From a virus: a stretch of 43,637 nt of DNA. The position numbers and the translations under genes are program-made. The notes beneath the pieces are model-generated. The model saw only the letters and a program-made list of their open reading frames with translations. It was not told where the DNA came from and made no database searches. The first letter of the stretch is position 1; every line of letters begins with the position of its first letter. Shown piece after piece: positions 1 to 43,637 of this stretch. The DNA is taken from the IMG/VR virus record IMGVR_UViG_3300019776_001116, positions 1 to 43,637 of that record; one strand, given 5' to 3'.

Positions 1-72
1 GTCGATGCCCTGTCCTCCGGCGGCATGGAAGACTTTGAAATCCCGGCCTTCCTGCGCAAGCAGGCGGATTGA
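1..72 (+). CDS. ftsZ: FtsZ C-terminus (partial, 5' end outside window)
   Basis: Reading from base 1 gives 23 codons ending in the peptide IPAFLRKQAD and a TGA stop at 70-72. This is the conserved C-terminal peptide by which the tubulin-like division GTPase FtsZ binds FtsA, ZipA and other partners in proteobacteria. Only the tail lies in the window; the GTPase domain would be upstream. The stop codon lies inside the anticodon loop of a tRNA-Phe-like fragment (64-113), so the gene end and the tRNA fragment share bases. In related bacteria ftsZ is normally followed by lpxC, not by a tRNA, so this is probably a recombination junction. The FtsZ identity is secure; the reason for the junction is inference. 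Confidence 0.88.
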   Translation, partial: VDALSSGGMEDFEIPAFLRKQAD

Positions 73-113
73 AAATCCGCGTGTCGGTGGTTCGATTCCC
101 TCCCAGGCCACCA
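64..113 (+). pseudogene. 3' half of a tRNA-Phe-like gene (fragment)
   Basis: The anticodon stem GCGGA (64-68) pairs with TCCGC (76-80) around loop TTGAAAA, giving anticodon GAA (Phe, 71-73). The segment GTGTCGGTGGTTCGATTCC that follows is typical of the tRNA-Phe variable and T arms, and the piece ends in an encoded CCA at 111-113. No D arm or normal 5' acceptor strand precedes it; ftsZ codons are there instead. The T stem is imperfect (GGTGG against CCCTC), so it looks decayed rather than like the end of a working tRNA. It is probably an attachment-site remnant carried by the element or left by a rearrangement. A weak tRNA-like fold with the ftsZ end (GGCCT with AGGCC, and hairpin CCTGC GCAA GCAGG) is possible but is probably coincidence. 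Confidence 0.6.
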
Positions 114-121
114 TTCATATA

Positions 122-153
122 AATCCCGACTCTTATCAGTCGGGATTTTTTTT
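122..153 (+). terminator. Rho-independent terminator after the tRNA fragment
   Basis: A perfect 10-bp stem AATCCCGACT (122-131) / AGTCGGGATT (138-147) with loop CTTATC is followed by a run of T to 153. It sits 8 bases after the CCA end, the usual place for a tRNA terminator, so fragment and terminator were probably acquired together. It would also end transcripts coming from ftsZ. Confidence 0.88.
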
Positions 154-385
154 GCCCGTTCCCCCAGTGTTGGCGCGGTTCGGCGCATTTTCCTCTTGAG
201 CGGCCTTGCGTCTGGAACCCGGTTTTCAGCGCCCAAAACCCTGTTTTCTGTCTCTATTCTCTGCCGGTCTCTTGAGCGTTCAAGTCGCGTGGTCTAGAAA
301 AATCAACGACTTGCAACGGGGTGGTTGCAACTGGCAAGCACTTCGCGGTTGGGAACTGGCAATGCGAATCTTGACTGACGGCCAC
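154..385. other. Noncoding left edge with a short palindrome
   Basis: No convincing gene is seen between the tRNA terminator and the terminator of the recombinase operon. The open frames here are low in typical codon use and lack ribosome binding sites. The only structure noted is the inverted repeat TTGCAAC (311-317) / GTTGCAA (324-330) with a 6-base spacer. It lies beyond the recombinase operon at the expected element edge, so it might belong to a recombinase recognition site, but nothing proves this. Confidence 0.4.
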
Positions 386-408
386 AAAAAAGCCGCCTCG
401 AGGGCGGC
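386..408 (-). terminator. Terminator of the recombinase operon
   Basis: On the minus strand GCCGCCC, loop TCGA and GGCGGC form a 6-bp GC-rich stem followed by six T (391-386). It lies about 30 bases beyond the stop codon of the last gene of the minus-strand operon (437-916), so it is that operon's likely intrinsic terminator. Confidence 0.85.
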
Positions 409-436
409 CGTTTGCTTCGGTGATTTGTCCTTGTGC

Positions 437-916
437 CTATTGGTACGGCCCCAGCCTTGCCCGCTGAGCTGCCCACTCGGTGGGCAGGGCGCCGCCGCGA
501 ATGAAATGCTCCAGCGCCATCTTGCTGCCAGGCCTGAGACTGGCGTGGATGATCTTCGGGTCCAGGTAGGCCAGCTTCGCTATCCGGCTGGCCTGACTGA
601 GGTTCATCTCCTCGGCTGCGGCGATCTCGGTCAGCGAACCGAAGCGGCCATCGTCAAGCAGCCGCTGCCAGTGATGCGCCAAGCCCAGTGCTCGAAGTAA
701 TGGACTCGGTTGCTCCAGTTCACGTTGCTGCCGTTCCCGAGCTGCTTCATCGCTGAACTCGATGGGGGTATCGAACGGCGTGATCACCTTACGCCGCACG
801 CCCCGTTTGACCAGCGTCCATGGGATGTATGTCTCCATCTGCACGCCACCTGCCGGACTCGGGATCTGGAATGTCACCGGGGTTCCGATCACTTTGCCGA
901 GGTCTTTCTTGCCCAT
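437..916 (-). CDS. HTH protein, paralogue of the neighbouring 124-residue protein
   Basis: 159 residues. The start is ATG at 916 because GGAG lies 5 bases upstream, overlapping the TAG stop of the preceding gene. The N-terminal half is basic and unrecognised. Residues about 85-159 carry a WQRLLDDGRF segment, a helix-turn-helix-like stretch (SLTEIAAAEEMNLSQASRI), a DPKII motif and a terminal EWAAQRARLG. The same order of motifs occurs in the protein encoded just upstream (925-1299), so the two share a domain. Proteins of this kind often accompany DUF2924/serine-recombinase cassettes in prophages, and they may act as DNA-binding partners or direction factors of the recombinase. That role is inference. 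It is the last gene of a coupled operon. Confidence 0.8.
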   Translation of the reverse strand: MGKKDLGKVIGTPVTFQIPSPAGGVQMETYIPWTLVKRGVRRKVITPFDTPIEFSDEAARERQQRELEQPSPLLRALGLAHHWQRLLDDGRFGSLTEIAAAEEMNLSQASRIAKLAYLDPKIIHASLRPGSKMALEHFIRGGALPTEWAAQRARLGPYQ

Positions 917-924
917 CTTCACTC

Positions 925-1299
925 CTATCTGAACTGATCAAAAAGTGCCCGCTGCTCGCTCCAGAGACTGGGAATGCGGTTGCGGATCAGCCAATGCGCT
1001 GTCAACCGTCTGGGTTGTTTGCCGGCCATCAGTTCTTCAATCAGGTCGGGAGCCAGTAGCCCCATCCGGACCAATCGGTTCACGGTCGATGGTGTGACGC
1101 CTTCAACTTTGGCAATGTCGGACCCGCTGGCGTATGCGCCGGTGTCGAGGAGCTCTTGCCAAAAGAATCCACGACCGACCACGTTGAGGATGTTGACGTC
1201 ATGAACAGGGGCACCGCTGTCCGCAATCAGCCTGCCTGCCCGCCGCTTCAAATTCAGTGGCACGAAGGTGCTCTGGTCTGTCGACTGAGTGGCTTTCAT
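925..1299 (-). CDS. Small HTH protein coupled to the serine recombinase
   Basis: 124 residues. ATG at 1299 is preceded by GGGAGG and overlaps the recombinase stop (ATGA), which implies translational coupling; an ATG four codons upstream is less likely. The core reads FFWQELLDTGAY, then an HTH-like segment (GSDIAKVEGVTPSTVNRLVR) and LAPDLIEELMAGKQPRRLTAH, ending in SLWSEQRALFDQF. The HTH resembles ParB/KorB-type helices that read DNA repeats. It shares its motif order with the next gene (437-916). Role inferred from context: an accessory DNA-binding factor for the recombinase, possibly setting integration versus excision. Confidence 0.8.
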   Translation of the reverse strand: MKATQSTDQSTFVPLNLKRRAGRLIADSGAPVHDVNILNVVGRGFFWQELLDTGAYASGSDIAKVEGVTPSTVNRLVRMGLLAPDLIEELMAGKQPRRLTAHWLIRNRIPSLWSEQRALFDQFR

Positions 1300-2666
1300 G
1301 TCGCCTCCCATTCGGCCAGTTCGGCACCGATGCTGTCCGGCGCGAATTCTTCAATCAGGTCCTTCCAGCCAACCTCTCGCCACTTCAGTTTCAGCCCACC
1401 AGACACGAGGTCCACGCGCTCGATCATCAAGTTCACGATGCGGTGCTGCTCAGCCGGGTAAAGCTGCTCCCAAACACTGCCCAGCTGACGCATGGCCATC
1501 ACTGCGATGTCCTCGCGCACGGCGGCACCATTTTCTTGAATGAACTGGCAGACGCCAGCTACCGATTCAGGGCTGGAGAGCACGTTCTTTATCTGGGCCA
1601 ATGTGGCGGCCTCGACCTCATCGGCCGGTAGGCGCGCGTAGGTCTTGCTGTCAGCACCGAACCTCGCCTCTGCTTTCGAGAAGTAGTAGCGGTACTTGCG
1701 ACCGTTTTTGTTGGAGTAGGTCGGGTACATCCGGTCCCCAGAAGGGGCATACAACAAGCCGCGCAGCAGGGCATCGGTTCGCGAGCGCGCTTTGGTTTCC
1801 ACCGAGCGCGTGTGCCCATCGCTGGCCAGGATTTCGTGGACTTGCCCCCACAGGCCGTGATCAATGATCGCGCTGTGGACGCCGGGGTGCCAGCTGCCCT
1901 TGTGGGAGATCTCTCCCAAGTAGAGCCGGTTGCGCAGCAGCTTGTACAGGTACTTTTTGTCGATGCGCGAACCGCTGTGCATCTGGCCGCTGCGCGTCAC
2001 CCATGCCTTGGTGGTAATTCCTTCCGCTGTCAAGTTGGCCGCGATTTGGGTGGTCGAACCGATCGTCAGCATTTCCTGGAAGATGCGCTGGACGATGGCG
2101 GCCTCGGCATCGTTGACGATGAGCTGCCGGTTCACGACGTCGTAACCCAGGGGCGGCACACCACCCATCCACATGCCCTTGCGCTTGGATGCCGCAATCT
2201 TGTCGCGGATGCGCTCACCCGTGACCTCGCGTTCGAACTGCGCGAACGACAACAGCACGTTCAGCATCAACCGCCCCATGGATGTGGTGGTGTTGAACTG
2301 CTGCGTGACCGAGACGAACGAGACCTTACGGCGCTCAAACACCTCGACCATCTTGGAGAAGTCCGCCAGGCTACGGGTCAGTCGGTCGATCTTGTAGACC
2401 ACCACTATGTCAATCAGGCCGCGTTCGATGTCGGCCATCAGGCGCTTCAGACCGGGGCGCTCGGTATTGCCACCTGAAAATCCAGGATCATCGTAATCAT
2501 CGGCCACCGGTATCCAGCCTTCTGCGCGTTGGCTGGCGATGTATGCATGTCCCGCCTCCCGCTGTGCATCGATGGAATTGAATTCCTGGTCCAGTCGCTC
2601 GTCGGTAGATACACGGCAATACACCGCGCATCGCTGGCGTGGCTTTTTGTTCGGGGTGTCGCTCAC
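1296..2666 (-). CDS. Large serine recombinase (site-specific integrase)
   Basis: 456 residues. The start is GTG at 2666, overlapping the stop of the upstream gene (GTGA), with GGAGGAG just upstream. The N-terminal resolvase catalytic domain (about 12-150) shows YCRVST with the nucleophile Ser20, DDPGFSGGN, and KIDRLTR with catalytic arginines 95 and 98. A recombinase domain with MGGVPPLGYD (about 170-280) follows. Then comes a region where the usual zinc ribbon would lie, but its Cys pairs are replaced (YAPSGDRMYPTYSNKNGRKY), followed by a helical C-terminus. Serine integrases cut both strands at a 2-base core through a 5'-phosphoserine link and recombine attP with attB. As the only integrase seen, it is the likely enzyme for insertion of this element. 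It is embedded in a five-gene minus-strand operon. Confidence 0.93.
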   Translation of the reverse strand: MSDTPNKKPRQRCAVYCRVSTDERLDQEFNSIDAQREAGHAYIASQRAEGWIPVADDYDDPGFSGGNTERPGLKRLMADIERGLIDIVVVYKIDRLTRSLADFSKMVEVFERRKVSFVSVTQQFNTTTSMGRLMLNVLLSFAQFEREVTGERIRDKIAASKRKGMWMGGVPPLGYDVVNRQLIVNDAEAAIVQRIFQEMLTIGSTTQIAANLTAEGITTKAWVTRSGQMHSGSRIDKKYLYKLLRNRLYLGEISHKGSWHPGVHSAIIDHGLWGQVHEILASDGHTRSVETKARSRTDALLRGLLYAPSGDRMYPTYSNKNGRKYRYYFSKAEARFGADSKTYARLPADEVEAATLAQIKNVLSSPESVAGVCQFIQENGAAVREDIAVMAMRQLGSVWEQLYPAEQHRIVNLMIERVDLVSGGLKLKWREVGWKDLIEEFAPDSIGAELAEWEAT

Positions 2667-3115
2667 TGGAACTCCTCCGCAGGACGGCGCAGGCCAAAAA
2701 ACAATGGTCCTGACCATGAGCTGCCAGAAATGTGGCGTGCCACTGCCGACAGGCTCTTGAAGTACTTGCCCTCGTATTCAAACGTTCCCTCGGCGGTCAC
2801 TTTCACATAGTGGTCACGCTCGGCCCATTCACGAACCAAGACCGTGCCGGGAGCCAGCGTGATCTCAGGTCCCTTGCGGCGGGTTTTGATCTTGGACTGC
2901 CGCACACCGATGTTGGCCAGGCGCCGGCGCGTATCCGGATCCAGTCCGCCAAAGGCTTCTTCCTGAAGCTTGTAAGCAATCCGGGACTCCAGGTAGACGC
3001 GGTTGGTCTTCTCCGGACGCGATTTGAAAAAGCGATCCCACAGAGCCCACAGGTCTGGCAGCGGGATCGATGGCAGGGAGGCCACTTGTTTGGCCACGGA
3101 TGATGTGTCGTTCAT
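2663..3115 (-). CDS. DUF2924-type protein
   Basis: 150 residues. It contains the block TLAPGTVLVREW, then FEYEGKYFKSLSAVARHISG and SSWSGPLFFGL, the hallmark of the DUF2924 family as I know it. The N-terminus is helical (LPDLWALWDRFF) and basic. DUF2924 proteins have no settled biochemical role but are usually encoded immediately upstream of a large serine recombinase, as here. The start ATG overlaps the stop of the gene before it (ATGA) and its own stop overlaps the recombinase GTG start, so all three are translationally coupled. The C-terminal part looks like a compact beta domain that could bind DNA. Family assignment is firm; function is unknown. Confidence 0.87.
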   Translation of the reverse strand: MNDTSSVAKQVASLPSIPLPDLWALWDRFFKSRPEKTNRVYLESRIAYKLQEEAFGGLDPDTRRRLANIGVRQSKIKTRRKGPEITLAPGTVLVREWAERDHYVKVTAEGTFEYEGKYFKSLSAVARHISGSSWSGPLFFGLRRPAEEFQ

Positions 3116-3309
3116 GACAACTCCTCTTGTTGAGACGGGGTTGTATGAACGCGCTGGTCGGGCACAAAGCCAAGGTGAACCGGGTTCTCTACTGGCTCAT
3201 TAGCCACATAGCTGCGGTTGATCGCCGTGGCAAGGATGGCGCAGATTTCCCTCGCCCTGGCGCAGGGGGACATCTCCGCGGGTGATAAGAGTTTGATGTG
3301 TTTTTGCAT
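3112..3309 (-). CDS. Small protein at the head of the recombinase operon
   Basis: About 65 residues from ATG 3309; a TTG seven codons upstream (3330) is an alternative. Neither start has a strong ribosome binding site. The sequence begins with LLSPAEMSPCARAREICAILATAI, resembling short proteins found ahead of DUF2924 genes in other mobile elements. Its stop overlaps the DUF2924 start (ATGA), which supports its being translated. No domain with a known function is seen. The 139 bases between it and the 750-residue gene upstream could hold the cassette's promoter, but no clear consensus was found. Confidence 0.6.
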   Translation of the reverse strand: MQKHIKLLSPAEMSPCARAREICAILATAINRSYVANEPVENPVHLGFVPDQRVHTTPSQQEELS

Positions 3310-3448
3310 GACGGCTCTGAAGAGTTGCAACCGTCTTTATGGTCCGCCAAATCGTCCGAAGCGGATGGCAACGCAGGGTAATGCCGTGTGATTTACGGCC
3401 CGCAGGATAACCTTGCCGATTCACTCATCACAAAGCACGTTGGCGCAA

Positions 3449-5701
3449 TCACAGGCTTTCAACGAACTCGGAGACAGATGTCTCATCGGCCTCGTCGTCA
3501 ACGATCATCTCCATGCCTGGCATCCTGAGTTCCCAGGCCCGCGCGCCTTCAACGCGAACGATGTAATCGCGCCAAGGTGAGTTTTTGCCGGTGAACAGGT
3601 TGGATGGTGATTTGCAGCCAGTGCCATCCATCAGCATTTTTGAATTGACGTGGGGCGTACCTGCCGCATAGGCCGCAACCAAGCGTTGCAGCACAATGAT
3701 TTTGGCTTTGTTGGTCACTTTCCATGGGGCCTTACCTGGAATGGACAGAACTGCAGAGTAGCCATCAGAAGAAACCTTCAAGCTGACCGAGGTACCGCCC
3801 ATGGCAGCCAGCTGCCCATGTCGGTAGGCCACCTTCAATCGGTTCATATCGATAGCAGTTTCTTGCCCTGTGGTGGCTAGTACCTCATCGATCGCAATCA
3901 CCAAATTGGTGCCGGCAAATGGAAACGGTGCGGACGCTGTCGTCAACACAATGCCGGGGGCTGAGCGAGGATGAAGCCGCAAGGCGGCATCGACCTGTGC
4001 GAACTGGCGGTCATTGGACATCCTGGCGGCGAAGTACAGCGCGACTGCCTGGCCGTCAATATCCAGCTCACCCAGAAAAATGGGCTCATCCTCCTGGTGC
4101 TTGCCACGAACGCCCAACAGGCCCGTGCCCAGGGACGTGATGATTTCCTCTCGCAACCAGTTCAGATCCACTTTCCACAGGCGAGCGTGCTTGGCGGGCA
4201 ATGTCACATCGCTGCCGGTCAGCGGATCACGGTAACGAACGAAGTTCGGGTCGGTGCAGCGTTCCAGAACAACGGTGAATCGTTCCCCCTCAGCTACATC
4301 GATCACCTTCTGCGTAATTCGGTCTCCTTCGGTGATGATGCCCTCATCTTCGAACCGTTCGATGTCAATGTCCAAATGTGCCAAGGCGAAACCATCCATG
4401 GGGCTGGTCGCGCATTCAAGAAGTTTGGCGACTTGCCTGATGAGAGTTGGGTCATCAATGCCCGAGCCAGGATGCAAAGGCTTGAGGACGCCCAGCGCCT
4501 CGAGCAGTTGCGTTCCTGCATCTCGCAGCCGCCGGTCCTTCTCGCCCTGAAGGCTGCAGCGGCCAGGTTCCGCCACGACGATAGACAAAGGAGTTTCGGT
4601 GGTCTCGCCATCAAACACAAAGTCAGCGACCAGCGTGACGCCCAGAATGGCACCAGGTTGTGAAAACGGATGGGCGCTCCAACGCTGTGTAATGACATCG
4701 TGCAGCTCGACGCCGCTGTCGATATGTAGCGTGACGGCGTCAGTGGAGTGACCAATCAATGCCTTGGCCTCGGTCAGGTACAAGCGCTCGACTTTGACGC
4801 CGTCCAGTCGTGGCTTGGCATCCTTGAGCGGCAAGGCAAACCGGGACAGGTCATACCTGGAGCGGTTCAGTGGCCGGTTTGACAAGGGGGCCTTGAAGCC
4901 ATGCTTGGACAGCACATTGGCCAGCGGTGCCCGCGTTGACAGCGTGTGCGCATAGGCCTCGACGACTTTTCTATCTGGGTTGTAGACCAGCGTGGCATCG
5001 CGGGCAGGAAAGTAGCAAAAGGTCTTTCGGTTGCGATTCACCATCTGGACTGCAGTCACTTGGTCGCCGGCAAAACGAACCACCAGGTAGTGAATGGTCG
5101 AGGTGTCACCATTCCTTTTTTCGTCAGCCAGCGGGACGTAGACCACCTCACACGGTTCACTCAGGAGCATGGCGTGGGTCAGTTGGGTCTCCAGTTCTTT
5201 TCGGACCGTGTCGTTCCAGATGAAAGGCGGTGCCTCATCGCATGGGATATCAAAAGCGTCATAAAGGCGCTTGCTGCCCCGAATGTCGCCCGTGTTGAGG
5301 ATCGACTCGGCGACGTCAAATAGCCTCGCCGATTCATCGCAGTGGGTGCGCATCCAGACCGATCGGCCAATTTCGCCGCCGTCCTGCGCCTGGAATGTGG
5401 CGATCAGTTCGTTGTCATGGAGCTGTTCGGCAACAGTGGCGAGGATTTGCGCCCCACGCGGTGCCGCCAGACGCAGGACACGGAGTGCTTCGCGTTCTGC
5501 GGGGTCGCGCTGGTCTTTGCGTAGGTGTTTGATATGTTCGACCAGTGCAACGGAGAGCTGATCTTCATCTCGCGACCAATCGAAACCCCGGGCCAGGGCT
5601 TGGCATTCTTGAAGACCACTGAAGGCCTTGAGGGTTGGCACCGTTGCCAGTTCGGCGAGTTCCAGCAAGCAGTGCGCATTTGTCAGGGTCTTCTTGCCCA
5701 T
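3449..5701 (-). CDS. Unrecognised 750-residue protein linked to a PIN toxin module
   Basis: I do not recognise a family. A strong GGAGGAG lies 5 bases before ATG 5701, and only 18 bases separate it from the PIN gene, so it is very likely the third gene of that operon. Residues 1-170 appear helical. Residues about 180-450 look beta-rich, with segments such as EVVYVPLADEK and ILGVTLVADFVFDGE. Residues about 450-680 are mixed. The last 90 (KIIVLQRLVAAYAAG, then WRDYIVRVEGARAWELRM) may form a winged-helix-like end. No signal peptide, membrane segment or Walker motif is visible. By eye the gene is somewhat less GC-rich than the structural genes, consistent with separate acquisition. It is probably cargo (defence, exclusion or regulation) rather than a virion or replication gene; this is inference. 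Confidence 0.8.
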   Translation of the reverse strand: MGKKTLTNAHCLLELAELATVPTLKAFSGLQECQALARGFDWSRDEDQLSVALVEHIKHLRKDQRDPAEREALRVLRLAAPRGAQILATVAEQLHDNELIATFQAQDGGEIGRSVWMRTHCDESARLFDVAESILNTGDIRGSKRLYDAFDIPCDEAPPFIWNDTVRKELETQLTHAMLLSEPCEVVYVPLADEKRNGDTSTIHYLVVRFAGDQVTAVQMVNRNRKTFCYFPARDATLVYNPDRKVVEAYAHTLSTRAPLANVLSKHGFKAPLSNRPLNRSRYDLSRFALPLKDAKPRLDGVKVERLYLTEAKALIGHSTDAVTLHIDSGVELHDVITQRWSAHPFSQPGAILGVTLVADFVFDGETTETPLSIVVAEPGRCSLQGEKDRRLRDAGTQLLEALGVLKPLHPGSGIDDPTLIRQVAKLLECATSPMDGFALAHLDIDIERFEDEGIITEGDRITQKVIDVAEGERFTVVLERCTDPNFVRYRDPLTGSDVTLPAKHARLWKVDLNWLREEIITSLGTGLLGVRGKHQEDEPIFLGELDIDGQAVALYFAARMSNDRQFAQVDAALRLHPRSAPGIVLTTASAPFPFAGTNLVIAIDEVLATTGQETAIDMNRLKVAYRHGQLAAMGGTSVSLKVSSDGYSAVLSIPGKAPWKVTNKAKIIVLQRLVAAYAAGTPHVNSKMLMDGTGCKSPSNLFTGKNSPWRDYIVRVEGARAWELRMPGMEMIVDDEADETSVSEFVESL

Positions 5702-5719
5702 GTTGTCTCCTCCGGCCTT

Positions 5720-6292
5720 TTACATGGCCACGGTCCACTGGCGCATGACCGCCACTGATTGAGTCAATCCCTGCGCGAGCAGGGTGTCCAGGTATTCATC
5801 TGCTGTTTTCGGCGGGTTCTTCAGTGACCGCCGGTGGCTGGCTGCCGCCTCAAGGACGCTGGCCGGGTGCAGATCCAACAGGTCCACAATGAAGTCATCT
5901 GGATGTTGGGCGGCCAGGTTGTAGGGCTTGAGCGCGTCAGCCGGGAAATCCTTGAGGTTGAATGTCACGATCAGACTGGCCCCAGAGTGGATGGCGGCGG
6001 CCGCCACATGACGGTCATCCGGATCGGGCAGGTTGATTGATGGGATCAGGTACTCGAATCCGGCGACCAGACTGTCCCGGACGTGGGTGTTCATCAGCTG
6101 GCGTGTCCGCGTCAGCTGGTCTTGGGTCAAATCGGGGCGGATGGCCAGAACATTACGCGTCCACTCGTCGTGGATCATGTCGCTCCAGCGCGCCCGGTAC
6201 AGATCCGATAGCGCCAAATGCATCAGCAAATCGCGCAGCGGTGCCGGGTAGAGCACGCAGGCGTCATAGACGACGGTGAAGTGCGAACTCAT
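5720..6292 (-). CDS. PIN-domain protein, VapC-like toxin candidate
   Basis: 190 residues from ATG 6292, which follows the upstream stop by 4 bases. The N-terminus FTVVYDACVLYPAPLRDLL carries the first PIN acidic residue (Asp10). A HDEWTRNVL helix supplies a conserved acidic residue, and LPDPDDRHVAAAA supplies the later acidic cluster, followed by the core strand SLIVTFNLKDFP. PIN domains are Mg-dependent endoribonucleases, and many are type II toxins. This longer class is commonly paired with an upstream HTH antitoxin, exactly the arrangement here. The C-terminal 50 residues form an extra helical tail beyond the minimal VapC size. RNA target unknown. Confidence 0.87.
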   Translation of the reverse strand: MSSHFTVVYDACVLYPAPLRDLLMHLALSDLYRARWSDMIHDEWTRNVLAIRPDLTQDQLTRTRQLMNTHVRDSLVAGFEYLIPSINLPDPDDRHVAAAAIHSGASLIVTFNLKDFPADALKPYNLAAQHPDDFIVDLLDLHPASVLEAAASHRRSLKNPPKTADEYLDTLLAQGLTQSVAVMRQWTVAM

Positions 6293-6296
6293 CCGT

Positions 6297-6758
6297 TCAG
6301 TACCCCATGTTGAGTTCCTGGGCCTGCGCGGCCAGCTCATCCAGCGCTTTGCGACGCTCGGCATCGATGCGCTTCTTGTAGGCAATCACATCCTGATAGC
6401 GAACTCGACGGTGCGTACCGATCTTGTGAAATGGCATCTCTCCCTTCTCCACCAACTGAACGAGGAAAGGCCGGGAGACGTTGAGCACGTCGGCCGCCTC
6501 TTGGGTCGTCAGTTCAGCGTGGATCGGGATGATCGACACCGCGTTGCCTTGACCGATCTCGGTCAAGACTTCCAGGAGTAGCCGAAGCGCGGAGGTCGGT
6601 ATCCGAACCGCGCGCACAGCACCTTTTTCATCATGGAAGTCGATCTGCTGAACCTCGGACCGTGTCTGGAGCACGGTCGACAACGCCCGACCAGACTCTC
6701 TGGCGAGCGCGATGTCCTCTTCGGAGGGCAGGGTTTTGGGGATGGCGGGAGCGTTCAT
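6297..6758 (-). CDS. HTH antitoxin-like protein (excisionase-type fold)
   Basis: 153 residues. ATG 6758 is chosen for its GAGGAG ribosome binding site; an upstream start at 6788 has none. The middle contains LTTQEAADVLNVSRPFLVQLVEKGEMPFHKIGTHRRVR, a MerR/excisionase-like winged HTH of the kind found in antitoxins of PIN toxins. N-terminal residues 1-80 are helical and may contact the toxin or dimerise. It is the first gene of the HTH-PIN-750-residue operon and probably represses its own promoter at 6798-6825, as is usual for type II antitoxins. It could alternatively be a phage excisionase, but the 4-base spacing to the PIN gene argues for antitoxin. Confidence 0.87.
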   Translation of the reverse strand: MNAPAIPKTLPSEEDIALARESGRALSTVLQTRSEVQQIDFHDEKGAVRAVRIPTSALRLLLEVLTEIGQGNAVSIIPIHAELTTQEAADVLNVSRPFLVQLVEKGEMPFHKIGTHRRVRYQDVIAYKKRIDAERRKALDELAAQAQELNMGY

Positions 6759-6797
6759 TGGGGGTCTCCTCGTCTGGGTTGAGTTCACGTTGAAGGT

Positions 6798-6825
6798 ATT
6801 TTAAACGAAATAAGCGAAAACGCAA
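6798..6825 (-). promoter_or_regulatory. Candidate sigma70 promoter with CGAAA repeats
   Basis: On the minus strand TTGCGT (6825-6820) and TAAAAT (6803-6798) are separated by 16 bases, a good sigma70-type match about 40 bases upstream of the antitoxin start. The surrounding AT-rich stretch contains three CGAAA copies on the plus strand (6806, 6815 and 6830) and the palindrome AACGATCGTT (6833-6842). These are plausible operator sites for the HTH protein. Not tested; spacing and context are the only support. Confidence 0.45.
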
Positions 6826-6958
6826 TAACCGAAACGATCGTTGAGATTCCATACAGATCAATAAGTTACGCGTGTTATCGCTGTTGGGTTTGAGGACGGG
6901 TGTAGTGCCAGAGCCGAAAAAGTTCACCCCCAAGCCCAAAGGGTGGAGCAATTCAATA

Positions 6959-6984
6959 GGGACTCCCAAAACAAACGGAGTCCC
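6959..6984 (+). promoter_or_regulatory. Hairpin enclosing the ribosome binding site of the first early gene
   Basis: GGGACTCC (6959-6966) and GGAGTCCC (6977-6984) are perfect 8-bp inverted arms with a 10-base loop CAAAACAAAC. The GGAG in the 3' arm is the likely ribosome binding site for ATG 6988. If folded, the stem would hide that site, suggesting translational control or a protein-binding site. The rest of the 6760-6958 gap holds the divergent promoter region. Confidence 0.6.
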
Positions 6985-6987
6985 GCA

Positions 6988-7251
6988 ATGCGAAACCAAG
7001 CCCTATCTCTTCAAGTCGGCCGTAGCCAGTCGCGCTACCAGCCGGACAACACCCCACGCCTGGCCCTTGACGAAAACGAGCTCGCCACCCGCTGGGGGCT
7101 GTCCGTCAAGACCCTGCGCCGCTGGCGGCAGGAACAGATCGGCCCGATCTTTTGCAAGCTCGGCGCCAGCGTCCGGTACCAGATCTCTGCCATCGAGCAG
7201 TACGAGCGCCAAGTAGCCCGGTTCTCAACCTCTGCTCGCGCATACCAGTGA
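6988..7251 (+). CDS. Small HTH DNA-binding protein (AlpA/MerR-like)
   Basis: 87 residues. ATG 6988 follows GGAG by 7 bases; an upstream start at 6943 would run through the hairpin. The centre reads LALDENELATRWGLSVKTLRRWRQEQ, a winged-helix HTH of the AlpA/excisionase/MerR type, followed by GASVRYQISAIEQYE, matching the usual wing and following helix. It opens the plus-strand early operon, divergent from the antitoxin operon, and the next gene starts 11 bases later. It probably regulates early transcription or assists recombination. No CI- or Cro-like protein is seen nearby, so this may be one of the main early regulators. Confidence 0.82.
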   Translation: MRNQALSLQVGRSQSRYQPDNTPRLALDENELATRWGLSVKTLRRWRQEQIGPIFCKLGASVRYQISAIEQYERQVARFSTSARAYQ

Positions 7252-7262
7252 GGAGGCCGGTG

Positions 7263-7739
7263 ATGACTGATCTGACCGTCTTCCCCGCCGACATCGCCGA
7301 GATGTCGATTGCCCAACTGGCCAGCCTGCCTGCCCAGCAACTTTACGAAATCGATACCAACCTCGACCAGGCCATCGCCTGGCTCAAGAGTGCACGCACC
7401 AAGGTGGATACCGCCCTGGAGCAGCGCGTCGGTGCCCAAGGCCGTGAAGCCCTGCGTGACACGGGACGCGATTTCGGCACCGCTCACCTCAAGGCCGATG
7501 GTCTGCACGTGAAGTTCGAGTTGCCCAAGAAAGTGTCCTGGGACCAGAAAAAGCTCAAGGTCATCGCCGAACGCATCGTCGCCTCGGGCGAAGCCGTCGA
7601 GAGCTACCTCGACGTGAAGTTGGCGGTACCCGAGTCCCGTTACACCAACTGGCCACCGACCCTGCAGCAGCAGTTCGCCGATGCCCGCACGGTGGAGGCT
7701 GGCAAGCCAACCTTCACCCTTTCCTTCGATTCGGAGTAA
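7263..7739 (+). CDS. Conserved early phage protein of unknown function
   Basis: 158 residues. ATG 7263 has GAGGAGG 5 bases upstream, overlapping the previous stop. The N-terminal half is helical (SIAQLASLPAQQLYEIDTNL) and probably coiled. The C-terminal half has charged and beta-like segments (ADGLHVKFELPKKVSWDQKK). No catalytic motif, signal peptide or zinc site is visible. Its stop overlaps the next start (TAATG), so it is translationally coupled to the Bro-N gene. Position among replication and recombination genes suggests a DNA-metabolism accessory role; this is inference only. Confidence 0.78.
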   Translation: MTDLTVFPADIAEMSIAQLASLPAQQLYEIDTNLDQAIAWLKSARTKVDTALEQRVGAQGREALRDTGRDFGTAHLKADGLHVKFELPKKVSWDQKKLKVIAERIVASGEAVESYLDVKLAVPESRYTNWPPTLQQQFADARTVEAGKPTFTLSFDSE

Positions 7740-8503
7740 TGGCCATGAGCGCAATCATTCCCTTCCAGTTCGAAGCGCACGCTGTGCGCGTCCAGGTCGA
7801 TGATCAGGGGCAGCCGTGGTTCAACGCCACTGATGTCTGCGATGCCCTGGAGATGGGCAATCCGTCGCAGGCGATCAAATCCCACGTCGACGCAGAGGAT
7901 CTCCAGAAATTGGAGACCCTCACGGCAGGCGGTCGCCAGCGCCAGAACCACGTCAATGAATCGGGCGTGTACGCCCTGATCCTCGGTAGCACCAAGGACG
8001 CCGCCAAACGCTTCAAACGCTGGGTCACCCACGAGGTACTGCCGTCGATCCGCAAGACCGGCAGCTTCGCCGTTCCCGGCGCCATTGCCAGCCTGCCAGC
8101 ACCCACCCAGGACCGTGTCACCGCGCTGCTTCTGATCGGCGAAGCCGTGGCCAAAGTGCCCGGGGTGAAGGCCGGGATCGCCATGGCGGCCACGCTCACC
8201 TGCATTCAGGAAAACACGGGCCTCGCCGTCGAGGCCCTGCGTCGCACGCTGCCAGCCGCCAACGAGCCGATCTGCGCGCTCAACGCCACCCAGCTCGGAA
8301 AACTCGCCGGGCTGTCCGCCAAGACCACCAACCAGCGTCTGGCCGCCCTGGGACTGCAGTACCGCAACGATCGCGATGAATGGGAGTTAACCGAAGCAGG
8401 GGAAGCCTGGGCGGAGGCCATGCCGTATTCCCGAAACGGCCACAGCGGCTACCAGATTCTCTGGAATCCGGCGGTGGCTGAACAGTTGCGGGAGGTGGCG
8501 TGA
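7739..8503 (+). CDS. Bro-N domain antirepressor-like protein
   Basis: 254 residues. The N-terminal about 105 residues form a Bro-N domain: HAVRVQVDDQGQPWFNATDV, then NESGVYALILGSTKDAAKRF, then WVTHEVLPSIRKTG, the classic order. The middle is a helical linker. The C-terminus has an HTH-like segment LNATQLGKLAGLSAKTTNQR and a small domain ending in GYQILWNP. Bro-N proteins bind DNA and are common phage antirepressors that respond to inducing signals. The first ATG (7739) overlaps the previous stop; a second ATG at 7745 is equally usable. In a phage without a recognisable CI repressor, this gene is a likely part of the lysis-lysogeny switch. Confidence 0.88.
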   Translation: MAMSAIIPFQFEAHAVRVQVDDQGQPWFNATDVCDALEMGNPSQAIKSHVDAEDLQKLETLTAGGRQRQNHVNESGVYALILGSTKDAAKRFKRWVTHEVLPSIRKTGSFAVPGAIASLPAPTQDRVTALLLIGEAVAKVPGVKAGIAMAATLTCIQENTGLAVEALRRTLPAANEPICALNATQLGKLAGLSAKTTNQRLAALGLQYRNDRDEWELTEAGEAWAEAMPYSRNGHSGYQILWNPAVAEQLREVA

Positions 8504-9342
8504 TGGCACTTCCAATCATCAGCGCTTCCCAGCGTTTGGCAGAAAAGCAAGGCGTCAAGCTGGTGCTGCTCGGCAAAAGCGGCATCGGCAAAACCACCCA
8601 GCTCAAGACCTTGCCCGAGGACAGCACGCTGTTCGTGGACCTGGAGGCGGGCGATCTCGCGGTCAAGGACTGGCATGGCGACTGCGTACGTCCCGCCACC
8701 TGGCCCGAGTTTCGCGACCTGGTGGTCTTCCTGGCTGGCCCCAACCCGGCGCTGCCGCCTGAGGCCCCGTACTCGCAGGCTCACTTCGACCATGTCTGCG
8801 AGCGCTACGGCGACCCGGCTCAACTGGCCAAGTACGACACCTACTTTGTTGACAGCATCACGGTGCTGGCACGGCTGGCCCTGATTTGGGCCAAGGTCCA
8901 GCCACAGGCGATGTCCGAGCGCACCGGCAAGCCCGACACCCGAGGGGCTTATGGCCTGCTGGGCCAGGAAATGCTGACGGCGCTGACCCACCTGCAGCAC
9001 GCTCGAGGCAAGCACGTTGTGTTTGTCTCCATCCTGGACGAGAAGCTTGATGACTTCAACCGCAAGGTGTTCGTGCCGCAGATCGAGGGCTCCAAAACCG
9101 CCGCCGAGCTGCCCGGCATCGTCGACGAGGTGGTGACGCTGGCCGAGATCAAGGCTGAGGACGGAAGCAGCTACCGCGCCTTCATCACCCACACGCTCAA
9201 CCCCTATGGCTACCCGGCCAAGGACCGCTCCGGCCAGCTTGACCTGCAAGAGCCGCCCAACCTGCGCGCGCTCATCGACAAGTGCGCCGCTGCCACCCGC
9301 ATGCCCTCTGGCAATTCCACATCCCAAACACACAAGGAGTAA
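8503..9342 (+). CDS. Phage P-loop ATPase, RecA/Sak4-like
   Basis: 279 residues from ATG 8503, overlapping the previous stop (TGATG). Walker A is GKSGIGKTT (24-32). A following strand TLFVDLEAGD and the Walker B-like YDTYFVDSI fit an ASCE/RecA-fold ATPase. The central region has a helical insert and HARGKHVVFVSILDEK, like the phage AAA/Sak4 ATP-binding proteins that anneal single-stranded DNA with help from SSB. The next gene has SSB-like placement, and a PD-(D/E)XK nuclease lies three genes on, which together would make an annealase-nuclease recombination set. The exact biochemical class is inferred. Confidence 0.87.
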   Translation: MALPIISASQRLAEKQGVKLVLLGKSGIGKTTQLKTLPEDSTLFVDLEAGDLAVKDWHGDCVRPATWPEFRDLVVFLAGPNPALPPEAPYSQAHFDHVCERYGDPAQLAKYDTYFVDSITVLARLALIWAKVQPQAMSERTGKPDTRGAYGLLGQEMLTALTHLQHARGKHVVFVSILDEKLDDFNRKVFVPQIEGSKTAAELPGIVDEVVTLAEIKAEDGSSYRAFITHTLNPYGYPAKDRSGQLDLQEPPNLRALIDKCAAATRMPSGNSTSQTHKE

Positions 9343-9345
9343 TTC

Positions 9346-9999
9346 ATGTCCAACTGGTCCGATTTCAACGACGCCGAACAACAGCAATCCTTCGATCTCA
9401 TCCCCAAGGGCACGGTCGCCAAGGTCCGCATGACGGTCAAACCCGGTGGGTACGACGACCCCAGCCAAGGCTGGCTCGGCGGTTACGCCACCCAGAGCTT
9501 TGAGACCGGCAGCATCTTCCTGGCCTGTGAGTTCGTCGTGCTCGAGGGCGAATACACCCGCCGCAAGCTGTGGTCCAACATTGGCTTGTACAGCAGCAAG
9601 GGGCCCACCTGGGGCAACATGGGTCGCACCTTCGTGCGGGCAGCCTTGAACTCGGCGCGCAACGTCCGCCCAGACGACAACACGCCCCAGGCTGCAGCGG
9701 CCCGCCGCATCCAGGGCTTCCATGAGCTGGACGGTCTGGAGTTCGTCGCCCGCATCGACATCGAGAAAGACGGTCGTGGCGAGGCGAAGAACGTCGTCAA
9801 GATGGCTGTGGAGCCGGGTGAGCCTGAATACGCGCCCACGATGGCTGGCACAGGCTTCATCCCCAACCGTACGGCTGGGGCGCCGGTGGCAACCTCAAGC
9901 GCAGTCCCGCCCGTATCCCCGACCTCAGCACCAACCGCAGCCGCACCGGCATCAGCCCAACGGCCTGCGGTGTCCGGCAAGCCCGCCTGGGCGCAGTGA
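9346..9999 (+). CDS. SSB-like early phage protein (function inferred)
   Basis: 217 residues, starting 3 bases after the ATPase stop with AAGGAG upstream. The first 150 residues contain beta-strand-rich segments (GTVAKVRMTVKPGGYDD, SIFLACEFVVLEGEYTRRKL) and conserved aromatics, compatible with an OB-like single-strand DNA-binding fold. The last 50 residues are a disordered Ala/Pro/Ser/Thr tail ending in GKPAWAQ, much as SSB proteins end in a flexible tail, although the usual acidic tip is absent. Pairing with a Sak4-like ATPase supports an SSB or annealase partner role. Family identity is not certain. Confidence 0.75.
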   Translation: MSNWSDFNDAEQQQSFDLIPKGTVAKVRMTVKPGGYDDPSQGWLGGYATQSFETGSIFLACEFVVLEGEYTRRKLWSNIGLYSSKGPTWGNMGRTFVRAALNSARNVRPDDNTPQAAAARRIQGFHELDGLEFVARIDIEKDGRGEAKNVVKMAVEPGEPEYAPTMAGTGFIPNRTAGAPVATSSAVPPVSPTSAPTAAAPASAQRPAVSGKPAWAQ

Positions 10000-10008
10000 G
10001 GGAGGAGA

Positions 10009-10488
10009 GTGAAATGCTGGGTCTGCTCAAGACAGGCCCGGGGGTACGGCCATACCGACAACCGGCATGGCATCGGCAACCCCCGGCGCTATCCCATCGA
10101 CTGGGTCTTCTGTTCCCGCCGCTGCCAAGATGCCTTCCATCGCATGTATGGCAGCTGGGTGGATGCCCAGAAGTTCGGCAAGGAGGTCGAGATGATCGAC
10201 GCCTCTGACATCGAACGCGCGGCCATGCGCCAGTGCCTCAAGGCCTTCGGCGAAGCCGCTGGTGAGATCGGCTTTGCCAAACCGCTGGGTGATTACTCGG
10301 AGGTCGAAGCCTTGCAGGTGATCGAATCAATAGTCACTTGCTACACGGATGCCATGGCGGCGCACCACGAGGCCAGCAAGTTTCCGCCAGTGCGTGGCAT
10401 GCCACCGACGCAGGATCCACTCGCGCACCCGTTTGCCGATCTGGAAGACGACCTGCCGTGGGAAGAGCCGAAGGGGAGGAAGCCATGA
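10009..10488 (+). CDS. Zinc-finger early phage protein
   Basis: 159 residues from GTG 10009, with GGAGGAGA just upstream. The N-terminus shows CWVC at 3-6 and CSRRC at about 35-39, a four-Cys zinc-binding knuckle, around RRYPIDWVFCSRRCQDAFH. This pattern recalls a phage family I believe is named DUF6511 (unchecked). The central part is helical, and the C-terminus is acidic and proline-rich (LPWEEPKGRKP). Its stop overlaps the start of the nuclease gene (ATGA). Function unknown; it is likely a nucleic-acid-binding accessory of the replication or recombination set. Confidence 0.8.
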   Translation: MKCWVCSRQARGYGHTDNRHGIGNPRRYPIDWVFCSRRCQDAFHRMYGSWVDAQKFGKEVEMIDASDIERAAMRQCLKAFGEAAGEIGFAKPLGDYSEVEALQVIESIVTCYTDAMAAHHEASKFPPVRGMPPTQDPLAHPFADLEDDLPWEEPKGRKP

Positions 10489-11222
10489 TCGACTTCAACT
10501 CTTCGGCCAGTGTCTCAGGCCAATTGACCGCCCTGGTGGATGCCGGGATGCAGCGTGCCCGGGCTTCTGAGCCAGGTCGGGATTACCTTGGCGCGTCACG
10601 TCTGGGTGTGGCTTGCGAGCGCGCCCTGCAATACGAGTTCGCCAAGGCGCCCCTCGACAGTGGCCGTCGCCTGGAGGGGCGCATGCTGCGCATCTTCGAG
10701 CGTGGCCATGTCATGGAGGATTGCATGGTCGCCTGGCTGCGCGCAGCCGGGTTTGACCTGCGCACCCGCAAGCCCGACGGCGAGCAGTTCGGCTTCTCGG
10801 CGGCCGACGGGCGACTCAAGGGCCACGTCGATGGCGTGATCGTTGCTGGCCCCGAGGGCTTTGCTTATCCCGCCCTGTGGGAGAACAAGTGCCTGGGCAA
10901 CAAGTCTTGGCGCGATCTCGACAAGCACAAGCTGGCTGTCTCCAAGCCCGTCTACGCGGCACAAGTCGCGATCTACCAAGCCTATCTCGAACTGCACGAG
11001 CACCCGGCCATCTTCACGGCGATCAACGCCGACACCATGGAGATCTACACCGAGCTCGTGCCCTTTGATCCTGCGCTGGCGCAGCGCATGTCGGATCGGG
11101 CCGTCAAGGTCATCACCGCCACCCAAGCTGGTGAACTGCTGCCGCGCAGCTTCAACGACTCGACCCATTTCGAATGCCGTATGTGCGCCTGGCAGGACCG
11201 CTGCTGGAGGAATCCCACATGA
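10485..11222 (+). CDS. PD-(D/E)XK nuclease, Cas4/RecB-like
   Basis: 245 residues from ATG 10485, coupled to the previous gene. The motif order is FERGHVMED (an N-terminal acidic helix), GHVDGVIV with catalytic Asp116, and LWENK with Glu133 and Lys135, the D...ExK core of the fold. A Gln/Tyr helix (YAAQVAIYQAYLE) follows, typical of RecB-like exonucleases. Cys44 and the C-terminal CRMCAWQDRC recall the iron-sulfur cluster of Cas4/AddB-type nucleases, but the exact four-Cys arrangement is not certain. It probably resects double-stranded ends for the phage annealase. Confidence 0.88.
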   Translation: MIDFNSSASVSGQLTALVDAGMQRARASEPGRDYLGASRLGVACERALQYEFAKAPLDSGRRLEGRMLRIFERGHVMEDCMVAWLRAAGFDLRTRKPDGEQFGFSAADGRLKGHVDGVIVAGPEGFAYPALWENKCLGNKSWRDLDKHKLAVSKPVYAAQVAIYQAYLELHEHPAIFTAINADTMEIYTELVPFDPALAQRMSDRAVKVITATQAGELLPRSFNDSTHFECRMCAWQDRCWRNPT

Positions 11223-11455
11223 ACGACCACAACACCCCACAACCCGAACCCATGGTGGATGCCAAGCAGGCCGCCGCTGCATTGCGCTTGCCGTACTACT
11301 GGTTTGCTGACCCCGCGATGCGTCAACGCTATCGCATCCCCCACTACCAGATCGGCGCACTGATTCGCTACCGCCTCAGCGAGCTCTCCATCTGGATGGC
11401 AAACAGCCATCTGAATCAGGATGGGGGCAGTGACACGGTCGAGGAGGCTCAATGA
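11219..11455 (+). CDS. Small DNA-binding-type protein ahead of the primase
   Basis: 78 residues. ATG 11219 overlaps the nuclease stop, and its own stop overlaps the primase start (both ATGA), so three genes are coupled. The segment VDAKQAAAALRLPYYWFADP followed by RIPHYQIGALIRYRLSELSIW resembles the compact HTH/wing of excisionase-like or MerR-like proteins. It might load the primase-helicase at an origin or regulate the operon; this is inference. Confidence 0.77.
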   Translation: MNDHNTPQPEPMVDAKQAAAALRLPYYWFADPAMRQRYRIPHYQIGALIRYRLSELSIWMANSHLNQDGGSDTVEEAQ

Positions 11456-13740
11456 TCGATTTCAACGACATTGAGAACCCTGCGTCTGCCAGTCACGAAA
11501 CCACGCGTGAACAGGTCCGTAGCGAGCTGTTGACCCGGCTCGAATCAGTGCTGATGGGCCTGTTGCCCGCAGGCAAAGTCAAGCGCGGCAAGTTCCTGAT
11601 CGGCGACATCCTCGGCAGCCCGGGCGACAGCCTGGAAGTGGTGCTCACTGGCGAGAAGGCGGGTCTGTGGACCGACCGCGCAGACGACTCCGGTGGCGAC
11701 ATCTTCGACCTGATCGGCAGCCACTTTGGCATCGACGTCCATGGTGACTTTGCGGCGGTGCTCACCAGTTGCGCCGACCTCATCGGGCGCTCGGCAGCAA
11801 CACCGCGCAAGTCCAAAAAAGACGTGCCCGTTGATGAACTGGGCCCAGCTACCGCCAAATGGGATTACCTCGATGGCGAAGGCAAGCTGATCGCCGTCGT
11901 CTACCGCTACGACCCGCCCGGTGGCAAGAAGGAGTTCCGGCCCTGGGATGCCAAGCGTCGCAAGATGGCGCCGCCCGAGCCACGGCCGCTGTACAACCAG
12001 CCTGGCATGCGGGCGGCGGATACCGTCGTCCTGGTCGAGGGCGAAAAATCTGCCCAGGCCCTGATCGACACCGGCATCTGCGCCACCACCGCCATGCACG
12101 GAGCCAATGCGCCGATCGAGAAAACCGACTGGTCGCCGCTTGCTGGCAAGGTCGTGCTGATCTGGCCCGACAAGGACAAGCCAGGCTGGGAATACGCCGA
12201 CCGTGCTTCGCAAACGATCCTGATGGCCGGGGCTCGCACTTGTCACATCCTGTACCCACCGGAGGACGCCCCCGAGGGTTGGGACGCCGCAGACGCCCGT
12301 TCGGAAGGCTTCGATGTGGCCGGCTTCATCGCGCATGGCCCGCGCATGCAAATGCACCTGGTCGATGACGATCCAGACACGCTGGCCAAAGCGGTCGGAC
12401 CTGAGGAGGCAGTCTGGGGCACGGAGGATGCGCTGGCGCTGTCCTTCACCCGCCGGTATCACAAGGACTGGCGCTATGTGGCCGGCTGGGGCAAGTGGCT
12501 GGTCTGGGACGGGCAGCGCTGGCGCTCGGAAGACACGCTCGCCGCCACCGACCTGATCCGTCATGTGTGTCGGCATGCCTCGCTCAACACCCGTAACCCG
12601 CGTATCGCGTCCAAGTTGGCCGCGTCCAGCACAGTGGGCGGTGTCGAACGTCTGGCACGAGCTGACCGCAGGCATGCCGCCACTACCGAGGAGTGGGATG
12701 CCGATCCGTGGCTGCTCAACACCCCGGGCGGCGTGATCGATCTGCGCAGTGGCCGTCTGCGGCCGCATGAACGGGCTGATCGGATGACCAAGATCACCAC
12801 GGCCACACCCCGAGGCGAATGCCCGCAATGGCGAGCGTTTCTGAGTGACGTGACCGGCGGTGATCAGAACCTGCAGGACTACCTGCAGCGCATGGTGGGC
12901 TACGCATTGACGGGCTCCACGCGTGAGCACGCGCTTTTCTTCCTGTACGGCACGGGCGCCAACGGCAAGTCGGTGTTCGTCAACACCCTGGCCGACATCC
13001 TGGGTGACTACGCGACCAATGCGCCCATGGACACCTTCATGGAGACACGCACGGACCGACATCCCACCGATATGGCCGGGCTGCGAGGCGCGCGCTTTGT
13101 GGCGGCCATTGAGACCGAACAGGGGCGGCGCTGGGCGGAATCCAAGGTCAAGAGCCTGACCGGCGGTGACAAGATTGCCGCGCGCTTCATGCGCCAGGAC
13201 TTCTTTGAGTTCTTTCCGCAGTTCAAGCTCTTCGTGGCCGGCAACCACAAGCCCGCGATCCGCAATATCGACGAAGCCATGAAGCGGCGGCTTCACCTGA
13301 TCCCGTTCACGATCACCGTGCCACCCGAAAAACGCGACAAGCACCTGCAGCAAAAGCTGCTGGCGGAACGCGACGGAATCCTTGCCTGGGCGCTGGAAGG
13401 CTGTCTGGCCTGGCAACGGCTGGGTCGGCTCGATCCGCCACAACAGGTCTTGGATGCGACGGACGAGTACTTCGAAGCCGAGGACGCCCTGGGCCGCTGG
13501 CTCGATGAACGTTGCGTGCGGTTCGGGACGGCCAAGTCGCTGACGGCTGAGCTATTCACGGACTGGAAGCAGTGGGCAGAGGCCGCTGGGGAGTTCGTGG
13601 GCTCGCAAAAACGCTTCGCCGATTTGCTGCTGACCCGTGGCTTGGAGAAGTGGCGCAACGGCATGGGCCTGCGTGGCTTCCAAGGCATTGGCCTAAAGGT
13701 GCCGCCCACACCTTCATACACCCCGTACTCGGACAACTGA
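11452..13740 (+). CDS. Primase-helicase (TOPRIM-like plus SF3/D5 helicase)
   Basis: 762 residues. The N-terminal part has a TOPRIM-like pair: VVLVEGEKSAQAL (about 193-205) and VLIWPDKDKPGWEYAD (about 234). A D5_N-like linker domain follows, containing WLLNTPGGVIDLRSG. The SF3 helicase core has Walker A GTGANGKS (500-507), Walker B-like FVAAIETEQG, and sensor/motif C KLFVAGNHKPAI, followed by RRLHLIPF. The C-terminus is helical. Such proteins make primers and unwind the phage origin, and this is the main replication protein of the element. Its ATG overlaps the previous stop. The 139 bases after it contain a striking inverted repeat. Confidence 0.94.
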   Translation: MIDFNDIENPASASHETTREQVRSELLTRLESVLMGLLPAGKVKRGKFLIGDILGSPGDSLEVVLTGEKAGLWTDRADDSGGDIFDLIGSHFGIDVHGDFAAVLTSCADLIGRSAATPRKSKKDVPVDELGPATAKWDYLDGEGKLIAVVYRYDPPGGKKEFRPWDAKRRKMAPPEPRPLYNQPGMRAADTVVLVEGEKSAQALIDTGICATTAMHGANAPIEKTDWSPLAGKVVLIWPDKDKPGWEYADRASQTILMAGARTCHILYPPEDAPEGWDAADARSEGFDVAGFIAHGPRMQMHLVDDDPDTLAKAVGPEEAVWGTEDALALSFTRRYHKDWRYVAGWGKWLVWDGQRWRSEDTLAATDLIRHVCRHASLNTRNPRIASKLAASSTVGGVERLARADRRHAATTEEWDADPWLLNTPGGVIDLRSGRLRPHERADRMTKITTATPRGECPQWRAFLSDVTGGDQNLQDYLQRMVGYALTGSTREHALFFLYGTGANGKSVFVNTLADILGDYATNAPMDTFMETRTDRHPTDMAGLRGARFVAAIETEQGRRWAESKVKSLTGGDKIAARFMRQDFFEFFPQFKLFVAGNHKPAIRNIDEAMKRRLHLIPFTITVPPEKRDKHLQQKLLAERDGILAWALEGCLAWQRLGRLDPPQQVLDATDEYFEAEDALGRWLDERCVRFGTAKSLTAELFTDWKQWAEAAGEFVGSQKRFADLLLTRGLEKWRNGMGLRGFQGIGLKVPPTPSYTPYSDN

Positions 13741-13757
13741 CCCCATGAAAACCGTGC

Positions 13758-13854
13758 GTCTGACGGATCGGACAGACCTTGTCGAAACCCCTATATCCCG
13801 CGCGTCACGCGCACGTGTAGAGAGTTACGTCAAAACCTGTCCGATCCGTCAGAC
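13758..13854. repeat. 18-bp perfect inverted repeat with 61-base loop
   Basis: GTCTGACGGATCGGACAG (13758-13775) is exactly repeated in inverted form at 13837-13854. The loop holds a second palindrome GCGCGT C ACGCGC (13800-13812). The element fills most of the gap between the primase and resolvase genes. It could be a replication origin or cruciform, a regulatory binding site, or an RNA structure in the resolvase leader. The right arm is followed by eight A residues interrupted only by CG. Confidence 0.8.
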
Positions 13855-13879
13855 CGAAAAAAAAGCAAGGACTGACAAC

Positions 13880-14350
13880 ATGAACACGATCATCCTCGCC
13901 CTCGATCTGGGCACCCAAACTGGCTGGGCACTGGCCTGCCGCGACGGCAGCATCACCAGTGGCAGCCAATCCTTCAAACCGCAACGCTTCGAAGGCGGTG
14001 GCATGCGCTTCTTGCGGTTCAAGCGCTGGCTCACCGACATCAAGCAATGCAATGACGGCATTGACCAGGTGGTCTTCGAAGAGGTCCGCCGCCACGTCGG
14101 TGTCGACGCTGCCCACGCCTACGGCGGCTTCATGGGCCAGCTGACCGCCTGGTGCGAGCATCACCAGATCCCGTACCAGGGCATCCCGGTTGGCACGATC
14201 AAGAAGCACGCTACCGGCAAAGGCAATGCCAGCAAGGACGAGATGGTGGCATCCGTCCGTACCCGTGGTCACAGCCCGGCAGACGACAACGAGGCCGACG
14301 CCATAGCCTTGCTCTACCTTGCCCGTGAGATGGCCGCAGAGGGGGTGTGA
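13880..14350 (+). CDS. RuvC-like Holliday junction resolvase
   Basis: 156 residues. ATG 13880 is chosen because the RNase H-like core starts at once (NTIILALDLGTQTGWAL) and AAGGA lies upstream. An in-frame ATG at 13745 would add 45 residues through the inverted repeat. The catalytic acids are Asp in LALDLGTQTG, Glu in VVFEEV, and the acidic pair in DDNEADAIALLYLA near the end, the RuvC order. GIPVGTIKKHATGKGNASK matches the conserved basic loop. It would cut branched DNA before packaging or during recombination. Its gene directly follows a potential cruciform. Confidence 0.88.
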   Translation: MNTIILALDLGTQTGWALACRDGSITSGSQSFKPQRFEGGGMRFLRFKRWLTDIKQCNDGIDQVVFEEVRRHVGVDAAHAYGGFMGQLTAWCEHHQIPYQGIPVGTIKKHATGKGNASKDEMVASVRTRGHSPADDNEADAIALLYLAREMAAEGV

Positions 14351-14351
14351 C

Positions 14352-14561
14352 ATGAAAGTGCCGCAATACCGCTACCGCTGCCCCCTGGGCAATCTGCAGC
14401 CGACGACACCGGACCTGGACGCCGTCAAACGCGAAGGCTGGCGCAGTGACCACATCCTGGTGGTCTCTGAGCACGACGACCGGCTGGACTGGGTGGAAAA
14501 ACAATTCGTGCGCAGGCTGGGTGAACGCCTCTACGGTGATGGAGGTAATCGTCATGACTGA
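14352..14561 (+). CDS. Small early protein, unknown
   Basis: 69 residues. ATG 14352 starts 1 base after the resolvase stop, with a purine-rich GAGGGGG ribosome binding site. The sequence has an aromatic, basic N-terminus (KVPQYRYRCPLGN) and an acidic helical C-terminus (DDRLDWVEKQFVRRLGERL). No domain is recognised. It overlaps the next gene by 8 bases, which supports it as a real coupled gene. Confidence 0.66.
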   Translation: MKVPQYRYRCPLGNLQPTTPDLDAVKREGWRSDHILVVSEHDDRLDWVEKQFVRRLGERLYGDGGNRHD

Positions 14562-14979
14562 GACACGAACCGAATGGACGGTCGAGGACGTAGCTGCCCG
14601 CTTTGCCGAGGCTGCCGAGACGGCGCACAAGCTGCCACGCGTCAGGCCGGGTGGGTACTTCAACCCCTGGATGACGCTGGCCTTCCAAGTTCCTGAGCGC
14701 TACCCTGACCCCGAGCGGCTGTACCGACCCATGCCGCCCAGCCCCCAAGCCGTGGAGCGGATGCTCGAGACCATGCGTTGGGTGCAGTGGCTGGAAGTGG
14801 AGCAGCGACACCTGGTGTGGATGCGCGCCAACCGCTACGAGTGGCAGCAGATCGGCAGACGCTTCGCCTGTGACCGCAACACGGCAGTGCGGCGTTGGAA
14901 AAAGGCGATCTCACTGGTTTTGTTGCACCTGAATCACCCACATATCTGCAGGCCCAAAGCCATGGGTCAGGGAGGGTAA
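14554..14979 (+). CDS. HTH protein, DUF6362-like
   Basis: 141 residues. ATG 14554 has GGAGG 8 bases upstream. The N-terminus WTVEDVAARFAEAAETAHKL and the later MRWVQWLEVEQRHLVWMRA, WQQIGRRFACDRNTAVRRWKKA match a phage family I recall as DUF6362 (from memory). The C-terminal segment is a clear HTH that could contact DNA. It is the last gene of the early operon, and a 358-base noncoding region with repeats follows. It may act on those repeats or on the late promoter, similar in placement to late regulators (inference). Confidence 0.82.
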   Translation: MTETRTEWTVEDVAARFAEAAETAHKLPRVRPGGYFNPWMTLAFQVPERYPDPERLYRPMPPSPQAVERMLETMRWVQWLEVEQRHLVWMRANRYEWQQIGRRFACDRNTAVRRWKKAISLVLLHLNHPHICRPKAMGQGG

Positions 14980-15117
14980 GGGTCGGTTACTTTGTCCATG
15001 GTTTCGGGTGTTTGGCCGAAATCCGCACTTGTCGGCATGCAGCATGGCGGCCCATTTGAGCGTACAGTTTCGGCTATGGTCAGGAAAGAAGCGCAAAACG
15101 CAGATGTCACCAAAACT

Positions 15118-15144
15118 CTGACGCATCTGACACATCCGACGCAT
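15118..15144 (+). repeat. Three tandem 9-bp repeats
   Basis: CTGACGCAT, CTGACACAT and CCGACGCAT stand head to tail, with at most two differences between any pair. A near-helical-turn repeat of 9 bases suggests a protein-binding array in the control region. Confidence 0.6.
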
Positions 15145-15224
15145 ATTTGATGGGTCCTTCCGGTCGCCTCCGCTATGCGGGGGGCAACAGCGCGAGATTT
15201 CGATAGCGACTGCCCTGAAAAACA

Positions 15225-15283
15225 GGTTACCACCCAGCCAGGTTACCGGCCTTTGGTTACCACCACCCCTGACAGTTACCACC
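15225..15283 (+). repeat. GGTTACC iterons (four copies)
   Basis: GGTTACCACC (15225), GGTTACCGGC (15241), GGTTACCACC (15255) and AGTTACCACC (15274) occur in the same orientation with spacings of 16, 14 and 19 bases. The pattern resembles iterons or operator arrays bound by a replication, packaging or regulatory protein. Confidence 0.65.
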
Positions 15284-15299
15284 CCCTGAATATTTCCAA

Positions 15300-15330
15300 C
15301 CCGCCCGGCGGCAACGCTCGGCGGGTTTTT
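15300..15330 (+). terminator. Intrinsic terminator just upstream of the first methyltransferase
   Basis: CCCGCC (15300-15305) pairs with GGCGGG (15320-15325), followed by five T. The methyltransferase ATG lies only 8 bases after the T tract, so readthrough or antitermination would be needed for expression from upstream, or a promoter must lie within the hairpin region. It may act as an attenuator. Confidence 0.75.
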
Positions 15331-15337
15331 CAATTCC

Positions 15338-16762
15338 ATGACGCCAACTCTGCAGATCGAATACCGCCCGATCGATGCGCTGCTGCCTTACGCTCGCAAT
15401 CCGCGCACGCATTCGCCGGCGCAGATCGCCAAGATCGCGGCAAGCATCGTCGAGTTCGGCTGGACCCAGCCCATCCTGGTCGATGGCGGCAACGGCATCA
15501 TCGCAGGTCATGGTCGCCTGGCGGCGGCGCGCAAGTTGGAACTGACCGAAGTCCCGGTCATTGAACTGCGCCACCTGAGCCCGGCGCAGAAACGCGCCTA
15601 CGTGATCGCCGATAACCGTTTGGCCTTGGATGCCGGATGGGACGATGAGCTGTTGGCGCTGGAACTCTCGGAGCTGTCCGAGGCGGGCTACGACCTGCAG
15701 CTCACGGGTTTCGACAATGACGAGCTGACCAAGATGCTGGCTGATCTTGGTGACGGTGATGGGCAAGCGTCAGAGCAGGAGGCGGATCCGGAAGCAGGCG
15801 ATGAGGTCCCGGAGCCGCCCAAGCAGCCGATCTGCCGCCTTGGCGATGTCTGGCAGCTGGGGGCGCACCGGCTGATTTGTGGAGACGCGTCCGATCCGGC
15901 GGCCATCGCCACCCTGATGCAGGGCGAGCAGGCGAGCCTGTGCTTCACCTCGCCGCCCTACGGCAACCAGCGCGACTACACCTCCGGTGGTATTGCCGAC
16001 TGGGATGGCCTGATGCGCGGCGTGTTTGCGCAGGTGCCCATGGCTCCCGATGGTCAGGTGCTGGTCAACCTCGGATTGATCCACCGCGACAACGAGTTCA
16101 TTCCGTATTGGGATGCTTGGCTTGGCTGGATGCGATCCCAAGGCTGGCGGCGCTTTGCCTGGTACGTCTGGGATCAGGGGCCGGGTATGCCCGGCGACTG
16201 GCAAGGACGCTTGGCACCGAGTTTTGAATTCATCTTTCACTTCAACCGCCAGACCCGAAAGCCGAACAAGACGGTGCCCTGCAAGTTTGCCGGCCAGGAA
16301 ACCCATCTGCGCGCCGACGGTTCCTCGACTGCCATGCGCGGCAAGGACGGCCAGGTCAACGGTTGGACTGCAGCAGGTCAGCCGACACAGGACCACCGCA
16401 TCCCCGACTCGGTGATCCGGGTCATGCGCCACAAGGGAAAGATCGGCAAGGACATCGATCACCCCGCGGTTTTCCCAGTCACGCTGCCGGTGGAGGTGAT
16501 CAAGGCCTACACGGACGAAGGCGAAATCATCTTCGAACCCTTTGGCGGCAGCGGCACCACGCTGATGGCCACGCAGCGCACCGGCCGCATTGGTCGTGCG
16601 GTCGAGATTGCGCCCGAGTACGTCGATGTGGCGCTGATCCGTTTCCAACAGAACTTCCCCGGCGTGCCGGTCACTCTGGCAGCCACCGGTGAGCCCTATG
16701 AGGTCGTTGCCCAGCAACGCAAAGCCGAGCGCCGGCAAGAGAGCGAACATGCAACTGTCTGA
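15338..16762 (+). CDS. ParB-domain DNA methyltransferase (SPPY type)
   Basis: 474 residues. Residues 1-90 form a ParB/Srx-like domain with LPYARNPRTHS, GIIAGHGRLAAARKL and AYVIADNRLA. The methyltransferase part starts near 165 (LGDVWQLGAHRLICGDA), has the catalytic motif TSPPYGNQ (SPPY at 205-208) and the AdoMet loop EPFGGSGTT (about 400-408) in the C-terminal half, a beta-class order. SPPY is usual for N4-cytosine methylation, although adenine cannot be excluded. Likely role: methylating phage DNA to evade host restriction. No ribosome binding site is visible in the 8 bases between the terminator and ATG. It overlaps the endolysin by 14 bases. Confidence 0.92.
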   Translation: MTPTLQIEYRPIDALLPYARNPRTHSPAQIAKIAASIVEFGWTQPILVDGGNGIIAGHGRLAAARKLELTEVPVIELRHLSPAQKRAYVIADNRLALDAGWDDELLALELSELSEAGYDLQLTGFDNDELTKMLADLGDGDGQASEQEADPEAGDEVPEPPKQPICRLGDVWQLGAHRLICGDASDPAAIATLMQGEQASLCFTSPPYGNQRDYTSGGIADWDGLMRGVFAQVPMAPDGQVLVNLGLIHRDNEFIPYWDAWLGWMRSQGWRRFAWYVWDQGPGMPGDWQGRLAPSFEFIFHFNRQTRKPNKTVPCKFAGQETHLRADGSSTAMRGKDGQVNGWTAAGQPTQDHRIPDSVIRVMRHKGKIGKDIDHPAVFPVTLPVEVIKAYTDEGEIIFEPFGGSGTTLMATQRTGRIGRAVEIAPEYVDVALIRFQQNFPGVPVTLAATGEPYEVVAQQRKAERRQESEHATV

Positions 16763-17198
16763 ACATTTCGAACTATCCGAGTTTCTGGTCTCGGAGACGG
16801 CGGCTCGCCGTGGCATTGCCAACGAACCCACGCCCGAAGTCATCGAAAACCTGCGTCGGCTGTGTCAGCTGGTGCTGCAGCCTTTGCGCGTCAAGCTCAG
16901 CCGCCCGGTGGTCATCACGTCTGGGTACCGCTCGCCGGCGCTCAACCGTGCCGTCGGTGGCAGCAAAACCAGCCACCACATGCAGGGGCGCGCCGCCGAT
17001 CTCATCGTGCCGGGGCTGTCGCCGCTGGCGGTCTGTCAGACCGCGCAGCAGTTGAAGCTGCCCTGCGTCCAGATCATTCATGAGTTCGGGCGCTGGGCGC
17101 ATCTGGCGGTGGCCCTCCCCAACGAACGCACCCAATTGCTGACCGCCAAGCTGGCGCAGGGCAAGACGGTCTATGAGCCGGGGTTGGTCCATGTCTGA
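16749..17198 (+). CDS. Peptidase M15 endolysin
   Basis: 149 residues from ATG 16749. The zinc-binding motif SxHxxGxAxD is present as SHHMQGRAAD (Ser75, His77, Gly80, Asp84), and the later HEFGRWAHLAV supplies His118, as in the D-Ala-D-Ala carboxypeptidase / M15_3 family of phage endolysins. LSEFLVSETAARRGI and VITSGYRSPALNRAVGG are typical of the family. It would cut the peptide stems of peptidoglycan at lysis. There is no signal peptide, so a holin is needed; one lies at 43209-43637. The gene sits between and overlaps two methyltransferase genes rather than beside the holin, an unusual split. Confidence 0.92.
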   Translation: MQLSEHFELSEFLVSETAARRGIANEPTPEVIENLRRLCQLVLQPLRVKLSRPVVITSGYRSPALNRAVGGSKTSHHMQGRAADLIVPGLSPLAVCQTAQQLKLPCVQIIHEFGRWAHLAVALPNERTQLLTAKLAQGKTVYEPGLVHV

Positions 17199-18483
17199 AC
17201 CCTGGCTCTCCACCCATATCGAACGCTGGCCCACGGCCAAGCTGGTGCCCTATGCCCGCAATGCCCGAACCCACTCGGAGGAGCAGGTGGCGCAGATCGC
17301 CGCCTCCATCGTCGAGTTCGGTTTCACCAACCCGATCCTGGCCGGCTCCGACGGCGTGATCGTTGCCGGTCACGGTCGCTTGGCCGCCGCCCAGAAGCTG
17401 GGCCTGGACACGGTGCCCGTGGTCGTCCTCGATCACCTGACGCCCACCCAGCGCCGGGCATTGATCATTGCGGACAACCGGATTGCCGAGAACGCCGGCT
17501 GGGACGATGCCATGCTGCGGATCGAACTGCAGTCGCTGCAGGAAGATGGCTTCAACCTGGACATTACCGGCTTTGATGCCGATGCCCTGGCAGAAATCAT
17601 GGCCGGTGAGGAGACCACGGTCGATGGCCAGACCGACGACGATGCGGTGCCTGAGGTGCCGGTCACGCCGATTTCCCGTCCAGGGGATATCTGGGAGCTT
17701 GGGAACCACCGCCTGCTGTGTGGCGACGCCACCGACCCGGCAAGCTACGAAGCGCTGATGGCCGATGGCCAGGCCGACATGGTGTTCACCGATCCACCTT
17801 ACAACGTGGACTACGCGAATAGCGCCAAGGACAAGATGCGCGGCAAGGACCGCCCGATCCTGAACGACAACCTGGGCGACGGGTTCTACGATTTCCTGTT
17901 GGCGGCAATGACCCCTATGTTGGAGCGCTGCACCGGCGCCACCTACATCGCCATGTCGTCCAGCGAGCTGGACACGCTGCAGCAAGCCTTTCGGGCCGCT
18001 GGCGGCAAATGGTCGACCTTCATCATCTGGGCCAAGAACACCTTCACGCTCGGCCGCGCCGACTACCAGCGCCAGTACGAGCCCATCCTATATGGTTGGC
18101 CCGAGGGGCAAAACCGCCACTGGTGCGGTGACCGCGATCAGGGCGATGTCTGGAACATCAAAAAGCCGCAGAAGAACGATCTGCACCCGACCATGAAACC
18201 GGTGGAGCTGGTCGAGCGGGCCATCCGCAATTCCAGCCGACCGGGTGACATCGTGCTCGACCCTTTCGGTGGCTCTGGCACCACTCTCATCGCCGCAGAA
18301 AAGTCCGGCCGCGTCGGTTGGCTGATCGAACTCGACCCCAAGTACGTGGACGTGATCGTGCGCCGTTGGCAGGACTGGAGTGGGCAGGAGGCTTACCGGG
18401 AAGCCGACGCGGTCAAGTTCAATGACCTCGCGGCACTGGCAGGCATGGCGACCCCAGCAGATTCAGCGCAGGCCGACGTATGA
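17191..18483 (+). CDS. ParB-domain DNA methyltransferase (DPPY, N6-adenine type)
   Basis: 430 residues from ATG 17191, overlapping the endolysin stop by 8 bases; ATG 17173 is a possible alternative. ParB-like domain at about 10-100 (LVPYARNARTHSEEQ, GVIVAGHGRLAAAQKL). The methyltransferase has FTDPPYNV (DPPY 201-204), typical of N6-adenine enzymes, and LDPFGGSGTTLIAAEKS near 355-370. It shares its domain plan and many motifs with the enzyme encoded at 15338-16762, so the two are probably ancient duplicates with different base specificity. It likely protects phage DNA from restriction or affects expression. Confidence 0.93.
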   Translation: MSEPWLSTHIERWPTAKLVPYARNARTHSEEQVAQIAASIVEFGFTNPILAGSDGVIVAGHGRLAAAQKLGLDTVPVVVLDHLTPTQRRALIIADNRIAENAGWDDAMLRIELQSLQEDGFNLDITGFDADALAEIMAGEETTVDGQTDDDAVPEVPVTPISRPGDIWELGNHRLLCGDATDPASYEALMADGQADMVFTDPPYNVDYANSAKDKMRGKDRPILNDNLGDGFYDFLLAAMTPMLERCTGATYIAMSSSELDTLQQAFRAAGGKWSTFIIWAKNTFTLGRADYQRQYEPILYGWPEGQNRHWCGDRDQGDVWNIKKPQKNDLHPTMKPVELVERAIRNSSRPGDIVLDPFGGSGTTLIAAEKSGRVGWLIELDPKYVDVIVRRWQDWSGQEAYREADAVKFNDLAALAGMATPADSAQADV

Positions 18484-18743
18484 AACAGTCGCGCCTGATG
18501 TCCTTGGTGGAGTCGCTTGCCAATGTGCTGGTCGGGTATGGCGTGGCGGTGGCCACGCAGATAGCGGTCTTCCCGTTGTTCGGTCTGGCCGTGACCGTTG
18601 CCGAGAATCTGTTGATTGGCCTGATCTTCACGGCTGTGTCGATCGTGCGCAGTTACGCGCTGCGCCGGAGTTTTGAAGCCCTGCGTTGCGTCAGTCGGCC
18701 ATGGCCTCTTCGACGATCTCGCAGTGAATCACGAACCCGGTGA
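18480..18743 (+). CDS. Small membrane protein (DUF7220-like)
   Basis: 87 residues. ATG 18480 overlaps the methyltransferase stop (ATGA). Two hydrophobic segments are seen: ANVLVGYGVAVATQIAVF (about 14-31) and ENLLIGLIFTAVSIV (about 42-56), followed by RSYALRRSFEALR. This matches a small phage family I recall as DUF7220 (from memory). The C-terminal 20 residues are basic and overlap the end of the convergent gene at 18691-19065, so the true product may have a junk-like tail. Role unknown; it may assist lysis or superinfection exclusion. Confidence 0.82.
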   Translation: MKQSRLMSLVESLANVLVGYGVAVATQIAVFPLFGLAVTVAENLLIGLIFTAVSIVRSYALRRSFEALRCVSRPWPLRRSRSESRTR

Positions 18744-19065
18744 GGTAAGGCAGCCCCTTGGGGATGCCGTACTGCCTGCTGGTCTGACGCCCGATGGTCC
18801 AGTCCATCCAGCGTTGGGTGGCGGCGTGGATCGCATCCTTCAGGTTGGCGCCTGCGTGCAGTTCGTTCAGGACGTCGTCGGCAAAGTGACGACCGTGGCG
18901 GCTGTCGAGGAAGGTGCGGACCGATTCGAGGGGCTGGTCGGTGGCGTCTGAGATCGCGGTCATCGCGATCGGCCAGACGGCTTCCGCCCGTTCATTCATC
19001 GATCCCCAAAAGCCCCAGGCTTCGTTCATGGAGGCGGGGATCTGTGCTTGCTGGGTGGCGGTCAT
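18691..19065 (-). CDS. Small accessory protein, leader repeat R1
   Basis: 124 residues. ATG 19065 is chosen because GGAG lies 7 bases upstream; the upstream codons belong to leader repeat R1. The protein contains ASMNEAWGFWGSMNERAEAV and LDSRHGRHFADDVLNELHAG, then a conserved-looking TGFVIHCEIVEEAMAD end. No catalytic motif is recognised. It converges with the membrane protein gene and overlaps its 3' end by 53 bases. It is the last of six codirectional minus-strand genes that look like a non-structural accessory island, perhaps counter-defence; this is inference. Confidence 0.77.
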   Translation of the reverse strand: MTATQQAQIPASMNEAWGFWGSMNERAEAVWPIAMTAISDATDQPLESVRTFLDSRHGRHFADDVLNELHAGANLKDAIHAATQRWMDWTIGRQTSRQYGIPKGLPYLTGFVIHCEIVEEAMAD

Positions 19066-19084
19066 CGTTGGCTCCGTGTCTGTG

Positions 19085-19132
19085 TTGGCGATGACTCCAT
19101 TGACGCGCTGTTCGATTTGAAAGCCAAGGCTT
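19085..19132 (-). repeat. Leader repeat R1
   Basis: 48 bases identical to repeat R2 (19443-19490) at 44 positions. Read on the minus strand it contains TTGGCT, 17 bases, GTCAAT, and ends 20 bases before the ATG of the gene at 18691-19065. It may be a promoter or a regulatory leader. Confidence 0.8.
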
Positions 19133-19157
19133 TCTCGATCATTCTTGGAGGCCGTGA

Positions 19158-19421
19158 TCATTTCGCGACGCTGGCCAATTCGGCCTGGGCGTTGGCAATC
19201 AGGTCCAGGCGCAGGTTGGGCGTGATATTGCAGGCCAGGGCGTTGAGCGCCCAGTTCATCACTTGCGATTTATCCCGGGGCGTCTCGGCGGTATCGAGCC
19301 GCTCGATGTAGTGGTCTAGATCCCGTAGGCTGCGCTCCAGGGTGGAGCGGGCGGTCAGCAAGGCATCTTTGGCCTTTTGTTCGGTCATTTGGCGCATCAG
19401 GGTATCAAGGTCGAGTGTCAT
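19158..19421 (-). CDS. Small helical protein, leader repeat R2
   Basis: 87 residues. ATG 19421 has CGGAGCC 6 bases upstream. The sequence is helical and charged (MRQMTEQKAKDALLTARSTLERSLRDLDHYIERL), probably a coiled coil, followed by MNWALNALACNITPNLRLDLI. No family is recognised. It is preceded by repeat R2 and followed by repeat R1, so it seems to be a separate transcription or translation unit in the accessory island. Confidence 0.72.
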   Translation of the reverse strand: MTLDLDTLMRQMTEQKAKDALLTARSTLERSLRDLDHYIERLDTAETPRDKSQVMNWALNALACNITPNLRLDLIANAQAELASVAK

Positions 19422-19442
19422 GGTGGGGCTCCGTTCAATCGT

Positions 19443-19490
19443 TTGGCGATGACCCCATTGACGCGCTGTTCGATTGAGAAGCCAAGGCTT
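19443..19490 (-). repeat. Leader repeat R2
   Basis: Near-identical copy of R1, located 22 bases before the ATG of the gene at 19158-19421. It keeps TTGGCT, a 17-base spacer and GTCAAT on the minus strand, and the near-palindrome AAGCC-TT-GGCTT. Confidence 0.8.
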
Positions 19491-19526
19491 CAACAGAAGA
19501 AGATGCAGAGCGTGGCGGCAGAGCCA

Positions 19527-19886
19527 CTACCCCAGACGGGCTGCGTAGCGCGCATAGTCCCCGCCAGACGGGTCGACGTACAGATAAGGGCGACCGGGGG
19601 CGTAGACTTCCAGGCACAGGCGCCCCTGGCCCACATACCCGCCTTTGCCAGCCAGCCAGTCGCGCGAGGCCAGCAAGTTGGCGGCGAAGCCATCGAATTC
19701 TTCGGGCGTCATGGTCCGGGTCTCGGTGACGTAGACCACGTAGTCGCCGCTGGCGCTCATGTCCTTCAAGTCCGCTGGCTTGCGTGCAAACGGCAGCCGG
19801 ATGCCGAGTTGTTCGACCTGAATCTCCTGGCCCTCCCACTGGAGGGTCATGGGCGTGCGTTCAATGGTGATGGACATGCTGGGCAT
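19527..19886 (-). CDS. Small accessory protein, unknown
   Basis: 119 residues from ATG 19886, with AAAGGAT upstream. Strand-rich in appearance: MSITIERTPMTLQWEGQEIQ, SGDYVVYVTETRTM and GRLCLEVYAPGRPYLYVDPSG. No domain is recognised. It overlaps the upstream gene by 26 bases, so both are probably translated from one mRNA. Compact beta proteins of this size are frequent among phage anti-restriction or anti-CRISPR genes, but there is no direct evidence for that here. Confidence 0.74.
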   Translation of the reverse strand: MPSMSITIERTPMTLQWEGQEIQVEQLGIRLPFARKPADLKDMSASGDYVVYVTETRTMTPEEFDGFAANLLASRDWLAGKGGYVGQGRLCLEVYAPGRPYLYVDPSGGDYARYAARLG

Positions 19887-20205
19887 GGTGATCCTTTCTG
19901 GTTTTTGAAGTGCTGTACTTGGGGTGCTTGGCGGTGGTCTGCAAGGCTTCCACCCCAGCCAAGGCCAAGGTGAGCACAGCGTTGTGAAACGCCGCCTCTG
20001 TCAAACAGGGTGCCAGGCAGGCGTCTTCCAGCAGGCTGTCGATGGCCGGTGCCACCTTGGCGCGCATCGCGGCATGCACCGCATGCTGGAGCGCCGGGCT
20101 GGCGGTTTTGATTTCGGGGCAGAGGCTGATCAGGGTGCGAAACGCCTGGTCGGCCAGGCGCTGCCCCAACTCGTCGATGCGTTGTAAGTTGGGCCGGGCG
20201 TTCAT
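19861..20205 (-). CDS. Small helical accessory protein
   Basis: 114 residues. ATG 20205 overlaps the upstream stop (ATGA). It is mostly helical (LQRIDELGQRLADQAFRTLI, LQHAVHAAMRAKVAPAIDSLL), ending in a His-rich tail HHAQHVHHH that may be a by-product of overlapping the next gene. No family is recognised. Translationally coupled to the DUF3489-type gene, so it may be its partner. Confidence 0.72.
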   Translation of the reverse strand: MNARPNLQRIDELGQRLADQAFRTLISLCPEIKTASPALQHAVHAAMRAKVAPAIDSLLEDACLAPCLTEAAFHNAVLTLALAGVEALQTTAKHPKYSTSKTRKDHHAQHVHHH

Positions 20206-20750
20206 GCGACATCCCCATCGGTAGAGACGGGATCAATGCGGTACACCCGCTGACCACCAGACTCCTTGCTGGAGTGGATGGTCAGGCCCAGGCGCTTCTT
20301 GAGCGTGCCGGCCAAGGTACCTCTCACGGTGTGCTGTTGCCATTGAGTGGCTTCCATGATCTGCGCGATCGTGGCGCCCTCGGGTCGCTGCAGCAGACCG
20401 ATCACCAGGGCTTGCTTGCTGTCGGCCCGCGTGCGAACCGGTTTGTGCTGGATGGGTGTCTGCCAACTGGCCTCGGCCTTGGTGACATCGGCTTCCAGTT
20501 CCGGATCGTCCAGTGTGATGGTCGGTGGCAAGGCGCCCGGTCGGGGCAGGCCCAGGGCGTCGTAGCCCTCGGCAGCGACCACCCAGTCATCGCCGTCGGG
20601 CGTGATCAGGGCGCGTTTGAACAGGCCTTCGAGCACCTTGGCGCGGGCACCGCCCTTGATGTGCTCGGGGAACCAGGCGATCTTGCCGGCGCTGTCCTGA
20701 ACGGCGTGCGCCAGGATGGCCTGCTGGTTGGGGTTGAGTGTGGTGGCCAT
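20202..20750 (-). CDS. DUF3489-type protein
   Basis: 182 residues. The C-terminal domain has KQALVIGLLQRPEGATIAQI, then MEATQWQQHTVRGTLAGTLKKRLGLTI and a GGQRVYRID end, the pattern I know as DUF3489, a winged-helix-like DNA-binding fold. The N-terminal part contains LNPNQQAILAHAVQDSAGKI and a linker. Genes of this family occur in prophages and mobile elements, often near DUF2924/recombinase cassettes; here it lies 17 kb away from that cassette. It probably regulates transcription of the island or phage. It follows the gene at 20758 by 7 bases. Confidence 0.85.
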   Translation of the reverse strand: MATTLNPNQQAILAHAVQDSAGKIAWFPEHIKGGARAKVLEGLFKRALITPDGDDWVVAAEGYDALGLPRPGALPPTITLDDPELEADVTKAEASWQTPIQHKPVRTRADSKQALVIGLLQRPEGATIAQIMEATQWQQHTVRGTLAGTLKKRLGLTIHSSKESGGQRVYRIDPVSTDGDVA

Positions 20751-20757
20751 GGCTGCC

Positions 20758-21042
20758 TCAGGCTTGAAGGGCGGTGGCGCTGCCGTTGGTGGGGTGGTTT
20801 CCGTTGGCCTTGCGGCTGCGATTCACCGGCTGCTTGGGCGTGCCTCCTGCCGCCCGCAGGCCTGCGTCAAACGCGGCTTGCAAGGCGCTCTTGACGCCCC
20901 AGACGCTGACATCGTGAAAGTCCAGGCTGTCGCGGTGGCGGGTTTGCAGGGTTTCGATGAACAGATGGTCCATGGCAATCGATTCGAACAACAGTTCGAT
21001 CTCGTCGGGGGAGAGTGCGGTGGGGGGCGTCTTCTTGGCCAT
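20758..21042 (-). CDS. DUF6900-type small protein, first gene of the island
   Basis: 94 residues. ATG 21042 is chosen for AAGGAG 8 bases upstream. Core LSPDEIELLFESIAMDHLFI, ETLQTRHRDSLDFHDVSVWG and VKSALQAAFDAGLRAAGG match a family I recall as DUF6900 (from memory), found in plasmids and phages. The C-terminus is basic and disordered. It is the first gene of the minus-strand accessory operon, which is driven from the divergent region holding repeat R3. Function unknown. Confidence 0.8.
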   Translation of the reverse strand: MAKKTPPTALSPDEIELLFESIAMDHLFIETLQTRHRDSLDFHDVSVWGVKSALQAAFDAGLRAAGGTPKQPVNRSRKANGNHPTNGSATALQA

Positions 21043-21072
21043 TGGGGGGCTCCTTGGTGGTGGGTTGCTTGT

Positions 21073-21120
21073 CAATCGACATCCGCATTCACGCGCTGTG
21101 CGCCACAGAAGCCAAGCTCT
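21073..21120 (-). repeat. Leader repeat R3 (diverged)
   Basis: Aligns without gaps to R2 at 31 of 48 positions, including CACGCGCTGT and AGAAGCCAAG. The minus strand keeps TTGGCT, 17 bases, GTGAAT. It precedes the first gene of the accessory operon by about 30 bases. The rest of the 21043-21201 gap has no gene. Confidence 0.65.
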
Positions 21121-21201
21121 TTCTTATCCCGGGTGATTCACTCGCCTTTGCCTGACCACTTCGCTTAGGAGGCCACCCACTTGCACTGGTAGATCTTCAC
21201 C

Positions 21202-21789
21202 ATGGGACTGTCCATTCGCGCCTACGCGCGCCACCGAGGTGTGTCGCACGTGGCCGTCAAGAAGGCCATCGACACGGGCCGTATCACGCCTTTGCCGGAC
21301 GGCACGATTGATCCGGTGGCGGCCGATGCCCAGTGGGCGGCCAACACCACACCGACCCGGCGGTCAGTAGCGGCCGAGCCTCAACTGGCGCCGCAGCCTG
21401 CCGCAGCAGCCCGCGCGATCCCGCAAGCGTCCGCATCTGCCAGCACCCGTCCGCAGCGTGAGGTCGCTGAACCACCGACGCCGGCGCTCTCTACCGGCGG
21501 CACCTCGCTGCTGCAGGCGCGCACGGTCAATGAGGTGGTCAAGGCGCAGACCAACAAGGTCCGCCTGGCACGTCTCAAAGGCGAGCTGGTCGACCGTTCG
21601 CAGGCCGTGGCCCACGTGTTCAAGCTGGCCCGTGCCGAGCGCGATGCCTGGCTCAACTGGCCGGCACGGATTTCGGCGCAGATGGCTGCCGGCCTGAACG
21701 TCGATCCCCATGTGCTGCACGTCGCGCTGGATGCCGCCGTGCGCCAACAGCTGCAGGACCTGGGCGACTTGCAGCCCAAGGTAGATTGA
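21202..21789 (+). CDS. Terminase small subunit-like DNA packaging protein
   Basis: 195 residues. The N-terminus is a short HTH (LSIRAYARHRGVSHVAVKKAIDTG), a Pro/Ala-rich linker follows (about 50-105), and the C-terminal part is helical (VNEVVKAQTNKVRLARLKGE, ARAERDAWLNWPARISAQMA), the plan of Nu1/TerS proteins that bind the packaging site and hand DNA to the large subunit. The large subunit follows directly, with the stop overlapping a possible TTG start. Position and architecture support the call; similarity at the residue level was not checked. Confidence 0.85.
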   Translation: MGLSIRAYARHRGVSHVAVKKAIDTGRITPLPDGTIDPVAADAQWAANTTPTRRSVAAEPQLAPQPAAAARAIPQASASASTRPQREVAEPPTPALSTGGTSLLQARTVNEVVKAQTNKVRLARLKGELVDRSQAVAHVFKLARAERDAWLNWPARISAQMAAGLNVDPHVLHVALDAAVRQQLQDLGDLQPKVD

Positions 21790-21791
21790 AC

Positions 21792-23765
21792 ATGGACGAG
21801 CTGTATTACGAAGGCTGGGACGCGATCGAGCGTGCCTGGCGTGAAGGCCTCACACCCGATCCGCTGCTCACGGTCTCCGAATGGGCAGACAAGCACCGGG
21901 TGCTCTCCAGTAAGGCTGCCTCAGAGCCGGGCCGCTGGCGCACCAGCCGCACGCCTTACCTGCGCGAGATCATGGATTGCCTGTCCCCGATGTCACCGAT
22001 CGAGCGGGTGGTGTTCATGAAGGGGGCCCAGGTCGGTGGGACGGAGCTGGGCCTGAACTGGGTCGGCTACGTGATCCACCACGCACCGGGCCCGATGATG
22101 GCGGTGTGGCCAACGGTGGAGATGGCCAAGCGGGCCTCCAAGCAACGCATCGATGCACTCATCGAAGAAAGCCCCGCTATCCAGGAACGGATTGCACCGG
22201 CGCGCAGCCGCGATTCGGGCAACACCATCCTGGCCAAGGAATTTCATGGCGGTGTGCTGGTCATGACCGGCGCCAACAGCGCGGTTGGCCTGCGCTCGAT
22301 GCCGGTGCGCTACTTGTTCCTGGACGAGGTGGATGGCTACCCGCTGGATGTCGAGGGTGAAGGTGATGCGATTTCGCTCGCGGAGGCGCGCACCCGTACG
22401 TTTGCCCGGCGCAAGATCCTGATCGTCTCGACGCCGACGATTGCCGGGGCCAGCGCGGTGGATCGGGAGTTCGAAGCCTCGGATCAGCGCCGCTACTTTG
22501 TGCCGTGCCCACACTGCGCGCACCGCCAGTGGCTGCGCTTTGAGCAGCTGAGATGGGAGCGCGGACAGCCCGAGACGACGGTCTACATCTGTGAAGGCTG
22601 TGGTGAACCGATCGCCGAGCACCACAAGACCTGGATGCTGGAAAACGGCCAGTGGCAGGCTTGCGCTCCGGAGAACGCTGGCCGTACAGCAGGCTTTCAT
22701 CTCTCCAGTCTTTACAGCCCGGTGGGCTGGCGTAGCTGGATCGAGATTGCCCGGGCCTGGGAGTCGGCGGCGATGTCGGACACCCGTTCGGCATCTGCCA
22801 TCAAGACTTTCAAGAACACCGAACTCGGTGAGACCTGGGTCGAGGAAGGCGAAGCGCCGGATTGGCAACGTCTGCTGGAGCGACGCGAGGATTACCGCGT
22901 CGGCACCGTGCCCGCTGGTGGCTTGCTGCTCACCGCTGGTGCCGACGTGCAGAAGGACCGCATCGAAGTCTCGGTCTGGGCCTTCGGGCGGGGCAAGGCG
23001 GCGTGGCTGGTCGAGCACCGGGTGTTGATGGGTGACACCGCTCGAGCCGAGGTTTGGTCGGCCTTAGCCAAGCTGATGGGTGAAACCTGGACTCACTCAA
23101 GCGGCTGCCAGCTGAGCCTTGCGCGCATTGCCCTGGATACCGGCTACGCCACCCAGGAGGCCTATGCCTTTGTGCGCTGCGTGCGGGATACCCGGCTCAT
23201 GCCCATCAAGGGCATTGCTGGTGGTGCGGCACTGATCGGCACACCCACGGCGGTGGACGCCACAGCGAGCGGAAAAAAGCTGCGCCGGGGCATCAAGGTG
23301 TTCCCGGTGGCCAGCGGCATTGCCAAGCTGGAGTTCTACAACAACCTGCGCAAGAGTGCGGAGGTGGCCGAGGACGGCACGACTCCGATCTACCCGGCGG
23401 GCTACGTGCATCTGCCCAAAGTCGATGCCGAATACCTGCAGCAACTCTGTGCCGAGCAGCTGATCACACGGCGCGACCGCAATGGCTTTGCCCATCGCGA
23501 GTGGCAAAAGATGCGTGAACGCAACGAGGCGCTGGACTGCTACGTCTACGCCCGAGCGGCGGCTGCAGCGGCCGGTCTGGACCGGTTCGAGGGCCGGCAC
23601 TGGCTCGAATTGGAAAAGCAACTTGGCGTCGGCCCTCCCACCGATATCCCTCTGACTAACACCCCCGAGGCCACCCGAGAGCAGAAGTTCGACGGTGGCC
23701 TCAGCACTTCTGGCAGCACCTCAGCGCCCGCGCGGCGTGTGGTACGCAGCCGATGGATGACCTGA
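21792..23765 (+). CDS. Terminase large subunit, GpA family
   Basis: 657 residues from ATG 21792; a TTG at 21786 overlapping the previous stop is possible. The ATPase has KGAQVGGTE (Walker A, about 77-85) and YLFLDEVDG (Walker B, about 174-182). A zinc-type CPHC...CEGCG pair lies near 240-280. The C-terminal nuclease half contains LLTAGADVQKDRIEVSVWAFG with the catalytic acidic residue. This is the lambda GpA / PF05876 group, which cuts and translocates concatemeric DNA, usually at cos sites. The length is typical. It follows the TerS gene and starts the lambda-order morphogenesis operon. Confidence 0.95.
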   Translation: MDELYYEGWDAIERAWREGLTPDPLLTVSEWADKHRVLSSKAASEPGRWRTSRTPYLREIMDCLSPMSPIERVVFMKGAQVGGTELGLNWVGYVIHHAPGPMMAVWPTVEMAKRASKQRIDALIEESPAIQERIAPARSRDSGNTILAKEFHGGVLVMTGANSAVGLRSMPVRYLFLDEVDGYPLDVEGEGDAISLAEARTRTFARRKILIVSTPTIAGASAVDREFEASDQRRYFVPCPHCAHRQWLRFEQLRWERGQPETTVYICEGCGEPIAEHHKTWMLENGQWQACAPENAGRTAGFHLSSLYSPVGWRSWIEIARAWESAAMSDTRSASAIKTFKNTELGETWVEEGEAPDWQRLLERREDYRVGTVPAGGLLLTAGADVQKDRIEVSVWAFGRGKAAWLVEHRVLMGDTARAEVWSALAKLMGETWTHSSGCQLSLARIALDTGYATQEAYAFVRCVRDTRLMPIKGIAGGAALIGTPTAVDATASGKKLRRGIKVFPVASGIAKLEFYNNLRKSAEVAEDGTTPIYPAGYVHLPKVDAEYLQQLCAEQLITRRDRNGFAHREWQKMRERNEALDCYVYARAAAAAAGLDRFEGRHWLELEKQLGVGPPTDIPLTNTPEATREQKFDGGLSTSGSTSAPARRVVRSRWMT

Positions 23766-23766
23766 C

Positions 23767-23973
23767 ATGACCTACACCCCTGAACATTTGCAGGCCTTGC
23801 GTGAAGCCCTGGCCAGTGGCGAGCACCGCGTGACCTACGAAGGCAAGAGCATCGAGTACCGCAGTGTGGCCGATCTGAAAGCGGCGATTGCCGAGGTCGA
23901 AGCCACCATGACCCGTGAGTCTGGGGCACCGAAATCGCGCCAGATCCGTGTGAACACGAGCAAGGCGCTCTGA
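23767..23973 (+). CDS. gpW-like head-tail joining protein
   Basis: 68 residues, starting 1 base after the TerL stop. The sequence LQALREALASGEHRVTYEGK, then IEYRSVADLKAAIAEVEATM matches the helix-hairpin-helix gpW fold; the length equals lambda gpW (68). gpW sits between portal and tail and is needed for DNA retention and tail attachment. It is located between TerL and portal, as in lambda, and overlaps the portal start by one base. Confidence 0.88.
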   Translation: MTYTPEHLQALREALASGEHRVTYEGKSIEYRSVADLKAAIAEVEATMTRESGAPKSRQIRVNTSKAL

Positions 23974-25400
23974 TGGCCTGGCTCAAAAACCTTCGTCGCC
24001 GCATGTTCGGCGGCGTGCCTGTCTATGACGGTGTCGGCGGTGGGCGTCGTGCTTTGGCCTGGATGCCGGGTAACCCAGGTGCTGTGGCCGTCTTGTCGCT
24101 GGCCCAGGACGAGCTGCGCGCCAAGAGCCGAGATCTGGTGCGTCGCAATGCCTGGGCCGCTGCCGGCATCGAAGCTTTTGTGGCCAATGCCATCGGCACG
24201 GGCATCAAGCCGCAGAGCATGGTGCAAGACCAGGCCACGCGCGAGGCCATCCACAGCCTGTGGTGGGACTGGTGTGAGCAGGCGGATGCAGCAAGCCTGA
24301 CCGACTTCTATGGACTGCAGGCCTTGGCCACCCGCGCCATGCTCGAGGGTGGCGAAGCACTGATCCGGTTGCGTTACCGGCGTGTCGAAGATGGATTACC
24401 GGTGGCACTGCAGATCCAGGTGCTGGAGGCCGAGCATCTCCCGACAACGATGAACCGCGATCTGGCCAGCGGCAATGTGATCCGTGCGGGTATCGAGTTC
24501 GACCGCTTGGGTCGCCGGGTGGCGTACCACCTGTACCGCTCGCACCCCAACGACGGATTGTTGGCCCCGATGTCCAGCCAGGGCGGTATGGACACTGTGC
24601 GTGTAGACGCCAGTGAAGTGATTCACCTGTTCCGTCCCTTGCGTCCTGGCCAGATCCGAGGGGAGCCGTGGCTGACGCGGGCACTGGTCAAGCTCAATGA
24701 ACTCGACCAGTACGACGACGCGGAACTGGTGCGCAAGAAAACCGCCGCCATGTTCGCCGGTTTCATCACCCGCATGGCCCCAGAAGACAACCTGATGGGC
24801 GAGTCGGCGGCGGATGCCAATGGCGTCGCTCTGGCGGGCATGGAACCCGGCACGCTGCAGATCCTGGAGCCGGGGGAAGACATCAAGTTCTCGGCCCCCG
24901 CTGATGTCGGCAGTTCCTACGCCGAATTCATGCGCCAGCAGTTCCGGGCCGTGGCTGCGGCCATGGGCATCACCTACGAGATGCTCACCGGAGATCTGAC
25001 GCAAGTGAACTACTCGTCTATTCGGGCAGGCCTGCTGGAGTTCCGCCGGCGCTGCGAAGCCTTGCAGCACGGCGTGATCGTGCACCAGCTGTGTCGGCCG
25101 ATCTGGCGAGCCTGGATGGATCAGGCGGTGCTGGAAGGAGCGCTGGATCTTCCCGGCTACCGCAAAGACCGTCGCCCCTACCAGTCGGCCAAGTGGATCC
25201 CGCAGGGCTGGAGCTGGGTCGACCCGCAAAAGGAATTCAACGCCATGAAGCTCGCTATCCGGGCGGGCTTGATGAGCCGGTCGGAAGCGATCTCCGGCAA
25301 CGGCTACGACGCTGAGGACGTGGATCGTGAGATTGCCGCTGACAAGGCCCGAGCCGATGACTTGGGTTTGGTCTTCGATTCAGATCCCCGTTACGACTAA
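23973..25400 (+). CDS. Portal protein, lambda gpB family
   Basis: 475 residues. It contains RNAWAAAGIEAFVANAIGTG, then a long beta/helix core with HLFRPLRPGQIRGEPWLTRA, LVRKKTAAMFAGFITRM, and MGITYEMLTGDLTQVNYSSIR, the signature region of the PF05136 portal family, followed by FRRRCEALQHGVIVHQLCRP and KWIPQGWSWVDPQKE. Twelve copies would form the DNA entry ring at one capsid vertex. Length and position match lambda gpB. The ATG overlaps the gpW stop. Confidence 0.95.
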   Translation: MAWLKNLRRRMFGGVPVYDGVGGGRRALAWMPGNPGAVAVLSLAQDELRAKSRDLVRRNAWAAAGIEAFVANAIGTGIKPQSMVQDQATREAIHSLWWDWCEQADAASLTDFYGLQALATRAMLEGGEALIRLRYRRVEDGLPVALQIQVLEAEHLPTTMNRDLASGNVIRAGIEFDRLGRRVAYHLYRSHPNDGLLAPMSSQGGMDTVRVDASEVIHLFRPLRPGQIRGEPWLTRALVKLNELDQYDDAELVRKKTAAMFAGFITRMAPEDNLMGESAADANGVALAGMEPGTLQILEPGEDIKFSAPADVGSSYAEFMRQQFRAVAAAMGITYEMLTGDLTQVNYSSIRAGLLEFRRRCEALQHGVIVHQLCRPIWRAWMDQAVLEGALDLPGYRKDRRPYQSAKWIPQGWSWVDPQKEFNAMKLAIRAGLMSRSEAISGNGYDAEDVDREIAADKARADDLGLVFDSDPRYD

Positions 25401-25478
25401 CCCCTCACGACCCCATCACCACCGGCCAGCGATGCCACGCTGTCCGATCTCTCAACTGATACTTCTCTGGAGTAGTTC

Positions 25479-26732
25479 ATGCTGCCTCACCTCGCTTCCC
25501 GCCTGTTCGGGACGCCCTTACTCGTCCATCGCGCCAAACTCGATGTCATTCTGGCGGTGATGGGCGAGCGCTTAGGCATCGCGCCTCCATTGGCGGATCT
25601 GGCCTTGCCGGTACCGAAGTCGGCTACCACCGCTCCAACGGGGATTGCCGTCATTCCCATTCTGGGAACTCTCGTCAAGCGCTCACTCGGCATGGAAGCC
25701 GCCTCGGGCCTGACGTCCTATAGCGAGATCGCCGCGATGCTGGATGCGGCCGTCGCCGATCCCATGGTCAGCGGCATCCTGTTCGACATCGATTCCCCGG
25801 GCGGTGAAGCCTCGGGCAGTTTCGAATTGGCCCGCCGTGTGCGCGAGGCAGCCGCCATCAAGCCCGTCTGGGCCGTGGCCAACGATGCGGCGTACTCAGC
25901 CGCCTATGCGATTGCTGCCAGTGCCCAGCGTCTGTTCGTCACCGAAACCGGTGGCGTGGGGTCGATCGGGGTCATCGCGCTGCATGTCGACCAGTCGATC
26001 AAGGATGCCAATGACGGCTACCGCTACACGGCCATCACCGCTGGCGCGCACAAGAACGACTACTCCCCGCACGAACCCTTGTCGGATGCAGCCAAGTCGG
26101 AACTGCAAAGTGAAGTCGACCGGCTCTACGCGATCTTCACTGAACACGTCGCGGCCATGCGCGGGCTGGATCTCGATGCCGTGCGTGCGACCGAAGCTGG
26201 ACTCTATTTCGGCAGCAATGCCGTAGTTCAGGGGCTTGCCGATGGTGTCCAAACCCTGGACGCCACGCTCACCGAATTCCACTTGTTTCTCAACGCCCCT
26301 AAAAACGCCTCCCAAAACGCCCTTATCCAGTCGCCGTCTCAGGTGCGGGGCGTCTTCCGTGCTGAGACGGCCTATCCAAGAAAGGATCTGAACATGAGTG
26401 AAGAACAAACCATCGATATTCCCGGTGGAGAGGAAGCTGCTACGCAAATGGCGCAAGCCGTGGCCGATGCCAAACGTGATGTCACCCAAACCGCGCAGGC
26501 CATTGCCGAAATTTGCATGCTCGCCGGTTGTCCCGAGCGTGCCGCTGAATTCATCGCAGCGGGCAAGTCGCAGTCCGAGGTGCGCCGCGTACTGATCGAT
26601 GCGCGTGCCGCCCACGCTGAAGCCACCGAGATTTGCTCGACCATCACCGCTGAGGCGGGTACCGCCGTACCCAGTCACGCCGAAGCTTCGCCGATCGTCG
26701 CCGCCGTCAAGAAACTCACTGGCGCTGCCTAA
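25479..26732 (+). CDS. S49-family capsid maturation protease with scaffold tail
   Basis: 417 residues. The SppA-like core (about 55-265) has ILFDIDSPGGEASG, NDAAYSAAYAIAASA with nucleophile Ser140, and AGAHKNDYSPHEPL with general base Lys192, as in lambda gpC. The C-terminal 112 residues (from 306) are helical and Ala/Glu-rich and can be made separately from ATG 26394 as a scaffold. A ribosome binding site CTGGAG precedes ATG 25479. The protease would cleave the scaffold and itself from the prohead. The 78-base gap before it shows no other gene. Confidence 0.93.
   Translation: MLPHLASRLFGTPLLVHRAKLDVILAVMGERLGIAPPLADLALPVPKSATTAPTGIAVIPILGTLVKRSLGMEAASGLTSYSEIAAMLDAAVADPMVSGILFDIDSPGGEASGSFELARRVREAAAIKPVWAVANDAAYSAAYAIAASAQRLFVTETGGVGSIGVIALHVDQSIKDANDGYRYTAITAGAHKNDYSPHEPLSDAAKSELQSEVDRLYAIFTEHVAAMRGLDLDAVRATEAGLYFGSNAVVQGLADGVQTLDATLTEFHLFLNAPKNASQNALIQSPSQVRGVFRAETAYPRKDLNMSEEQTIDIPGGEEAATQMAQAVADAKRDVTQTAQAIAEICMLAGCPERAAEFIAAGKSQSEVRRVLIDARAAHAEATEICSTITAEAGTAVPSHAEASPIVAAVKKLTGAA
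26394..26732 (+). CDS. Nested scaffold protein (Nu3-like, in frame)
   Basis: 112 residues in the same frame as the protease. ATG 26394 has AAAGGAT 6 bases upstream, a usable internal ribosome binding site, and the product starts MSEEQTIDIPGGEEA. It is helical and acidic, like lambda Nu3, which is produced from an internal start in gene C. Expected to form the inner core of the prohead. Inferred from lambda precedent plus the visible site. Confidence 0.65.
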   Translation: MSEEQTIDIPGGEEAATQMAQAVADAKRDVTQTAQAIAEICMLAGCPERAAEFIAAGKSQSEVRRVLIDARAAHAEATEICSTITAEAGTAVPSHAEASPIVAAVKKLTGAA

Positions 26733-26746
26733 GAACGGAGTACCCC

Positions 26747-27124
26747 ATGTCCGTCATCACCCAAGCCTTTGATCTCGCCGACCTGCTGCGTTTCGAGGGC
26801 GAGAACCGCTATTCCCGTGAACGCGCCACGCTCGCTGCCGGGCACAACCTGATGCTTGGCACCGTGATCGCCACCGATACGGCCACTGGCAAGATCGCCC
26901 CGCTCGATCCGGCTGAAACCGGCTCGCTGGCTGAAGCCACGGGTGTGCTGCTCAACGATTGCGATGCCACTGCTGCTGACAACCCCGATGCCCTGATGGT
27001 GGTCCGCTACGCCATCGTCTTGCGCGATGCGCTGATCTGGCCAGTGGCGATCACCGTTGAGCAAAAAGCGGCCGCCATTGCCCAGCTGCGAGCACTGGGA
27101 ATTCTGGTCCGCGACGCTGTTTGA
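26747..27124 (+). CDS. Head decoration protein, gpD-like
   Basis: 125 residues, CGGAG 9 bases upstream. FEGENRYSRERATLAAGHNLMLG and TGVLLNDCDATAADNPDALM match the HDPD family (PF02924), of which lambda gpD (110 residues) trimers cap the capsid's local threefold sites. Lies between scaffold and major capsid as in lambda. The 94-base gap after it contains no gene. Confidence 0.9.
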   Translation: MSVITQAFDLADLLRFEGENRYSRERATLAAGHNLMLGTVIATDTATGKIAPLDPAETGSLAEATGVLLNDCDATAADNPDALMVVRYAIVLRDALIWPVAITVEQKAAAIAQLRALGILVRDAV

Positions 27125-27218
27125 ACCCTCACCACCTCGCCACCACACCCACTTTCTTCCGTCATTCCTCCGGCCCGCTGGTTATTCCGCAGGCCGTTCC
27201 TTTTATTGGAGCCCTCTC

Positions 27219-28235
27219 ATGCAAAACCCTTTCCAGAATCCCGGATTCTCGATGGCCAGTCTCACGGCGGCCATCAACCTCATCCCCAACCGCTATGGTC
27301 GGCTCGAAGAACTCAACCTGTTCCCGGCCAAGCCCGTGCGCACGCGCTCGGTGGTGATCGAATCGCGCAATGGGACGCTGAACCTGCTGCCCAGTCTGCC
27401 GGTGGGCAGTGCCGCGACGCAGAACAAGCACGACAAGCGCCAACTGCACTCGTTCGTGATCCCGCATATCCCATTGGAAGACGTGGTACTGCCCGAGGAA
27501 ATCCAGGGTGTACGCGCCTTTGGCTCTGAGACCGAAATGGAAACGGTGGCCCAGGTGCTGGCCCAGCATCTGGAGTCCATGCGCAATAAGCACGCCATCA
27601 CCCTGGAACACCTGCGCATGGGTGCGTTGAAGGGCGTGATTCTGGATGCCGATGGCAGCGTGCTGCACAACCTCTTCGATGTCTTCAAACTCACGCCCAC
27701 CACGGTCAATTTCCAGCTCAATGCCGACGGCACCAAGGTGCGCAATAAGTGTTCCGATGTGGTGCGCAGCATCACCGAGAATCTGCGCGGTGAGTTCATG
27801 ACAGGCGTGCGTTGCCTGTGCTCGCCCAGCTTCTTTGCCAAGCTCACCGAGCACGCCAATGTCGTCAAGGCCTACGAGAATTACGCCCAGGGCGCCATGC
27901 TGCGTGACGATGTGCGTAACGGCTTTGCTTTTGGCGGCATCGTCTATGAGGAGTATGTCGGCAAGGCCAGCTATCTGGATGGGGCTGGCACCAGCCAGAC
28001 GCGTGACTTCATCGCCGAAGGCGAAGCCCATGCCTTCCCGCTGGGGACGGTGGACACCTTTGCCACCTACTTCGCACCGGCCGACTTCAACGAGACGGTC
28101 AATACGCTCGGTCAGCCCATCTACGCCAAGCAGGAGCCGCGCAAGTTTGATCGGGGAACCGATCTGCACACGCAGAGCAACCCGCTGCCGATGTGCCATC
28201 GTCCTGGCGTGCTGGTCAAGCTGACCATGGCGTGA
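27219..28235 (+). CDS. Major capsid protein, gpE family
   Basis: 338 residues. ATG 27219 has TTGGAG 7 bases upstream. The N-terminus MQNPFQNPGFSMASLTAAIN is followed by core motifs LEELNLFPAKPVRTRSVVIE, KRQLHSFVIPHIPLEDVVLP and, near the end, FGGIVYEEYVGKASYLDGAG, matching the PF03864 major capsid E family (HK97 fold). Length equals lambda gpE (341). Several hundred copies form the icosahedral shell. Confidence 0.95.
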   Translation: MQNPFQNPGFSMASLTAAINLIPNRYGRLEELNLFPAKPVRTRSVVIESRNGTLNLLPSLPVGSAATQNKHDKRQLHSFVIPHIPLEDVVLPEEIQGVRAFGSETEMETVAQVLAQHLESMRNKHAITLEHLRMGALKGVILDADGSVLHNLFDVFKLTPTTVNFQLNADGTKVRNKCSDVVRSITENLRGEFMTGVRCLCSPSFFAKLTEHANVVKAYENYAQGAMLRDDVRNGFAFGGIVYEEYVGKASYLDGAGTSQTRDFIAEGEAHAFPLGTVDTFATYFAPADFNETVNTLGQPIYAKQEPRKFDRGTDLHTQSNPLPMCHRPGVLVKLTMA

Positions 28236-28552
28236 TGGGGCGGCACACACAGCCCTTCGCCCGCCTGCTCATCAGCACCTTCCTGCACCTTGGTACACCG
28301 GGCACCTACCGGCGTTCTGATGGGGCGGAGGTCGCCACGCACTTCATTGCCAAGACACCGGATGTCGTCGCGTCCTTTGGCGACACCCGGCTGGTGATGG
28401 CGACGCACCGCTTCGATCTGCTCGCGCGGGATGTGCCGGATCCGCAGGAAGGGGAGCGTTTCATCCTCGACGGTCAGACCTGGCAGGTGGTGGGTGAGCC
28501 GCTGGCTGATCGTGATCGCCTGATCTGGACCATTACTGGAGCACCGGTATGA
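28235..28552 (+). CDS. Head-tail connector, FII-like
   Basis: 105 residues; ATG 28235 overlaps the capsid stop (TGATG). A beta-rich small protein with GTYRRSDGAEVATHFIAK and FILDGQTWQVVGEPLADRDR, resembling the phage 'ATP-binding sugar transporter-like' / gpFII connectors that cap the portal and receive the tail. Position directly after the capsid gene supports this. Its stop overlaps the next ATG. Confidence 0.78.
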   Translation: MGRHTQPFARLLISTFLHLGTPGTYRRSDGAEVATHFIAKTPDVVASFGDTRLVMATHRFDLLARDVPDPQEGERFILDGQTWQVVGEPLADRDRLIWTITGAPV

Positions 28553-29211
28553 GGTTGATGGCGGCGCTTTCCGGAGAACTCAACCAAATGCTGGCCGATG
28601 AGGTACGCATTGCCGAGCAGGCGGTGACGCAGTCGATTCGCGAAGCCACCGACGGTCTGAAAAACGAACTGCGCAGCCAGATCAAAGGCGCTGGCCTTGG
28701 TCAGCGTCTGGCCAACACCTGGCGCGGCGAGGTCTATCCCAAGGGCCAGATGAGCATCAAGGCGGCAGGCTTGGTCTACAGCCGCGCCCCGGAAGTGGTT
28801 GGCGCCCACGCCCAGGGTGCCACCATCCGTTCCAAGGACGGCTTCTGGCTGGCGATCCCGCTACCCGCTGCTGGAAAAGGTCCACGTGGCAAACGCATGA
28901 CCCCCGGTCTTTGGGAAAAGCTCCGTGGCCAGCGCCTGCGCTTCGTCTACCGCCGAGGCAAGCCCTCGCTCTTGGTGGCCGAGAACCAGCGTGCCCGCCA
29001 GGGCCAACGCGGTGGCTTCTCGGCTGCCTCGCAGAAGGCCCAAGCCACCGGCCGAGGCTTGGTCACCGTGCCGATGTTTCTGCTGGTGCCCCAGGTGACG
29101 CTCAAGAAGAAATTCGACATCGACAGCGCTTCGCGCCGTTGGGTCAGCACGCTGGCCAACCGGATCGCCAATCGCTTCGATGAAGCTGAACGCCGAGGAG
29201 CGATCCCATGA
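28549..29211 (+). CDS. Minor tail protein (DUF6441-like, gpZ position)
   Basis: 220 residues; start coupled to the previous stop. MAALSGELNQMLADEVRIAE, GLGQRLANTWRGEVYPKGQ, LVYSRAPEVVGAHAQGATIR and KDGFWLAIPLPAAGKG match a family I recall as DUF6441 (memory only). It occupies the slot of lambda gpZ, which is needed to position the tail end for joining. A basic central segment could contact DNA or capsid. ATG overlap couples it to the next gene. Confidence 0.82.
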   Translation: MRLMAALSGELNQMLADEVRIAEQAVTQSIREATDGLKNELRSQIKGAGLGQRLANTWRGEVYPKGQMSIKAAGLVYSRAPEVVGAHAQGATIRSKDGFWLAIPLPAAGKGPRGKRMTPGLWEKLRGQRLRFVYRRGKPSLLVAENQRARQGQRGGFSAASQKAQATGRGLVTVPMFLLVPQVTLKKKFDIDSASRRWVSTLANRIANRFDEAERRGAIP

Positions 29212-29660
29212 GCCAACGACCCAGTCAACGTGAGAGCGCCATCGGCGCATTGTTCTCCGTGCTTGGTCAGTTGTCCTTGGGCACATCCGGCACCTCGGTC
29301 AAACGTAACGCCGCTGTGCCCGAGCGTGTGTCCGACCACGCCATGGCCATCCTGCGTGACGGCGAGATGGGCGAGCCCGAGGTGTCGCTCTCGCCGTTGA
29401 CCTACCACTGGCAGCACCAAGTGACCATCGAACTGTTCGTGGCCGACCCGGATGCCAGCGCGCGCGATGCGCGCATGGACGGTCTGTTGGTAGAGCTTGC
29501 CGCCCTGATCGAAGCCGACCGCACGTTGGGCGGTGTCATCGAGTACGCCGACATCGGCCCACCCAAGTTCGACGAACTGGCCCCCGACGGCAGCAGCGGC
29601 ATCAAGGCCTGCCTGCTGCCCATGGTCCTGCACTACAGCAGCAGCGGCCCCCTGAACTGA
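29208..29660 (+). CDS. Tail terminator-like protein (gpU position)
   Basis: 150 residues. Segments HQVTIELFVADPDASARDAR and LLVELAALIEADRTLGGVIEYADIG have the alpha/beta pattern of gpU-like terminators that form the ring closing the tail tube at the head end. Followed after 24 bases by the tube gene, as in lambda (Z-U-V). Residue-level homology was not checked. Confidence 0.77.
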   Translation: MSQRPSQRESAIGALFSVLGQLSLGTSGTSVKRNAAVPERVSDHAMAILRDGEMGEPEVSLSPLTYHWQHQVTIELFVADPDASARDARMDGLLVELAALIEADRTLGGVIEYADIGPPKFDELAPDGSSGIKACLLPMVLHYSSSGPLN

Positions 29661-29684
29661 ATCCATCCTCCAAGGAGAAACCTT

Positions 29685-30623
29685 ATGGCCCGTGCCTATG
29701 GCGCGAACGCCAGCCTCTTGGCCGCGTTCGAAACCACCTACGGCAGCAACCCAGTGGGCGACTACTGGAAGCTGCCCTTTGTATCCACCACCCTAGGCTC
29801 CGAACAAGGGCTGATCGCCAACGACTTGATCGGTCTGGGGCGCGACCCCAGTGCCCCGATCCGCGACGTGATCAAGGTCGAGGGCGACATCGTCGTGCCC
29901 ATTGATGTGCGCAACATCGGCATCTGGCTCAAGGCCCTGCTGGCCGATGCCAGCACCAGTGGCTCTGGCGTTGTCACTCACACCTTCACGTCTGGCAAAC
30001 CGAGCCTGCCCAGCCTGACACTGGAGACGGGCTTGCCCGACATCCCGGCCTGGTTTGTGGCTTCCGGCGTCATGGTCAACAGCCTGCAGGTGGGTTTCGC
30101 ACGCTCTGGCGCCGCCAACGCCACCGTGGGCCTGATCGCCCAGGGCGAAGCCAAGCAGGCCGCCACGCTCGACGCCTCACCCGCCACGCGAGATCTGATC
30201 CGTTTCAACCAGTTCCAGGGCTCTATCAAGCAAGGCGGCTCTGCCTTGGGCAATGTGGTCTCAGCGCAGCTGACCTACTCCAACAACCTGGAACGCATCG
30301 AGACCATCCGCTCCGACGGCAAGATCGACGGCGCTGACCCCACGGTGGCCAGTCTCACCGGCAATCTCGAAGTGCGCTTTGCCGATACCACGCTGATCGA
30401 TGCCGCCACCAACAACACGCCGCTGGAACTGACCTTCGGCTACGCGATCGACGCCGATCGGCGATTGACCTTCATCGCCCATGAGGTCTACCTGCCCAAG
30501 CCCAAGCTGTCCATCTCTGGCCCCGGTGGCATCCAGGCCACCTTCGAGTGGCAAGCCGCCAAGGCCGCCGGTGTGGCGCGCATGTTCACCGTCGAACTGG
30601 TGAACGACGTCTCCAGCTATTGA
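29685..30623 (+). CDS. Major tail tube protein
   Basis: 312 residues, AAGGAGA 8 bases upstream. Begins MARAYGANASLLAAFETTYG and contains WKLPFVSTTLGSEQGLIAND and LTFGYAIDADRRLTFIAHEV, typical of the long phage tube proteins I know as Phage_tube_2. Beta-rich throughout; likely one tube domain plus an extra domain, since lambda gpV is 246 residues. It polymerises as hexameric rings around the tape measure. Confidence 0.88.
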   Translation: MARAYGANASLLAAFETTYGSNPVGDYWKLPFVSTTLGSEQGLIANDLIGLGRDPSAPIRDVIKVEGDIVVPIDVRNIGIWLKALLADASTSGSGVVTHTFTSGKPSLPSLTLETGLPDIPAWFVASGVMVNSLQVGFARSGAANATVGLIAQGEAKQAATLDASPATRDLIRFNQFQGSIKQGGSALGNVVSAQLTYSNNLERIETIRSDGKIDGADPTVASLTGNLEVRFADTTLIDAATNNTPLELTFGYAIDADRRLTFIAHEVYLPKPKLSISGPGGIQATFEWQAAKAAGVARMFTVELVNDVSSY

Positions 30624-30634
30624 GGAAACTCATC

Positions 30635-30985
30635 ATGATCAAACTGAATCTCCCGCGTGAGCCGCACTGGATCACGCTGGCCGCCGGTGTGCGCCTGCAG
30701 GTCCGTCCTGCCACCACCGCGCTCGTCATGGCCGCGCGCCATGCCGCCTCCAAAGTGGCGGGTACCGACACCGCTGCCGCCGGCGAGCGCACCGCCACCC
30801 TCATCACCGAACTGGCCAAGCTGGCTGTGCTCGCCTGGGAAGGCGTGGCCGACGACAAAGGCAAGCCCGCCGCCGTCACCCCCGAGGGTGTGGCTGCACT
30901 GATGGAACACTGGCTGCTGGCCGACGCCTTCGAGCGCGAATACCTCGCCGGCCTCTACGCCCTGGATGCCGAAAAAAACGCCTGA
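30635..30985 (+). CDS. Tail assembly chaperone (gpG-like)
   Basis: 116 residues from ATG 30635, with TGAGGAAA upstream. IKLNLPREPHWITLAAGVRL and then helical LVMAARHAASKVAGTD and LAKLAVLAWEGVAD fit the G-like chaperones that coat the tape measure before tube assembly. The gene ends with the slippery heptamer A_AAA_AAC two codons before its stop, so part of translation should shift to -1 and yield a longer GT protein, as in lambda. Confidence 0.88.
   Translation: MIKLNLPREPHWITLAAGVRLQVRPATTALVMAARHAASKVAGTDTAAAGERTATLITELAKLAVLAWEGVADDKGKPAAVTPEGVAALMEHWLLADAFEREYLAGLYALDAEKNA
30973..30979 (+). promoter_or_regulatory. Programmed -1 frameshift site A_AAA_AAC
   Basis: In the G frame the codons are GAA AAA AAC GCC TGA, giving the canonical X_XXY_YYZ heptamer at 30973-30979. 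A -1 shift continues from 30979 and stays open, without a stop, into the gene at 31069-31284 (31069 minus 30979 is 90, in frame). The GC-rich sequence downstream may form the usual stimulator, not modelled. Confidence 0.88.
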
Positions 30986-31284
30986 AGGCCCGCACCGCAT
31001 GGCACTTCGGTGGCGGGCCGAGCTATTGCAGTGCCTGTCCCGAGCCATGTCCCGAGTGTCCGTACACCATGAACGCCCCCCAAAGCCTGGATGGCTGGCA
31101 AGCCGCCAGTGCCATTGAAGTCTGCGCCAGCCAGTTGCGCATGGCCCAGGGCCGGGTGGTCGGGCTCGATCTGAACGCCTGGATGCTGGCCTGTGAGAGC
31201 ACGGGATTGGACAAAGCCACGGCGATCGATCTGTTCTCAGCGGTCGAGGCGGGCCTGATGAGCACCTTTGAACAAGACGAATAA
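30979..31284 (+). CDS. T extension of the GT tail chaperone (reached by -1 frameshift)
   Basis: The shifted frame gives RLKARTAWHFGGGPSYCSAC, then PEPCPECPYTMNAPQSLDGW and a helical C-terminus. The ATG at 31069 lies within it and lacks a good ribosome binding site, so the T part is most likely made only as a fusion of about 216 residues. The linker has four Cys in a C-x2-C-x3-C-x2-C pattern that could bind zinc. The helical end (VVGLDLNAWMLACESTGLDK) would recruit tail tube subunits, as lambda gpT does. Confidence 0.83.
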   Translation, partial: RLKARTAWHFGGGPSYCSACPEPCPECPYTMNAPQSLDGWQAASAIEVCASQLRMAQGRVVGLDLNAWMLACESTGLDKATAIDLFSAVEAGLMSTFEQDE

Positions 31285-31306
31285 CCCTGGCGATTGATTT
31301 CCTCCC

Positions 31307-33949
31307 ATGGCTGAACGCAATCTCTCCATCCGCCTGTCCGTGGTCGACGGCGGCAAGGTCAAGGCCGAGCTGTCCGAGATCGGTGAGAAGGGGGAGCGCT
31401 CGCTCAAAAAAATCGAGTCGGCAGCCACCCCAGCCTCTGGCGGTCTGAAGCTCCTGTCCAGCGCCGCCAACGACGCCAAGTTCCAGTTGGAAGCGGCGAC
31501 CGAACGACTTGGGCTTTTGGGATCAGTGCTGGGCAAGCTCGGCCCTGCCGGTCTGATCGCAGGTGCCAGCATCGCCGCACTGGGTGTGGGCATCACGGCA
31601 TTGGTCATGCCGGTGGCACGCGTGGGCGATGAATTCTTCAAGCTCTCGCAAAAGACCGGCGTCTCGGTCGAGGCGCTGACCGCGCTGGACTACGCCGCCA
31701 AGCTGTCGGATGTCAGCACCGAAGGCCTGACCAAGGCACTGCAAAAGCTCTCGGTCGCCATGTTCGACACCCAGGTCAACGGCGAAGAGGGCAGCGCGGC
31801 ACTGAAAGCCCTGGGCGTGTCGGCCACCGATGTGCACGGGCAAATCCGTCCGACCGAACAGGTGTTGCTCGACCTGGCCGACAAGTTCTCGGCCTTGCCC
31901 GATGGGGCCGACAAGGCAGCACTTGCCGTCAAGCTCTTCGGCAAGGAAGGCTTGGCCATCATCCCGTTCCTGAACCAGGGGCGCGAAGGCATCGCGGCGC
32001 TGATGGAAGAAGCCCAGCGCCTGGGTCTGGTCATGTCCGAAGACGTGGCGCGGGCCTCCGAGATCTTTAACGACAACCTGACGCGCTTGTCTGCCATTTT
32101 TGAAGGCGTGCAACGCCAGATCGGTGCGGCCGTCATCCCGGTGTTGGCCGACTTCACCGAGCAGGTGATCCTGGCGCAGGGCGAGACCGGCAGCTTCAGC
32201 AATGAACTGCAGCGCATCACATCCAACCGAGAGGCCACGCTCGCGTTTCTGGAGTCGGTCGCCTCGGGGCTGGCATTCATTGCCGAGTCGGCCGTGCTGG
32301 CCAAGCGCGTGATTGCCCAGCCCTTTGACAGCCTGTCGGTGGTGGGCAAGGACATCGAGACCTGGTTCAAGACCGACCTGTTGCGCTCGATGAAGTCCAT
32401 GGGCTTTGATCCCAAGGTCATCGATGCCGAAATCGCCAAGCTGCAAGGTGCGCGTGACGACTACGTGCGCGCGGCCAACGACCGACTCTTCAACATCAAC
32501 CAGAACCCCGGCTATGTAGACCGGGTCGCGAAATTCTTCGACGAGCAGCGCCGCACCGTGCGCGTCATGGGCCAGAAGTTCGTGCTCGACACCGAAGCCC
32601 AGGCCAAGGAAGTCCAGGCCATCTACGACAAGTTCCTGCCGACGCTGCCGCGCAAGCCTCGGATGGAGTTGGACCTCTCCGGCTTTCAAAAGTCCAAGCC
32701 GGCAGAAAAACTCAACGAAGGCGAGGCGTTCTTGAACCAACTGCGCTCGCGCCTGACCCGCACCCAGGAGGGCGAAGCCGCCGAACTGCGTGCCCGGGCA
32801 TTGCAGATTGAAGCCAAGGGCTACAAGGGCGTGGCGGCCGAAGCCGAGCAGTACATCCAGGTGCTCGAAGCCATCGAGCGTCAAAAGGAGGCGAACAAAG
32901 CCTTTGACGCTTTTGAGAAAGAAGAAGCTGCCTCGCGCAAGATCACCGAAGGCCTGATCGGCAGCAACCGCCAACGCATCGAAGCCCTGCAACTGCAGCG
33001 CGAGATGCTGGACCTGACGGACACCGAGCGCGCCGTCCTGCAAGCCCGCACCGATCTGGAAAAGACCGCCGCCACAGCGCGCAAGGAAGCCAATCAGATC
33101 GAAGACGCTGGCCTGCGGGTGCAGACGCTGGAAGCCATCAACGACGCCCTGGCGCGGCAACTGCCCATCGTCGAAGAACTGGTCAGGGCCAATGCCGAGT
33201 ACCAACGCAGCTTCGAATACGGCGCCAAGTCAGCGCTCAAGTCCTACATCGACGATGCGACCAATGCCGCCAAGCGGGCCCAGCAGGTCACGGTCAACGC
33301 CTTCCGTTCCATGGAGGATGCGCTCACTCGCTTTGTTATGACCGGCAAGTTGGACTTCAAGAGCATGGCCGACTCCATCATCGCCGACCTGGTGCGCATC
33401 CAGATCCAGCGTGCCATCACCTTGCCGCTGGCCAACTGGCTGGGCAGTGTGATCCCGGGCATGGGCGGTGGCACTGCAGCAGGTGCCTTCCCAGCCGGCA
33501 GCAGCGACCTGATGGGCACGATGGCCAATGTTGCCCACAGCGGTGGCGTGATCGGCGCCGATGCCCTGCTGAGCCGCTCCGTGCCTCCGGGCGTCTTCAC
33601 TGGCGCTCAACGTTTCCACACCGGCGGCATCGTTTCGGGCGAAGTGCCCATCATCGCCCAGGAGGGGGAGGCGGTCTTCACCCGCGGGCAGATGCGTGCG
33701 CTCGGAGGTGCCTTGTCGGCCAAGTCCCAGCCGCCCGCTGTGAACGTGCAAGTCAACGTGGTCAACAAGGCCCAAGGGGTGGATGCCCGCATCGAGCAGC
33801 AGCGCCAACCCGATGGTGGACTGCGCCTGGATGTCTTCATTGAGCAGATCGAAGGCCGCATGGCGCGCGCCATCAGCCAGGGCACCGGTATTGCGCCGAC
33901 GCTGGAGCGCCGCTATGGCTTGAACCCGGCCATGGGAGCCGTGCGATGA
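31307..33949 (+). CDS. Tail tape measure protein, lambda gpH type
   Basis: 880 residues. A hydrophobic stretch LIAGASIAALGVGITALVMPV (about 78-98) is typical of tape measures that insert into the host membrane. Long helical, charged repeats fill 130-660. The C-terminal region SMEDALTRFVMTGKLDFKSM, followed by DLVRIQIQRAITLPLANWLG, matches the lambda H C-terminal domain (PF09718). At about 0.15 nm per residue the tail would be roughly 130 nm long (estimate). The ATG has only a weak ribosome binding site, 22 bases after the T stop. Confidence 0.95.
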   Translation: MAERNLSIRLSVVDGGKVKAELSEIGEKGERSLKKIESAATPASGGLKLLSSAANDAKFQLEAATERLGLLGSVLGKLGPAGLIAGASIAALGVGITALVMPVARVGDEFFKLSQKTGVSVEALTALDYAAKLSDVSTEGLTKALQKLSVAMFDTQVNGEEGSAALKALGVSATDVHGQIRPTEQVLLDLADKFSALPDGADKAALAVKLFGKEGLAIIPFLNQGREGIAALMEEAQRLGLVMSEDVARASEIFNDNLTRLSAIFEGVQRQIGAAVIPVLADFTEQVILAQGETGSFSNELQRITSNREATLAFLESVASGLAFIAESAVLAKRVIAQPFDSLSVVGKDIETWFKTDLLRSMKSMGFDPKVIDAEIAKLQGARDDYVRAANDRLFNINQNPGYVDRVAKFFDEQRRTVRVMGQKFVLDTEAQAKEVQAIYDKFLPTLPRKPRMELDLSGFQKSKPAEKLNEGEAFLNQLRSRLTRTQEGEAAELRARALQIEAKGYKGVAAEAEQYIQVLEAIERQKEANKAFDAFEKEEAASRKITEGLIGSNRQRIEALQLQREMLDLTDTERAVLQARTDLEKTAATARKEANQIEDAGLRVQTLEAINDALARQLPIVEELVRANAEYQRSFEYGAKSALKSYIDDATNAAKRAQQVTVNAFRSMEDALTRFVMTGKLDFKSMADSIIADLVRIQIQRAITLPLANWLGSVIPGMGGGTAAGAFPAGSSDLMGTMANVAHSGGVIGADALLSRSVPPGVFTGAQRFHTGGIVSGEVPIIAQEGEAVFTRGQMRALGGALSAKSQPPAVNVQVNVVNKAQGVDARIEQQRQPDGGLRLDVFIEQIEGRMARAISQGTGIAPTLERRYGLNPAMGAVR

Positions 33950-34446
33950 CCACCGTGAACAACCTGACCGTCTGGCCCGAAACACTGCCGCCGCCCCGGG
34001 TCGAGGGTTACAGCCTGTCGCCTCGGCCCAGCCTCTTGCGCACCGAGATGGAAACCGGCGCGGCTCGGCACCGGCTGCGCTCACTCACTGCCCACTATCA
34101 GATGCAGGCTGAGTGGCGCTTCTCGGAATTCCAGTTCGCGGTGTTCGACGCCTGGTGGGCCTTGAACACCCGGCTGGGCGAGCAGTGGTTTGTGCTCCCG
34201 CTGGCCGTGCCGCTGGATGTGCAGGCGGTGGAGGCGCGTTTCCTGGCTCCGTGGCAGGCGGAACTCCTGCCTGCCAAACGCTGGCGAGTCGCCGCGCAGC
34301 TGGAAATCCGCAACCTGCAGCGCCTGACCGCCGAGGAGTTGGAGGCGGCCAGCATTTACGGCGATGTCGAGATGGCTCTGGCCGACCGGCTGCACCGCTG
34401 GCTGCACGAGCAGATGGGCACGCCCAGCACCCCGCCGTATTTTTGA
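33946..34446 (+). CDS. Minor tail protein at the gpM position
   Basis: 166 residues, ATG overlapping the tape measure stop (ATGA). Contains HYQMQAEWRFSEFQFAVFDA and WWALNTRLGEQWFVLPLAVP, then QLEIRNLQRLTAEELEAASI, a pattern of distal tail-type proteins with aromatic-rich strands. It is directly after the tape measure, as gpM is in lambda, so it is likely a baseplate or tail-tip hub component. Exact family not identified. Confidence 0.8.
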   Translation: MTTVNNLTVWPETLPPPRVEGYSLSPRPSLLRTEMETGAARHRLRSLTAHYQMQAEWRFSEFQFAVFDAWWALNTRLGEQWFVLPLAVPLDVQAVEARFLAPWQAELLPAKRWRVAAQLEIRNLQRLTAEELEAASIYGDVEMALADRLHRWLHEQMGTPSTPPYF

Positions 34447-34466
34447 GGGCAAAACAAGGAAGAGCC

Positions 34467-35318
34467 ATGACGATCAAAGATCAACTGCTGCGCTCGGTCA
34501 CGCAACTGGAGACCGACAGTGGCCTGGTGCACAACTGGGCTCATGGCGATGCCAATGCCCAGATCAGCACCGAACGCGGACCGGTGCGCTCGCCCGCCAA
34601 ACTGATCGCGGACAAGGATGCCGAGATCAACCAAGCGGCGAACAATCTGCTCTCGCGCGCGCAGACGGCAGCCAGCCAGTCAGAGGCTTCGGCCAGCACC
34701 GCCAATCAGCAGGCCAGTGCTGCATCCGGTTCGGCCAGCCGGGCTTCCACGTCGGAATCCAATGCGGCGGCTTCGGCCAGCGCCGCCAGCGCCAGTGCCA
34801 CGGCTGCCGATGTATCCGCCGATGCTGCGTCAGATTCAGAGGTCAATGCCGCGCTGAGTGAATCGCGTGCGCGTCAATCGGCCGCGGCCGCCGCCGTCTC
34901 GTCCTCCCATGCAGGCGATCACGCAGTCACTGCCGCCACCCGTGCGGGCGAAGCACAGCAATCGGCCCAGTCCGCATCCACCCAAGCCAATGCCGCTGCC
35001 CAATCCGCCACACAGGCGCAAGTGGCCGCTGATACCAGCGCGGTCATGGCCAGTACCGCCAATGCCGCCCAGGAAGCAGCCACCAAGTCGGCACAAAAGG
35101 CGGCCTCATCCGCTACGACGGCACGCACCCAGGCCAAGAAGTCCCAGCAGTCGGCCGACGAGGCCTTCGCCTTCAAAACCGACGCCCAAACCGCCCAACT
35201 GGCGTGCAGCACCTACGTCGACCAGGCCGATGCCTTGGTCGCGGCTCCCTACACCCAGATGGCGGCGCACCTGATCGCCACCCAAGTGGTGGTGATCGAG
35301 CACCACGCCTTCACCTGA
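34467..35318 (+). CDS. Ala/Ser-rich coiled-coil fibre protein
   Basis: 283 residues; ATG 34467 has AAGGAAGAG upstream. After about 60 ordinary residues, roughly 200 residues are almost only Ala, Ser, Thr, Gln, Asp with regular heptad character (for example ASASAASASATAADVSADAA), the hallmark of trimeric phage fibre shafts such as lambda Stf. The last 50 residues (LVAAPYTQMAAHLIATQVVV) form a small end domain. It probably forms a shaft or side fibre in the tail tip region. Internal repetition makes exact boundaries uncertain. Confidence 0.82.
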   Translation: MTIKDQLLRSVTQLETDSGLVHNWAHGDANAQISTERGPVRSPAKLIADKDAEINQAANNLLSRAQTAASQSEASASTANQQASAASGSASRASTSESNAAASASAASASATAADVSADAASDSEVNAALSESRARQSAAAAAVSSSHAGDHAVTAATRAGEAQQSAQSASTQANAAAQSATQAQVAADTSAVMASTANAAQEAATKSAQKAASSATTARTQAKKSQQSADEAFAFKTDAQTAQLACSTYVDQADALVAAPYTQMAAHLIATQVVVIEHHAFT

Positions 35319-35343
35319 CCCGAATTCTTCAAGGAGCCTTTCC

Positions 35344-37962
35344 ATGGCCGAATCTGCCAGCGGTCTGATGACCGAAGTGGCGGCGCTCACGCACGCCACC
35401 ACGCAACTGCTCAATACCGTCAATGTCCGCAAAGCCACGCTGGACGCGAGCGTCGACGCTGCTGCGGGCAGTGCCACGTCTGCGGCCAACAGCGCCCAGG
35501 CTGCCAGCCAAAGTGCATCGGCCGCAGCCGCCACCCTGGACGAGACCGAGGCCGCCCGGGACACCGCGCTGACCTTCCGTGATCAGGCGATGGCTGTGGT
35601 CACCAGCAACGATGGCTCCTTCGATTCTGCCCCGGGCAAAGTACCCGTGGCCGGTCTGGACGGCAAGGTCGACTACGACTACCTGCCTCTGGCCAGCCAC
35701 AACGCCATCTTGGCCGAGGCTCTGGTCTCCGCCACCCATGAAAACCTGCGCGACTTCTTCGACGACCGCGAGGTCAAGTCCCAGGTCCAAACCAACACCG
35801 GCAATCTGGCAGGTCTGACCACCCGGGTTTCGACTGAAGTCGCCCGGCTGGACCAGAAGATCGACACCCTCGAACCCGGCATCCCGCCTGCCTACCAGGG
35901 GCTGATCGAGCAAGATTTCCTTATTGATGGGTTTGAGTCGGCTTACACCGCCGAGATCCTGCGCGGCATGGGCGGCTCGGGCCTCTACAGCACCCGCAAC
36001 TACTCGGTCGACGACGGCAATCAGGCGCTGCACCGCCCGTTCACCGTCACGTCCACCGCGCAGTTCCAGCACAACCACCCCAATTACTACCGCATGGTGG
36101 GTCTGGGCGAGCTGTGCGCCATCGTCAACGGCTACTACGTGCGCACCACGCACAACGACCCCACGCTCATCGATCAGGACGACCGCATCCTGAGCGCACC
36201 GCCCGTGCCCGCCAGCGTCCTGGCCAAGCCCACCGGCGTGAGTCTGAACGCCAACGGCACGGTCAGCATTGACACTGCCAATGACACCCAGGCGCGTTAC
36301 ATGCGCAACCTCTTCACCCACCACCTGGAAGACACTCGGCTGGATCTGCTCTACATGGAAGTCTGGCTGGAAAAACTTCCCGCTGGCGGTGACCTCAACA
36401 CCCTGATCAGCTCCTTCCGGCACAAGGACAACGCCAACCGGCTGCGCGACCTGCTCAATTTTGCGCAAAAGCTCAACTACTCCGGCGCCAAAGACCTCCC
36501 AGAAAACGGCTCTTTCCGCTGCGGCGTGATCTCCCTGGTCAACGCCGATGGCACACCCGAGTACGCCTACCTGAACTACCGGCTGCGCGCTCGTGCGGTC
36601 GGCAAGTTGAGCCCCCGTGTGCCCAAGACCAGCTACAGCACGGGCGACCAGACGCCGCAGATCTCCTTCACGGTGGTCTCGGCCGCTGTCGGCGGCACGC
36701 ATGGCCATGCGCTGGACGTACCCTTGACCCCGGCGGAGATGAACAGCCTCATTGGCGGGGCCACGCTCTACATCGAGTCCAGCTACAACTATTCACCGGC
36801 CTCATCGGCCGCAGAGAACCACAGCCACCTGTATGCCCTGAGCTGGAACGGCGCAACCCTGGTGGCGACCAACCTGGGTGCCCGCCGCCCGGACGACCCG
36901 GCCAACCAGTTCCTGGCAGTCAGCGGCACGCCCAGCATCTCTAGCTACCGCAAGGCCGATGGGAGCATGGCCGGTCCCGTGGTCTGGAGCACGGCTGCGG
37001 TGCCGCACCAGCACCCCATGGACGTGCAAACGGTGCAAGACCGCTTCCCGTTTGACCTTCACAAGGCGATCAACCACGTCATCGACAACGGCAACCGCTT
37101 CAAACTGATCAAGGACGTGGAAGCGCTGAACCGCCTGCGCGAGAGCGGCATGCCCACAGCCGGATGGCTGCAATTGGCCGAGTCGGGGCTGGCCCGCTTC
37201 ACCCTGGACCAGGACAGCATGGACTCGATTTGTGCGCAGGTCTGGGGGCTCGATGGCGAAGGTGCCTTCATCCCCGAGGTCATCGATTCCTACGGCACCA
37301 ACTTCACTACCTACAACGTGGTGGGCGATGCCCAGGCCAATCTCGCCAAGTACAACCGCACCTACAAGATCGGCAGCAACGACGCGGCCGGGCGCACCAC
37401 CGCGCGGCGGGGGTTCAACGATCCCACACTCTACGTGGCCAAGACCACGCTGAGTTCTGTGGTCGAGGGCTACAGCTTCATGATCCCACTGGAGCTGATC
37501 GTGCGCACCCCGTTGGAGGTCTGGAACCCCTGGGGCCTCAACCTGATCGACGGCAACCCTGCTTTGGGTGGCTCGGGTGCGGGCACCCCGGCCAGCCCAT
37601 GGAACGCGGCTTACACCCAGCTTTGGTACAACCTGCTGCCGCCCAACTTCTTCTCGGCTGGGGCGTCTGATCCGGCCGACACCACTACGGGCGGGGTCTG
37701 GATCCAGGCCAGCAACGGCAGCGCCTACCCGGCGGACAACTCAGGGATCTTCATCACCATTGGCGGCGCGGCCGACTACCGCAACCCTGCTGGCAACACC
37801 ATCTCCACGGTGTTTCGCCAGCGCTATGCCATTGCGCCCGTCTGGCACGAATTCACCTACGCCAACGTGCAGCTCAACAACTTCAAGAACTCAGTGCGCG
37901 CGCTGCTCAAGGGCATCGTGAGCGGCAGCGTCTCGGCCGCCGACATCGACCACATCCTGTAA
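35344..37962 (+). CDS. Large tail fibre / host-recognition protein candidate
   Basis: 872 residues, AAGGAG 9 bases before ATG. Residues 1-85 resemble the coiled-coil shaft of the preceding gene. VAGLDGKVDYDYLPL starts a globular body. Three His pairs occur at about 452 (HGH), 492 (HSH) and 556 (HQH); similar HxH motifs bind metal in T4 short-tail fibre gp12, so this may be a trimer with a metal core (inference). The C-terminus YANVQLNNFKNSVRALLKGI may be a membrane-proximal or assembly helix. No catalytic motif seen. Probably the main receptor-binding fibre. Confidence 0.78.
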   Translation: MAESASGLMTEVAALTHATTQLLNTVNVRKATLDASVDAAAGSATSAANSAQAASQSASAAAATLDETEAARDTALTFRDQAMAVVTSNDGSFDSAPGKVPVAGLDGKVDYDYLPLASHNAILAEALVSATHENLRDFFDDREVKSQVQTNTGNLAGLTTRVSTEVARLDQKIDTLEPGIPPAYQGLIEQDFLIDGFESAYTAEILRGMGGSGLYSTRNYSVDDGNQALHRPFTVTSTAQFQHNHPNYYRMVGLGELCAIVNGYYVRTTHNDPTLIDQDDRILSAPPVPASVLAKPTGVSLNANGTVSIDTANDTQARYMRNLFTHHLEDTRLDLLYMEVWLEKLPAGGDLNTLISSFRHKDNANRLRDLLNFAQKLNYSGAKDLPENGSFRCGVISLVNADGTPEYAYLNYRLRARAVGKLSPRVPKTSYSTGDQTPQISFTVVSAAVGGTHGHALDVPLTPAEMNSLIGGATLYIESSYNYSPASSAAENHSHLYALSWNGATLVATNLGARRPDDPANQFLAVSGTPSISSYRKADGSMAGPVVWSTAAVPHQHPMDVQTVQDRFPFDLHKAINHVIDNGNRFKLIKDVEALNRLRESGMPTAGWLQLAESGLARFTLDQDSMDSICAQVWGLDGEGAFIPEVIDSYGTNFTTYNVVGDAQANLAKYNRTYKIGSNDAAGRTTARRGFNDPTLYVAKTTLSSVVEGYSFMIPLELIVRTPLEVWNPWGLNLIDGNPALGGSGAGTPASPWNAAYTQLWYNLLPPNFFSAGASDPADTTTGGVWIQASNGSAYPADNSGIFITIGGAADYRNPAGNTISTVFRQRYAIAPVWHEFTYANVQLNNFKNSVRALLKGIVSGSVSAADIDHIL

Positions 37963-38006
37963 GCCATCCCCACAACACCATCCCAACATTCACCGGAGCC
38001 CAGCCC

Positions 38007-39155
38007 ATGAGTCTCGAAACCGAACTGCAAAACGTCATCGCCGCCACCTCCGCCCTCAACCAAACCGTGCAGGGCAAGATCGATGCGATCAACAGCACCG
38101 TCAACGCGGCGGTGGCCACCAACGACGCCCGCGCCACCAGCGCCATCAACAGCGTCACCAGCGCGGTCAACGCGGAGCTGGGCAACATCCGCCCCTACAG
38201 CACCAACTATGTCTTCTGGAACACGCTGAAACCCGCCGATCGCATCCGCATCTTCCCGGCCATGGTCATTGGCCACCCCTGGCAAGACGGGCAGTACGTG
38301 GCAGCAGACGCCGATGGCAAGAACCCGGTGGTCTGGGACAACGAAGCCGGCGGCTACCGGCCGGCCGACAGTATCAACCGCAACCCCTTCGTCGAGTGGG
38401 GCGCGATTGACGAGTGGAACGCCCACAGCACTGGGGATGTGGGTCACGGCTACGGCTCGGCCTTCTCGCCGGTGTTGATGAACCCAGTCACCGGGGCGCC
38501 GCTGACCTTCACCAACGCGATGGGCGAGACCGACTACTACCGCTGTTACGCCGACTTCAGCACGGATGGCATTCCCACCTCAGCCTGGCGCACGCTCTTG
38601 CCCTATGAAGACTTGCACGCCATCAGCAACCGCAAGGCCTATCTGGTGATGTCAGGCTCGGTGGTTGGCCATCCGGATCAGGTGGCGCGGACCTTCGTGA
38701 ACGTGGGCGGTACCGAGCACGGCAACTACAGCGCTACGCACAGCTTCCAGCTTCAAGACCTCAATGGCGACGGCGAATGGGATGCGGTGGTGACCAATTG
38801 GGCGCGTCCCCATATCTGCCGCCATGCCAGTGCACGATCGCCCGCAGGCAACCCGACCCGGGGTGATACGCAGGCCTCCACCGGCCTGATCGCTGTGCAA
38901 GGCCAGCACTACGGATCGGACGGCGGTCACCGCAACTTCGTCAACGCCACCACCCAGCAACTGGCCGATGACCCGACCATCGTGCCGGTGCCGTACACCA
39001 ACACCGACAGCTCGCTCTACCAGGCGGCCTGGGCTATTCCGGTGGGTGACTTCGCCGTCGGCAACAACGTCCGCTGGCGTGTCTACAACTGGGGCTTCAC
39101 CGGCCTGATCGTCGAAGGCTGGGGCCTGGCCTACATGTCCCCGGTGCAGCGCTGA
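38007..39155 (+). CDS. Second receptor-binding fibre candidate
   Basis: 382 residues. The first 55 residues form a probable trimeric coiled coil (LNQTVQGKIDAINSTVNAAV). The rest is aromatic- and glycine-rich, with a DLNGDGEWD motif (about 251-260) that matches an EF-hand or dockerin-type calcium loop, and WNTLKPADRIRIFPAMVIGH. No enzyme motif. It follows the large fibre by 44 bases, so the two may form one adhesion device or alternate receptor-binding subunits. Confidence 0.77.
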   Translation: MSLETELQNVIAATSALNQTVQGKIDAINSTVNAAVATNDARATSAINSVTSAVNAELGNIRPYSTNYVFWNTLKPADRIRIFPAMVIGHPWQDGQYVAADADGKNPVVWDNEAGGYRPADSINRNPFVEWGAIDEWNAHSTGDVGHGYGSAFSPVLMNPVTGAPLTFTNAMGETDYYRCYADFSTDGIPTSAWRTLLPYEDLHAISNRKAYLVMSGSVVGHPDQVARTFVNVGGTEHGNYSATHSFQLQDLNGDGEWDAVVTNWARPHICRHASARSPAGNPTRGDTQASTGLIAVQGQHYGSDGGHRNFVNATTQQLADDPTIVPVPYTNTDSSLYQAAWAIPVGDFAVGNNVRWRVYNWGFTGLIVEGWGLAYMSPVQR

Positions 39156-39188
39156 TTCCCACTCAATTCAGATTCAGGAGATTTCCCC

Positions 39189-39494
39189 ATGTACGTCAAA
39201 CGCAAAGACACCGGCGAAGAGCTGTTCCGTGGCCCAGCCAGCAGCGCCAAGGCCTTCTATGGCAATGGCACCCGCCTGCTGGATCGCATCGTTGATACCA
39301 CCGACCCGGACAATCCCGTTGAAATCCAAGCCGGTGTGCTGGTCGAACTCGAGCTCTGCTATGAGGACACATCCCAAGAAAAGCTCCTCTACCTGGCCGA
39401 CACCGACTGGTACGTGGTGCGCGAGCAGGAAACCGGCAAACCCATGCCCGTGGACGTGCGCGCCCGACGCTCGGCCATCCGCGTCTCGCTCTGA
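39189..39494 (+). CDS. Small structural tail protein, unknown
   Basis: 101 residues; TCAGGAGA upstream of ATG 39189. VKRKDTGEELFRGPASSAKA and LLYLADTDWYVVREQETGKP suggest a small beta barrel or chaperone. It lies between fibre genes and DUF1833. Lambda has no direct equivalent at this place; it might be a fibre assembly chaperone. Unknown family. Confidence 0.72.
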   Translation: MYVKRKDTGEELFRGPASSAKAFYGNGTRLLDRIVDTTDPDNPVEIQAGVLVELELCYEDTSQEKLLYLADTDWYVVREQETGKPMPVDVRARRSAIRVSL

Positions 39495-39506
39495 CGGGGA
39501 TGCGCC

Positions 39507-40049
39507 ATGCCCGATCCCACCCTGTCTGAGGCCATTCAGGAGGCCTACGCCCACGCACCGACGGATGCCATCATCTTGCACACGCTGGAGCTGCGCCACC
39601 CGGACTTCCGGGATGACGCAGGAAATCCAACCGCCATCCGTGTGGTGCGCGATCAGGTCGATCTGACCGCCCGGCTGGAAGCGGACGCCCCGCTCAACGC
39701 AAGCCAGATGGTCACCTTCATCGCCATGGGCTTTGAGCTGGACTTGCCGCCGGTCGATACCGCGCCAGTCCCGGAAATCGTGGTCACACTCGACAACGTC
39801 AGTCGCGAGATCGTGCGGCATCTGGACGCGGCTGCCGAATCGCAGGCAGTGATCGAAATCACCTACCGGCCGTATCTCTCCAACGACCTCGAAGGCCCGC
39901 AGATGGATCCGCCCATCACCTTGGTGCTGACCGAGGTGGAGGCCGATGTGCAGCGTGTGACCGCTCGCGCCCGGATGATGGACATCGGCAACAAGGCCTT
40001 CCCCAGCCGCACCTACACGGCGCGGGAGTTTCCGGGGCTGACGCGATGA
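39507..40049 (+). CDS. DUF1833-type tail protein
   Basis: 180 residues. AHAPTDAIILHTLELRHPDF and ITYRPYLSNDLEGPQMDPPI match the phage family DUF1833, typically encoded just before the NlpC/P60 tail hydrolase, the position of lambda gpL. It probably forms part of the tail hub below the tape measure. Its stop overlaps the next start (ATGA). Confidence 0.85.
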   Translation: MPDPTLSEAIQEAYAHAPTDAIILHTLELRHPDFRDDAGNPTAIRVVRDQVDLTARLEADAPLNASQMVTFIAMGFELDLPPVDTAPVPEIVVTLDNVSREIVRHLDAAAESQAVIEITYRPYLSNDLEGPQMDPPITLVLTEVEADVQRVTARARMMDIGNKAFPSRTYTAREFPGLTR

Positions 40050-40465
40050 GAGCCGTGCAAGTGACGCAGCTCACCGACTTGATTGGCCTGCCGTGGGTGG
40101 TCGGCGCCCAAGGCCCCGATGCCTACGACTGCTGGGGTTTGTTTGTCACCGTGCAGCGCACCCACTTTCAGCGATCCCTTCCAGAAAACCCGGTCGACGC
40201 CACCAACCTGCGTGCGGTGCTCGATGCGTTCAGCGGTCACCCTGAACGCCAGCGCTGGCAGGCTGTACCCCAGCCAGAGGAGGGCGACGCCGTCCTGATG
40301 CGCCAGTCGCGCTACCCGGTGCACATCGGCGTATGGCTGGATATCGATGGCGGTGGCGTCCTGCACGCCGTGCGCCATGCCGGGGTGGTGTTCCAGACAC
40401 TGGCCGCGCTCGATACCCATGGTTGGCGCATCGAGGGCTTCTACCGTTTCCGTGAACCGACATGA
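40046..40465 (+). CDS. NlpC/P60 tail-associated peptidase (gpK-like)
   Basis: 139 residues. The catalytic Cys lies in GPDAYDCWGLFVTVQR, and the catalytic His in SRYPVHIGVWLDIDG, in the NlpC/P60 order. Such tail-tip hydrolases are thought to open peptidoglycan during DNA entry and sit between gpL- and gpJ-like genes, as here. It is short, without the N-terminal JAB-like domain of lambda gpK. Translation is coupled on both sides. Confidence 0.92.
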   Translation: MRAVQVTQLTDLIGLPWVVGAQGPDAYDCWGLFVTVQRTHFQRSLPENPVDATNLRAVLDAFSGHPERQRWQAVPQPEEGDAVLMRQSRYPVHIGVWLDIDGGGVLHAVRHAGVVFQTLAALDTHGWRIEGFYRFREPT

Positions 40466-42846
40466 GTCCGCAGATTTCTGCTCTACCCATGGCCGCAGTG
40501 CCGCAAGCCACCATCGTCTGGCCCCGCAACCCCTTCCATCCTGCCGACAAAGACCTGCACGCGGTGGAAGTGGGAAGCACCATCGCCGACTGGATGCGCG
40601 CGCAAGCTATCACCGAATTCCCGCTGCCCACGGTCTGTCTGGTCAACGGTCAGCCCCTGCTGCGCCGTGACTGGTCCATCCGCCCGCTGGCGGCACACGA
40701 CGTGGTGGTCCTGGTCGGCCTGCCCGGTGGCGGCGGAGGCGGTGGTGGCAGCAACCCGCTGCGGGTGGTCTTGTCGATCGCCGTGATGGTCTTGGCCCCC
40801 TATGCTGCCGCCGGATTGATGGGCTATGGCATGACGGCAGCTGGCATTGCCGCCGCGCAAGCGGCCATGGGCACCATCGGCTTTGGTCTGTTGGCGGCTG
40901 GCGTCAGTGTGCTCGGCGCCTACTTGGTCAACGCCCTGGTGCCCCTGCCCAGTGCCAACGTGCCCTCGGCGCAAAACGCCCTGGCGCCCAGCCCCACCTA
41001 TTCGCTGCAATCCCAGGGCAACTTCGCCCGGCTGCTACAGCCCATTCCGGTCATCTATGGTCGGCATCTGGTCTACCCCGATCTGGGTGCCACGCCCTAC
41101 ACCGAGTACCTCAACAACGAACAGTACCTGCACCAGTTGCTGGTCATCGGACAGGGCGACTACGACATCGAGGCCGTGCGCATCGAAGACACGCCGATCC
41201 AGTCCTTCGAAGAAGTGCAAGCTCAGGTCATCTTGCCCGGTGGCCATAACACGCTCTTCAACCACGATGTGGTCACAGCCCCCGAAGTGGCGGGCCAGGA
41301 GATTTTGGCGTTCGACGACCCGGCCAACACCCGGGGTGAGTCGATCGGCCCCTTCATCGTCAACCCACCCGAAACCCGCATCGACAGCATCGGCGTCGAC
41401 ATCCTGCTGCCGCGAGGCCTGTTCTATGCCAACGACGCCGGTGGGCAGGACGCCAAGGAAGTGCGCTGGACGGTGGAAGCCCGTGCTGTGAACGACGAGG
41501 GTGAACCCACCACCGGCTGGCAGACGCTCATCAGCGGCACCAGCTATAGCGACTGGAGCGGATGGAACACCACCTGGTCCACGGCCAGTGCCGTCACTAC
41601 CCAGACCTACCACTCCGATTCCGAGGGTGGCTACTACAGCACCACCTACGGCCCCCCGCCGATGCCAGCCAACACTCTGACCGAGGAATACCAACTGGGC
41701 GACTGTGCCAGCCAAGACTACGAGTCGGGTATCTGCTACAGCTACTACATCCAGCGCCGCACCCGCAGTGCTTACAGCCAGCAAGAGGTGGTCAGCGCCG
41801 CCACACCCGACACCATCCGGCGCAGCTACCGCTATCCCGTCACGCCAGGGCGGTACGAAGTCAAGGTTGTTCGGCTCGACCACAAAGACACCCGGGCCCG
41901 GGCCGGGCATGAACTGCGCTGGGGCGAAGTGCGCGGCTACTTGGTCAACCCAAGCCTGCCGGCAGGCATCACCTTCCTGGCCGTCAAGATGCGCGCCACT
42001 GACAACCTGTCGATGCGCTCCAGCCGCCTCGTCAACTGCCTCGTCACGCGCAAGCTGCCGGTCTGGAACCCGACCACCGGCTGGAGCCCCCCGGAGGCCA
42101 CACGCTCGATTGCCTGGGCGTTTGCCGATGCGGTGCGGTCCGACTATGGCGCAAAACTGGCCGACAGCCGCATCGACCTGGTCGCCCTGTACCGGCTGGA
42201 CCAGACCTGGAATACCCGGGGCGACCAGTTCGATGCCGTCTTCGACCAGAAAGTCACCGTCTGGGAAGCGCTTACCCGCATCGCCCGCTGTGGCCGGGCC
42301 GTGCCTCATCTGCAAAGCGGTGTCGTGCGCCTGGTGCGTGATGAACCCAAGACGCTACCGGTGGCCCGATTCACCACCGCCAACATCGTCAAAGGCAGTT
42401 TCAAGCTGCAGTACGTCATGCCCGGCGAAGAGACGGCGGATGCGGTGACGGTCGAATTCTTTAATCCCAAAACCTGGAAGCCGTCGGAGGTGACCGTGTC
42501 ACTGCCGGGCTCCACCGAAGCCAACCCGGCCACCGTGAACCTGTTTGGCTGCACGAGCCAGGCCCAGGCCATGCGTGAAGGCAAGTACATCGCGGCCGCC
42601 AACCGCTACCGACGGCGTCTCATCACCTTCCGTACCGAGATGGAAGGCTTGATTCCCACCTTCGGCGATCTGATCGCCATCAGCCACGACATGCCAGCCC
42701 TGGGCACCGAAGGCAGCACGGCAGGGGAGAGCATGGATGTGCCCTGGAGCCAGCTAGCCCGGGTCATGGCCATCCGCCCAAGGGGCGAACAGGTCGAAAT
42801 TGCCTGCGTGGTGGAGCACCCGCTGGTGCACACCGCAGACCAGTAA
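40462..42846 (+). CDS. Tail tip/host specificity protein J-like, with fused gpI-like N-terminus
   Basis: 794 residues. The N-terminal about 100 residues have a ubiquitin-like pattern (PLPTVCLVNGQPLLRRDWSI and AAHDVVVLVGLPGG) like lambda gpI. A run of eight Gly and a hydrophobic segment (VVLSIAVMVLAPYAAAGLMG) follow, then the J-like hub with YSLQSQGNFARLLQPIPVIYG and VWEALTRIARCGRAVPHLQ. The latter is typical of phage tail tip J (PF13550). It is shorter than lambda J (1132), lacking the C-terminal fibronectin repeats and receptor-binding end, consistent with separate fibre genes upstream. Confidence 0.93.
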   Translation: MSPQISALPMAAVPQATIVWPRNPFHPADKDLHAVEVGSTIADWMRAQAITEFPLPTVCLVNGQPLLRRDWSIRPLAAHDVVVLVGLPGGGGGGGGSNPLRVVLSIAVMVLAPYAAAGLMGYGMTAAGIAAAQAAMGTIGFGLLAAGVSVLGAYLVNALVPLPSANVPSAQNALAPSPTYSLQSQGNFARLLQPIPVIYGRHLVYPDLGATPYTEYLNNEQYLHQLLVIGQGDYDIEAVRIEDTPIQSFEEVQAQVILPGGHNTLFNHDVVTAPEVAGQEILAFDDPANTRGESIGPFIVNPPETRIDSIGVDILLPRGLFYANDAGGQDAKEVRWTVEARAVNDEGEPTTGWQTLISGTSYSDWSGWNTTWSTASAVTTQTYHSDSEGGYYSTTYGPPPMPANTLTEEYQLGDCASQDYESGICYSYYIQRRTRSAYSQQEVVSAATPDTIRRSYRYPVTPGRYEVKVVRLDHKDTRARAGHELRWGEVRGYLVNPSLPAGITFLAVKMRATDNLSMRSSRLVNCLVTRKLPVWNPTTGWSPPEATRSIAWAFADAVRSDYGAKLADSRIDLVALYRLDQTWNTRGDQFDAVFDQKVTVWEALTRIARCGRAVPHLQSGVVRLVRDEPKTLPVARFTTANIVKGSFKLQYVMPGEETADAVTVEFFNPKTWKPSEVTVSLPGSTEANPATVNLFGCTSQAQAMREGKYIAAANRYRRRLITFRTEMEGLIPTFGDLIAISHDMPALGTEGSTAGESMDVPWSQLARVMAIRPRGEQVEIACVVEHPLVHTADQ

Positions 42847-42872
42847 ACCGCCAACAAAGACATTCACCACCA

Positions 42873-42897
42873 GCCCGCCAGGGAAACCTGCGCGGGC
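42873..42897 (+). terminator. Stem-loop after the tail genes, possible terminator
   Basis: GCCCGC and CAGG pair with CCTG and GCGGGC around a GAAA loop, with one bulged C. The T tract is poor (CATTTGCTTT), so it may be a weak terminator or RNA-processing site separating the tail genes from the lysis pair. Confidence 0.45.
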
Positions 42898-42918
42898 CAT
42901 TTGCTTTGGAGACCGCCA

Positions 42919-43212
42919 ATGACTGATCAACACACAGAAACCGACGCCGCCATCACCCTGCGCCCCGATGATCTGGACGACCTGCTAACCCGTGCCGCTG
43001 AACGCGGTGCCGAGCGCTGCCTCGCTCACCTCGGCCTGGAAAATGGCCATGCCGCGCGCGACATCCGCGAGTTGCGCGACCTGCTCGAAGCCTGGCGCGA
43101 AGCCCGCCACACCGCCTGGCAGACCATCATCAAGGTCGCCACCACCGGGCTGCTCGCCGTCATCCTGGTCGGTGCCGCTATCAAGCTCAAATTGATGGGC
43201 GGTGCACAATGA
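42919..43212 (+). CDS. Small membrane protein before the holin (DUF6127-like)
   Basis: 97 residues; ATG 42919 follows TTTGGAGA. An N-terminal soluble helical part (DDLDDLLTRAAERGAERCLA) is followed by HTAWQTIIKVATTGLLAVIL, a single membrane segment ending KLKLMGGAQ. It resembles a small phage family I recall as DUF6127. Its stop overlaps the holin start by 4 bases, suggesting a role with the holin, for example as holin partner or antiholin (inference). Confidence 0.78.
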   Translation: MTDQHTETDAAITLRPDDLDDLLTRAAERGAERCLAHLGLENGHAARDIRELRDLLEAWREARHTAWQTIIKVATTGLLAVILVGAAIKLKLMGGAQ

Positions 43213-43637
43213 ACCCGATCTTCACCACCCTGGCTCCTGGCTTGTTCGAAGCCGGTGCGCGACTGATCGACCGGCTCATCCCTGACCCCGCCGAGCGCGA
43301 GAAGGCCAAACTGGCGCTGCTGCAGGCCGAAGGCCAGCAAGCGCTGCAGGAAATGCAGGTCAGCCTGTCCGCCATCCTGGCTGAAGCCAACAGCCAGGAC
43401 CCCTGGACCAGCCGGGCGCGGCCGACCTTTCTGTATGTCATCTACGGCGTGATCCTGCTGTCTGTCATCGGCAGCATCATTGGCATCTGGTGGCCCGCTG
43501 AGGTCTTCCAAGCCGCTGAGAACCTGTCCAAGCTGCTCAACGCCGTGCCCGAAAGTTTGTGGTGGCTCTTCGGTGCGGGCTACCTGGGCTACACCGGTGC
43601 GCGCAGCTTTGATAAATGGCGAGGTATGCCACGCTGA
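43209..43637 (+). CDS. Holin (3-TM-type family)
   Basis: 142 residues ending at the last base of the window. It has an N-terminal amphipathic part, a helical acidic middle (REKAKLALLQAEGQQALQEM), SRARPTFLYVIYGVILLSVI, and a C-terminal hydrophobic WWLFGAGYLGYTGARSF. This matches the phage holin family with three membrane segments (PF11351). It would permeabilise the inner membrane and let the cytoplasmic M15 endolysin (16749-17198) reach the wall. No spanin (Rz) genes are seen before the window ends. Confidence 0.88.
   Translation: MNPIFTTLAPGLFEAGARLIDRLIPDPAEREKAKLALLQAEGQQALQEMQVSLSAILAEANSQDPWTSRARPTFLYVIYGVILLSVIGSIIGIWWPAEVFQAAENLSKLLNAVPESLWWLFGAGYLGYTGARSFDKWRGMPR

What the first reader, a model, noticed from the sequence alone, without database searches (positions are those of the whole stretch)
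19085..21120. Three copies of a 48-bp leader in front of separate accessory genes
R1 and R2 match at 44 of 48 positions; R3 matches R2 at 31 of 48. Each sits 20-30 bases before an ATG with a GGAG site, and each has TTGGCT, exactly 17 bases, then GTCAAT or GTGAAT, plus an AAGCC/GGCTT symmetry. This looks like a reusable expression module that marks genes for joint control, much as anti-defence genes can share a regulator. It might also be a recombination hot spot for gene swapping. The sigma70 match is poor (3 of 6 in each box), so an activator or alternative sigma may be needed.
Basis: partly seen in the sequence, partly recalled or inferred. Interest (0 to 1): 0.65.

Follow-up and report, generated by a model that had tools for sequence, protein, structure and literature searches.

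The report
Shared promoter-like leader of prophage genes
A family of bacterial viruses puts the same rigid 30-base promoter-like DNA element in front of many unrelated genes, including the gene pair that probably integrates the virus, which suggests one shared switch for a whole set of prophage genes in which each gene carries its own copy.

Summary
The window has four copies, all on the minus strand, not three: 19099-19128, 19457-19486, 21087-21116 and 3145-3174. The fourth precedes a DUF2924 gene and a serine recombinase. The core is CTTGGCTTY-N11-AGCGCGT(T/S)(C/A)AT, a rigid 30 bp. It occurs in hundreds of phages and prophages of Beta- and Gammaproteobacteria, including phage AcaML1, and in diverged form upstream of alphaproteobacterial DUF2924 operons. 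It precedes at least 19 unrelated gene families, with the start codon usually 28-46 nt downstream. All 79 DUF3489 loci and 78 of 80 DUF2924 loci fetched by protein homology carry it.

Its bases are conserved even at synonymous sites where it overlaps a reading frame. No conserved RNA fold was found. Its 17-bp box spacing, A/T-rich upstream flank and pyrimidine-purine-pyrimidine motif at the expected start point fit a promoter. The -10-like box (GTTCAT) lacks the sigma70 -11A, so a further factor is probably needed; the two-domain winged-helix protein DUF3489 is the best candidate, by inference only.

The 'reusable expression module' reading is supported; the recombination hot-spot reading has no positive evidence. 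The nearest published parallel is the promoter-bearing ESAS repeats of Cluster K mycobacteriophages. I found no published description of this element.

The parts
19099..19128 (-). leader core R1: CTTGGCTTTCAAATCGAACAGCGCGTCAAT; predicted start of transcription about 19092
   Evidence: start point inferred from the family logo
19457..19486 (-). leader core R2: CTTGGCTTCTCAATCGAACAGCGCGTCAAT; predicted start of transcription about 19450
21087..21116 (-). leader core R3: CTTGGCTTCTGTGGCGCACAGCGCGTGAAT; predicted start of transcription about 21080
18691..19065 (-). gene A behind R1 (phrog_8020, unknown function); start codon 33 nt after the core
19158..19421 (-). gene B behind R2 (87 aa, unknown; sub-threshold ZapC_N match); start codon 35 nt after the core
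20758..21042 (-). gene F behind R3 (DUF6900, PF21841); start codon 44 nt after the core
20202..20750 (-). gene E (DUF3489, PF11994), 7 nt downstream of F, no leader of its own here; two winged helix-turn-helix domains; candidate regulator of the leaders
   Evidence: its homologues often carry their own leader
19861..20205 (-). gene D (phrog_36268, unknown), overlaps E; no leader of its own
19527..19886 (-). gene C (unknown), overlaps D, no leader here; likely relatives elsewhere carry one
2663..3115 (-). DUF2924 gene (PF11149) behind R4; start codon 29 nt after the core
1296..2717 (-). serine recombinase / phage integrase downstream of DUF2924, in the R4 transcription unit

Best explanation
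The leaders are copies of one promoter-type control element that defines a regulon of AcaML1-like temperate phages. CTTGGCTT acts as the -35 side (TTGGCT, ancestrally probably TTGACT). AGCGCGT(T/S)(C/A)AT holds the -10 side (GTTCAT-like) after exactly 17 bp. Transcription starts about 7 bp further on, giving 5' leaders of roughly 20-40 nt. Each copy drives one gene or a short operon: DUF2924 plus recombinase, DUF6900-DUF3489 and so on, B, A. The -10 lacks the sigma70 -11A, so RNA polymerase probably needs a further factor at the conserved AGCGC stretch, most likely a phage product. The two-domain winged-helix protein DUF3489, often encoded behind a leader itself, is the leading candidate, as activator or as autoregulatory repressor. 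Shown: recurrence, rigidity, position, conservation at base level, absence of a conserved RNA fold. Inferred: that it is a promoter, the start point, and the identity of the factor.
For: Rigid spacing of 11 in 177 of 177 box pairs in homology-fetched loci. Start codons mostly 28-46 nt downstream, before at least 19 unrelated gene families. 79 of 79 DUF3489 loci carry it, with none in 771 kb of reversed sequence; 78 of 80 DUF2924 loci carry it. In the small frame upstream of DUF2924 most box codons show almost no synonymous variation (0-0.1 bit against 0.4-1.3 in most flanking codons), so selection acts on bases. Pyrimidine-purine-pyrimidine at +6 to +8 after the -10 (Y 0.93, R 0.72, Y 0.91) and A/T at -40/-41 (0.82-0.84) fit promoter geometry. 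In some Alphaproteobacteria, where DUF3489 lies directly before DUF2924, the diverged element sits further upstream, so it tracks the operon start. No other sigma70-type site in the block. Leader co-occurs with DUF3489 (Fisher p 8e-17) and DUF2924 (1.5e-24) in 250 Burkholderiales genomes. DUF3489 is predicted as two winged-helix domains with MarR/ArsR-type best, but weak, fold matches.
Against: No transcription data were available. The -10 is not sigma70-like and I could not match it to any sigma class I know. No trans factor is universal: 8 of 27 leader-positive Burkholderiales genomes lack DUF3489 and 3 lack both DUF3489 and DUF2924, although drafts and decayed prophages may explain some. 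In L448 the DUF499-associated copy lies about 200 nt before the likely first gene.
Confidence: 0.66

Rival explanations
1. The element is an operator only: a phage DNA-binding protein occupies both boxes to repress or activate, and the host promoter is elsewhere or degenerate.
For: Two conserved boxes with a fixed gap suit a two-domain or dimeric binder; in R1, R2 and some relatives CTTGGCTT is part of a longer palindrome; DUF3489 has two winged-helix domains.
Against: 17-bp hexamer spacing, the start-point motif at the right distance and the A/T-rich -40 region fit a promoter; no alternative promoter found nearby; the family consensus is not palindromic.
Confidence: 0.18
2. It acts in the mRNA: a hairpin between GTTCAT and the start codon, a leader peptide (LGFxxEQRVH), or a start-associated translational signal.
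For: The start codon is predicted to be more paired than after shuffling the leader, and the frame LGFxxxQRVH is open in many copies.
Against: Swapping leaders between other genes gives the same pairing (0.543 against 0.526, p 0.57), so that effect comes from the constant CAT; the small DUF2924 subset alone gave p 0.045. RNAalifold finds no conserved fold. Many copies have a stop just before the LGF codons or inside the frame. Synonymous sites are frozen.
Confidence: 0.08
3. It is a recombination site or hot spot, for example a target of the adjacent serine recombinase, used to exchange accessory genes.
For: Gene sets behind the leaders are mosaic, and the element travels with DUF2924 and usually a serine recombinase.
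Against: Orientation and distance to the start codon are fixed, which a recombination site does not need; no prophage end was traced to a leader; the 11-bp spacer varies freely whereas homologous exchange would favour longer identity.
Confidence: 0.06
4. Coincidental similarity of three intergenic sequences by recent duplication, with no function.
For: R1 and R2 are close enough to be a recent duplication.
Against: The same core is conserved at under 75 percent flanking identity in 160 representatives and across proteobacterial classes.
Confidence: 0.01

Closest known systems
Extended Start-Associated Sequences (ESAS) of Cluster K mycobacteriophages (PMC3203893, PMC11373665)
   Same: Short repeated element in one orientation before many unrelated non-structural genes; in Adephagia read as 46-47 bp with -35/-10 hexamers 17-18 bp apart, with low lysogenic expression of some downstream genes; RNA hairpin judged unlikely.
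   Different: Different sequence and hosts; ESAS hexamers are SigA-like and include a 15-17 bp inverted repeat with variable spacer, and an SAS lies 3-9 nt from the start codon. The present element has a rigid non-palindromic core, no SAS, a non-sigma70 -10, and spans several proteobacterial classes.
Phage-specific promoter sets (T7 class, T4 middle and late, P2 late; from general knowledge)
   Same: One consensus repeated before the transcription units of a regulon.
   Different: Here no phage polymerase, sigma or coactivator is identified, and copies sit before the integrase and small accessory genes.
Morons (autonomously transcribed cargo genes of prophages; criteria in PMC5567305)
   Same: Small accessory genes, variable between relatives, each with its own promoter-like leader.
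   Different: Morons have individual sigma70 promoters and terminators; here one shared element is used, the integrase unit has it too, and no terminator was found on the coding strand of the block.

Membership tests
sigma70-type promoter | -35 TTGACA-like hexamer | tested here: met
   TTGGCT 4 of 6; TTGACT in several alphaproteobacterial copies
sigma70-type promoter | 16-18 bp spacer | tested here: met
   17 bp in practically all copies
sigma70-type promoter | -10 TATAAT-like hexamer with A at -11 | tested here: not met
   GTTCAT, GTCAAT or GTGAAT; T at the -11 position in 160 of 160; note that the search pattern itself required this T
sigma70-type promoter | transcription start 6-8 bp after the -10 | tested here: inconclusive
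   YRY motif at the right place in the logo; no RNA data
Cluster K ESAS | 17-bp imperfect inverted repeats with variable spacer, linked to a 13-bp SAS next to the start codon | tested here: not met
   core is non-palindromic and rigid; no comparable element beside the start codon
Cluster K ESAS (as an analogue) | repeated before many unrelated non-structural genes in one orientation | tested here: met
cis-regulatory RNA family (Rfam) | match to a curated model, or conserved base pairs | tested here: not met
   no Rfam match at the leaders in the window or in eight leader loci; no consensus fold
serine recombinase attachment site | crossover at prophage ends | not tested
   prophage junctions were not resolved

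The most novel reading that the evidence does not exclude
A transmissible transcription specificity system: a phage-encoded two-domain winged-helix protein (DUF3489) redirects host RNA polymerase to a dedicated non-sigma70 promoter, so any gene that acquires the 30-bp element joins the prophage regulon in hosts from several bacterial classes.
Probability: 0.22. Interest if true: 0.85.

Novelty: new variant of a known kind. Interest (0 to 1): 0.62.

Why it matters
It defines a regulon, readable from sequence alone, that links the integrase unit to dozens of unknown accessory genes in a very widespread prophage family. It gives a functional handle on DUF2924, DUF3489 and DUF6900; the searches here found almost no literature on the first two. 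If the factor is phage-encoded, it is a portable promoter system that would explain how new cargo genes are wired into a prophage by one short sequence.

Tried and rejected
RNA hairpin hiding the start codon: strong against shuffles, but it vanished for non-DUF2924 genes when leaders were swapped between genes; a first version of the swap test had an indexing error and was discarded. A first nr-set script used a wrong pattern and was discarded. Leader peptide LGFxxEQRVH: stops precede or interrupt it in many copies, and codons are frozen at synonymous sites. Known RNA family: none. Heat-shock, flagellar, sigma54 and ECF sigma consensus: compared by eye from general knowledge, none fits both boxes and spacing. 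Defence or anti-defence genes behind the leaders: no PADLOC match. Leader as attachment site: no positive evidence; junctions not resolved.

Full report
The window is a 43,637-base virus record with a gene layout like Acidithiobacillus phage AcaML1: DUF2924 and serine recombinase at the left, primase and two ParB/methylase fusions, a block of small minus-strand genes, then the region that holds terminase and structural genes in AcaML1. The finding lies in the minus-strand block.

Observation. The three repeats are real, and all read on the minus strand. The core is CTTGGCTT-N11-AGCGCGTSAAT; the start codons of genes A, B and F lie 33, 35 and 44 nt after it. Allowing three mismatches, the window has four matches against 0.07 expected. 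The fourth, at 3145-3174, lies 29 nt before a DUF2924 gene that is followed by a serine recombinase. With a weight matrix trained on 160 diverse copies the four score 34-42 and nothing else in the window exceeds 1.4.

Distribution. Relatives fetched by homology to gene B and to DUF3489 carry the leaders at the same places. In these loci the distance between the boxes is 11 in 177 of 177 cases. In 27 genomes the pattern occurs 1 to 11 times and the pattern read backwards never. Copies cluster in segments of roughly 15-25 kb together with DUF3489 and DUF2924. In 250 Burkholderiales genomes 27 have the pattern, no control hits occur, and presence is tied to DUF3489 and DUF2924. Loci chosen only by protein similarity agree: 79 of 79 DUF3489 loci and 78 of 80 DUF2924 loci have a leader.

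What it precedes. Grouping the first gene behind each leader gave 19 clusters with two or more members (DUF6900, DUF2924, DUF3489, phrog_8020, gene B and gene C types, a helix-turn-helix gene and others) plus 20 singletons, some of which are spurious. The start codon is usually 28-46 nt after the core. The order and choice of genes vary between phages, often with a leader before each gene. In the window the leaders stand only where genes are separated, and the overlapping or abutting genes E, D and C have none.

Level of action. The reading frame through the core gives LGFxxxQRVH, and upstream of DUF2924 this is the end of a small open reading frame. There, codons inside the boxes show almost no synonymous variation (CTT, GGC, CAG, CGC, GTT, CAT) while most neighbouring codons of the same frame vary at synonymous sites, so the bases are what is conserved. 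Part of this is by construction, because the pattern used to find the leader fixes several of these bases; but 78 of 80 unselected loci pass it. Elsewhere stops stand directly before or inside the frame. No Rfam family matches the leaders and no consensus fold exists. The start codon looked hidden by the leader in a shuffle test, but leaders of other genes do it equally well for all but the small DUF2924 subset, so I reject an evolved hairpin. DNA is the likely target.

Geometry. TTGGCT and GTTCAT/GTCAAT/GTGAAT are 17 bp apart. In the non-redundant logo a pyrimidine-purine-pyrimidine motif stands 6-8 positions after the second hexamer, and two positions at -40/-41 are 82-84 percent A/T. This is what a promoter would show. 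The second hexamer, however, has T at the place of the essential -11A of sigma70 promoters, and the GC-rich stretch just upstream of it is as conserved as the hexamer. No sigma70-type site was found in the block. I infer a promoter that needs a further factor.

Alphaproteobacteria. DUF2924 operons there have a diverged element of the same length, CT(T/G)GACTT-N11-AAGC(A/G)TTCAT-like, about 60-80 nt before DUF2924; in several operons where DUF3489 directly precedes DUF2924 it lies further upstream. Burkholderiales genomes with DUF3489 but without the exact core have intermediate forms such as CTTGATTGATTCCGGCAATGAAGCGTTCAT. The element therefore tracks the start of the operon rather than one gene, and probably predates the split of these phage lineages. 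The weight matrix for these forms was trained on the loci themselves, so this part is weaker than the rest.

Factor. DUF3489 is predicted as two winged-helix domains joined by a flexible linker (mean pLDDT 86), with MarR- and ArsR-type DNA-binding regulators as best but weak fold matches (E 0.005 and worse). It is often encoded behind its own leader. It is a reasonable candidate, but 8 of 27 leader-positive Burkholderiales genomes lack it, so recognition by a host factor remains possible.

Comparison. The nearest published case is the ESAS of Cluster K mycobacteriophages (PMC3203893), later read as repeated promoters with 17-18 bp spacing (PMC11373665). It works like that but is not a member: sequence, hosts, rigidity, lack of inverted repeats and lack of an SAS differ. 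Full-text searches for DUF2924, DUF3489 and the core sequence found no description of this element; subscription journals and preprints were not covered.

Noticed in passing
window 3112-3309 (-): Small open reading frame ending in HLGFVPDQRVHTTPSQQEELS whose stop overlaps the DUF2924 start (TCATGA); a similar small frame stands upstream of DUF2924 in most relatives, and its C-terminus is dictated by the leader DNA.
   Followed up: partly
L446, L447, L448 (genomes G005, G019, G001): Further leader copies stand upstream of a large ATPase-like gene (DUF499-like by eye), in L448 with a ribbon-helix-helix-like gene about 200 nt away between them; they lie roughly 35-40 kb from the other leaders and may be cargo of the same elements.
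   Followed up: partly
L444:5358-5649 (-), L644:5651 (+): Leader before a small HTH_17-type gene in other elements, in L444 near the recombinase end; possible excisionase or regulator under the same leader.
   Followed up: partly
L002 (AcaML1) about 5612-5641, 6290-6319, 7422-7451: AcaML1 has three leaders; one lies inside annotated Gp33 (terminase small subunit) and one inside the annotated N-terminus of Gp30, which suggests misannotated starts and a missed small gene.
   Followed up: no
window 15338-16762 and 17173-18483: Two consecutive genes each join a ParB_N domain to an N6/N4 DNA methylase.
   Followed up: no
window 3449-5701 (-): 750-aa protein of unknown function with no Pfam match and a weak phrog_37634 match; large for a gene beside the integrase module.
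   Followed up: no
L444:7747-8135 (-): tmRNA gene about 3.3 kb beyond the recombinase in the Limnohabitans sp. Bal53 prophage region; a possible integration site, not tested.
   Followed up: no
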